Below are positions 1 to 35,361 of a stretch of DNA of 35,361 nt, in pieces. The stretch lies in the IMG/VR virus record IMGVR_UViG_3300027763_000137, positions 1-35,361 of that record; one strand, written 5' to 3'. Positions within the stretch are counted from its first letter, which is position 1, and each line of letters starts with the position of its first letter. The stretch comes from a virus. Both the position numbers and the translations under genes were made by a program. Below the pieces are notes generated by a model. The model did not search any database. It was not told the DNA's origin and was given only the letters and a program-made list of their open reading frames with translations.

Positions 1-8
1 AGGGACAT
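1..8 (-). CDS. Start of a gene running out of the window (two codons seen)
   Basis: On the minus strand an ATG at 8..6 follows the TAA stop of the 47-aa gene after 9 nt. AGAGG lies 5 nt before the ATG, a good ribosome site. Only ATG TCC CT is inside the window, so no product can be given. If position 1 were joined directly to position 35361, this frame would stop after 11 codons. The gene therefore either continues into sequence not shown or is not the true start. Confidence 0.35.
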
Positions 9-17
9 GATGACCTC

Positions 18-161
18 TTAGCGCCGTTGGCGCTGTTGTTGGTTGATGCGCTCGGCACTCTCACGCGCAATCTTGCGCGCCTGTTCCGAGGTGAGAGAGG
101 GGGAGGATTGTTTGATCTTTTCCGCGACCTTGTCGACGGTGTTGGTCTTGATCTCAGACAC
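18..161 (-). CDS. Small charged hypothetical protein (47 aa)
   Basis: The product is a 47-residue lysine-, glutamate- and glutamine-rich peptide that should be largely helical. Its C-terminus is very basic and glutamine-rich (QQQRQRR). I start it at the GTG in GTGTCTGA, where it overlaps the stop of the upstream 145-aa gene by 8 nt, so the two are probably translationally coupled. A longer frame upstream only shadows the 145-aa gene. It lies downstream of the capsid gene in the late operon, so a virion accessory role is possible, but I recognise no family. Confidence 0.6.
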   Translation of the reverse strand: MSEIKTNTVDKVAEKIKQSSPSLTSEQARKIARESAERINQQQRQRR

Positions 162-591
162 GGGCGCCACCCTTCGCAGAGACAGCGCGGACCATTTGCG
201 TGATGGTGTTGGCGACGTCAGCCGACTGATTCTTTTCCATCTGTGCCTCTGCCTGCCGACGAGACTCAACAGACTTGGCAATGAAGACAGCCCGCGATTC
301 GTTCCACTTTTTGAGCATGTGCTCGGGGTGTTCTCGCTTGATGACGTCCTCTTCAAACGACGCAAACTCATCTCCACCCGGCATGACCTCGCCAGGCGCA
401 AACTTCCAATCTCCGACGGACTCAATCAGAAAGACCGGCATCTGTTTTCCGTCGACGTCGATGCGCTTTGACAGCACACGCGCCAACGCTTGACGTTGCG
501 ACGTTGCCTCGCCTTCGCGAGTGACGCCACCGTCGGGAAACTCGACGGTGTGCGGGTCTTTGATTGAGCGTAGTTTGATGGTTCGTTTCAC
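154..591 (-). CDS. Hypothetical late protein downstream of the capsid gene (145 aa)
   Basis: GTG start at 591 with GAGG 9 nt upstream. The N-terminal 60 residues look beta-rich and contain a VEFPDGG stretch. The C-terminal half is charged, helical and rich in E, K, R and Q (about residues 75-130). I recognise no family. It is the first gene after the strong terminator hairpin at 620-645 that follows the capsid gene. It is probably expressed by read-through, hence at a lower level than the capsid. No promoter is visible between the hairpin and this start. It is coupled to the 47-aa gene by an 8-nt overlap. Confidence 0.65.
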   Translation of the reverse strand: MKRTIKLRSIKDPHTVEFPDGGVTREGEATSQRQALARVLSKRIDVDGKQMPVFLIESVGDWKFAPGEVMPGGDEFASFEEDVIKREHPEHMLKKWNESRAVFIAKSVESRRQAEAQMEKNQSADVANTITQMVRAVSAKGGARV

Positions 592-619
592 GTCGGCGCC
601 TCATGGGAGGGAAAGGAAA

Positions 620-645
620 AGCACGGGCCCACTCGGGCCCGTGCT
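620..645 (-). terminator. Intrinsic terminator after the major capsid gene
   Basis: Perfect 11-bp inverted repeat AGCACGGGCCC / GGGCCCGTGCT with a 4-nt loop. On the minus strand it is followed by TTTTCC TTTCC. It lies 11 nt past the capsid stop codon. Since late genes continue beyond it without a visible promoter, it may act as an attenuator that keeps capsid mRNA in excess. Confidence 0.85.
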
Positions 646-656
646 AGCGGTCAGAC

Positions 657-1649
657 TCAGGTCTTCTCGTAAATGATCTTCACGCCATGCTCATCGGTGT
701 GCTCGGCAAGGGCGTAGCACCAACGACCAACGGCCAGCAGGCTGTCGTCGGCGAGGTCGTACTGGAATCCAAGCGAAGGCTCGTAGCGCTCGGTCATCTC
801 GGCAAAGCCGCGCACGCTACCTGGAGCGCCAGTCTCGCCACGGCCAGCGACGATGAGAGCGGCGACACGGTCGACGCCAGCGTTGGCAGTGGCCATCGCG
901 TTCTTGTTCGCCGCGTAGATCGGGATGCCGCAGAAGCCACCACGGAAACCGTTGCGGCTCACGTCAGGGCGCTGATTGAAGAAGGACAGGTCGGCAGCGC
1001 CGTTGCCGGTGAAGACCGACGACAAAGCAGCGCCGGAGCCCGACGACGCGAGGGTGCGCAAGTCGCCGACTCCGATCTCTTCAAGCACAAAGACGAGGTC
1101 TTCGCTGGAGGGATTGTTGTCCAACAGCTTGACTATGGCGTCCAACAGGGTCGCAAACGACAGCGACGTGTTGGTCGTACCAGCCGACTCCGACAGGCCG
1201 GAGAACAACGCGAGAGCGTCGGTCTCAGCGCGCAAGTAGTGCGACTCAAGGATCTCGGTCATGGCGTCACGGACCAAAGGCAGAGCGCCAGCGCCGTTGC
1301 CTTGGATGGCGTCGATGACCTGTGAACGAGCAACGCCGGGAAGCGCCAGTTCAATGGCGTCGGCAGTCAACTGAATGCCCTGAACCTTCGTTGACGGCGT
1401 GATCGAAATGTTGGCGACGACGCCAAGGGTTGCGGGGTTGCTGAACGCGGTGGCTTCCGTGTCGTCGACGGCAGCGGCAATCGCGGACTTCTTCCGGATC
1501 TTGCGGACCTTGCTGCTACGGCCAGAGATGTCGGCCATGTTCAGGAACGGCAACAGAACAAATTTGCCGCGCAATGGGTCAAGCGCGATCTGCGACATGA
1601 CCTCAGTAAGGAGCCAGTTGGCGACGGTAGTGGACGTGGAGACTGCCAT
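657..1649 (-). CDS. Major capsid protein (probable)
   Basis: This 330-aa protein has the size and texture of a phage major capsid protein. An N-terminal helix (TSTTVANWLLTEVM) is followed by a short basic stretch (KVRKIRKK) and alternating beta and helical segments. The C-terminal part has the layout common in HK97-fold capsids: GIPIYAANKN, VAALIVAGRG, then FAEMTERYEPS. Start ATG at 1649 with AAGGA 8 nt upstream. A coiled-coil scaffold-like gene lies immediately upstream and a strong terminator follows, the usual pair for an abundant shell protein. I assign it by pattern, not by a named family match. Its place after the tail genes is unusual (see findings). Confidence 0.8.
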   Translation of the reverse strand: MAVSTSTTVANWLLTEVMSQIALDPLRGKFVLLPFLNMADISGRSSKVRKIRKKSAIAAAVDDTEATAFSNPATLGVVANISITPSTKVQGIQLTADAIELALPGVARSQVIDAIQGNGAGALPLVRDAMTEILESHYLRAETDALALFSGLSESAGTTNTSLSFATLLDAIVKLLDNNPSSEDLVFVLEEIGVGDLRTLASSGSGAALSSVFTGNGAADLSFFNQRPDVSRNGFRGGFCGIPIYAANKNAMATANAGVDRVAALIVAGRGETGAPGSVRGFAEMTERYEPSLGFQYDLADDSLLAVGRWCYALAEHTDEHGVKIIYEKT

Positions 1650-1685
1650 TGATTCGATCCTTGTGCGGCGCTCAGCCGCGTTGGG

Positions 1686-2240
1686 TTATTGCGCCTTCGC
1701 TCGGGCAAATCGCCCAATGCCAAGGGAAGCGCTCGACGACGAGCGACCGGACATCTTAGATGCGAGCCACGACGACCAGCCCTGTGGATCGCGTGCCTTC
1801 GCCTCAGCGGCTTTCTTGCCAGTCACATCAGCCAGCGCCTCATCAAAGTCGACGACGCTGACAGCGGGTGGCGCACCCATCGAAGGAGGTTGCCCAACGG
1901 TCTTGAGCGGCGCCGTCGACGTCGAGCGAAACGCCGCAAGGATCTCGCGCTTGGCGTCGATGTCGCCTTGCTTGCTGTAGATGGCACGCACCGCCTCGGG
2001 CAACGCCGCAGCCTCAGCGTCGAGCCGCTTGGACTCGGCTTCTTCATGGGCACGCCAACGATTGGCGAGGGGCTTGTAGGCTTCGATCTCCGTCAACCGA
2101 AGAGCCATCTCAGCCTTGAGCGCCGCAAGTTCTCTTGCTTCAGGCGAAGGCCCAACGACGACAGGCGCAACAGCAACAGGCTCGGGAGAGGGTGCGGCGT
2201 CCATGGTTGGCGCGCCGTCAAGGGCGGATGAGGTGGTCAT
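1686..2240 (-). CDS. Capsid scaffold-like protein (184 aa)
   Basis: The N-terminus is rich in alanine, proline and valine and looks disordered (about residues 1-35). A long charged coiled-coil-like region follows (PEARELAALKAEMALRLTEIEAYKP and on to about residue 110). The tail is polar and basic, ending GRFARAKAQ. Acidic/helical body plus basic C-terminus directly before a capsid gene is the normal pattern of a phage scaffolding protein. I use the ATG at 2240. A TTG at 2276 would add 12 residues. No Shine-Dalgarno site is visible before the ATG; instead a -10-like hexamer sits close to it. A protease is less likely because I see no Ser/His catalytic motif. Confidence 0.65.
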   Translation of the reverse strand: MTTSSALDGAPTMDAAPSPEPVAVAPVVVGPSPEARELAALKAEMALRLTEIEAYKPLANRWRAHEEAESKRLDAEAAALPEAVRAIYSKQGDIDAKREILAAFRSTSTAPLKTVGQPPSMGAPPAVSVVDFDEALADVTGKKAAEAKARDPQGWSSWLASKMSGRSSSSASLGIGRFARAKAQ

Positions 2241-2247
2241 GTCAAGG

Positions 2248-2276
2248 ACTTTATCATTATGTAAGCGCTTATGCAA
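2248..2276 (-). promoter_or_regulatory. Candidate promoter for scaffold/capsid genes
   Basis: Minus-strand TTGCAT (2276-2271), 17-bp spacer, TAAAGT (2253-2248), ending 7 nt before the ATG at 2240. The spacer contains AAGCGCTT, a perfect 8-bp palindrome. If real, transcription would begin at or next to the start codon. The hexamers are only moderate matches. Confidence 0.35.
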
Positions 2277-2282
2277 GCAACG

Positions 2283-2299
2283 CTAGAACGGCGTTCTAG
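2283..2299. repeat. 17-bp palindrome over a stop codon
   Basis: CTAGAACGGCGTTCTAG is a perfect inverted repeat around one central base. It covers the TAG stop of the 214-aa gene and sits just upstream of the candidate scaffold/capsid promoter. No T-run follows on either strand, so an operator is more likely than a terminator. Confidence 0.5.
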
Positions 2300-2940
2300 T
2301 GCGACGTCCGTTGAGTCTGAGACAGGGTGACGGAGAGGATTCGCATGCCGTTTGGTGCCGCTGTAGTGAGTCGGATTTCTGCGATTGGTGTCTGCACGAC
2401 GGCAGGCGACAAGGGGACGACGACAGCAGACGTCAAGATGTTGATTCCCGCCGCTGCTACCGATCGCGTGACGACGGTCGGTCCGTCATCGGTGCGCACC
2501 GTTACCTCAATCGTCGACGTACCAGCGCCAGTGCGTTCCATTACCACCTGCAACAGACCACGCGAGTAGGGCGCCAGTGGGCTGTCTGCAAAAGGACGCA
2601 CATACAGACGCAACGGGACTAAATAGCGTTGGTCGATCGTCGTCAACTCGACGAGAAACTTGGGATCGCCTGCAATGTTTGCTGTTGCCGGGAGATACTC
2701 ACACGACAGCAACGCGTGCCTATGCGCATCGCCCCATGGTGGCCCACTACGATCGACGCCTAGCCGCCCTTGCGGGTTGACCGCAGTGAGACCCGCATCA
2801 ACGGGAGAGTCACCACTGGCGAGCTCGTAGAGCGCCAGGGCACGGCCCGCGATTGATTGCGCCAGCTTGCGCGAGTTGGCCGGGGCCAGCGTTCGGCATT
2901 CGGCATCGGTCAAAGGCTCAGAAGAGATAATACGTTGCAT
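2296..2940 (-). CDS. Hypothetical virion protein (214 aa)
   Basis: ATG at 2940, 6 nt after the stop of the 418-aa gene. Residues 1-45 are helical (LAQSIAGRALALYELASG). The remainder is beta-rich with alternating V, T and R segments and no membrane segment or signal peptide. It closes the tail-tip block and precedes the scaffold/capsid pair. The beta-rich second half would suit a tail-tip or decoration role, but I recognise no family. The stop codon lies in a 17-bp palindrome. Confidence 0.7.
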   Translation of the reverse strand: MQRIISSEPLTDAECRTLAPANSRKLAQSIAGRALALYELASGDSPVDAGLTAVNPQGRLGVDRSGPPWGDAHRHALLSCEYLPATANIAGDPKFLVELTTIDQRYLVPLRLYVRPFADSPLAPYSRGLLQVVMERTGAGTSTIEVTVRTDDGPTVVTRSVAAAGINILTSAVVVPLSPAVVQTPIAEIRLTTAAPNGMRILSVTLSQTQRTSH

Positions 2941-2946
2941 GTGACC

Positions 2947-4203
2947 TCATGGATCAAAAGCGGCAGACCAGCCCACTAGGTAAATCTCGTCGGAGAATGG
3001 ACCGGGCGCATTGTGGCTTGCTTGCAGACTCAGTGTTTGCGCTTGTCCTGACGTGTAGTTGCCGTCCACGATGTCGACGTAGCCGAATTCAGTTGTGGGA
3101 ATCATGGTGACGGCGACAACCGATGATGAGCCAGCAGCCGTCGACGTGTTGAAGCGCCAATTGGTTGCAACCCCTGCCTTTTGCCAAACGATAACGCGAC
3201 ACTTGAGCGGATTGGTTGCAAATAGAAAATCAGGAAACTGCAACCGCACTTGGCTAATCGTCGTCGTCGCAAACTCAGCCGTCGGATAGCGAGCAAAGCC
3301 AGCGACGCCAGGCGCTACCTTGTCGGTGCCGTCGGCGTTGACGCATGACGTGCTCCACGATCCCATCGGCATAGCCAACGACGGAGCGGGCGCCGTGTTG
3401 TTGTCGACCGTCGTCGGCATCGTCCTGGCGTTGTGGCCTGGTACTGGTGCGCCCGTGACGTACTCCCACAGCGCGTTCATGCCGCGATTGAGTCTCGTCA
3501 AGACGTAGCCATCCATCGGGCCGTCAACTTCCACTTGCACGTCGTCGAACGTCAGCAGCGACGACGAAAGCGTTGACGGGACAGGGTAGATGTTGACTTG
3601 TGCCGTGCCTGACGTCGACAACGGAGAGAAGCCATTGTTGGGATCGCGGAAGGCGCGACCCTTGCGGTAGACGCGGACGCCTCGGATTCTCTCTGGATTG
3701 CTTGCCGTGATCGGAAGCGTGGCTCTTATCAGTAGCACTTGCCAGCCGGGGGCCAGTGGCAGAATCACGTTGTGCGTTTCTTCCACCCCCTCGTTGTCTA
3801 ACTCGCCAGCCTGCAACAGAGCCCACGCAAACGAGCGGACCTCGACAGAGTACGAACGAACCGTTCCGTTCCTGACAATGTCGGCTTGCACTGCATAGTC
3901 ATCGGATGCCGAACTACTTGGCGGAACGTAAATTGGCGCAGCCCAGACGTAGTATTCCTTGAGCAACGTCGACGTCAGATCGATATCACACGCCGTCGAG
4001 ACAGGCGGCAGCATCATCGGACAACCACGCACGCCGCCAGTGTGGTTAATTGTGTCTACCTCAGCGTTGAGCCCGGTCATCTTGTCCGATGCAAGCGCCG
4101 CGTCTCCGACGGCGTTTCTCAGCCATCGGTGAAAGATGCTCGCATCGCGTGCGACGTCACGGGGTGGACTGCCAAGCGGTGTGAGGTTCTTGATGCGAGC
4201 CAT
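2947..4203 (-). CDS. Tail-associated structural protein (418 aa)
   Basis: The ATG at 4203 (MARIKNLTP) is chosen because it lies directly after the TGA of the tail-tip gene (TGATATGG). The longer frame to 4296 would run inside that gene. The protein is rich in beta-strand-like V/T/S segments. It contains a helical LTRLNRGMNALWEYVTG segment in the middle and hydrophobic strands to the C-terminus (EIYLVGWSAAFDP). There is no transmembrane segment. Its place after the tail-tip protein suggests a tail-tip accessory or receptor-binding role. The family is not recognised. Confidence 0.72.
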   Translation of the reverse strand: MARIKNLTPLGSPPRDVARDASIFHRWLRNAVGDAALASDKMTGLNAEVDTINHTGGVRGCPMMLPPVSTACDIDLTSTLLKEYYVWAAPIYVPPSSSASDDYAVQADIVRNGTVRSYSVEVRSFAWALLQAGELDNEGVEETHNVILPLAPGWQVLLIRATLPITASNPERIRGVRVYRKGRAFRDPNNGFSPLSTSGTAQVNIYPVPSTLSSSLLTFDDVQVEVDGPMDGYVLTRLNRGMNALWEYVTGAPVPGHNARTMPTTVDNNTAPAPSLAMPMGSWSTSCVNADGTDKVAPGVAGFARYPTAEFATTTISQVRLQFPDFLFATNPLKCRVIVWQKAGVATNWRFNTSTAAGSSSVVAVTMIPTTEFGYVDIVDGNYTSGQAQTLSLQASHNAPGPFSDEIYLVGWSAAFDP

Positions 4204-4204
4204 A

Positions 4205-6382
4205 TCAGCGCCACCGTGGATTGAAGGTCTGGCCAGTGCCAACCACCGTGCCGGGTGCATCGGCAAGCGGTGCCATTTCGGAGAGAGCGTAGCCACTCAC
4301 GGTTGAAGTGTTTGGCGACAGCGTGTGATCGACGACGACGTAGTCGATGCCTGCCTGAATCACGAACGTAGGAGCCGACGCCAGCGTGATCGTCGTCGTC
4401 GTCAGGTTGGCTATCTCGATCTTCTCGTAGAGCCCAGCAGACACGTCGTAGACACGCACATACAGGCCGATGCCGAAGTCATCGCCAGGCAACGCCGTGC
4501 GGACCTCGGGGCCAGTCGTCGACAGCGTCAAGACCGCGCCAACAGCTGACGCGATGACAGCAGCGGGGCACACATGCACCAACGGTTCAAGCAACTGAAG
4601 CGTGAGACCGACGACGCCACGGTCGTAGTCGGGACGACGAGAGATGACGCGGGCATACATGCCAGAGATGGTGCCGCCGGCCATGTTTGGCGCGTTGAAT
4701 CCATCAGGCAGGCCGGACCCGATTTGTGTCACGTCGCCAAGGCGCAACGACAGCAGGTCAAGCGTCACTGTGATCGATACTTCGATCCTCGCCAGCGGGC
4801 CTTCACCGCCGACAATGTCATACGCAAGATTCTGAATGTCGCCAATCGGTGCCGACGACGGGTGCGCCCATGGGTCGTCGCGTACCAAACGCGCAGCATC
4901 CTGAGAGCCGACCGACGGTAGCGCAATCTCTCGTCGACGTGGTGACCTTGGGTATCGCTTGAGGTTGTCGACGTCGATGAGGTTGACGGTTGCACGGGTC
5001 TCCTTTGCTACCGGGCTGTAGTCGCACTCGATCGTTGCCAGTGGCGTGATGACCGATTCGTTGGCGACGACATCGATCCCGCTATCGGGAACCAGATTCG
5101 CTTTGCCAATGATGACCGACGTCGTCGACCGGGGGTTGCTGATTGAGATGGCCTTTAGTTGTCCGTCAGACGTGACGACGACGGCACTACTTGAAAGCAT
5201 GCACCATTCTTGGATCAAGTCGCCGACGGGCTTTTCGTCGTCAATGACGATGGTGTGTGGCGCCGTGGTGCGCGCAATGAATGACGCCGTGTCAACGTCG
5301 GCAGCGTCAAGGCCAGCACCCAAGCGCCAGCCAAAGTCAAACGTGTTGGCAGGCGCAACGCCAGCTAAGACGTCGAGACCCACGCCAGATCCGTACTTTG
5401 ACAGCAGAGCCCAGACGAGAGGATATGCGCTTGCACCACTGGAGACACCGATCTGTCGCACTGACTCAGCGCGTATCGGTGACGGCAAGCCAAACCGTTG
5501 TTGGTACCTCTCACGCGAAATGGTGATTGAGGTCGCGCCAACAGAAAGGAGCTCCCTAACTTGCCCCGTCGACAGCACAACGTAGGCAGGCGTGGTGCCG
5601 ACCGCGAACGCTGTAGCGTCGTCGACAGGCAGCGTTATTGACGACGCCGCAACGGTTGGCGTTTCCGTGATGTTGGCTTCTCTCAAGCCAACACCGACAG
5701 CGCGCTCCATATATTCTTGCATGACACCAGCGCAACGAATTGACCACGCGTATGCGCCTTGATAGCGCGGTGGTTCGTCGATAATCAGCGTCGACAGAAT
5801 CTGTTGAGACAGCGCGACACCCTGGTCAACCGTCCATGCGTAGAGCCATGCACGACGCCCCTCCCATGATGGGACGTAGCGGTAGACCGGGTCGCCGTCG
5901 GATGCAGTGCCAAACAGCGCAACAGCCGTGGTGCCAAGGTAGCCGCGAGTGCAGCCAGTCAACGTCGTCGCAGATGCGACCACGCCAACCAGAATGGACT
6001 CAGCGCCGATATAGATGGTATCGCCAGCGACCATGCCAGCCGTCGACGTCATCACAATCGTAGTGGCGCCAGCGGCAAAGCCAGCCGTTATAAATGCAGA
6101 CCGTCGACGATTGACCGACAGGATTTGATCTAGCGAGCCGTCGTCGTTGCCGATCAAATCAAAGTCAACAGTAGCCGACACCTCTCGACGAATCTCAAGG
6201 TCTAGTTTGCTTTCGCCTTCCTTGACGGTCTTGACCGCAACGACTTGCGCCCTGTTGGTGAGGATCGCGAACGTCGACGGTATGGGCCGCTCGACAAACA
6301 CATATGGCGCGCCATCGACGACGAGACCGAGGATCAGATCGATGTGCTTGCCGCGTTGTGCAAGGTCGTCATACAGCGTCAT
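4205..6382 (-). CDS. Tail tip / baseplate hub-like protein (725 aa)
   Basis: Largest tail gene after the tape measure and in the position of a tail-tip attachment (hub) protein. Two stretches follow a pattern common in phage tail proteins, a short strand pair ending in GCTRGYLGTTAVALF (about residues 145-160) and a related VDDATAF...ISRERYQQRFG (about 255-300). The central region has LVWALLSKYGSGVGLD and DFGWRLGAGLD. The part after about residue 420 is beta-rich and resembles hub beta domains. The ATG at 6382 overlaps the upstream stop by 1 nt (TGATG). Assignment rests on size, position and texture, not on a catalytic motif. Confidence 0.7.
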   Translation of the reverse strand: MTLYDDLAQRGKHIDLILGLVVDGAPYVFVERPIPSTFAILTNRAQVVAVKTVKEGESKLDLEIRREVSATVDFDLIGNDDGSLDQILSVNRRRSAFITAGFAAGATTIVMTSTAGMVAGDTIYIGAESILVGVVASATTLTGCTRGYLGTTAVALFGTASDGDPVYRYVPSWEGRRAWLYAWTVDQGVALSQQILSTLIIDEPPRYQGAYAWSIRCAGVMQEYMERAVGVGLREANITETPTVAASSITLPVDDATAFAVGTTPAYVVLSTGQVRELLSVGATSITISRERYQQRFGLPSPIRAESVRQIGVSSGASAYPLVWALLSKYGSGVGLDVLAGVAPANTFDFGWRLGAGLDAADVDTASFIARTTAPHTIVIDDEKPVGDLIQEWCMLSSSAVVVTSDGQLKAISISNPRSTTSVIIGKANLVPDSGIDVVANESVITPLATIECDYSPVAKETRATVNLIDVDNLKRYPRSPRRREIALPSVGSQDAARLVRDDPWAHPSSAPIGDIQNLAYDIVGGEGPLARIEVSITVTLDLLSLRLGDVTQIGSGLPDGFNAPNMAGGTISGMYARVISRRPDYDRGVVGLTLQLLEPLVHVCPAAVIASAVGAVLTLSTTGPEVRTALPGDDFGIGLYVRVYDVSAGLYEKIEIANLTTTTITLASAPTFVIQAGIDYVVVDHTLSPNTSTVSGYALSEMAPLADAPGTVVGTGQTFNPRWR

Positions 6383-7203
6383 CAGACCACCTCAGCGTGC
6401 ATGATGAGGTCAAGAGAGTAGAGAGGCACGCCAGCGCCGATGGCTTGCGGCTCGTAGGTCGTCAGTGCGTCTTCACTGAAATGCACCACGTCAACGAGCG
6501 TCGACGATGTGCGAGCCGCAAGCACGGTGCCCGACGAGATCGAGACGTCGTGCATTTCAAGAGAAGCGCCAGCGCCGAATCGTTCGATAAAGCCTTCGAG
6601 GGTGTCCGACGCAAACGCCAGTGCATCGACGACAAACGTGCGCGACAGGTGAACGAACCCAAGCGACACACGCCAGGACTGCATACGGTCGCTCCTAGAC
6701 ACGCCAGAGACGCGCCCGCTCGCCGCACGGGTGACACTGGCGACCCGCTCGCTAAACGGTTCCAGAATCGCGTATGCGTCGTTTGAGGCCCATGCCGCAG
6801 CACATGACCGCGTGGAGACCTTGGGCGTTGCGTCGTTGGCAGTGCTGGCGACAAAACCGATCAGCACCATCGGGAAAGTCTGATTCCCGTCGATAAGAAT
6901 CTGGAACGTGTCTGCGCCGGCCGACCGCGTGATTGTCACCAGCGTATGGCCCGCTGTTACGTTGATGCTCTGATCAACCGTTACCGTGTACGTGTTGGCA
7001 GTGCCGTAGGCAGCAGACAACGCCGTCGCCAACACAGCGCAGAAATCAGACGCGGTGCCGTCGCCTCGGAGGTAGTAGGCGGGCGTCCCTGTCGTGCTCA
7101 GTGGCAGGTCCACGTTGACGGCAGCGCTTGCCGCTTCCTTGAATCTGATGCGTCGATTGGCGGCAGTGATGACGATGGCGCCAAGGAAGACAGGGTACGT
7201 CAT
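6382..7203 (-). CDS. Distal tail-like protein (273 aa)
   Basis: Placed between the tape measure gene and the large tail-tip gene, where distal tail proteins are encoded. It begins with beta strands (VFLGAIVITAANRRIRF), has a hydrophobic strand-rich middle, and a WRVSLGFVHLSRTFVV segment near residue 180. It overlaps the tape measure stop by 4 nt (ATGA) and the next start by 1 nt. No motif allows a firm family call; a minor tail protein is the alternative. Confidence 0.6.
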   Translation of the reverse strand: MTYPVFLGAIVITAANRRIRFKEAASAAVNVDLPLSTTGTPAYYLRGDGTASDFCAVLATALSAAYGTANTYTVTVDQSINVTAGHTLVTITRSAGADTFQILIDGNQTFPMVLIGFVASTANDATPKVSTRSCAAAWASNDAYAILEPFSERVASVTRAASGRVSGVSRSDRMQSWRVSLGFVHLSRTFVVDALAFASDTLEGFIERFGAGASLEMHDVSISSGTVLAARTSSTLVDVVHFSEDALTTYEPQAIGAGVPLYSLDLIMHAEVV

Positions 7204-8810
7204 CGTCCACCACGTCGACGGCCAGTGTTGACCGCCTTTGAGATTTCTCGCGCTGTGTCCTCGGGAAGAGGACCGCCGACACCGTATGCCACGTTGACAG
7301 TGAGCGGGCCACCACCCGATCCGCTACCACCACGGCCAGGGCTTGCGCCCTTGTCGCGAGATGCGGACTTGTCTGGAACGGTTGACACCGATTGATTGAC
7401 GCCAGCGGCAACACCGCCAAGCGCTAGGCCGCTACCGATGAGACCGACAGCGGCAGCACCTTGAAGCGCCGCCAATGGTTGCAGGCCTGGAGTCAGTGCA
7501 GATTGAATAGCCTGCCCACCAAGTTGGGTACCCGTCGAGATAAGCGCCTGTCCAGCTTGCGCCATAATGGACACGGCAAACATCTCTTCTGCATGCTTGT
7601 CGCCTTCGATCTTCGCTTTGATGTAGTCCTGTGATGCGCTTATGGCGATGCCAAAGCCTTGCTGTGCGAGTGACCCAAACGTGCCATAAAACTCGTCATA
7701 GGCTTTGGTCTCCTTGTCGCGAAACTCATCTCTGATATCGCCAAGCGTTTGATTGAAGTCTCGTTCCATCTTGAGCAATTCAACTTGTTTGCTGCTGACT
7801 GTCAGGATGTCGCTGTCATCGGCAGCACCCATACGCATGACATCGCCAAGCCCGCCGCCCTGAACGGCTCGTAGATCTCTCATGCTACGGGATACTTCGT
7901 CGATTGTTGTGCCTCCGCTCATGGCATCATTGGCAGCGGTAGCGTCAGATTTCAACGCGGCGCCCATGGCGTCACTAATTTTTAGTCGACGTTCAAGCGT
8001 CCGTGTTCCGGCTTCAATGGCCTCGGTTTTTTTCTTCTCAGCATCCGCAAGAAATTGCGCACGGAAAGAAATTGAGTCCTGGGCGTCCTTGTTTGACTTG
8101 AGCCTTTTTGTCTCTTCGTCGATCAACTCAATCGTTCTTTCGCGATTGCGAATGGCGACGGCATTTACCTTGCGCTCTTCCTCCGTTGATGACACGGCCA
8201 TGCTTTTCTTGATGGCTGCTATCTCGGTCTCAGCTTCAGCCTTGCGGGCTTTGACGTCTTGAGCCCGCAGCACCTCAGCAGGTAGACCCGCACGGATGAC
8301 AGCATCAAGGGAACTACGCTGTGCGTTGAGTGCAACGCTTGCCCGATCCATGTTTGCGTAAAACTTGTTGAATGCTGCATCTGTTTCATCGAGAGAATTC
8401 GTTGCCGCTTTTGTGATGGCGTCAATCAACGCAATACCACCGACGAGAGCAAGCGCGAAAGGACCGCCAGCGCCATAGGCAGCAGCCATCTGGCCAGCAC
8501 CGGCTACAGCCTTGCCGACTTGCCCTCCCATACCCTCCATCGACGACGACACCAATGAGACAGCAGCGGCTTGCTTGCTCAATCCCTCGGCACTCTTACC
8601 GATGCGTTGACGCAACGTTTCGGTGGACGTCGCCGTCGTCGTCGCCACCTTGCCCTGTTCCTTGAGCGCCGCCGTTGCTTTGTTGGTTTCCGTCGCCAGT
8701 TTCTGCTCATTGCCGACAAGCGACACCGCCGCCTTGTCGACCTTGGCCAACTCCGTGTTGGCCTGCGTCGCATCGGCAGTGATTGTGTATTTGACCTGTT
8801 GATCACTCAT
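7200..8810 (-). CDS. Tail tape measure protein (536 aa)
   Basis: Long helical protein. The N-terminal 100 residues are alanine/threonine/lysine-rich coiled coil (ATQANTELAKVDKAAV). A glycine/alanine hydrophobic segment follows (GGQVGKAVAGAGQMAAAYGAGG, then FALALVGGIALIDAI, about residues 95-135). Next comes a long charged coiled coil and a second hydrophobic stretch near residues 425-475. This is the standard tape measure pattern. At about 0.15 nm per residue it would set a tail of roughly 80 nm, short for a siphovirus. It starts with ATGA overlap on the tail chaperone extension, the usual position. Confidence 0.88.
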   Translation of the reverse strand: MSDQQVKYTITADATQANTELAKVDKAAVSLVGNEQKLATETNKATAALKEQGKVATTTATSTETLRQRIGKSAEGLSKQAAAVSLVSSSMEGMGGQVGKAVAGAGQMAAAYGAGGPFALALVGGIALIDAITKAATNSLDETDAAFNKFYANMDRASVALNAQRSSLDAVIRAGLPAEVLRAQDVKARKAEAETEIAAIKKSMAVSSTEEERKVNAVAIRNRERTIELIDEETKRLKSNKDAQDSISFRAQFLADAEKKKTEAIEAGTRTLERRLKISDAMGAALKSDATAANDAMSGGTTIDEVSRSMRDLRAVQGGGLGDVMRMGAADDSDILTVSSKQVELLKMERDFNQTLGDIRDEFRDKETKAYDEFYGTFGSLAQQGFGIAISASQDYIKAKIEGDKHAEEMFAVSIMAQAGQALISTGTQLGGQAIQSALTPGLQPLAALQGAAAVGLIGSGLALGGVAAGVNQSVSTVPDKSASRDKGASPGRGGSGSGGGPLTVNVAYGVGGPLPEDTAREISKAVNTGRRRGGR

Positions 8811-9741
8811 CGGTGCCTCTTTTCAATCTCAGCCGTGCGCGCGGCACGACCGGCGGCAATAATCTCAAAGGCGTCGATAGTGTGTGGCGACAGCGACGAC
8901 AGCGCGGCCACGCCGGGGTTGCCCTCGCATGAGCGCCACAGCGACAAGGTGCCGACCACGTCGCTGTTGTTCAACAGGTGACGTCGTGGGCAAGTGTCGC
9001 TCGCATATTCTGTCCCGACAAACGACGTCATGCGCCCGCCTCCGTGACATCCGAGTAGGTCGCGCCGTGGAGCGGGACACCGACGACAATCGAACTCCGT
9101 CAGGTCAACGGCTGTAGCCGCCCACAGCGCAACGCTTTTCCCGGTGGCAACTCCAGGAAATAGCGCACAGCGTCGTGGAATGGAACCAGAAGACCGGCAA
9201 GTCGCAGACCCGGCAACGACTCAGCCAACGTCGAGCGCATGCCTTGCAGGCCCGTCACGCTCGCTACACACACGGTAATCATCTCTTCGTAGAGCAGACA
9301 CAGCCGTTCATCGGCGTCGCGCTTGCCTTCGTCGTCGGTCGCATCCCGCCAAGCACGCCAGGCCGATGCACGCCGCGCTATCCACCCGCGCCGTTGCGCG
9401 TCAGAGCACATGCGGAGCGTGACCGACACGCCGTCGAGGTCTTCGTTGTCCATGTACTCGCCGGGGTCGGCCAGCGTGTAGCCAGACACAAGGCCCGCAA
9501 TGACGCGGGCCGATGCACCAACGCCCGACGTGTCACGCGCTACGATGGCCGTAGACAGCGTTGTGTCGGCAGATGCGACCGCTCGCCAGTCCGTCGAGTC
9601 ATCGAGCGGCACGTTCGATTTTACGCGTGCTGCAATCTCGGCAACGACAGCCGCACGGGATGCGTCGTGCGCCTCCCGCAAGATGGCTTGCAACGACACC
9701 GGCTCACCAACGTCGCCGGGGTACAGAAGAAGCGCCGCCAT
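8807..9741 (-). CDS. Tail assembly chaperone, frameshifted long form (G-T type, 311 aa)
   Basis: Translation starts at 9741 in the frame of the short form. A -1 slip at G GGA AAA (9142-9136) would enter a frame that is open to the TGA at 8807. This gives 202 + 109 residues. The frame stays open across the 68 bases between the short-form stop and the next ATG at 9031, and it encodes a cysteine-rich patch (FDCRRCPAP, LLGCHGG, SDTCPRRH). The extension ends in ATGA overlap with the tape measure start. A -1 slip just before the tape measure is the well-known arrangement of lambda G/GT and of most siphoviruses. The extension could alternatively start on its own at ATG 9031. Confidence 0.8.
9100..9741 (-). 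CDS. Tail assembly chaperone, short form (G-like, 213 aa)
   Basis: Helical protein between tail tube and tape measure genes, with several tryptophan/arginine-rich helices (ARRASAWRAWRDATDDE near residue 125). Residues LPPGK at the end encode the slippery site. The short form terminates 11 codons after that site. Chaperones of this class coat the tape measure during tail assembly and are absent from the virion. ATG overlaps the tail tube stop by 1 nt (TGATG). Confidence 0.75.
   Translation of the reverse strand: MAALLLYPGDVGEPVSLQAILREAHDASRAAVVAEIAARVKSNVPLDDSTDWRAVASADTTLSTAIVARDTSGVGASARVIAGLVSGYTLADPGEYMDNEDLDGVSVTLRMCSDAQRRGWIARRASAWRAWRDATDDEGKRDADERLCLLYEEMITVCVASVTGLQGMRSTLAESLPGLRLAGLLVPFHDAVRYFLELPPGKALRCGRLQPLT
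9136..9142 (-). promoter_or_regulatory. -1 ribosomal frameshift site GGGAAAA
   Basis: Minus strand reads CCG GGA AAA GCG in the zero frame, which is the X XXY YYZ form G GGA AAA. The downstream -1 frame begins AGC GTT GCG and has no stop until 8807. About 20 nt downstream lies a small hairpin CGGC TACA GCCG that could act as a stimulator. Confidence 0.8.
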
Positions 9742-10979
9742 CAGCCCACCGCCAACACGGCAGGGAGTGCGCCGGTTCCAACAGCGGTGAACTTCATGCG
9801 CGACAATCCGTTGACGACAGCCGTCGACGCGACGAAATCAGCCGTTGGCAGCAAGGCATACATGATGGCGCCAACGTCAGACCCGACAAGCAAGGCAACT
9901 TCACGCACCGTCGAGACGGCGCCGGCATTCACGTCAGACCCAAGGAGCGGGACCATCGCGGCGTCCGTGAGCTCGCCAGTCAAGGCTGGCGACGTTGCGC
10001 CAATGAGCACTTCGCCTTCGATGGTGAAGGACTTGCCATCGCCAGCACCACACACGCCACCCAAGCGACCGTTGCCGCCGATGGTGTCGACGTCTCGGAT
10101 CTGCGTTGCGTTGTTGTAGTTGATCGACAGATTGCTGGCGAAGTACTCGACGTTGTCGATGAGCAGGCGCACGCGGTCGGCGACGATGGGTGAGCCCGCC
10201 GTCGGCTCGGCATGGGCCGGGTCGGCCTCGGCAACGTCAGCCCATGACGTCGGGGAGAAGACCGACGTCATGCCGACAAGCTGGCCACTGGCGAGTGACA
10301 GCGCCATGCTCATTGGGGCGCAACCGGAATAGTCACGACGCCATGACTCGCCCTCGCCAGTCAGAAAGGCGTGGACGTGGTGCGTCACGCTATCGGCCAC
10401 CGTGTAGACAGCCATGCGGAAGACGGTTGCCGCCGTCGTCGGGGTGCCTGTGTAGGGATGCTGCAACGTGACCGTCGTCGTCGCCGCGCCGCCGCCAGAT
10501 TCAACGCGACCCATCTGGAGCCCGGTTGTCGACGCGAACGCAATCACGGCGCCGTTCTGCACGTTTGCCGCCGCCGTGAATGCGACGATTCCCGACGCCG
10601 GAGTATGACCCGACGCCGCGATGGTGGGAGCAACGCCCGTGGTTGCCGGGGCAACAGCACCGAACATCGACTGCAACAGCAGCCCCTGCTCCATCTTCGC
10701 TTCCCATGCCGCCACAGCCGCGCCCGTGTTGCTGTCGACGCCGCGAAACTCAGTCGCCAGCGTGATGTCAGCAACGTCTTGAGCGCCACGTGCATGGCTG
10801 TAGCGACGTCCGCCCTGTGACCGCAGATTGCGCGCAAGGGCCACGCGATTGCGAGGGTAGAGCCCAGCGACGTCATCGGTGCAGCGCAGAGGAAACAACG
10901 TGCCGGGGGTGCCCGTGAACGTCGACGAATCGGAATGCAGAGCGTGGCGGACTGTCAGCAGGCGGGATACGTCGGTCAT
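9741..10979 (-). CDS. Major tail tube protein (412 aa)
   Basis: Lies just before the tail chaperone pair, the standard place of the tail tube gene. The C-terminal part has the tail-tube pattern: a DNVEYFASNLSINYNNATQIRDV strand and loop (about residues 280-302), then FTIEGEVLIG, and a final VVNGLSRMKFTAVG strand. The N-terminal 240 residues include glycine/threonine-rich strands that may be an inserted surface domain, since tube proteins are often shorter (about 200-300 aa). No sheath gene accompanies it, which points to a flexible siphovirus tail. Confidence 0.75.
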   Translation of the reverse strand: MTDVSRLLTVRHALHSDSSTFTGTPGTLFPLRCTDDVAGLYPRNRVALARNLRSQGGRRYSHARGAQDVADITLATEFRGVDSNTGAAVAAWEAKMEQGLLLQSMFGAVAPATTGVAPTIAASGHTPASGIVAFTAAANVQNGAVIAFASTTGLQMGRVESGGGAATTTVTLQHPYTGTPTTAATVFRMAVYTVADSVTHHVHAFLTGEGESWRRDYSGCAPMSMALSLASGQLVGMTSVFSPTSWADVAEADPAHAEPTAGSPIVADRVRLLIDNVEYFASNLSINYNNATQIRDVDTIGGNGRLGGVCGAGDGKSFTIEGEVLIGATSPALTGELTDAAMVPLLGSDVNAGAVSTVREVALLVGSDVGAIMYALLPTADFVASTAVVNGLSRMKFTAVGTGALPAVLAVG

Positions 10980-11428
10980 TGGCGATACCTCACAGAGAGA
11001 GAGATGCGGAGGCGTCGAGCGCCAGTGATTTGCTCGACGACGAACGGGGCCAGGGTGTTGTCCAAGGTAGCGATGCGCTCAATCGTCGACGTCGGTCGAC
11101 CCCAGTTGGCGCCATCAAGTAACGCATAGATGATGCGCGTCGCATCATCGACGACAGCGAGGTCAATCTCTGACGTGTAGGCGACGTCATCGGGGTACTC
11201 AACGACGAGGTCACACATGACACGCCATCGGGACGCGATCGGTTGCGTCACATCCTCGGGTGCGCCAGACGTGGTCCGAATCCAAAAGCGCCGCGATGAC
11301 CCAACGGCGGCAAGGTCGGAGCCAGTCGGGTCTTCCTTGAACGACGGCGCAAGCCCACGCGTCTTCACGACAGGCGCGACACCCTTGATGATGGCGACGA
11401 CTTGGGCACGCGCTAGAGCCCACGTCAT
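10976..11428 (-). CDS. Tail terminator / head-tail joining-like protein (150 aa)
   Basis: Small protein directly before the tail tube gene, with ATGA overlaps on both sides. It shows an N-terminal helix, a strand FWIRTTSG, a strand WRVMCDLVVEYP, a helix (DATRIIYALLDG) and a final strand RRLRISLSVRYRQ. Helix-strand layout, length and position fit tail terminator proteins (lambda gpU-like). The call is by position and secondary-structure pattern only. Confidence 0.6.
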   Translation of the reverse strand: MTWALARAQVVAIIKGVAPVVKTRGLAPSFKEDPTGSDLAAVGSSRRFWIRTTSGAPEDVTQPIASRWRVMCDLVVEYPDDVAYTSEIDLAVVDDATRIIYALLDGANWGRPTSTIERIATLDNTLAPFVVEQITGARRLRISLSVRYRQ

Positions 11429-12333
11429 CGCGTGACCCTGATCTTTTGCTTGGCTTCATTGCCAGGTGACGGAGGATCGGGCGTCGCTTCAAGTTGCGAC
11501 CGGATGGCGAGGTCGACCCGATCCTTTGTCGTTGCTTTCGTTTGGTCGTAGGCAACCTGCAACCGCTCGACATAGGCCACATCGGCGGCAGGCCACTGGC
11601 GAGCGAGATGCAGCACGACAGCCGCCGCATGAACAGGGATGAGCACGTCATCGGTGATAACGTCTTCGTCGAGGATGCCGATTGCAGCCAACCACGGTGA
11701 GACCATCGCTTGCCATGCGGCGCCGATGGATTCTTCAAGCGTGGTGTCTGTCGACGACGCCAACCGACGCACGACAGGGTAGAGGTGTTGTAGCGTCGTC
11801 GTCGTCAGAGCGATTGACGTGATGCGACGGACAACGCGAAACGCCTCATCCCACTCGGTGAGGATGCCGTCGACGGTGGCACGGAAGAGCACATAGCCGG
11901 GGCCAGGCTCAGACGTCTGCGACGCCGTCAGTGCGACAGACACCTCAAGACCTTGGACGGCGCTACCGTTGGCGACGTTGGCAAGCAGTGGTTCTGCCAG
12001 CCACATCTCTGACGCCGTGCCGGTCTTGGTCGCCTCGACAACGAGGGTGCGCCCATGCACGGCATCGGTGATCAGATACCGTCGACCGGCGACGATAGCG
12101 ACAGCACCGGCAAGCGTGATCGATTGGTCACCTTCTTGATGTGCGCCCTGTGTCGTCGTCGACAGCGCGTCAATGGATGCCGCAACGTATGCCGTCTCAG
12201 AGTCGCGAGAGACCTGCCCCACACGTCGAGCCGTCGCCGATGTCGGCACGCCAGACAGGCGCATCACGTCGTCTCGCAGGACACGCGGATAGGACACTAC
12301 CGACTGCGTTGTGCCCAGCAGGATGCGTTGCAT
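11425..12333 (-). CDS. Head-tail connector region protein (302 aa)
   Basis: The N-terminal two thirds is beta-rich (GRRYLITDAVHGRTLVV, then GLEVSVALTAS), consistent with a strand-rich virion domain. The C-terminal third is helical (HAAAVVLHLARQWPAADVAYVERLQVAYDQ). Helical connector subunits of the gp6 type have similar C-terminal helices, so a connector fused to a beta domain is possible. The family is not certain. An inverted repeat AGCGGC/GCCGCT directly precedes the ATG at 12333, and no clear ribosome site is seen. ATGA overlap with the next gene. Confidence 0.65.
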   Translation of the reverse strand: MQRILLGTTQSVVSYPRVLRDDVMRLSGVPTSATARRVGQVSRDSETAYVAASIDALSTTTQGAHQEGDQSITLAGAVAIVAGRRYLITDAVHGRTLVVEATKTGTASEMWLAEPLLANVANGSAVQGLEVSVALTASQTSEPGPGYVLFRATVDGILTEWDEAFRVVRRITSIALTTTTLQHLYPVVRRLASSTDTTLEESIGAAWQAMVSPWLAAIGILDEDVITDDVLIPVHAAAVVLHLARQWPAADVAYVERLQVAYDQTKATTKDRVDLAIRSQLEATPDPPSPGNEAKQKIRVTR

Positions 12334-12354
12334 AGCGGCTTATGTAACACGCCG

Positions 12355-12858
12355 CTAACGGCCACGCAACGGGATGCCAATTCCGGCATCTAACAGTTGA
12401 CGCATCAGGCTGGCCATGTCTTTGGGTGACAGCGCCAGCCACGGACGGGCTGGCATGCGCCCTCGCCCGTAGTGATGGATTGCGCCTAGCACACTGTGCG
12501 TCGGCGAACGCTCGCCCGTGCGCTTCGCAACACCGCCGACGAATCTGGTAGCGGCGCTTGTACCGGCACCAGGAGCAATGACGATGGTGAACCCCTGTTC
12601 CGTCACGACGACGGAGACAGCGGCAACGCTACCCAGTAGGCCATCAGTAACGGTGAGGTTGACGCCGGGGTTGCGACCCGCCGCAACCTTGGCGTCTCCA
12701 TAGTGCTTGCTGTATTTTACGAACGGCTTGTCTTTGACGTCGAGCCCTTCGCCCGTGCGGTCGCGAATCAGGCTAGGCGCCAGTGTCGCGACGAGTTTGG
12801 CGATGCGCTCCAATGGCACACGCGGGGGGTCACCGGAGCGGGTCACGACAAGGCTCAT
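12355..12858 (-). CDS. Virion morphogenesis / tail completion-like protein (167 aa)
   Basis: The C-terminal part IHHYGRGRMPARPWLALSPKDMASLMRQL (about residues 128-158) has the motif typical of phage virion morphogenesis proteins (Mu gpG-like) and HK97 gp10-like proteins: a His-x-x-Gly, then PARPWL, then a helix starting with S-x-x-D. The N-terminal LERIAKLVATLAP helix also fits. Such proteins act in head or tail completion. The ATG overlaps the Mu F-like gene stop in ATGA. Confidence 0.72.
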   Translation of the reverse strand: MSLVVTRSGDPPRVPLERIAKLVATLAPSLIRDRTGEGLDVKDKPFVKYSKHYGDAKVAAGRNPGVNLTVTDGLLGSVAAVSVVVTEQGFTIVIAPGAGTSAATRFVGGVAKRTGERSPTHSVLGAIHHYGRGRMPARPWLALSPKDMASLMRQLLDAGIGIPLRGR

Positions 12859-13625
12859 TCCAGAATCTCGATCCCGCGCCGTCGGGCTTCCGCCAACGTC
12901 ATCGGGGACCAGACATGCCGACAGTTGTACCCGCCCGCGAACGCATCGACAGGGAGCCCCTGCCCGTTGTTGGCTTGGGCGATGCCCGATTCCGTCAGCG
13001 CCTTGCCAACGTGGACACGGCAGAAGGGTCTGTTGCGGCTGTCTTTGGGGCCGCTGTAGAGGTACACCAAATCGACGAGCCCGTCGGCAGCTTCCGTCGC
13101 CGCACGGATGACGGCGGTTCTGCCCGCCGCCATGACCGACGCGTCAACAGCGGCTTGGGCCTTGGTGACAGTGGCGCCGACTTTCTCGGCCACGCCTTCG
13201 ATAAGGTCAGACAGGCTTGCGCTTGTCGTCGTGCCTAGCGCGATGGCTTTGCGGATCGTCGACGACGCATCGCCGAATACGTCGGCAATGTCTTTGGTCT
13301 GGCTCTTCAAGATTTGATCAACAGCCGACTCGACAGACACCGGCAGGTCAACACCGCCCAATGCCGCCAGGGCGGACTCAATCGCCCTGTCACGCAACAC
13401 GCCAGTGATGACCTTGAGACCCTTGGCTTTCATCGTCGCGTCTATTTGAGAGGCAACCTGTGCAGCCACACGCCCTTGCGCCTTGACCAGCGTGTCCTCG
13501 CCGGGAGCGGTGTTGAGTTTCGCAAGCGCCTTGCGGATCTCCCGATCCAGTTGCTTGCGTATGATCTCAAGGTCTGCCACCGCGTCGTCAGCGATGGCTC
13601 CCGTCGGGTCTTTCTTCGACGCCAT
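12855..13625 (-). CDS. Mu F-like head morphogenesis protein (256 aa)
   Basis: A helical alanine-rich body (residues 1-185) is followed by a C-terminal cysteine/histidine domain: DSRNRPFCRVH (195-205), QGLPVDAFAGGYNCRH (222-237), WSPM. This is the signature of the phage Mu F / SPP1 gp7 family, minor head proteins carried with the portal and entering with the DNA. It follows the portal gene with a 1-nt overlap (TGATG), the usual order. Confidence 0.88.
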   Translation of the reverse strand: MASKKDPTGAIADDAVADLEIIRKQLDREIRKALAKLNTAPGEDTLVKAQGRVAAQVASQIDATMKAKGLKVITGVLRDRAIESALAALGGVDLPVSVESAVDQILKSQTKDIADVFGDASSTIRKAIALGTTTSASLSDLIEGVAEKVGATVTKAQAAVDASVMAAGRTAVIRAATEAADGLVDLVYLYSGPKDSRNRPFCRVHVGKALTESGIAQANNGQGLPVDAFAGGYNCRHVWSPMTLAEARRRGIEILE

Positions 13626-15433
13626 CAGACAACCACGTCAGGCACCGGAGGCTTGAAGCCGTCGAGCCCTGCAAGCATCTCGTCGAGCGTGTCCGTCGAG
13701 ATAGCGGGAAACGCGGCAACCATGAGCGCCCGTGCCGTCGACGCTGGGAGTGCGCCCGACGAAACAAGTTGAATGATCGACAGCAACGATTCTACCTGTG
13801 CTCCGTTGAGTGCGGTTCCTTGGACGTCGCCAGTAGCAGCCGCAGCCGTGATGCCTGCATCGACGACGGAGGTAGCAGGCGCGATCTCGACAGCAGGCAC
13901 ATCGGCAACGTCTTCTGTAACAGTCGTCTCGCGGACCATCGACGCATCCGACGACAGCAGAGAACGCAATGGCGAAGGCGCATCGACAACAGCGCCAACC
14001 TCGCCAAGGTATTCCATCGCCTCCGCCCGGTCGCTCGACAGGCCCAGCATGACACGCGCATCGGCGTCGTCGATGAGACCCGCCGTTTTGAGGTCGAGCA
14101 CGCGTTGTGCCTTGGCGTTGTCATCCTCGTAGGTCTTGGACATTCCCATGGACACCGAAGCATACGCGCCACCAAACGACGACGGCGCCGATGGGCTGTA
14201 GCGTTCAAGGATGTCTATCAACACCGGCAACAGATATTGCTCTTCAGTGTGCTTGTAGATCGGGCGCATCTCGGACACGCGTTGTTCATGCGGGGCGTTG
14301 GCGATCATCCGCGAGATACCCGACTGTGGCGAGCCAGGCTCGACGCTGTAGGCATCGGGGCTGTTACCTCGGGACACGCCCAACTCATGGAGGTCACGCG
14401 TTGCGCTTGTCTCGATTGCCGTATGGTTGGCGCCAGCCGTCAGGTATTGGATCGTCTCGCCGTTGCCGACTTGCACCACCGTCGACGGGCCAGAGACCAA
14501 CTCAGAGGTCTCGCGCATGGTGCCCGCGTAGATGAGCATTGCGTGCGCTTGCATGTCGATGACGTGCTGGCGATTCGACCTCGACACGTTGAGGCTGTCG
14601 ACGTTGATCAACACGTCCCTGTCAGGCTCGGGCCAGAATCCGCCCGACGGTGGTTCGGTGCGGAAGAACACGCCGGGGAAGAGCCCGACGTAGACCTCGG
14701 ATGGCGTTGCTTTGTGTCCGTCTTCCGAGACACGCCGATGGGTCCACGGGCCGTACTTGGCAACGGTGCCGTCGTCGTGCTCAGTGAACGTGCGCGACCA
14801 GACCCACCAGAGCTCGACAGCCGACGACGTCTGTGCCCTTGCCTGACGGAAGGCAACAAACCACAGCGACTCAGGCGCATCGGGCGCCGATGGGTGGTTG
14901 ATCGTGACGACGTCATGAGGCCAGTAGATGTGCGCCACGGGCTTGCCATCGTCGGCATCGTCGACCTTGCGATAGCCCAGCATGACGACGGCAGCGCGAG
15001 CGCCAGTGTTGGCGCGGCGCTCAATCTCCGGCATCAGCACGTTGATGCCGATGTCCTCCAAGGCTTCGTCGAACGCTTCAGCGCGTGGGTCTTCATGGTC
15101 CACGGCGACGTCGTCGGCGGTGAAGAGTTCACGTTGGGCAGGCTCCGTGTAGACGCCAGAGTCTTGGCGAGCGAAGAAGCGCAGCCAGTTGACCGGGTCA
15201 ATCGGGATCTTGTCGCCGGTCTGTGGGTATCGATCGCGCAACGCCGCCTTGACGATGCCCTGTTGGTCTCCGCTGTAGCGCTTGGCGAGACCACGCACGA
15301 CCGTTTCGTAGTCGGCAGGCCGTTGGCGTCGACCAGCGGTCAACAGGTCAAGCAACTGCTCTGGCCCCCACACGCCAGCGTCGGCGCGGATCTGATTGAC
15401 GATGGCGTCGCTTTCAGCGTTGAGTTTGAGCAT
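13625..15433 (-). CDS. Portal protein (about 602 aa)
   Basis: Located directly after the large terminase and before the Mu F-like gene. It has portal-like features: HIYWPHDVV and a LWFVAFRQA strand, GLFPGVFFRTEPP, then a long helix after RQHVIDMQAHAMLIYAG, and a C-terminal region GALPASTARALMVAAFP found at the end of many portals. An alternative GTG start at 15442 would add three residues; neither start has a clear ribosome site. The length of about 600 aa suits portals with an extended crown. It forms the dodecameric DNA channel at one capsid vertex. Confidence 0.88.
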   Translation of the reverse strand: MLKLNAESDAIVNQIRADAGVWGPEQLLDLLTAGRRQRPADYETVVRGLAKRYSGDQQGIVKAALRDRYPQTGDKIPIDPVNWLRFFARQDSGVYTEPAQRELFTADDVAVDHEDPRAEAFDEALEDIGINVLMPEIERRANTGARAAVVMLGYRKVDDADDGKPVAHIYWPHDVVTINHPSAPDAPESLWFVAFRQARAQTSSAVELWWVWSRTFTEHDDGTVAKYGPWTHRRVSEDGHKATPSEVYVGLFPGVFFRTEPPSGGFWPEPDRDVLINVDSLNVSRSNRQHVIDMQAHAMLIYAGTMRETSELVSGPSTVVQVGNGETIQYLTAGANHTAIETSATRDLHELGVSRGNSPDAYSVEPGSPQSGISRMIANAPHEQRVSEMRPIYKHTEEQYLLPVLIDILERYSPSAPSSFGGAYASVSMGMSKTYEDDNAKAQRVLDLKTAGLIDDADARVMLGLSSDRAEAMEYLGEVGAVVDAPSPLRSLLSSDASMVRETTVTEDVADVPAVEIAPATSVVDAGITAAAATGDVQGTALNGAQVESLLSIIQLVSSGALPASTARALMVAAFPAISTDTLDEMLAGLDGFKPPVPDVVV

Positions 15434-15466
15434 GGCACGCACACTATCACATCGCCTGTCAAGGGG

Positions 15467-16798
15467 CTAGGCCACTCGGCCCCAGTCATCAACGACGGCA
15501 TCGACTTGCGACCTGACGACGTTGGCCTTCCGATGGACAGGGAACAGCCGATGTGCCGCATAGCCCAGGGCGTCGAGGATGTGGCTCATGTCAGACGTGC
15601 CGACTTTCTTTTCAGGCTCGCCATTTCGGTCTAGGGCTTGGGTCTCAAGGGCGCGACACAAGTGCGGGCAGGCGTCAGCGTCGATTGTCAGACGTCGATC
15701 CCGCAACAGCACGTTAACCGTGTTGACGCGTTCCATGATCGGCGGATTGGCCTTGGGATGATCGGGGCGGAAGCCTGCCTGTAGCAACAGATGGATGTCG
15801 GAGAGTGTCGACGTCGTATGCAGCGACGCGCCGCTTGCGTCAGGGTGCGCCTTGATGCGCATGGCGAAGACGTCTTCACGGGTGTAGCGACGTCCCTTGG
15901 TCTTCTCCATGTGCGCCATGATCCACTTGGCGGTTCGCTCGGCGTGCTCATCTGTCGTCGTGCCGCCTTGCTTGATGACCTCACCGACGACGTGCAAGAC
16001 GCGCCTGTCGTCGTCAACCTCGGCTACGATCCATTGCGCATCTCTGACGTTGAAGTCGCAACCGATGACGAGACGGCCACGGCCAGGGGTTACGACAGGG
16101 GGCGTGCCGCAATGAATGCGCCGGTCAAAGCGAGAATAGACACGTCCACCTCTGGCAGTGCGCACGCCGTCGAGCTTTTCTTTGATCGCCTCGTCAGTGC
16201 CCAGACGCGACCGCGATTCGTCGACGTAGGACGGAGGCAAGAAGGGGTTGTCTGCCGTCCGAATAACGTAGGCTCTCGTCGTCGTCGACGGCTTGGCGAG
16301 CACCAACTCATAGGCAGGCCCGTAGCCCTCGGGTGTGCCGGTCAACAGCGTCTCCAGGGCAGTGCCAGATCGGACACGCTGCATTGCAGGCACAAGGGCT
16401 TCAGGGTCACATAGCTCCCACTCGTCAGCCCACAGACCAATGGCGTTGATACCCTCGACAGCTCGGGGCTTGTCCAATGACCGACACCAAAATTCGAACC
16501 GCTTGGCGCCGCCGATCTCAAAGATGTGGTCGCTCTTCCAATGCCGATAGGGCAAGCGCCAGTCGTCGAGATACCTCATGGTGCTGCGCTCCATGACGTC
16601 ACGCACCATCGGGTAGCTAGGCTCCGTTCCGAGGATTGGGCCGTGTTGGCCGTGACGGAGACCGAGGTCCACCATCCATGCGACGCCCAGCGATGTCTTG
16701 CCGGATCCGTAGCCGCCAGACACCACGCGGATGCCAGGGCCACGATCTGCGAGCACCATGAGGTGCTTGTCGCCCATGACGACGGAGGAGCGTCTCAC
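15467..16798 (-). CDS. terL: Terminase large subunit (443 aa)
   Basis: Packaging motor ATPase and nuclease. Walker A GGYGSGKTS at residues 28-36, Walker B GLWADEWE at 121-128 with the catalytic glutamate after D125, and coupling motif LTGTPEG at 152-158. The nuclease domain has three aspartates in the expected places: CDFN (D248), HPDASG (D319) and SHILDALGY (D408). Length and motif order are normal and complete. GTG at 16798 overlaps the small subunit stop in GTGA; ATG at 16777 (MGDKHLM) is an alternative. Confidence 0.95.
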   Translation of the reverse strand: MRRSSVVMGDKHLMVLADRGPGIRVVSGGYGSGKTSLGVAWMVDLGLRHGQHGPILGTEPSYPMVRDVMERSTMRYLDDWRLPYRHWKSDHIFEIGGAKRFEFWCRSLDKPRAVEGINAIGLWADEWELCDPEALVPAMQRVRSGTALETLLTGTPEGYGPAYELVLAKPSTTTRAYVIRTADNPFLPPSYVDESRSRLGTDEAIKEKLDGVRTARGGRVYSRFDRRIHCGTPPVVTPGRGRLVIGCDFNVRDAQWIVAEVDDDRRVLHVVGEVIKQGGTTTDEHAERTAKWIMAHMEKTKGRRYTREDVFAMRIKAHPDASGASLHTTSTLSDIHLLLQAGFRPDHPKANPPIMERVNTVNVLLRDRRLTIDADACPHLCRALETQALDRNGEPEKKVGTSDMSHILDALGYAAHRLFPVHRKANVVRSQVDAVVDDWGRVA

Positions 16799-17274
16799 TT
16801 GATGACAGGCGTGAAGTCGACACCGTCGACACTGTCAGCAGCCGCCGTAGTCATCCGGCCAGGCGGGCCGTATCGAGCGGGGTCGAGGGCCGCAAGCAGC
16901 GTCACGATGGCGCTACGGTCGCCAGCGTCGGCAAGCTCTCGCAACTGGCGCTCAAGGTCTGCGACGGAGACGGGCGGTAGGTCTTCCTCGACAGGCTCGG
17001 GTTCTGGTGCCCATTTGGCATGAGGCGCCAGCGCATGGCCCAACAGAAACCGGCGACACGACGCACGCAACTCGGGTTGTGCATCCATGACGAGAGACGC
17101 CACGTTGTCGGGCACATCGTCACCGGGCGCAACAGCAGCCTCTGGTCTTCCGACACCGATGGCATATTCAATCCGCAAGCAGTCATAGGCGCCACTGCGC
17201 AACCAATGCGGCAGGGGAAGGCGCCCAGCCTGCTTGCCAGATAGGCGCGGCTTGCTGGGGTAGGTCGTTGTCAC
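16795..17274 (-). CDS. Terminase small subunit-like protein (159 aa)
   Basis: It is coupled by GTGA overlap to the large terminase and is the first gene of the late operon. It has an N-terminal basic segment (PSKPRLSGKQAG), helices around residues 20-75, then a helix (VSVADLERQLRELADAG) and C-terminal tail. No clear helix-turn-helix is seen, so the call rests mainly on position. I choose GTG at 17274 because a -10-like element ends 6 nt before it. A TTG at 17310 would add 12 residues. No Shine-Dalgarno site is present. Confidence 0.65.
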   Translation of the reverse strand: MTTTYPSKPRLSGKQAGRLPLPHWLRSGAYDCLRIEYAIGVGRPEAAVAPGDDVPDNVASLVMDAQPELRASCRRFLLGHALAPHAKWAPEPEPVEEDLPPVSVADLERQLRELADAGDRSAIVTLLAALDPARYGPPGRMTTAAADSVDGVDFTPVIK

Positions 17275-17280
17275 GCGACA

Positions 17281-17310
17281 AGTATGCCACGCAATGGCAC
17301 GCTTTTGCAA
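17281..17310 (-). promoter_or_regulatory. Candidate late promoter before the terminase genes
   Basis: Minus-strand TTGCAA (17310-17305), 18-bp spacer, CATACT (17286-17281), then six bases and GTG at 17274. The -10 element resembles the CATAAT/CATAGT boxes of the small-gene cassettes. With this spacing the transcript would start at or very near the GTG. Confidence 0.4.
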
Positions 17311-17332
17311 CCACCATAAAAACCAAACCCCA

Positions 17333-17354
17333 CAACCTGCGGAATTGCAGGTTG
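17333..17354. terminator. Inverted repeat between the small-gene array and late genes
   Basis: Perfect 8-bp arms CAACCTGC / GCAGGTTG with a GGAATT loop. On the minus strand it is followed by GTGGGGTTTGGTTTTTATGG, so the T-run is displaced by about 10 nt and a weak terminator is plausible. It would separate the 93-aa gene from the terminase operon. Confidence 0.5.
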
Positions 17355-17391
17355 CAGGGCTCAGGCGAAGTGCTTGCCACGCGTGGACAGG

Positions 17392-17673
17392 CTAGCCGAT
17401 ATCGGACGGCTCGACAACCATAACCTGTGGCCCGATGTCAGGTCCGTCAATCCGCATCGCATCATCCACCAGCATCCTCAGCACAGCCGATGCAGGACAC
17501 CCTCTAGAAGCAAGCCAGGCGGCTTGTGCTGGCGTCAGCGAGACTTGGCAGGTGTGAGCACGGCCAGACGGTGAAAGGCGCTTAGGGCGGGTTTGGCGAG
17601 GCTTGGCGGGGTCTTTAGGATTGGGATTGATCCAGCGCTTGAATTCTTGGTTCTCTTTTGGGGTCTTGATCAT
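17392..17673 (-). CDS. Small putative DNA-binding protein (93 aa)
   Basis: Very basic, lysine/proline-rich N-terminus (to about residue 40). A C-terminal segment HTCQVSLTPAQAAWLASRG and SAVLRMLVDDAM follows, with the strand-helix-helix look of a ribbon-helix-helix domain. Start ATG 17673 has GGAG 9 nt upstream. It lies directly after terminator A; the ribosome site begins where the T-run ends, so it may be read by leakage through that terminator. It could be a regulator acting at the late operon boundary, which is inference. Confidence 0.65.
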   Translation of the reverse strand: MIKTPKENQEFKRWINPNPKDPAKPRQTRPKRLSPSGRAHTCQVSLTPAQAAWLASRGCPASAVLRMLVDDAMRIDGPDIGPQVMVVEPSDIG

Positions 17674-17692
17674 CTTGGTATCTCCAGAAAGA

Positions 17693-17715
17693 AAGCCCGC
17701 CAGTGCGGCGGGCTT
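17693..17715 (-). terminator. Terminator of cassette A
   Basis: Stem AAGCCCGCC / GGCGGGCTT with a 5-nt loop, followed on the minus strand by TTTCTTTCT. The sequence up to the loop is nearly identical to terminator C at 18569-18593, including the flanking CCAGAAAGAAAG. Confidence 0.85.
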
Positions 17716-17727
17716 GGGGTGAGGGGG

Positions 17728-18057
17728 TCAGGCTTGATGTGAGTAGTCGCCGAGGTCCTCGGCCATCTGCTCGGCCTCCTCGCGGCTGATGCGACCGACA
17801 GGGCGGGCTTCTTCTCGGATGATGCTCTCGATGTCGCGGATGACCATAGCCTGCATGGCGACGTCGGCGGGCGTCATCGCGGCGACCGAAGCGCGCATTT
17901 GAGCGTCGCAATGGGCGTCATAAGCGGCGCGGTCGTCACGCGTCAGCCGTCCATACCATGCATTTTCTGACGCCCGGTTGCGTGACGCGAGCGCCTTGCT
18001 TGGCTTCTTTGCGGTTTCGGCGATGGGCTTGCTGGCGAGGATTTCAGTGATGTTCAT
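17728..18057 (-). CDS. Cassette A small protein (109 aa)
   Basis: ATG at 18057 with GGGAG 7 nt upstream, the leader shared by the cassettes. The longer frame to 18129 would run through the promoter. The sequence is helical and charged: a basic N-terminal third (AKKPSKALASRNRASENAW), then DDRAAYDAHCDAQMRASVAAM and an acidic C-terminus (EEAEQMAEDLGDYSH). I recognise no family. It is flanked by its own promoter (18101-18129) and terminator (17693-17715), so it is a single-gene transcription unit, probably expressed early. Confidence 0.72.
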   Translation of the reverse strand: MNITEILASKPIAETAKKPSKALASRNRASENAWYGRLTRDDRAAYDAHCDAQMRASVAAMTPADVAMQAMVIRDIESIIREEARPVGRISREEAEQMAEDLGDYSHQA

Positions 18058-18100
18058 TTTCTGTCTCCCTTGCGAGCCGCTTTGTGCTGCCCACATCCAC

Positions 18101-18129
18101 ACTATGCAGCACAGTGGACGCATTGTCAA
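18101..18129 (-). promoter_or_regulatory. Cassette promoter A
   Basis: Minus-strand TTGACA (18129-18124), 17-bp spacer, CATAGT (18106-18101). The spacer ends in CACTGTGCTG as in promoters C and D. Predicted start is about 36 nt before the ATG of cassette A. Confidence 0.85.
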
Positions 18130-18155
18130 GCACAGACGCGAGAAATAAATCTAGG

Positions 18156-18205
18156 GGCTTTGCAAAGCCAGATCAGGCGCGGCTTGTGATCTGTTGAGAG
18201 ATCAC
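18156..18205. promoter_or_regulatory. Upstream dyads of promoter A
   Basis: A perfect 14-bp palindrome GGCTTTGCAAAGCC at 18156-18169, centred about 36 bp upstream of the -35 box. Farther upstream is an inverted repeat GTGATCT / AGATCAC at 18186-18205. The same two elements lie upstream of promoter C. They are candidate operators for a phage or host regulator. Confidence 0.6.
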
Positions 18206-18210
18206 CAAAG

Positions 18211-18236
18211 AAAAAAAACCCCGCCGTAGCGGGGTT
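18211..18236 (-). terminator. Terminator of cassette B
   Basis: Stem AACCCCGC / GCGGGGTT around CGTA, followed on the minus strand by eight T residues. It starts 4 nt after the cassette B stop codon. The 20-base stem-loop is identical to terminator D. Confidence 0.9.
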
Positions 18237-18240
18237 GGGG

Positions 18241-18390
18241 TCAGGCGCCAACAACGGAGATGATCTCCCAGTTGGCGGAGTAGAGCGACCGAGCGTAGAG
18301 CGTGAAGTCGGCCATGTTCTTGACGGTCTTCACGTTGACAAAGGTCTGCTTGAGGATGGGCGAGAAGGTCTTGAAGGTGATGGTCAGCAT
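18241..18390 (-). CDS. Cassette B small protein (49 aa)
   Basis: ATG at 18390 with GGAG 8 nt upstream; 50 codons to TGA at 18243-18241. The product begins MLTITFKTFSPILKQTFVN and ends in a hydrophobic WEIISVVGA. It has mixed hydrophobic and basic residues, no obvious membrane helix and no recognised family. Promoter, ribosome site and terminator all fit it exactly, so the gene is well supported despite its size. Confidence 0.75.
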   Translation of the reverse strand: MLTITFKTFSPILKQTFVNVKTVKNMADFTLYARSLYSANWEIISVVGA

Positions 18391-18431
18391 GTTGGTGTCT
18401 CCCGTTTGCGAGCGGCGTTGCTCGTAGGCCC

Positions 18432-18460
18432 ACTATGCAGCACAGACGATGCACTGTCAA
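18432..18460 (-). promoter_or_regulatory. Cassette promoter B
   Basis: Minus-strand TTGACA (18460-18455), 17-bp spacer, CATAGT (18437-18432). The spacer is the most divergent of the four on this strand, but it ends in the same TGTGCTG. Confidence 0.85.
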
Positions 18461-18486
18461 GCACAGCGTCTATGTTTTTTTTCTGT

Positions 18487-18500
18487 GGCTTTGCAAAGCC
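18487..18500. promoter_or_regulatory. 14-bp palindrome upstream of promoter B
   Basis: GGCTTTGCAAAGCC, identical to the copies upstream of promoters A and C, at nearly the same distance from the -35 box. Degenerate GATC-containing repeats follow farther upstream (18518-18546). Confidence 0.6.
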
Positions 18501-18568
18501 AAATCAGCCGCTAGGTGTGATTTGTCAGCCCAGATCAACCGGCTGATCTGCCTGTGTCTCCAGAAAGA

Positions 18569-18593
18569 AAGCCCGCCAGTGTGTGGCGGGCTT
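18569..18593 (-). terminator. Terminator of cassette C
   Basis: Stem AAGCCCGCCA / TGGCGGGCTT with loop GTGTG, followed on the minus strand by TTTCTTTCT. Beyond it comes GGAGACACAGG, which matches the ribosome site found after terminator A but here has no start codon in range. Confidence 0.88.
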
Positions 18594-18601
18594 GGGGGGG
18601 G

Positions 18602-18805
18602 TCAAAGTGCGTTGGGGTTGGCGAGGTACTTTGACAGGCGCTTGACGTAGGCAGTGGCGTTGGCAACCGAATAGCCCAGCTTGACTTGAGCCGCGATCAT
18701 CTCTGCGGTGCGCTCATTGTTGACGGCGCAGGACTTGGGGCAGAGACGGCCGCTTTTGGTGTCGCAGTTGTTGCAGTGGCCGTATTCGTTCATGGTGCTA
18801 AGCAT
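18602..18805 (-). CDS. Cassette C small cysteine-containing protein (67 aa)
   Basis: ATG at 18805 with GGGAG 7 nt upstream (leader identical to cassette A). The N-terminal third holds HCNNCDTKSGRLCPKSC (residues 10-26), four cysteines in C-x2-C and C-x3-C pairs, a possible small zinc site. The remainder is helical (RTAEMIAAQVKLGY, ATAYVKRLSKYL). I recognise no family. It has its own promoter and terminator. No similarity to the cassette A protein is seen although the flanking DNA is nearly the same. Confidence 0.75.
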   Translation of the reverse strand: MLSTMNEYGHCNNCDTKSGRLCPKSCAVNNERTAEMIAAQVKLGYSVANATAYVKRLSKYLANPNAL

Positions 18806-18848
18806 TTTCTGTCTCCCTTGCGAGCCGCTTTATGCTGCCCACATCCAC

Positions 18849-18877
18849 ACTATGCAGCACAGTGTCCACACTGTCAA
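18849..18877 (-). promoter_or_regulatory. Cassette promoter C
   Basis: Minus-strand TTGACA (18877-18872), 17-bp spacer, CATAGT (18854-18849). The spacer and -35 edge contain a perfect inverted repeat ACAGTGTCCACACTGT (18859-18874), a likely repressor or activator site. Promoter D has the same repeat with one mismatch. Confidence 0.88.
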
Positions 18878-18903
18878 GCACTGTGCTGAAAGAAATATCT
18901 GGG

Positions 18904-18954
18904 GGCTTTGCAAAGCCAGATCAGCCAACTCGGGTGATCTGTTGAAGAGATCAC
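18904..18954. promoter_or_regulatory. Upstream dyads of promoter C
   Basis: Palindrome GGCTTTGCAAAGCC at 18904-18917 and inverted repeat GTGATCT / AGATCAC at 18934-18954. Order and spacing follow the copy upstream of promoter A. Confidence 0.6.
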
Positions 18955-18963
18955 CAAAGAAAA

Positions 18964-18983
18964 AACCCCGCCGTAGCGGGGTT
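18964..18983 (-). terminator. Terminator of cassette D
   Basis: Stem AACCCCGC / GCGGGGTT around CGTA, with a run of A on the plus-strand left flank giving a T-run on the minus strand. Identical to terminator B, including the flanking ATCACCAAAGAAAAA. Confidence 0.88.
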
Positions 18984-18991
18984 GGGGGGGG

Positions 18992-19165
18992 TCAGAGGTG
19001 CCAAGCTGGCTGGCTATGCACCCAATCAAGGGCTTCGTGAAAAGAGGTCCAATTCTTTTCAACTATTTTCCCGTCAACGAAAACGGAATAGGTGGGTTGT
19101 GACCACATGTACTCGCGGCGTTCGTTGATGGAGTAGTTGATCTTCGTGCGGTTGTTGTCGTTCAT
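18992..19165 (-). CDS. Cassette D small protein (57 aa)
   Basis: ATG at 19165 with GGAG 5 nt upstream. The longer frame to 19291 would cross the promoter. The product is polar at the start (MNDNNRTKINYSINERREYM), then has a strand-like YSVFVDGKIVEKNW and a helix SFHEALDWVHSQ. It looks like a small folded alpha/beta protein, but no family is recognised. A single-gene unit with its own promoter and terminator. Confidence 0.75.
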   Translation of the reverse strand: MNDNNRTKINYSINERREYMWSQPTYSVFVDGKIVEKNWTSFHEALDWVHSQPAWHL

Positions 19166-19199
19166 GCTGTCTCCCGTTTGCGTTGCTGTCTGTGCGCCC

Positions 19200-19228
19200 A
19201 TTATGCAGCACAGTGGCCACACTGTCAA
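19200..19228 (-). promoter_or_regulatory. Cassette promoter D
   Basis: Minus-strand TTGACA (19228-19223), 17-bp spacer, CATAAT (19205-19200), the strongest sigma70-like match of the family. The spacer carries ACAGTGGCCACACTGT, the promoter C dyad with one mismatch. Upstream, CATTGCAAAGCC (about 19259-19270) is a half-degenerate copy of the 14-bp palindrome. Confidence 0.88.
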
Positions 19229-19343
19229 GCACTGTGTCGATGTTATTTTTACACCGCATTGCAAAGCCAGATCAGGCGCACTCCTGAACATTTGTTTCGT
19301 ATGTGGATGATCTGTCCGACAGATCAGATCACCCCCAAAGAAA

Positions 19344-19365
19344 ACGCCACCTTGTGAGGTGGCGT
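19344..19365 (-). terminator. Terminator of the primase/helicase operon
   Basis: Stem ACGCCACCT / AGGTGGCGT with a TGTG loop, followed on the minus strand by TTTTCTTT. It lies 300 bases past the primase stop codon, so the transcript from the helicase-primase operon would include the whole palindrome-rich region. Confidence 0.88.
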
Positions 19366-19458
19366 CATCAACCTGATCCCTCAGAGGGGAGACGTCGGGA
19401 CTAGGTACGGGGTCGAGCCCGTGGGAGGAGGGTACAGGTCAGGCGGGGGGAGTCAAGG

Positions 19459-19476
19459 CTATTGGCGCGCCAATAG
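19459..19476. repeat. Perfect 18-bp palindrome
   Basis: CTATTGGCGCGCCAATAG equals its own reverse complement. GAGTC (19451) and GACTC (19487) flank it as a second, outer dyad. Confidence 0.85.
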
Positions 19477-19518
19477 GTTGAAATATCGACTCTTTTAGAT
19501 TTAGAAAAAGACTATCTA

Positions 19519-19536
19519 TCTGGTTATATAACCAGA
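19519..19536. repeat. Perfect 18-bp AT-rich palindrome
   Basis: TCTGGTTATATAACCAGA equals its own reverse complement. Its centre TTATATAA would melt easily. It lies 60 bp from the GC-rich palindrome. Confidence 0.85.
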
Positions 19537-19665
19537 GAACTTCTTTCTTCATTCATAGGTAGTGCGACGCACGTACACCTATAAGGACCCTAGTTGAAGA
19601 ATGAAGGAAGGGGAGGCAAACTGCCGCACTTCCTGTTTTCCAACGAGGGACCTCGCAACCCTAGC

Positions 19666-21915
19666 CTACTTCAGCTTGATTGTCACGCCAGAACGGCCAC
19701 CTGTTGCGACCTTAGCCACGATCAACCGATCCTCTTGCCTCAGTCGGTCAAGAACTCCGTCCAACGCCATCGCGTCCAGGCGTTGGCAAGCTCGCAGAAG
19801 TTGGGACCGTTGCACCCATCCGTCGGCATCGCCCAAGCGCATCATGGCGGATTCAACGTAGGCGATCTGACCTGCAACATCGTTCCATTGCGGCGCTTTG
19901 TGGTCGCGCAATGACCGGGCGATGGTCCAGCTTGACGCTTCCACGATTCTGATGGCGCACTCGACCACCGCCTCTGTCACCACCGGCCAAGCAGGCCACT
20001 GACAGCGTAGGATGGCCAGAGACAGCGCAACGCGTGTTGCCTGCTCCGCACACCGGCCAAGCAGCGCCGCAGGCACGTCGCCCTGTTGTGGTTCGCGTCG
20101 GCGCTCATCGCAGTGCTCTGCGTAGTCCGCCAGCAAAGCAGCGCCGCCGCTATCCTCGACTTCATCATTCTGGTACATGCGCAGCAGAGCGCCAGTCGCC
20201 GCGTCGCCCTGTTCAGGGTGCCGCTTGTGCCACGCCTCATGGGAGGCCCGACACGCTGCCACGGCTTCCTTGACGGCCAGAGGGATGGACCCGCTACCGG
20301 GTGCAGCCCGTTGGCGCCTTGGGAGTTCTAGCAGCCCCTCGCACCAGAGATGTCTACCCATGAAACCGTCATCAACAGCCATTTGCCCGATGGCATCATG
20401 CAAAGCGGCTGGCGTGCTCGAGCCAAAGATCGACAATGCCGGGGCCATGATCGTCCGGTCCTTTCCGCCTCTGGTGGCGCTTGTGGCCGCAACGTAGGAG
20501 CCGGTCCCGATCGTGGCCATGGTCAGCAGCAGCGCCCGCATGTCCCGCTGATGGCCCGATCTGGCGTCAAACAGCGCCTTGAGCCGGGGTCCGTACTCAT
20601 CCAAGACCAACAACAAGCCGGTTCCGAAGTTAGTGGCTTCTTCGATGCGCGTGATCGTGCTGACTGTTGAAGACAGATCATTGGCGCCGATGGACCCCGG
20701 CCAGATATCCCGCAGGACTTGGGACAGCGCACCCTGTGGTCGGCCCTTGCCTGTTGCAGTCGGTGCCACGGCACACACGATCTGCGCCGATGTGGCCCGA
20801 TCAAATGTCCAGCGCCTTGCACCAAGAGCAGACCCGAGCGCCACGAGCGCACCCAAGGTAAGCCCCGGTTGAGGGTAGTCAGCGCCGTCAAGCACCCATG
20901 CCGGGAAGGACTCGCAAAGCCCGCCAAGCGCCCGCACGTCGTCAAGAAGCGCCCATTGCGCATCGTCGTCCGGCTCTGGCAAGCGCACAAACTGGCGCGC
21001 TGGCGTGCTGTCAACGACAGCGTCTACGATTTCTCCTTCGACCTCTTGTCCCGTGATCTGCATGCCGTTTAGGGCGTCGTCGAATCGTGACACCAGCATG
21101 TGGCCGGGGCTGTTGCCTTTTGGGTCCGGCTTGTTGGCCGCTTCCTTGGCTTTGTGCTGGAGCTCCTTTTGAGACCACGGCGGCACGCATCGTTGCGACC
21201 ATTCTCCCATGACGTCCACGATCTCCGACTCAGACAGGCCGAACCCTGTTGCGCACGCCCTCGCCACTTTCATAGCGGCGCTGTGTCCGCCGCTGCCAGA
21301 GATGGCGCCAGGCATGCGAGCAACGTAGGCCCGCGCCCGTTCAAGGCGCCGCGATGGGTCAAACACGCTAGACGGCAGGATCTGTTGTGCCTGCGCCTTG
21401 GGCCGCTTGTAGGCTCGCATCGCCTCGATCACCCATGTCGGGATGGGAGCCGGTTCGACGTCGCAGATCACCTCATAGGTTCCAGCCGCTGTCGTGGAGC
21501 CGGGGCCAACGACGTAGCCACCGATCCCGCGAGTGTCGACGTCATCGAACCCCAAACAGCCCTTCGCCTTTTGCGTGTTGCGCAAGACGTCGTCGTCGTC
21601 GCCTACCTCTGGCATGGCGTAGTAGTAGTGGAAGCCCCCTCGAGGTGTCTGCACGATCAACGTCGGATCCATGCGCTCATGGATCGGGTGAGCCGGATCG
21701 GCGCTGTCGACGTCGACGACGAACAGACCCGATGACCGACCACAAGCAATGCCGACAGCGCACGTTGGATAGGACTTGAAGAGCGCCCGCACCTTGTCCG
21801 CATCGTTGCTGGCGACGACGTCCCAAGCGTCGACAATCGGGCGTTTTTGCTTGCCGATGGGGAAAACGGCCCAGCCGTTGCTGGCGAGGGAAAGAGCAAG
21901 ATCAAGGCTAGTCAC
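19666..21915 (-). CDS. Prim-Pol primase fused to DUF3987-like ATPase (749 aa)
   Basis: The N-terminal domain matches bifunctional primase/polymerases: FPIGKQKRP near residue 18, the catalytic LFVVDVDSADP with DVD at 68-70, RGGFHYYY at 92-99 and GGYVVGPGS at 132-140. A PriCT-like helical segment (GGHSAAMKVARACATGFGLSE, about 209-229) follows. The C-terminal half looks like the DUF3987 ATPase: VAPTATGKG at 383-391 and LLLVLDEYG at 434-442. The Walker A position normally Ser/Thr is Gly, so ATPase activity is uncertain. GTG at 21915 overlaps the upstream stop in GTGA. It would prime replication, and no separate DNA polymerase is seen. Confidence 0.88.
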   Translation of the reverse strand: MTSLDLALSLASNGWAVFPIGKQKRPIVDAWDVVASNDADKVRALFKSYPTCAVGIACGRSSGLFVVDVDSADPAHPIHERMDPTLIVQTPRGGFHYYYAMPEVGDDDDVLRNTQKAKGCLGFDDVDTRGIGGYVVGPGSTTAAGTYEVICDVEPAPIPTWVIEAMRAYKRPKAQAQQILPSSVFDPSRRLERARAYVARMPGAISGSGGHSAAMKVARACATGFGLSESEIVDVMGEWSQRCVPPWSQKELQHKAKEAANKPDPKGNSPGHMLVSRFDDALNGMQITGQEVEGEIVDAVVDSTPARQFVRLPEPDDDAQWALLDDVRALGGLCESFPAWVLDGADYPQPGLTLGALVALGSALGARRWTFDRATSAQIVCAVAPTATGKGRPQGALSQVLRDIWPGSIGANDLSSTVSTITRIEEATNFGTGLLLVLDEYGPRLKALFDARSGHQRDMRALLLTMATIGTGSYVAATSATRGGKDRTIMAPALSIFGSSTPAALHDAIGQMAVDDGFMGRHLWCEGLLELPRRQRAAPGSGSIPLAVKEAVAACRASHEAWHKRHPEQGDAATGALLRMYQNDEVEDSGGAALLADYAEHCDERRREPQQGDVPAALLGRCAEQATRVALSLAILRCQWPAWPVVTEAVVECAIRIVEASSWTIARSLRDHKAPQWNDVAGQIAYVESAMMRLGDADGWVQRSQLLRACQRLDAMALDGVLDRLRQEDRLIVAKVATGGRSGVTIKLK

Positions 21916-22289
21916 TTCACACCGCCGATCTTGAACGCACGCGAGCCGCAACGGAACGCGCGCGCCACGTCGGTGAGCCTGCTTTGATCTCCGAGGTCAT
22001 GGTTTTCCGTCGTCCAATAGTCGTTGCTAATGGTGAACGAATCGGGCGCCTCCGCACCTTGAAGCATGCAGAAAATAACATGCCCCCGCGACTCCGAGAG
22101 CGCCGCGACAAAGAACATGAGGTCATTGGCGATCATCTGCTCGATGACCTCGACAATGCGCACGTCGTGGTCCTCGTCCCATACTATTGCGAAGCGATGA
22201 ATGTGCTGACGGTCAGCCGTAAGATATTCACAGATGGTTACGTCTCGTGTCTCATCGACAACGACAAAAGCACTGGAAAGCTGTTTCAC
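21912..22289 (-). CDS. Hypothetical replication-operon protein (125 aa)
   Basis: GTG at 22289 with AGAGG 7 nt upstream. Compact acidic alpha/beta protein: strands SAFVVVDETRDVTICEYL and HRFAIVWDEDHDVRIVEVIEQM, then a hydrophobic helix DLMFFVAALSES and a C-terminal basic end. No membrane segment or known catalytic motif. It is coupled on both sides by GTGA overlaps, to the micro-ORF before and the primase after, so it is probably made with the replication proteins. Confidence 0.72.
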   Translation of the reverse strand: MKQLSSAFVVVDETRDVTICEYLTADRQHIHRFAIVWDEDHDVRIVEVIEQMIANDLMFFVAALSESRGHVIFCMLQGAEAPDSFTISNDYWTTENHDLGDQSRLTDVARAFRCGSRAFKIGGVK

Positions 22290-22357
22290 TGTCTACCTCT
22301 GGGCTTTCGGCCCGGTCTTGATGGCGCCTTTCGAGCGCCACGGTTCTCAACCTGCAT
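22286..22357 (-). CDS. Arginine-rich micro-ORF (23 aa)
   Basis: ATG at 22357 lies 13 nt past the helicase stop. The frame runs 23 codons and ends in TGA overlapping the GTG of the 125-aa gene (GTGA). The product MQVENRGARKAPSRPGRKPR plus GRQ is strongly basic, with 8 of 23 residues Arg or Lys. It may be a coupling leader or a small nucleic-acid-binding peptide. No strong ribosome site is visible, so the evidence is the exact overlap and gap filling. Confidence 0.4.
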   Translation of the reverse strand: MQVENRGARKAPSRPGRKPRGRQ

Positions 22358-22370
22358 ACCACATGCAGAG

Positions 22371-24047
22371 TCAAAAAGGGATCTCTTCGTCTTCGTCCCA
22401 CGTCGCGGCGACAAGCGCCGGTCCGTGATCGACTGCTACGATGCGCGTGTAGTCTCCATCGGGAATCGTCTTGATGACGACGACGCGGCGCATGTAGCCC
22501 TGCTCCATCAGTGCCACGGCTTCGCTTGCTGTGTCCGGCATGTCAACGCCACAGACATTTTCTTTCCACCATGCAACGGCTTTGTTGTAGGCGAATCCGT
22601 CGTGTTCGATGCACACCCATTCACTGGCGACCTTGACTGCAACAGGAGCCATCTCAAGAAAACTTTCCTCATTGTAGTATTCAACACGCATCGTCGACGG
22701 TGCATCGGCGTTGCCTTTTTTGCGATGCACAGCGAACCGGACAGAGGTGATCTCGTGGATTGTCGCCGTTGGCTTTGTCGCTGGTCCTGACAGGATCGGG
22801 AGGTTGCTCGCAACGGAGTTGGCTTTCTTCTCAGGTGGCGGAAACTCACTGTCACACTCGGAGCACGCTCTAGCGGACGTCGGTTGCATCGCCATGCACA
22901 CTGGACAGATTTTGACTGGAGCGTCGCCGTCGCCCTTGCCTTTCGTCGCCTCTTTCACCCGCACGTTGTCGACGGGGCCATGACGGGCGACGTTGCCGCC
23001 GTAGTCGAGGATCACGCAATCGGTCTTGCCATCGGCAATCCGCATCCCTCGCCCGACGATCTGTTGGTAGAGCGACGTCGACTGCGTCGCCCTGACAATC
23101 GCCAAAACGTCGACCACCGGAGCATCGAAGCCCGTTGTGAGCACATCGCAGGACGCCAAGGCAGCAAGTTCCCGCCGGCGGAAGCGCCCAATGATCGACT
23201 GACGAACCATCTGCTCCGTCTCTCCCGTGATCACCTCACAGGAATACCCACGATCCCGCACAGCGTCCGCCAGATGGTTGGCGTGGGCGACGGAGCACCC
23301 AAACAGAAGAGCCGATGTCCGGCCAACCTGTAGCGCCTCGTGGACATCGTCGGCCACCTTCTGCGTGACTTCTTCGATGTCGGCGGCAAGCTCGAGGTCT
23401 CGCGCCGAAAATTCGCCCATGCGCGTTGCCACTTGCGACACGTCGATCTGCGTCGATGCCGTGCCAGTCACGAGCGGAGACAAGAAGCCGTCACCGATCA
23501 ACCGGGCGACGTCACAGCGGTAAACAATCGAGGTAAACAGCGCGCCTTCGCCTTGAGTGAGGTAGCCCTGGCCGAGACGATGGGGCGTTGCGGTCAGCCC
23601 CACGATCCGCAGGCCGGGATTGATCGCCCGCAGGCCCTTCACCATCGTCTGGTACTGTCCGTCACCCTCTGGTGGGATGAGGTGGGCCTCGTCGACAATG
23701 AGCACGTCGACGTTCCCGAGTTTTTCAGCCTTGCGCGCCACAGTTTGGACGCCGCAGACGGTGATCGCTGCCACGCCGCGCTTCTTCAGACTGGCGGACC
23801 AGATGGCCAGCGGGGCCTCTGGCCACATCTTGCGGACGGCGGCAGCGTCTTGGTCGATCAACTCAGCCCGATGAGTTGCAATCACGACGCGACCGCCGCA
23901 GTCCTGCACAACGAACCGGGCAAGCTCGCCAAGGACCGCCGTCTTGCCGCCGCCCGTCGGGATCTCCACAAGCGGGTGCAGCCCTCCCTTTTCCCAGTAG
24001 GCGATCACAGCGTCGACGGCTTCTTTTTGGTATCCACGAAGTTTCAT
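22371..24047 (-). CDS. SF2 DEAH-box DNA helicase (558 aa)
   Basis: All main SF2 motifs are present: Q-like RGYQKEAV near residue 4, motif I PTGGGKT (30-36), motif II DEAH (119-122), motif III TAT (152-154), motif V-like TTGFDAP (304-310) and motif VI QQIVGRGMR (328-336). A four-cysteine zinc ribbon follows (C381, C384, C395, C398). The last 150 residues are an extra domain of unknown type that ends in an acidic tail (DEDEEIPF). Phage helicases of this type unwind replication or recombination DNA. First gene of the minus-strand early operon; the upstream region carries operator-like dyads. Confidence 0.92.
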   Translation of the reverse strand: MKLRGYQKEAVDAVIAYWEKGGLHPLVEIPTGGGKTAVLGELARFVVQDCGGRVVIATHRAELIDQDAAAVRKMWPEAPLAIWSASLKKRGVAAITVCGVQTVARKAEKLGNVDVLIVDEAHLIPPEGDGQYQTMVKGLRAINPGLRIVGLTATPHRLGQGYLTQGEGALFTSIVYRCDVARLIGDGFLSPLVTGTASTQIDVSQVATRMGEFSARDLELAADIEEVTQKVADDVHEALQVGRTSALLFGCSVAHANHLADAVRDRGYSCEVITGETEQMVRQSIIGRFRRRELAALASCDVLTTGFDAPVVDVLAIVRATQSTSLYQQIVGRGMRIADGKTDCVILDYGGNVARHGPVDNVRVKEATKGKGDGDAPVKICPVCMAMQPTSARACSECDSEFPPPEKKANSVASNLPILSGPATKPTATIHEITSVRFAVHRKKGNADAPSTMRVEYYNEESFLEMAPVAVKVASEWVCIEHDGFAYNKAVAWWKENVCGVDMPDTASEAVALMEQGYMRRVVVIKTIPDGDYTRIVAVDHGPALVAATWDEDEEIPF

Positions 24048-24056
24048 AGGCGCACC

Positions 24057-24076
24057 CTAACGCGGTGCCGCGTTAG
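24057..24076. promoter_or_regulatory. Inverted repeat in the divergent control region
   Basis: CTAACGCGGTGCCGCGTTAG: 9-bp arms around TG, perfect. It lies 10 bp upstream of the helicase start on the minus strand. It could be an operator or an mRNA 5' hairpin shielding the helicase ribosome site. Confidence 0.6.
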
Positions 24077-24080
24077 ATTC

Positions 24081-24097
24081 AACAATCATTGTTGACA
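24081..24097. promoter_or_regulatory. Operator-like palindrome overlapping a -35 box
   Basis: AACAATCATTGTT (24081-24093) is a perfect 6-bp dyad around one base. It overlaps a plus-strand TTGACA (24092-24097) that could serve the Sak4 operon, though the matching -10 is poor. It is a fitting target for the XRE regulator at 25520-25765. Confidence 0.5.
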
Positions 24098-24138
24098 CGC
24101 GCAACGGGCTGGTGCACCTTCACGGAAAGAGGTGAATC

Positions 24139-24831
24139 GTGATCGGAAAGAAAAGCCTGAAAGACGCCATCGACGCGCGTGCTCCGAAGTTTATCGTCTA
24201 CGGCGGGTCCGGCGTCGGGAAGACGACGCTGATCGCATCGCTCCATGGCAAGCTGTTGATTCTGTCGGCGGAATCCGGCCTGCTGTCATTGTCGGGCGCT
24301 GACATCGACGCCGATGTGGTCGAGGTCCAAACCATAGACGCGCTGCGATCCGTCTACCAAGAGTTGCGCGCTGGTGACCACGGTTACGACTGGGTCATCC
24401 TCGACAGCGTCTCAGAGATTGCAGAGGTGGTGCTGTCTGCCGAGAAGGCCAAGACCAAAGACCCTCGCCAAGCCTACGGCGCCCTGCAAGACGAGATGGT
24501 CAAGATCATGCGAGCCTTCCGCGATCTCGCCTGCGGCGTCTACTTCTCAGCGAAGTTGAACGCCAACAAGGACGAGGCCACCGGGCGTGTCAGCTACGGG
24601 ATCGGGATGCCGGGGAGCAAATTGGGCGAGGGAATCCCCTACTTGTTCGATGAGGTCTTCCGCATGATCGTCATCGACGAGGAAGACGGGCGAGGCGGCA
24701 AGGTGGCATCGCGCTACCTGCTCACCAACACCGACGGCAAGAGCGTGGCCAAGGACCGTAGCGGTCGCCTGGACGCCCTCGAGGTGGCCGACCTTGGTGC
24801 CATCGTGGACAAGATAAAGGGTGCCCCATGA
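24139..24831 (+). CDS. Sak4-like RecA-fold ATPase, single-strand annealing (230 aa)
   Basis: Walker A GGSGVGKTT (22-30) and Walker B-type WVILDS (85-90) in a small RecA core. It has a KLLILSAESGLLSL strand and loop, and a C-terminal GIGMPGSKLGEGIPYLFDEVF segment seen in phage AAA_24/Sak4 proteins. These stimulate strand annealing and recombination and usually lie next to a DUF669 gene, as here. GTG at 24139 has AGAGGTG 4 nt upstream, the best ribosome site in this operon. First gene of the plus-strand early operon. Confidence 0.88.
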   Translation: MIGKKSLKDAIDARAPKFIVYGGSGVGKTTLIASLHGKLLILSAESGLLSLSGADIDADVVEVQTIDALRSVYQELRAGDHGYDWVILDSVSEIAEVVLSAEKAKTKDPRQAYGALQDEMVKIMRAFRDLACGVYFSAKLNANKDEATGRVSYGIGMPGSKLGEGIPYLFDEVFRMIVIDEEDGRGGKVASRYLLTNTDGKSVAKDRSGRLDALEVADLGAIVDKIKGAP

Positions 24832-24937
24832 AGTTCAAGCTGGTGGCCAGTGGAACCGCTTGAACAGCGGTCACGAGGCGCCACGGTTCTGCAAGGTCTA
24901 TCCGCAAGACAAAGACCTGTACGTCTTCGAGACCTGA
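24821..24937 (+). CDS. Small ORF between Sak4 and DUF669 genes (38 aa), start uncertain
   Basis: The frame from GTG 24821 gives a protein-like sequence ending NSGHEAPRFCKVYPQDKDLY and then VFET. The ATG at 24829, which overlaps the Sak4 stop in the usual ATGA way, is in another frame and stops after 11 codons (MKFKLVASGTA). Either the gene begins at GTG inside the Sak4 end, or it once started at the ATG and now carries a one-base indel near 24852-24860 (natural or a sequencing error). I recognise no family. Confidence 0.45.
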   Translation: MPHEVQAGGQWNRLNSGHEAPRFCKVYPQDKDLYVFET

Positions 24938-25010
24938 ACACGCCCACCGGAGCGCATCCGGTCCAGCCTCACACGGGAGATAGGCGCCCGTCACAGACAA
25001 CGAGAATGCA

Positions 25011-25523
25011 ATGAGCGATTGGGACAACAACGACGGCGACTTGGGCGCCCTTGGCTTTGACTCTGACACCGTCGAGGCGCCTGAGTTTGTGCTGCTGGCG
25101 GACGGGCGCTACCCACTGATCTGCACGTCGGCCCGCGTGGAGCCGAGCAAGAACAATCCTGCCACTGTCATGGCCAACATCGAGGAAACCGTGGTTGACG
25201 GCCCTGGCGCCGGTCGCAAGGTGTGGTCGCGCTACATCGTGGCCCACGAGAAGCCAGACGTGATGGCCCGTGGTCGCGCCGACGTGAAGCGCATGATGAC
25301 AGCCTACGGGGTCGGCGGTAACAGTCTGACGCCCATGGTCGGCCTCGAGTGCATCGGCGCCATCACCACCGAAGCGGCCAAGGGTGATTTTGCCGCGAAG
25401 AACAAGGTGAGCCGCCGCGAGCCCGCCACCAACGTGGCGAGCAGGCCCGCTGCGAGCAAGCCCGCGCCCGCCACGGCCAAGGCTCCCGCTGGCTTCTTGG
25501 CCAACCGGAAGCCGACGCCATGA
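25011..25523 (+). CDS. DUF669-like protein, probable ssDNA-binding partner of Sak4 (170 aa)
   Basis: Acidic N-terminus (SDWDNNDGDLGALGFD), then a beta-rich core with FVLLADGRYPLICTSARVEPS and GRKVWSRYIVAHEKPDV. This is the layout of the DUF669 proteins that neighbour phage Sak4 genes and are thought to act as single-strand-binding proteins. The C-terminal 45 residues are low-complexity Ala/Pro/Lys. ATG at 25011, with only a weak GAGA ribosome site. It overlaps the next start by 4 nt. Confidence 0.75.
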   Translation: MSDWDNNDGDLGALGFDSDTVEAPEFVLLADGRYPLICTSARVEPSKNNPATVMANIEETVVDGPGAGRKVWSRYIVAHEKPDVMARGRADVKRMMTAYGVGGNSLTPMVGLECIGAITTEAAKGDFAAKNKVSRREPATNVASRPAASKPAPATAKAPAGFLANRKPTP

Positions 25524-25765
25524 TCGTGTGGCAACGGCGGGACGGCACACGGATTGAACTCGACGGGGAGCGCCTTCGGGCGCTTCGCCTTTCTTCCGAG
25601 CAGACGCAGGCAGACGTAGCCGAGCACATCGGCTGCACATCGGCTGCTGTGTCGTCGTGGGAGACCGAGGCCCGATGCCCGTCGTTGCCGCAGATCGAAC
25701 GAATCGTTGACCTCTTTGGCAAAAAACTCGAGCGCACCGGCGCTCTTCGCGTGGTGCGTCCATGA
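25520..25765 (+). CDS. XRE-family helix-turn-helix regulator (81 aa)
   Basis: Residues about 18-65 fit a Cro/CI-type HTH: LRALRLSSEQTQADVAEHIG, then CTSAAVSSWETEARCPSLPQ, then a third helix IERIVDLFGKKL. A short N-terminal strand pair (VWQRRDGTRIELDG) precedes it. There is no second domain, so it is Cro-like in size. ATGA overlaps tie it to DUF669 before and the exonuclease after. Its likely targets are the dyads in the divergent region 24057-24097 or in the cassette promoters, by inference. Confidence 0.85.
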   Translation: MIVWQRRDGTRIELDGERLRALRLSSEQTQADVAEHIGCTSAAVSSWETEARCPSLPQIERIVDLFGKKLERTGALRVVRP

Positions 25766-26376
25766 TCGTCTATCTCGACACCGAAACAATCCCATCGCTG
25801 CGCGTCGACGTCGCAGAGCACTTTGCGCGAAAGCACTTTGACGCCGACGACGTCGAGAAAGCCGCAAAAGCCGCAACAAAGGACCTTGAGAAGACCTCTC
25901 TCTCTGGTCTCTTCGGTGAGCTCGCCGTGATCAGTTGGGCAAACGACGACGACGAGCCCTGCACCCTCGTGCGCAACTTCCATCGCGCCGACGGTGAACG
26001 CGAGATGTTGCAGGCGTTCGCGGAGTGTGACGTCGATGGTGACACCATCGTCGCGCACAATGCAGAGTTTGATCGCAGCATGATCCGCCAGCGCGCCATC
26101 GTGTTGGGTGTGGCTCTGCCCCGCGTCTACTCGTCGATCGACGTGAAGCCGTGGGATTCGCGTTGGCGTTGCACCATGGCGATGTGGACTGACTCGCGCA
26201 TGGGCAGAGTGAGCCTGGATGACCTGTGCTTGGCTTTCGGCCTGCCAGGGAAGGGAGGCGTCGACGGCAGCATGGTCGCAGGCATGGTGCGAGCCGGTCG
26301 CATTGATGAGGTTGCCGCATATTGTGCCGACGACGTGCGACGAGTGCGAGCGATCTATCAACGGATGGTGCGATGA
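25762..26376 (+). CDS. 3'-5' exonuclease, DnaQ/PolB-exo fold (204 aa)
   Basis: Exo I motif YLDTET (D6, E8), Exo II VAHNAEFD (97-104, D104) and Exo III-like AAYCADDVRRV (186-195). This is the DEDD arrangement. Residues ISWANDDDEPCTL and a central WDSRWRCTMAMW fit the PolB-like 3'-5' exonuclease family of phages. It would process DNA ends for replication or annealing recombination. Coupled by ATGA overlaps to the XRE gene and the VRR-NUC gene. Confidence 0.85.
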   Translation: MIVYLDTETIPSLRVDVAEHFARKHFDADDVEKAAKAATKDLEKTSLSGLFGELAVISWANDDDEPCTLVRNFHRADGEREMLQAFAECDVDGDTIVAHNAEFDRSMIRQRAIVLGVALPRVYSSIDVKPWDSRWRCTMAMWTDSRMGRVSLDDLCLAFGLPGKGGVDGSMVAGMVRAGRIDEVAAYCADDVRRVRAIYQRMVR

Positions 26377-26738
26377 TCGAATCAGAACACGTCATTCAAT
26401 GCCAAGCCATTCAATGGATTCGCCAGAACACGCCGTACGTTGTCTACGCCGTACCCAACGGAGGCAGTCGTGGACGTCGACAAGGTGCGGCCCTGAAGGC
26501 AGAGGGAGTGCTTGCAGGCATTCCCGATCTGCACATCCCAGCGCTGAGTCTCTTCATCGAAATGAAGACGCCGACAGGCAAGGTCTCGCCAGTGCAAAAG
26601 GAGATGCATGAGCGATTGCGCAAGGACGGCCAGATCGTCGAGGTGTGCCGGAGCGTCGACGACGTGATCCGCGTCGTCATGATCGAGATGGCTCCCAATG
26701 TCCCGACGAGACAGCCAATCAGGAAGGTGAAGCCATGA
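26373..26738 (+). CDS. VRR-NUC nuclease (121 aa)
   Basis: Small stand-alone VRR-NUC domain: ESEHVIQCQAIQWI (N-terminal acidic helix), YAVPNGGSR (25-33), LKAEGVLAGIPDLHI (41-55) and the catalytic FIEMKTPTGKVSPVQ (61-75), followed by a helix and the VVEVCRSVDDVI-like end (here IVEVCRSVDDVI). This family cuts branched DNA structures. ATG 26373 is chosen because it overlaps the exonuclease stop in ATGA; a longer frame upstream is a shadow. Confidence 0.9.
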   Translation: MIESEHVIQCQAIQWIRQNTPYVVYAVPNGGSRGRRQGAALKAEGVLAGIPDLHIPALSLFIEMKTPTGKVSPVQKEMHERLRKDGQIVEVCRSVDDVIRVVMIEMAPNVPTRQPIRKVKP

Positions 26739-26800
26739 CCAAAGCCGAAGCCCGCCACCTCGCCAGACTGGCGGCAGAAGTCGAGGAGGTGGAGTTGTGA
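26735..26800 (+). CDS. Coupled micro-ORF (21 aa)
   Basis: ATG at 26735 overlaps the VRR-NUC stop (ATGA), and its stop overlaps the methyltransferase start (GTGA). The peptide MTKAEARHLARLAAEVEEVE plus L is a single amphipathic charged helix. The exact overlaps at both ends support translation. It may mainly carry ribosomes across the gap: GAGGAGG just before its end is the methyltransferase ribosome site. Confidence 0.5.
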   Translation: MTKAEARHLARLAAEVEEVEL

Positions 26801-27480
26801 TCGACCTACGCCTTGGCCGATGGCAGGACACGCTGGCCGATGTGACGACGTGTGATGCGGTCATCTGTGACCCGCCGTATTCGGCGAGGACGCATGATGC
26901 GACGAACGACCACATAGCAGGCAGCACCATGCCGGATGGCAGCGATCGTCAGTCGATCGCCTATTCGCATTTCACGTCCGCCGACGTCGTCGAATTCGTC
27001 TCGTCGTGGGCGCCTCGCTGCACGGGCTGGATTGGCGCCATGACTGACGACGACCTAGCGCCAGCATGGAAAGAGGCGTACCGCGCGGCTGGCCTGTATG
27101 CGTTCGCCTCCGTCCCGATCGTCCAGAGGCGCCCCAGGCTCGTCGGAGACGGCCCGTCGTCGTGGGCTGTCTATCTAATGGTCGCTCGCCCTCGCAACCG
27201 CGAGATGGCCACCTGGGGCTGTTTGCCGGGGGCCTACGATGCGCCAACCGTCAAGGGTGCAGGCATCGCAGGCTGCAAGCCCCTCGGCCTCATGCGCGCC
27301 ATCGTCCGCGACTACTCCCGCCCCGGTGACCTCATCGTCGATCCCTTCTGTGGCAGCGGCACGACAGCCATTGCCGCCGCATCCGAAAGCCGCAGATGCA
27401 TCACATCGGAGGAACTACCCGATCACTACGAGATCGCCCGCAAGCGGATCGCAAGGGGCTACACGCCGGATCTGTTCTAG
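26797..27480 (+). CDS. DNA methyltransferase, N4/N6 amino type (227 aa)
   Basis: DPPY at 25-28 and the AdoMet-binding DPFCGSGTT at 182-190. The order, catalytic motif first and FxGxG last, is that of beta-class amino methyltransferases, which modify adenine N6 or cytosine N4. There is a GTG start with GGAGG upstream, and no restriction enzyme gene nearby. As an orphan phage enzyme it probably protects phage DNA from host restriction. The target sequence cannot be read from the protein. Last gene of the plus early operon; I see no terminator hairpin after it. Confidence 0.9.
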   Translation: MIDLRLGRWQDTLADVTTCDAVICDPPYSARTHDATNDHIAGSTMPDGSDRQSIAYSHFTSADVVEFVSSWAPRCTGWIGAMTDDDLAPAWKEAYRAAGLYAFASVPIVQRRPRLVGDGPSSWAVYLMVARPRNREMATWGCLPGAYDAPTVKGAGIAGCKPLGLMRAIVRDYSRPGDLIVDPFCGSGTTAIAAASESRRCITSEELPDHYEIARKRIARGYTPDLF

Positions 27481-27526
27481 AGAAACCGCACCCCAACGCC
27501 CCAGAAAATAAACCTCGACACAGTGC

Positions 27527-27554
27527 TTGACATTATTCTGGCACTGCGTAGAGT
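27527..27554 (+). promoter_or_regulatory. Cassette promoter E (plus strand copy)
   Basis: CAGTGC TTGACA (27527-27532), 16-bp spacer, TAGAGT (27549-27554), then GGGCTCAC. The CAGTGC before the -35, GGCACTG in the spacer and GGGC after the -10 match promoters C and D, so it belongs to the same family although it is 8 kb away on the other strand. Confidence 0.7.
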
Positions 27555-27596
27555 GGGCTCACGGCGCCAAACACGGAGCCGCAACAGGGAGACAGA

Positions 27597-27932
27597 ATGA
27601 ACGCCTTTACCGTCATGAGCACCCCCAACACCGCGACCATGCTGGCCATCAAGGCCGAAAACAAGGCCCGGATCAGCAAGTCAAAGGAAGACGCCAAAGC
27701 ACTCGACGCCACTGTCTTGGCTGCTGTCGAGGCCAGATATCTCCGGTGGAAAGAGTCCGGGTCAAAAGAGCCAATGTGCACCGTCGCCGTGGTGGCGTCG
27801 ACGTCGTCTCTTAGTGAAACCGCGCGCGTTCGTGCCTCGCTCAAGCGGCTAACCGAGGATGGAAAGTTGACACGTCGCACCGTTGACTGGTGCGGAAAAG
27901 ACGTCTTCGCATACGCCCCTGCCCACCACTGA
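27597..27932 (+). CDS. Cassette E small protein (111 aa)
   Basis: ATG at 27597 with GGGAG 5 nt upstream; the leader GGGAGACAGAATG matches cassettes A and C. The N-terminal part is helical and charged (NTATMLAIKAENKARISKSK). The C-terminal part looks like a small winged helix: SLSETARVRASLKRLTEDGK followed by strands LTRRTVDWCGKDVFAYAP. A DNA-binding role is possible by that pattern but no family is certain. It is a single-gene unit ending in its own terminator. Confidence 0.72.
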   Translation: MNAFTVMSTPNTATMLAIKAENKARISKSKEDAKALDATVLAAVEARYLRWKESGSKEPMCTVAVVASTSSLSETARVRASLKRLTEDGKLTRRTVDWCGKDVFAYAPAHH

Positions 27933-27957
27933 CCCCCCCAACAACCAAAACCGCATC

Positions 27958-27977
27958 GCCCCGTCAGCCGGGGCTTT
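27958..27977. terminator. Terminator of cassette E
   Basis: Stem GCCCCG / CGGGGC with a 5-nt loop, then TTT on the plus strand. On the minus strand CGATGCGG and TTTT follow, so it may also slow transcription from the convergent ATP-grasp gene. Confidence 0.65.
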
Positions 27978-28020
27978 CGGCGTCAGGGATAACTTTCTCC
28001 GGCAAGCAATAAAAACTTTT

Positions 28021-28701
28021 TCATTTTTTCCTCACAATTTCTAACCAACGAGCGGTAATCAGTTTGATATAATATTCACCCTTCATATTTCCCCAACGAT
28101 AGAAACCCAAAGACCAGCCATCGTTTGCTTCAACGAGAGTTGTTTTTCCATCAACATAGCCGATATCAATAGAATAACCAACAGGAGATGAAAGATAAAC
28201 ACTGATCATTTCTTCAACGGTTTTTACATTTGGCTGCGCTTTATCATCCCCATTATCATATCTTGAATATCCAAGGATTTTCTTATTAAGGATATAAAAT
28301 CTCCACTCAGAAGAAAAACAAACTTTATCTGAAATCCAAACAGGTTGTTTTGGATTTACGACTTCTTCAATATCTGCTCTAATCCCACCTGTAAAACTCT
28401 TTGTATTCTTTGGCTTACAAAACTGGTTTTCTTTTACTTCGCCATAAACTCCACTCCAAACATTTCTGTTTAGGAAACCTTTTAGTTCGGATGGATAAGA
28501 AATATTATCAGGAAGCGTTATATCGTTCAATAAGCAATACTTATTTACAAACTCAACACTTCCAACTGGAACAATAATTTCACTGTTCTGAAACAGTTTT
28601 AGTTCGTCATATGATGACCAGAAGTATGGATAATTGATAGCAGAAGTAATATGTCGTTTTTCTTCTTCCATTACTCTGCCGGATTGCATAAGATATTTCA
28701 T
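28021..28701 (-). CDS. ATP-grasp protein, R2K-like clade (226 aa), AT-rich
   Basis: Pattern of the phage-borne R2K ATP-grasp families: N-terminal region with DELKLFQNSEIIVPVGSVEF, a middle segment GGIRADIEEVVNPKQPVWI, then the ATP-grasp core SEWRFYILNKKILGYSRYDN and the C-terminal GYVDGKTTLVEANDGWSLG with N and D metal-ligand positions. ATP-grasps make amide or peptide bonds; the substrate of this clade is unknown. Coding DNA is far richer in A+T than all neighbours (for example 17 G+C in the 60 bases from 28261), with AAA/TTT-biased codons, so recent transfer is likely. It is alone on the minus strand between plus-strand genes. Confidence 0.75.
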   Translation of the reverse strand: MKYLMQSGRVMEEEKRHITSAINYPYFWSSYDELKLFQNSEIIVPVGSVEFVNKYCLLNDITLPDNISYPSELKGFLNRNVWSGVYGEVKENQFCKPKNTKSFTGGIRADIEEVVNPKQPVWISDKVCFSSEWRFYILNKKILGYSRYDNGDDKAQPNVKTVEEMISVYLSSPVGYSIDIGYVDGKTTLVEANDGWSLGFYRWGNMKGEYYIKLITARWLEIVRKK

Positions 28702-28737
28702 TTATCACCAACTTTTGTATAAAGGAAATTTTCATCA

Positions 28738-28896
28738 ATGACAATCACCGAATGCCGATGCGCGCAATGCGAAGCTGAATACGAGCAACGAGACGAATAC
28801 GCCGACGCGCCAGAAATCGAATGGGACACGCCGATCTCAGACGACGAGCTCGCCGAGCGCCTCGCCTGGTTTTGGCAACCGAAAGAGGAAGCATGA
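28738..28896 (+). CDS. Small acidic protein with Cys pair (52 aa)
   Basis: ATG at 28738, with AAAGGA 11 nt upstream. N-terminus TECRCAQCEAEY holds three cysteines. The rest is very acidic (EWDTPISDDELAERLAW). It is the first gene of the ten-gene plus cluster and starts at the edge of the AT-rich insert; its ribosome site lies in AT-rich DNA, so its original upstream region may have been displaced. Ends in ATGA overlap with the next gene. No family recognised. Confidence 0.6.
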   Translation: MTITECRCAQCEAEYEQRDEYADAPEIEWDTPISDDELAERLAWFWQPKEEA

Positions 28897-29000
28897 CCCC
28901 ACGATTCCGACGCGCCATCATCCGCCAAGCCGCCCGCGAGGGGCTCCCCGTCTGGGCTTGGCTGCTCGCCACCTACCACCGAGAGACGACCAATGCGTGA
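28893..29000 (+). CDS. Small basic protein (35 aa)
   Basis: ATG 28893 in ATGA overlap with the previous stop; 36 codons to TGA. The N-terminal half is arginine-rich (TPRFRRAIIRQAAREG), then LPVWAWLLATYHRE, a short hydrophobic aromatic stretch too short to be certain as a membrane helix. Overlaps the next gene by 8 nt. Supported mainly by its place in the unbroken chain of overlapping genes. Confidence 0.5.
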   Translation: MTPRFRRAIIRQAAREGLPVWAWLLATYHRETTNA

Positions 29001-29202
29001 GCCTGACGACGACCGAGACGAGCCAACCGACGACGAGATTGCGGAGCACATCGCCACCCATACGGATTGCGATGCAGAGATCGTCGACATGATGTGGTTG
29101 ACGACTGATGCCCAGATCCTCCAGTGGGCGCACAACCTGCGTCAGTCGATCTACGACGGCATCGTAGAGAACCGCAACGACGTCAGCGACGGTGACGAAT
29201 GA
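28993..29202 (+). CDS. Small highly acidic protein (69 aa)
   Basis: About a third of the residues are Asp or Glu, most densely at the N-terminus (REPDDDRDEPTDDEIAEHIA). A helical tryptophan-containing middle follows (MMWLTTDAQILQWAHNLRQ) and an acidic end (DVSDGDE). Such acidic small phage proteins often mimic DNA or bind basic host proteins, but that is only a possibility here. Overlaps: 8 nt before, ATGA after. Confidence 0.6.
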   Translation: MREPDDDRDEPTDDEIAEHIATHTDCDAEIVDMMWLTTDAQILQWAHNLRQSIYDGIVENRNDVSDGDE

Positions 29203-29444
29203 ACCCCATGACCATCACCCCCGAAGAAATCATCCGCCGCCAAATCGTCCGCGCCTTGTCCGATCTCGCCGACGCATCGGCAATTATGCGCATAGCCCGC
29301 GACGTCGCCTACGATGCCTCCAGAGTCGCGACGAGGCCAGGCGCCAAGCGTGAGGCGGTCTTGTCCGCCATCGGTGAACTGGAGGCGCTTGTAGTCGCAA
29401 TGGATCGGGTGATGGCGGCGCAACGGAGGGTGGATAATGAATGA
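29199..29444 (+). CDS. Small helical protein (81 aa)
   Basis: ATG 29199 in ATGA overlap with the previous stop. The sequence is almost wholly helical: ITPEEIIRRQIVRALSDLAD, SAIMRIARDVAYDASR, then REAVLSAIGELEALVVAMD and a basic end. No motif or family recognised. It overlaps the next gene by 8 nt, and the ribosome site of that gene (GGAGG) lies in its last codons. Confidence 0.62.
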   Translation: MNPMTITPEEIIRRQIVRALSDLADASAIMRIARDVAYDASRVATRPGAKREAVLSAIGELEALVVAMDRVMAAQRRVDNE

Positions 29445-29652
29445 CCCCGAACTCATCCGCGAACGAGACCGCGCCATCAAGCGAGCCGAGACGCTTGAGG
29501 CCGAAGTGTGGGCGCTTGGGGTGCAGGTGGTCGCGCAGAAAGCCCGACTGCATCTGGCCGAGGAGGTCATCGCGGCCATGCGTCTCTTCGATCACCGCAA
29601 GACCGACGCGGCGCTTGCCGCATGGGATGCCGTGCCAGGGATGGAGCCATGA
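29437..29652 (+). CDS. Small coiled-coil protein (71 aa)
   Basis: ATG 29437 with GGAGGG 6 nt upstream. Residues 1-50 form one charged coiled coil (LIRERDRAIKRAETLEAEVW, then ALGVQVVAQKARLHLAEEVI), followed by RKTDAALAAWDAVPGMEP. No family recognised. It is resembled in style by the 78-aa gene two places downstream (RERDEAQQ repeat), hinting at distant common origin. ATGA overlap at the end. Confidence 0.6.
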   Translation: MNDPELIRERDRAIKRAETLEAEVWALGVQVVAQKARLHLAEEVIAAMRLFDHRKTDAALAAWDAVPGMEP

Positions 29653-29798
29653 GCCTGCTCACAATCGCCACCGTCGGCGCTGTTGCCATCGGTGCCCTGT
29701 TGTTGGTTGTCCGCATCGTCGAGGCCATCGACGACGCCCGCCGCAATCGACGACGGCAGCGCGCCCTAGATTCTTTTATTGCTGGAGATCAAAAGTGA
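29649..29798 (+). CDS. Small single-pass membrane protein (49 aa)
   Basis: ATG 29649 in ATGA overlap; 50 codons. Residues 3-22 are one hydrophobic helix (LLTIATVGAVAIGALLLVV), followed by an arginine-rich cytoplasmic-type segment (DDARRNRRRQRALD). By the positive-inside rule the C-terminus should be in the cytoplasm. It could be a membrane-acting early protein or an exclusion-type protein; the function is unknown. Confidence 0.65.
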   Translation: MSLLTIATVGAVAIGALLLVVRIVEAIDDARRNRRRQRALDSFIAGDQK

Positions 29799-30031
29799 AC
29801 GCTTGGACCCAATCCGAGATCAACGCCCTGATGGCCAAACGAATCAATGTCCTGATGGCCGAACGTGACGACGCCATCCGCGAGCGTGACGAGGCGCAAC
29901 AGATGGTGGCCGAGATGCTCGACGCACTTTCTTGCTGGTGTCCATGCGGATGTAAGCACCCGTCGTGCGGATTCTGTGAGGACGACGAGCGGGTCGCTAA
30001 GTTGCTGCAGAAAGTGTTGGACCAACCATGA
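29795..30031 (+). CDS. Small cysteine-rich protein (78 aa)
   Basis: GTG 29795 with GGAG 7 nt upstream. N-terminal coiled coil (NALMAKRINVLMAERDDAIR), then a dense cysteine/histidine patch SCWCPCGCKHPSCGFC (C47, C49, C51, C53, H55, C58, C61) likely to bind one or two zinc ions, then a helix ERVAKLLQKVL. No family recognised. ATGA overlap to the next gene. Confidence 0.65.
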   Translation: MNAWTQSEINALMAKRINVLMAERDDAIRERDEAQQMVAEMLDALSCWCPCGCKHPSCGFCEDDERVAKLLQKVLDQP

Positions 30032-30585
30032 CACTCACCCGCCGAACCGCACTCCCACCCGACGACAAGCCACCGACGCTCGCCAAGCGGACGCCAGTCG
30101 CAGAGTACGACCGATGCCGCGAGTGTGGCACCGCCGAAGGTCAGCCCTGCTACGACAGCCAGGACAAGCCCATGGCGAGCGTGTGCGTTGGTCGCACATT
30201 GTCGAGTAGCGGCGCCCTCGATAGAGAGGCACGCAACCGCTACAAAAAGAAAAAGGCCCGCAATGGCGAATCCAATGCGGGCCCGTCGTCGACTCGAAAG
30301 ACGCCAGTAGCGCAGAAGACGAACCCCTGCAAGGGATGCAGCAACGAGATTGCGTCGCCGCGTGTGTGGTGCCTCCGTCGCATCTGTCGAGCGGCAGCAG
30401 CCAGAGAGTACCGCCAGACAGCGCCCAAGACAGAGCCAACGATCCTGACCTGTGTCCACTGTGGCGCTGTCTACGAATCCGTCGGCGGGGCCAAACATGC
30501 GACGCTTCCGCATTGTCGTGCGCCAGCGTGCCGGATCGAATCCAAGCGTGCGCGCAACGCGAGACGGAGGCAACGTGCCCATTGA
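30028..30585 (+). CDS. Basic protein with three zinc-knuckle-like motifs (185 aa)
   Basis: Three separate Cys clusters: CRECGTAEGQPC (C30, C33, C41), CKGC...C...C (C101, C104, C115, C120) and CVHCGAVYES with C163 and C168. The first resembles the zinc finger common at ends of phage and actinobacterial small proteins; the last two look like HNH-type zinc ribbons without the HNH core. Arg/Lys-rich linkers and C-terminus (ESKRARNARRRQRAH) suggest nucleic-acid binding. Its codons 73-86 also encode a terminator for the opposite strand. Confidence 0.68.
   Translation: MTLTRRTALPPDDKPPTLAKRTPVAEYDRCRECGTAEGQPCYDSQDKPMASVCVGRTLSSSGALDREARNRYKKKKARNGESNAGPSSTRKTPVAQKTNPCKGCSNEIASPRVWCLRRICRAAAAREYRQTAPKTEPTILTCVHCGAVYESVGGAKHATLPHCRAPACRIESKRARNARRRQRAH
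30244..30283 (-). terminator. Minus-strand terminator inside a plus-strand gene
   Basis: Arms GGCCCGCAATGG (30255-30266) and CCAATGCGGGCC (30272-30283) pair over 12 positions with one mismatch, around a 5-nt loop. Read on the minus strand the stem is followed by TTTTTCTTTTTG. It would stop late transcripts that run past the peptidase gene end at 31055. Confidence 0.75.
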
Positions 30586-30835
30586 TTGGCAGACAGTTTT
30601 CGCAACCTATCCCGACGACGTCGACTCCGTCATAGCCCAACGCATTGGCGTCTCCACGACGACAGTCTGGAAGGCACGGACCAACCGCAAGGGGAAGTCT
30701 CGTCGAGACTCGCAGATATTCGTGCGGTGTCCTGTCGACGTGCGGAGCGCCATCATCGAAGCCGCCGCCGTCGATGGTGTGACGATGTCGCAGTGGGTGC
30801 TCAAGGCTTGCGAGCGTGCGCTTGATGATTTATGA
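30575..30835 (+). CDS. HTH plus ribbon-helix-helix-like regulator (86 aa)
   Basis: GTG 30575 with GGAGG 4 nt upstream; it overlaps the previous gene by 11 nt. Residues 15-36 (DVDSVIAQRIGVSTTTVWKA) look like a helix-turn-helix. Residues 47-84 (QIFVRCPVDVRSAIIEAAAV, then DGVTMSQWVLKACERAL) look like a ribbon-helix-helix. Two DNA-binding folds in 86 residues is unusual. It may regulate early or late transcription; the target is unknown. A longer frame upstream is a shadow of the 185-aa gene. Confidence 0.68.
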   Translation: MPIDWQTVFATYPDDVDSVIAQRIGVSTTTVWKARTNRKGKSRRDSQIFVRCPVDVRSAIIEAAAVDGVTMSQWVLKACERALDDL

Positions 30836-31074
30836 AATGGACCTTCGTCTGGGATGACGACGACGCACTAGCGCCGCGTCTACCAGTGCGGTGTCTGGAG
30901 GATGAACTGACGCCCGTCGTCGTCATAGCAGGCGAGGCAGAAGAGCGACGACGACAGGCACGTCTCACTCGCAACGAGTCGCAACGAAACAAGCGCCGCA
31001 ACAAAGCGAAGCAAGACCATGCGAAGCGGCTAGCCGCCGTTCGCATGAGTCACGTCAATCACGAAAAACCGTGA
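30832..31074 (+). CDS. Small basic protein at the end of the plus cluster (80 aa)
   Basis: ATG 30832 in ATGA overlap. Two halves: acidic/hydrophobic N-terminus (FVWDDDDALAPRLPV, TPVVVIAGE) and a very basic helix (EERRRQARLTRNESQRNKRR, then NKAKQDHAKRLAAVR). No family recognised. Its last 20 nt overlap the end of the convergent peptidase gene, so the two operons meet tail to tail with no intergenic terminator. Confidence 0.6.
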   Translation: MKWTFVWDDDDALAPRLPVRCLEDELTPVVVIAGEAEERRRQARLTRNESQRNKRRNKAKQDHAKRLAAVRMSHVNHEKP

Positions 31075-31636
31075 CAGCCCTCGCACCAACGTAGGGCCGT
31101 CGACGACGTCCCCACATCACCGTGCCCGCCAGTGTGGCCCTGTCGACCTTCTCCACCTTGGCCGTCGCCGGGTCTGCGAGATAGATCCACGCGTCGTCGG
31201 CAGCGTAGGCGCAGACCCAATGGTCGCCGATGGCGTCGCCGCCCTTGACGCCAGCGTCATAGTCGACAGACAGCAAGGCGACACCGCCGCCTGCCAAAGT
31301 GTCTAGAATCAACGGAGACAGCCGATCGACAGGCGCCTTGATGCCGGGGCCATCGGCGTCGACATCGACAGTCAGGCCCGTTTGCGCTCGCACAAGCTCG
31401 GGCACCACGCACCCACTCGCACCGGGAGCCCACACGCCGGGTCGAGCCAGGCCAGCGGTCTGGACTGTCGTCGGTGTGGCGCCAGCCCTAACGCCCAAGA
31501 ACCGCAGAGCCATCGCTACTGACGTGATCACGCACCCAACGGCGCCGCATTTCTGCGCACCACGTCCAACGCTCATGGGTCCGTGCGGATAGGCACCCTG
31601 CCAGATGACGGGTTGATCCATGTAGCCGCTACGCAT
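31055..31636 (-). CDS. Papain-like (C39-type) peptidase, possible endolysin or virion peptidase (193 aa)
   Basis: Motif KCGAVGCVITSVAMALRFLG (residues 29-48) fits the catalytic Cys region of C39-like peptidases, with C35 in GC-x-x-TS-x-AM as the likely nucleophile. GDHWVCAYAADDAWIYLADP (137-156) supplies H139 and D155. The protein has no signal peptide. It is placed after two membrane proteins at the end of the late genes, so cell-wall peptide cleavage is the likely job. An internal virion or maturation protease is the alternative. ATG 31636 overlaps the end of the 42-aa gene. Confidence 0.75.
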   Translation of the reverse strand: MRSGYMDQPVIWQGAYPHGPMSVGRGAQKCGAVGCVITSVAMALRFLGVRAGATPTTVQTAGLARPGVWAPGASGCVVPELVRAQTGLTVDVDADGPGIKAPVDRLSPLILDTLAGGGVALLSVDYDAGVKGGDAIGDHWVCAYAADDAWIYLADPATAKVEKVDRATLAGTVMWGRRRRPYVGARAVTVFRD

Positions 31637-31757
31637 GCGTCACCACTTTGATTGTCGACGTCGAGAACAACCGCCCCAAGCGCAACGCCTCGACAATGTC
31701 GTGAGCCATTACAACACGCGATGGCCCATCGACGTAGACCACGCGGTAGGCGCTCAT
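31629..31757 (-). CDS. Small late protein (42 aa)
   Basis: ATG 31757 overlaps the upstream stop (ATGA), and the TAG stop at 31631-31629 lies inside the start of the peptidase gene. Sequence begins MSAYRVVYVDGPSRVVMAHD, then a helix IVEALRLGRLF and strand TIKVVTHA, so it may be a small alpha/beta fold. No family recognised. Supported by overlaps on both sides. Confidence 0.55.
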   Translation of the reverse strand: MSAYRVVYVDGPSRVVMAHDIVEALRLGRLFSTSTIKVVTHA

Positions 31758-32050
31758 CGCTTGGGTGCGTTTGCCAGACGTTTGACGTCCTCACGCAACT
31801 CGGAAAGCTGTTCCTTGATCGTGATTATGTCGGCGCTCATGGTGGCCATTGCGGCAGGCACACTGTCGACGCGGCGCAAGTCACGCTCGACGACGGACAC
31901 ACGTTGATCCATGCGGATAGTGTCGTCTCGAAGCGAGAAGAACGACGACGACACCCATGCGGTAGCAGCCGTCAGCAATGCGCCGATGAGTCCAATCGAC
32001 CACATGGGGAGCGTGACGCCGGTTGGCCGATCCGTTGTTGACGTCGTCAT
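31754..32050 (-). CDS. Membrane protein with coiled coil, lysis accessory-like (98 aa)
   Basis: One hydrophobic helix (MWSIGLIGALLTAATAWVSS, about residues 16-35) after a short polar N-terminus, then a charged coiled coil to the end (MDQRVSVVERDLRRVDSV, TIKEQLSELREDVKRL). This shape is common among phage holin-adjacent or spanin-like proteins. It lies between a holin-like gene and the peptidase. ATGA overlaps join it to both neighbours. The lysis role is inferred from shape and position. Confidence 0.6.
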   Translation of the reverse strand: MTTSTTDRPTGVTLPMWSIGLIGALLTAATAWVSSSFFSLRDDTIRMDQRVSVVERDLRRVDSVPAAMATMSADIITIKEQLSELREDVKRLANAPKR

Positions 32051-32256
32051 TTCTTCGCCACGCGCTCAATCGAGTCAGCCGCTTGGTCAAGCGCCACGCC
32101 GATGACGTCGTTGCCTTTGTCCTTGTCGCTCAACAGTTGGCGAGACACACGCCGCAGAATGCCGACGATGAAGTCTTTGGCGAACAACGCCAAGAGAACC
32201 ACCAACATCGACTGGAGCGACTGTGGTGAGGCAAGGGACAGCATCAGGTCTGGCAT
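32047..32256 (-). CDS. Holin-like small membrane protein (69 aa)
   Basis: I start at ATG 32256 (MPDLMLSLASPQ); a TTG at 32292 would add 12 residues. One hydrophobic helix LQSMLVVLLALFAKDFIVGIL (about residues 14-34) with a buried K-D pair, then a basic and polar tail (RRVSRQLLSDKDKGND) and a final amphipathic helix. Size and position fit a holin or holin accessory. A single membrane helix would make it class III-like. The function is not proven by sequence. Confidence 0.58.
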   Translation of the reverse strand: MPDLMLSLASPQSLQSMLVVLLALFAKDFIVGILRRVSRQLLSDKDKGNDVIGVALDQAADSIERVAKK

Positions 32257-32293
32257 GCCGCCTACAGTAGCGGACTCATGGTGAGTCGACAAC

Positions 32294-32722
32294 CTACCGC
32301 CAGGGGTTGGGGACGGAGAACAGTAGGGCTTTCTTTGTTGGCCGTTGGCGAACGAGCGTGATCATCGTAACGAGACCCGACGACGTCGCATCGTCGAGAG
32401 AGATAGCGCCCGTCCCTGTCGACCCGTATCGCCAGTCGCCAGCGCCAGCAATCGACACAGCGCCAAGCGTAACGGCGCCAGTGGCTTGCACGGTGGAGGT
32501 ACCGACGCCAGCCACCAACACCGCGTCTAGCGTGACAGCGCCGCTACCCTGGACCGTCGAGGTGCCAGCGCCTGCGACGGAGACAGCGTCAAGCGCAATG
32601 ACGCCAGACGAGACGACGTACGACGTGCCGACGCCATCGACGACGACACCGTCTAGCGTGATGGCGCCCGACGCCGTCACGCCAGCCGCGACACCGCTAG
32701 GGGATAGCAGCGTCAGCAGCAC
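32294..32722 (-). CDS. Repeat-containing tail-fibre-like protein (142 aa)
   Basis: GTG 32722 with GAGG 7 nt upstream. Residues 19-81 are three 21-residue repeats of the type GAVTLDAVxVAGxGTSTVQ, plus degenerate fourth and fifth copies (GAVTLGAVSIAGAG, GAISLDDATSSG). Short G-x-x-T-L-D strands with G-x-G-T turns occur widely in phage tail and fibre proteins and should form a stacked beta structure. The end (RPTKKALLFSVPNPWR) is basic. Possibly a fibre segment or adhesin. Confidence 0.68.
   Translation of the reverse strand: MLLTLLSPSGVAAGVTASGAITLDGVVVDGVGTSYVVSSGVIALDAVSVAGAGTSTVQGSGAVTLDAVLVAGVGTSTVQATGAVTLGAVSIAGAGDWRYGSTGTGAISLDDATSSGLVTMITLVRQRPTKKALLFSVPNPWR
32480..32668 (-). repeat. Three 63-bp coding repeats
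   Basis: DNA encoding residues 19-81 of the 142-aa protein. Each unit reads like GGCGCxGTxACGCTxGAxGC on the minus strand; units two and three are closest to each other. Copy number could vary by slippage. Confidence 0.7.
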
Positions 32723-32726
32723 GGTT

Positions 32727-32891
32727 TTACCTCAGCGACAGAAGTTGATTGAGCGTCTCTTGTGTCGTCGCAATGTCGAGGTCCACGGCAGCCGCTTGCG
32801 CAACGTCGCCGATGGCCAGCGCCGACTGGCGAAGTTGCGAAAGGTAGGCGACGCGAGCGGTTGCCATCGCTATCAGTTGGTCAATCGTCAT
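32727..32891 (-). CDS. Small helical late protein (54 aa)
   Basis: ATG 32891 overlaps the fibre gene stop (ATGA), TAA at 32729-32727. The sequence is all helical: TIDQLIAMATARVAYLSQLR, then QAAAVDLDIATTQETLNQLL. The pattern (a two-helix hairpin of about 50 residues) is common for small phage proteins beside tail genes, but I know no function. Its last codons hold the GAGG ribosome site for the next gene. Confidence 0.65.
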   Translation of the reverse strand: MTIDQLIAMATARVAYLSQLRQSALAIGDVAQAAAVDLDIATTQETLNQLLSLR

Positions 32892-34333
32892 CACACCACC
32901 ATACAACGCAGCATGATATTGCTGGTGTTGAGAATCATGTAGACATAGATGATGGTCGTAGCGCCGTCAGTGTAGCGAGCATCAAAACAGGTGTCGCCGA
33001 CAATAGCCGCGCCTTGAGTGTAAGTCATCGTCGACCAGCCGTCCTGCTCGCCCGTGACGACGTTGTATCGGAAGAATCGTCCAGTGGCGTCCTTCTGGAT
33101 GTAGATGTAGTCGCCGTCGTAGTTGTACTTTGTACCAGCGCCAAGCGTTTCCACCTGCGGCGCATAGGTGACACCAGACAGCCAGGTGTTTCCAGCGATA
33201 TCGTAGCGGTCGAGGACGGCGCCAGCGCCACCACGGAACGAATAGATGTAGCGCCCATTCATGATAGCGCTTTCGTTGGTCCACATCGCGTCGGCGGATT
33301 CAAACACCCAATGACCCGACATACCAGCGGCGGGAGCGGCAGCACGCGCAGCACTTGGCGACAGCGTCGTCCATGTGCCAGCGCTGATCGAATATCGGTA
33401 GAGCGTGACGGCGCCGGAGCCCATGTAATAGACAAAGTCGTCGTTGCCCTCCAGTGAGTAGACCGACGTCGCGTCAGGCGCCGTTGTCCATGCTGCCGAC
33501 GTCGTCAGCACCGTCGCGGTGTTGCTCGCAATCGTGCGGATTTGGCCCGCGCCAGTGCCGGACACAATGCGGACTTGCGAGTTGGTCCACTGGTTGACGG
33601 TCCACGTCTTCGCCGCGTTCGTCAACGTCGATGCGCCGCCGGCGGTGGCAGTGCCAGTCGCAAACTGCTCGTAGTTTGAGCCGACCCATGACGGCGTGGA
33701 GATCAGTTTGCTGTCGGTGCCGATGACGGCAGCGGGGGCGATACCGTCAGTGGCGCCTGTCTCAGCAGCGGTCCACGTATTCAGCGCAAGGTCATAGAAC
33801 TTGAAGACGTTGGCCGTCGTCGTGCCCGACGCCGTGATGGCGTCGAGCACATACCAACGTGGAGTCAACAGGCGAAACGTCGTCGCCACGGTGAACGCCG
33901 ACGCTTGAGCCGGGACCGTGATGACGGACGCCGCGCCAAGCGTGTTGCTTGCAATCGCCAGCGTCACGCCAGCGTTTGGCCCGCCAGTGATGTGGATCGA
34001 GTAGCCTCGCAGGTCACGCTGCAACGACAGGCCCGTCGTAATCGTCGTCGTCGTGCCTGCCGTCGCCGTGCCGCTTGGACCGACAGCAGTAGCGACGCCA
34101 CAGGCGCCAGCGCCGAACGTACCGGCCAGCGCACCGGATGGGATTTGTGTGAATCCATCTTCCTGTGGATTGTAGATGTAGTGCACCGTCGCCGACGACA
34201 TGAACAGTTGGCTTTGCTTGAAGTGTCGCGACGAGGCGACGAACGCGCCCGCCGTCGTGGCGACGGGGGCCGGAGTGCAAAACTCCCAGCGCTTGAGGTC
34301 GAGGATCTTGCGATTGCCGTTTGTCGTCGCCAT
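32891..34333 (-). CDS. Kelch-like beta-propeller tail protein (480 aa)
   Basis: Several kelch-type blades, each with an aromatic-rich YRYSISAGTWTTLSP-like strand and a D-x-x-x-N-T-W turn: VFKFYDLALNTWTAA (about residue 175), VTLYRYSISAGTWTTL (about 315), VLDRYDIAGNTWLSG (about 385). Between them a GSGAGQIRTIASN-type motif occurs twice (VTLAIASNTLG, GQIRTIASNTAT). A propeller in a late tail gene suggests a receptor- or sugar-binding fibre or tip protein. No transmembrane segment. Joined to neighbours by a 1-nt and a 4-nt overlap type junction. Confidence 0.7.
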   Translation of the reverse strand: MATTNGNRKILDLKRWEFCTPAPVATTAGAFVASSRHFKQSQLFMSSATVHYIYNPQEDGFTQIPSGALAGTFGAGACGVATAVGPSGTATAGTTTTITTGLSLQRDLRGYSIHITGGPNAGVTLAIASNTLGAASVITVPAQASAFTVATTFRLLTPRWYVLDAITASGTTTANVFKFYDLALNTWTAAETGATDGIAPAAVIGTDSKLISTPSWVGSNYEQFATGTATAGGASTLTNAAKTWTVNQWTNSQVRIVSGTGAGQIRTIASNTATVLTTSAAWTTAPDATSVYSLEGNDDFVYYMGSGAVTLYRYSISAGTWTTLSPSAARAAAPAAGMSGHWVFESADAMWTNESAIMNGRYIYSFRGGAGAVLDRYDIAGNTWLSGVTYAPQVETLGAGTKYNYDGDYIYIQKDATGRFFRYNVVTGEQDGWSTMTYTQGAAIVGDTCFDARYTDGATTIIYVYMILNTSNIMLRCMVV

Positions 34334-34767
34334 CAGGTCACCAGAATGTTGCGGCGCAGAGCATCGGAGCCCATGCGCATCAGTGAGGGGATTTGTTCGG
34401 TAGCCGGAAGGCCACCGATTTGCGTTTGATTGGTCAGCGTTGTGACCGTCGTGACCGTGCCATTTACGATGACGACCGGGACGTTGACGGGGGCTGCGCC
34501 GATGTTGACGATCAAGCGTCCAGCGGCATCAGGCATCGCTTGCCCGACAGAGCGTGTCAGCGATTGCAGCAGTGTGCGAATCGCGGATAGTTGCTCGACG
34601 AGCTCGCCCACGCCTTGAATCGGCATCGGGTTGGTCAACGACACATCGCCATCAGAGATGCCGTCGGCGCCGAGGACCATCTTGATGCGTTGGTGGAGGT
34701 TGCCGCCGATGTCGTCGGCAGCAATCGTAGCGCCGACGCCAGGTGTGTAGCCGATATTGTCGGGCAT
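34333..34767 (-). CDS. Conserved phage tail-region protein (144 aa)
   Basis: The N-terminus NIGYTPGVGATIAADDIGGN followed by LHQRIKMVLGADG and DVSLTNPMPIQ is a pattern I know from many phage proteins next to tail-fibre genes (TPG, DDIGG, HQR-x-K, GADG). The middle is a coiled coil (VEQLSAIRTLLQSLTRSVG), then strands. It is probably a small structural component of the tail tip or fibre base. Starts and ends by overlap with neighbours. Confidence 0.7.
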   Translation of the reverse strand: MPDNIGYTPGVGATIAADDIGGNLHQRIKMVLGADGISDGDVSLTNPMPIQGVGELVEQLSAIRTLLQSLTRSVGQAMPDAAGRLIVNIGAAPVNVPVVIVNGTVTTVTTLTNQTQIGGLPATEQIPSLMRMGSDALRRNILVT

Positions 34768-35168
34768 CAGACATTCCCGTCGGTGACGGTCAACGACGTG
34801 ATCTCAACAGGCTGGCCAGAGACAATCGTCGTCGTCGTTACGTTGAGGTCGGAGCCAGACACCGCAACGTCGCCATCACACACAAACGCGCCCGTCGAAT
34901 CGACGAGGTAGAAAAATGCAGCCGTGCCGCTGTTGTTGGCGCTTGTGTCTGTGCGTGGTGCGGTGATGGTGAGCACGCCACCCGTCGATGACCCGCAAGG
35001 GTCGGCCAGCAGAATGTCGGCCAGAAGAAGCCCAGCAGGGACGCCGCCCTTTGTCGGCTTGCTGCCACTGTAGATGCGGAGGAAGCCGCCAGACGCGCCA
35101 GCGTCGACCGCAGCGCGTATAGCGTCAACGCGAGAGTTGCGGACTGTGTCTGCGATGCGGACGGCCAC
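34767..35168 (-). CDS. Tail-region structural protein (133 aa)
   Basis: GTG 35168 with GAGGTG 5 nt upstream. It starts with a helix (NSRVDAIRAAVDAG), then GGFLRIYSGSKPTKG and LLLADILLADP, a pattern frequent in small phage structural proteins near tail-fibre genes. The remainder is beta-rich, ending VEITSLTVTDGNV. The family name is not known to me. It is the first gene after the terminator at 35189-35214, so it is read through that hairpin or from a promoter I cannot see. Confidence 0.68.
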   Translation of the reverse strand: MAVRIADTVRNSRVDAIRAAVDAGASGGFLRIYSGSKPTKGGVPAGLLLADILLADPCGSSTGGVLTITAPRTDTSANNSGTAAFFYLVDSTGAFVCDGDVAVSGSDLNVTTTTIVSGQPVEITSLTVTDGNV

Positions 35169-35188
35169 GGTGTCACCTCAAGAGAGAA

Positions 35189-35214
35189 AAGCCCCGCCGC
35201 TATCGGCGGGGCTT
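35189..35214 (-). terminator. Terminator inside the late gene block
   Basis: Stem AAGCCCCGCCG / CGGCGGGGCTT around CTAT, followed on the minus strand by TTTTCTCTC. It lies 8 nt past the stop of the gene at the window end. Late genes continue after it, so it may limit expression of the fibre and lysis genes. Confidence 0.85.
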
Positions 35215-35221
35215 GGGTCGA

Positions 35222-35361
35222 TCAGACCTCGCCGATCTTCATCAGGCTCAGCGCGAAATCTCGGAAGATGCCCGCGTGCGTGTTGGTCCCCACGCGCAGT
35301 TGCGCTTCCACGGTGTCGCCGACAGCGCTGATATCAACGATGGCGAAGGCCGCGCCCATGC
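35222..35361 (-). CDS. Partial late gene at the window edge (45 codons or more)
   Basis: Open on the minus strand from the window end to TGA at 35224-35222. An ATG at 35359 would give 45 residues starting MGAAFAIVDISAVGDTVEAQ and ending in ALSLMKIGEV. The frame is also open to the edge, so the true start may lie outside. A strong terminator follows immediately, as after the capsid gene, which suggests an abundant product such as a decoration or structural protein; that is inference. Confidence 0.55.
   Translation of the reverse strand, partial: MGAAFAIVDISAVGDTVEAQLRVGTNTHAGIFRDFALSLMKIGEV

Follow-up and report, generated by a model that had tools for sequence, protein, structure and literature searches.

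A phage moron is a single gene that sits between core genes and brings a promoter and a terminator of its own; the promoters of different morons are usually unrelated. PeSL (promoter early stem-loop) elements, said to have been described by Arbiol in 2010 and Comeau in 2014, are reportedly composite units of a promoter and a stem-loop that lie between small hypervariable genes. These mobile regulatory cassettes of T4-like phages are credited with gene shuffling between relatives (PMC4503421). In archaeal viruses with a SIRV2-type regulon, a strong promoter that includes a conserved regulatory sequence is common to many small genes unrelated to each other; some of the shared promoters carry inverted repeats thought to bind a repressor, and genes picked by their shared early promoter included anti-defence genes (PMC11065993). 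In Cluster K mycobacteriophages, the short SAS/ESAS repeats stand before many small, different genes, half of the repeats with a 17-bp inverted repeat upstream (PMC3203893). As kinds, mobile promoter-terminator units and early promoter regulons are already known; what is new is the version described here, which is operator-branded, exchanges the ORF only, and is common to phages without detectable core homology.

The locus lies in a 35,361-bp IMG/VR virus record, the whole of which was analysed and is called the window. Taken as a whole, it is best explained, and in our judgement very probably correctly, as an array of independently transcribed single-gene cassettes that forms an exchange platform. 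As in the PeSL system, promoter and stem-loop are joined in the spacer between small genes and one regulatory unit flanks different genes in related genomes. However, PeSL belongs to a T4-like myovirus, whereas the 35-kb record encodes a PrimPol and a terminase about 32% identical to those of Kagunavirus and Jersey; further differences are the operator-like dyad in the promoter spacer, the arrangement of single-gene units in tandem at two loci, one on each strand, and the recurrence of one cargo gene with another operator brand in an unrelated phage. The SIRV2-type regulon is similar in that one strong and conserved regulatory sequence serves a set of small unrelated genes, but its promoters are of the TATA/BRE type, anti-defence activity was tested there while the cargo here is known from sequence alone, and terminators and ORF exchange between fixed flanks were not emphasised. 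SAS is tied to translation starts (GGGATAGGAGCCC-like) and the start sequence here differs; ESAS accompanies one gene family from genome to genome, whereas promoter and ORF reassort here. Morons share the single gene with its own promoter and terminator, but the present locus reuses one lineage-wide promoter/operator unit. Integrons likewise are arrays of single exchangeable genes, but here each gene has its own promoter, the joints are not at one site, and neither an integrase (among the ORFs scanned) nor attC was found.

The best matches of the window terminase large subunit are Kagunavirus, Jersey and K1-type phages, and the low identity to these named phages together with the PrimPol-type primase places the phage in an uncultured group. 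From about 24 kb leftwards, the minus strand carries helicase, primase, the cassettes, terminase and the genes beyond it; from 24.1 kb rightwards, the plus strand carries Sak4, SSB-like, HTH, exonuclease and methyltransferase genes. Read along the minus strand from 19366 to 17693, the array consists of a terminator followed by four repetitions of upstream element, promoter, leader, ORF and terminator. Each of the four ORFs (57, 67, 49 and 109 aa, termed c57, c67, c49 and c109) has its own promoter of the form TTGACA-17-CATA(A/G)T, a GGGAGACA leader and a strong terminator (Table 1), with predicted hairpin energies of the four terminators of -15.6 to -18.3 kcal/mol. The -10 element is CATAAT in c57 and CATAGT in the other three; GGGAGACA lies shortly 5' of each ORF start and, as an 8-mer, is confined on the minus strand to these four genes. 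Between the preceding terminator and the -35 element lie a GATC-containing dyad and TGATCTGGCTTTGCAAAGCC or a near variant.

A sequence-only reading of the same DNA had proposed four small, separately transcribed genes with transcription starts at 19193, 18842, 18425 and 18094. The four promoters were found at the coordinates that these starts imply, with spacers of exactly 17 nt, and separate transcription gains support from a predicted promoter and terminator for each gene. The layout that it described holds for promoter, leader and terminator but left out the TGATCTGGCTTTGCAAAGC element, the GATC-rich dyads and the operator-like dyad in the promoter spacer; its count of four is right for the array but missed a fifth cassette elsewhere (27527-27932, plus strand).

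Table 1. Features of the cassette loci and neighbouring genes in the window; promoters and terminators are sequence predictions.
Feature	Position	Strand	Remarks
Terminator upstream of array	19343-19366	-	After primase and conserved non-coding stretch; same position in L006, L005, L054
c57 upstream element TGATCTGGCTTTGCAATGC	19256-19274	-	
Copies of the TGATCTGGCTTTGCAATGC element	18905-18923, 18488-18506, 18157-18175	-	
c57 promoter	19200-19228	-	TTGACA-17-CATAAT; spacer dyad ACAGTGtggcCACTGT at 19210-19225
c57 ORF	18992-19165	-	57 aa; predicted beta-beta-beta-alpha; model pLDDT 79
c57 terminator	18964-18983	-	Hairpin and T-run
c67 promoter	18849-18877	-	Spacer dyad ACAGTGtggaCACTGT at 18859-18874
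c67 ORF	18602-18805	-	67 aa; Cys-rich stretch HCNNC...CPKSC
c67 terminator	18569-18593	-	Hairpin and T-run
c49 promoter	18432-18460	-	Imperfect spacer dyad at 18442-18457
c49 ORF	18241-18390	-	49 aa
c49 terminator	18217-18236	-	Hairpin and T-run
c109 promoter	18101-18129	-	Spacer dyad ACAATGcgtcCACTGT at 18111-18126
c109 ORF	17728-18057	-	109 aa; predicted all-helical; model pLDDT 83.5
c109 terminator	17693-17715	-	Hairpin and T-run, directly 5' of g93 ribosome-binding site
g93	17392-17673	-	Downstream neighbour of c109, without own promoter; retained in most close relatives
Sak4-like single-strand annealing recombinase	24139-24831	+	Candidate agent of cassette exchange
SSB-like protein adjoining Sak4	25011-25523	+	Weak match
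HTH_31/HTH_3 (XRE-type) regulator	25520-25765	+	81 aa; conserved in relatives
Fifth-cassette promoter	27527-27554	+	TTGACA-16-TAGAGT
c111 ORF, fifth cassette	27597-27932	+	111 aa
Hairpin GCCCCG-TCAGC-CGGGGC after c111	27958-27974	+	Terminator-like by sequence

Having no promoter of its own and starting directly behind the c109 terminator, g93 must rely on read-through; its C-terminus varies among relatives. A copy of its ribosome-binding leader, 96% identical and with no ORF behind it, follows the c67 terminator (18554-18581, minus strand) and by its sequence looks like a recombination scar. On the primase side of the array, a conserved non-coding stretch 3' of the primase (19400-19660), possibly a replication origin or control region, contains the palindromes TCTGGTTATATAACCAGA (19519-19536) and ATTGGCGCGCCAAT (19461-19474); L006 retains the stretch, and L005 and L011 retain part of it. 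In several relatives (L028:5021-7177, also L036, L041 and L023), the primase has been exchanged for a 33-36% identical version; in L028, the replaced primase adjoins a 97% identical terminase, which amounts to a whole replication-gene swap in the same neighbourhood.

The fifth cassette is of related design, with a 16-nt spacer, a TAGAGT -10 element and a TCACGGCGCC leader, and its promoter class is present in 16 viral contigs; a search for homologues of c111 found none. Between it and the next plus-strand gene (MTITECRC...) lies, in reverse orientation, an R2K-clade ATP-grasp gene (28021-28701, minus strand) in AT-rich DNA from about 27985 to 28730. In L005 the MTITECRC... gene directly follows a cassette promoter, and the ATP-grasp gene looks like a recent insertion. 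The fifth cassette is adjoined on its other side by an adenine-type DNA methyltransferase gene (26797-27480, plus strand) that is 40-65% identical among relatives. GATC is enriched between the cassettes of the array (8 sites over the three inter-cassette regions, compared with 1.2 in shuffled sequence), so methylation might touch cassette control.

Conservation within the array is confined to the regulatory DNA. The pattern TTGACA-N17-CATART occurs four times in 35 kb and in none of 100 shuffles. Between cassette pairs of the window, identity is 79-93% from -35 to -10, 58-98% in the leaders and 56-82% in the terminators, while ORF DNA pairs are no more similar than shuffled DNA. For the 17-nt class (20 cassettes), information content averages 1.49 bits/position from -35 to -10 and 0.58 bits/position in codons 2-11. 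The earlier claim that the regulatory DNA is conserved while the products are dissimilar is thus borne out, with flanks up to 98% identical and ORF DNA at the level of shuffles.

Relatives were fetched by primase (11) and terminase (25), and cassettes were compared in the window and 22 other IMG/VR contigs. In the closest relatives, the terminase is 95-97% identical and the primase, where of the same type, 96-97%, and yet c67 and c109 occur in none of them, while c57 (L054, 95% aa) and c49 (L029, 92% aa) were each found once, under a different promoter. The contigs are metagenomic, and the number of cassettes in the array interval, which is one in L006, L007 and L028, two in L016 and L054, four in the window and zero in the distant relatives L014 and L015, hinges for each genome on assembly across imperfect repeats of about 80 bp. 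In L020 a cassette follows g93 instead of preceding it (L020:917-1186), so the array can lie on either side of that gene. The 34 cassettes on the 23 contigs fall into 17 unrelated ORF families by BLAST, or 18 without a doubtful link of c109 to a 93-95-aa family, in which the similarity was weak (46 residues, E ~1e-3) and homology was not accepted; there are 15 classes of upstream segment, 21 of spacer and 12 of leader. The sequence-only reading had held that relatives lacking these ORFs, with random repeats, would speak against it. The ORFs are indeed not kept, but the repeats are strongly conserved, and this combination favours the exchange idea.

The cassette ORFs matched no credible family in Pfam, PHROGs or PADLOC, with nothing above noise. 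There was no match to c109 or a 102-aa cassette ORF in 50,697 phage records and no homologue of c67 in our search; the models of c57 and c109 gave no significant fold match, and near-DNA searches of phage and plasmid collections found nothing. The sole promoter match in 84,980 species genomes, in Gemmiger formicilis, lay in apparent coding sequence with the other elements absent and was judged to be chance, so no prophage or host was identified. Proteins without database matches are what would be expected of chance or base-composition repeats around spurious small ORFs. We consider the likelihood of this negligible in view of the shuffled sequences and of the conservation across 22 other contigs, and several multi-member ORF families are under purifying selection. 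By sequence comparison, dN/dS is 0.08 for c57 and a 70-aa ORF, 0.23 for c49 and 0.22-0.38 for the 102-aa family (0.08-0.5 over the multi-member families); given the values for these four, we regard them as selected proteins, and the cassette ORFs as real genes.

Comparison of flanks and ORFs indicates how the cassettes change. The c49 promoter unit of the window is 94-97% identical to units in L020 and L018, but these precede unrelated ORFs (66 and 52 aa; ORF identity among the three 46-50%). Conversely, the 70-aa ORF family stands under three promoters (L006, L022, L054), and the c57, c49, 91-aa and 102-aa families were also found under different promoters, one ORF family being 93-96% identical although its promoters differ. 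L006 and L028 are 98% identical upstream as far as the TTGACA of the -35 element and unrelated beyond it; in L026 and L029, upstream DNA and leader are 94-97% alike and the ORF is not. Upstream, spacer, leader and ORF segments therefore reassort, with joints at -35, -10, leader and stop/terminator. These alignments give good support to the exchange of ORFs between regulatory flanks that stay fixed. The array might instead have arisen as tandem copies of one ancestral gene and promoter whose ORFs diverged past recognition, and the regulatory units are indeed homologous to each other (those of c67 and c109 are 85% identical over 143 nt). We judge this improbable: ORF DNA is at shuffle level beside flanks up to 98% identical, a near-identical ORF family stands under different promoters, c109 is shared with an unrelated phage, and the predicted folds of c57 and c109 differ (Table 1). 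The regulatory units may well have been multiplied by duplication, with the ORFs imported.

Joints that fall in short promoter, leader and terminator sequences shared between cassettes would fit a Sak4-type annealing protein, and a Sak4-like gene is present in most relatives that cover its locus. The HK620 phage Sak4 tolerates up to 20% divergence in the oligonucleotides that it anneals, and its SSB stimulates it (PMC5928155). The recurrence of joints at the same short sequences, and the conserved palindromes between cassettes (GGCTTTGCAAAGCC and GATC dyads), could also point to a conserved block that serves as the site of a dedicated site-specific recombinase, with integron-like capture rather than general homologous recombination. 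Since the joints lie at several places (-35, -10, leader, stop) and not at one, no integrase match was obtained among the ORFs scanned (a part of those in the window), and Sak4 is sufficient in principle, we regard such a recombinase as very improbable.

The claim of an exchange platform is further upheld by the recurrence of c109 under a foreign promoter system, in addition to the retention by relatives of promoter, leader and terminator DNA around different ORFs. A scan with c109 returned five contigs with an 83% identical protein, two of which share metagenomes with the window relatives L006 and L028. In the three contigs compared in full, there was beyond the c109 unit only one 44-residue match to a window ORF. 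The window terminase was not found in any of these contigs, and none of the window replication genes was detected in this phage group, which has its own terminase and a different kind of primase. In this other group, two single-gene cassettes stand in tandem, with c109 in the second. Each has as its promoter a copy of a 114-119-nt repeat, and the copies are 99-100% identical; the promoter TTGACACGCTGAACGGTATCGTTCACAAT has a perfect 6-4-6 dyad, TGAACG-GTAT-CGTTCA, unlike that of the window. Between the two groups, a solid alignment begins at GGGAGACAG, spans leader, ORF and stop region as far as TGACCC, and ends on both sides. This is the cleanest sign that the moving unit is leader plus ORF, whereas the promoter would belong to the phage lineage; the module has crossed to a phage without detectable core-gene relation. 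More tentatively, it is possible, though we would not call it probable, that portable modules of one gene each (ribosome-binding leader, ORF and stop) form a pool on which the phages of a shared habitat draw. Each lineage would insert such a module into a promoter array with an operator brand of its own, and a captured gene would immediately come under the early-on, later-repressed control of that lineage, with operator half-sites that co-drift within the array.

The brand itself is a dyad, ACAGTG-N4-CACTGT, which fills the spacer between -35 and -10 in the window; it is perfect at two promoters and has one mismatch at c109 and two at c49. Relatives have other half-sites, which still tend to be complementary, as in ACAGTC/GACTGT (L023) and ACAGAG/CTCTGT (L054), although a good dyad is absent from some spacers. 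A permutation test on the three inner pairs gave p = 0.0023 for 16 spacers and p = 0.005 for the 12 that are non-redundant, and shifted axes gave no signal in the same 12-16 spacers; because these sequences are related, the co-variation is suggestive only. The dyad with co-varying half-sites is a new element of this analysis. Lying upstream of the transcription start, it would act as DNA, and its sequence suggests, most simply, a putative repressor site. The one clear candidate for such a repressor is the XRE-type protein; it need not serve the cassettes, because it is also encoded in the array-less distant relatives L014 and L015.

In the mechanism that we propose, the regulatory part (upstream element, near-consensus σ70 promoter with its spacer dyad, GGGAGACA leader and terminator) is fixed and a small accessory ORF variable. 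Host σ70 RNA polymerase would transcribe each cassette alone soon after infection, and the terminators would insulate neighbours, so that replacing any ORF would have no polar effect. Later, all cassettes would be silenced through the shared dyad by a repressor, which is perhaps the XRE-type protein, and the phage's Sak4-type recombinase would make the joints at short shared sequences. The least certain step concerns the cargo, most likely accessory host-takeover or anti-defence genes. Early expression is a reasonable inference from the near-consensus σ70 promoters, and a role in host takeover or counter-defence is the leading guess by likeness to archaeal viruses. The platform might also be real but a late or constitutive control unit with cargo of another kind (superinfection exclusion, lysis timing or metabolism), as the position of the array between replication and packaging genes could suggest. 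Near-consensus σ70 promoters, however, need no phage factor, and the promoter-sharing small orphan genes of archaeal viruses are early anti-defence genes (PMC11065993); we consider a late or constitutive unit unlikely, while giving it real weight.

On the reading of the locus as an exchange platform, the cassettes show how a small phage trades single genes without disturbing their regulation. The promoter brand outlasts the gene swaps and offers a sequence-only route to list accessory, possibly anti-defence, genes of uncultured phages.
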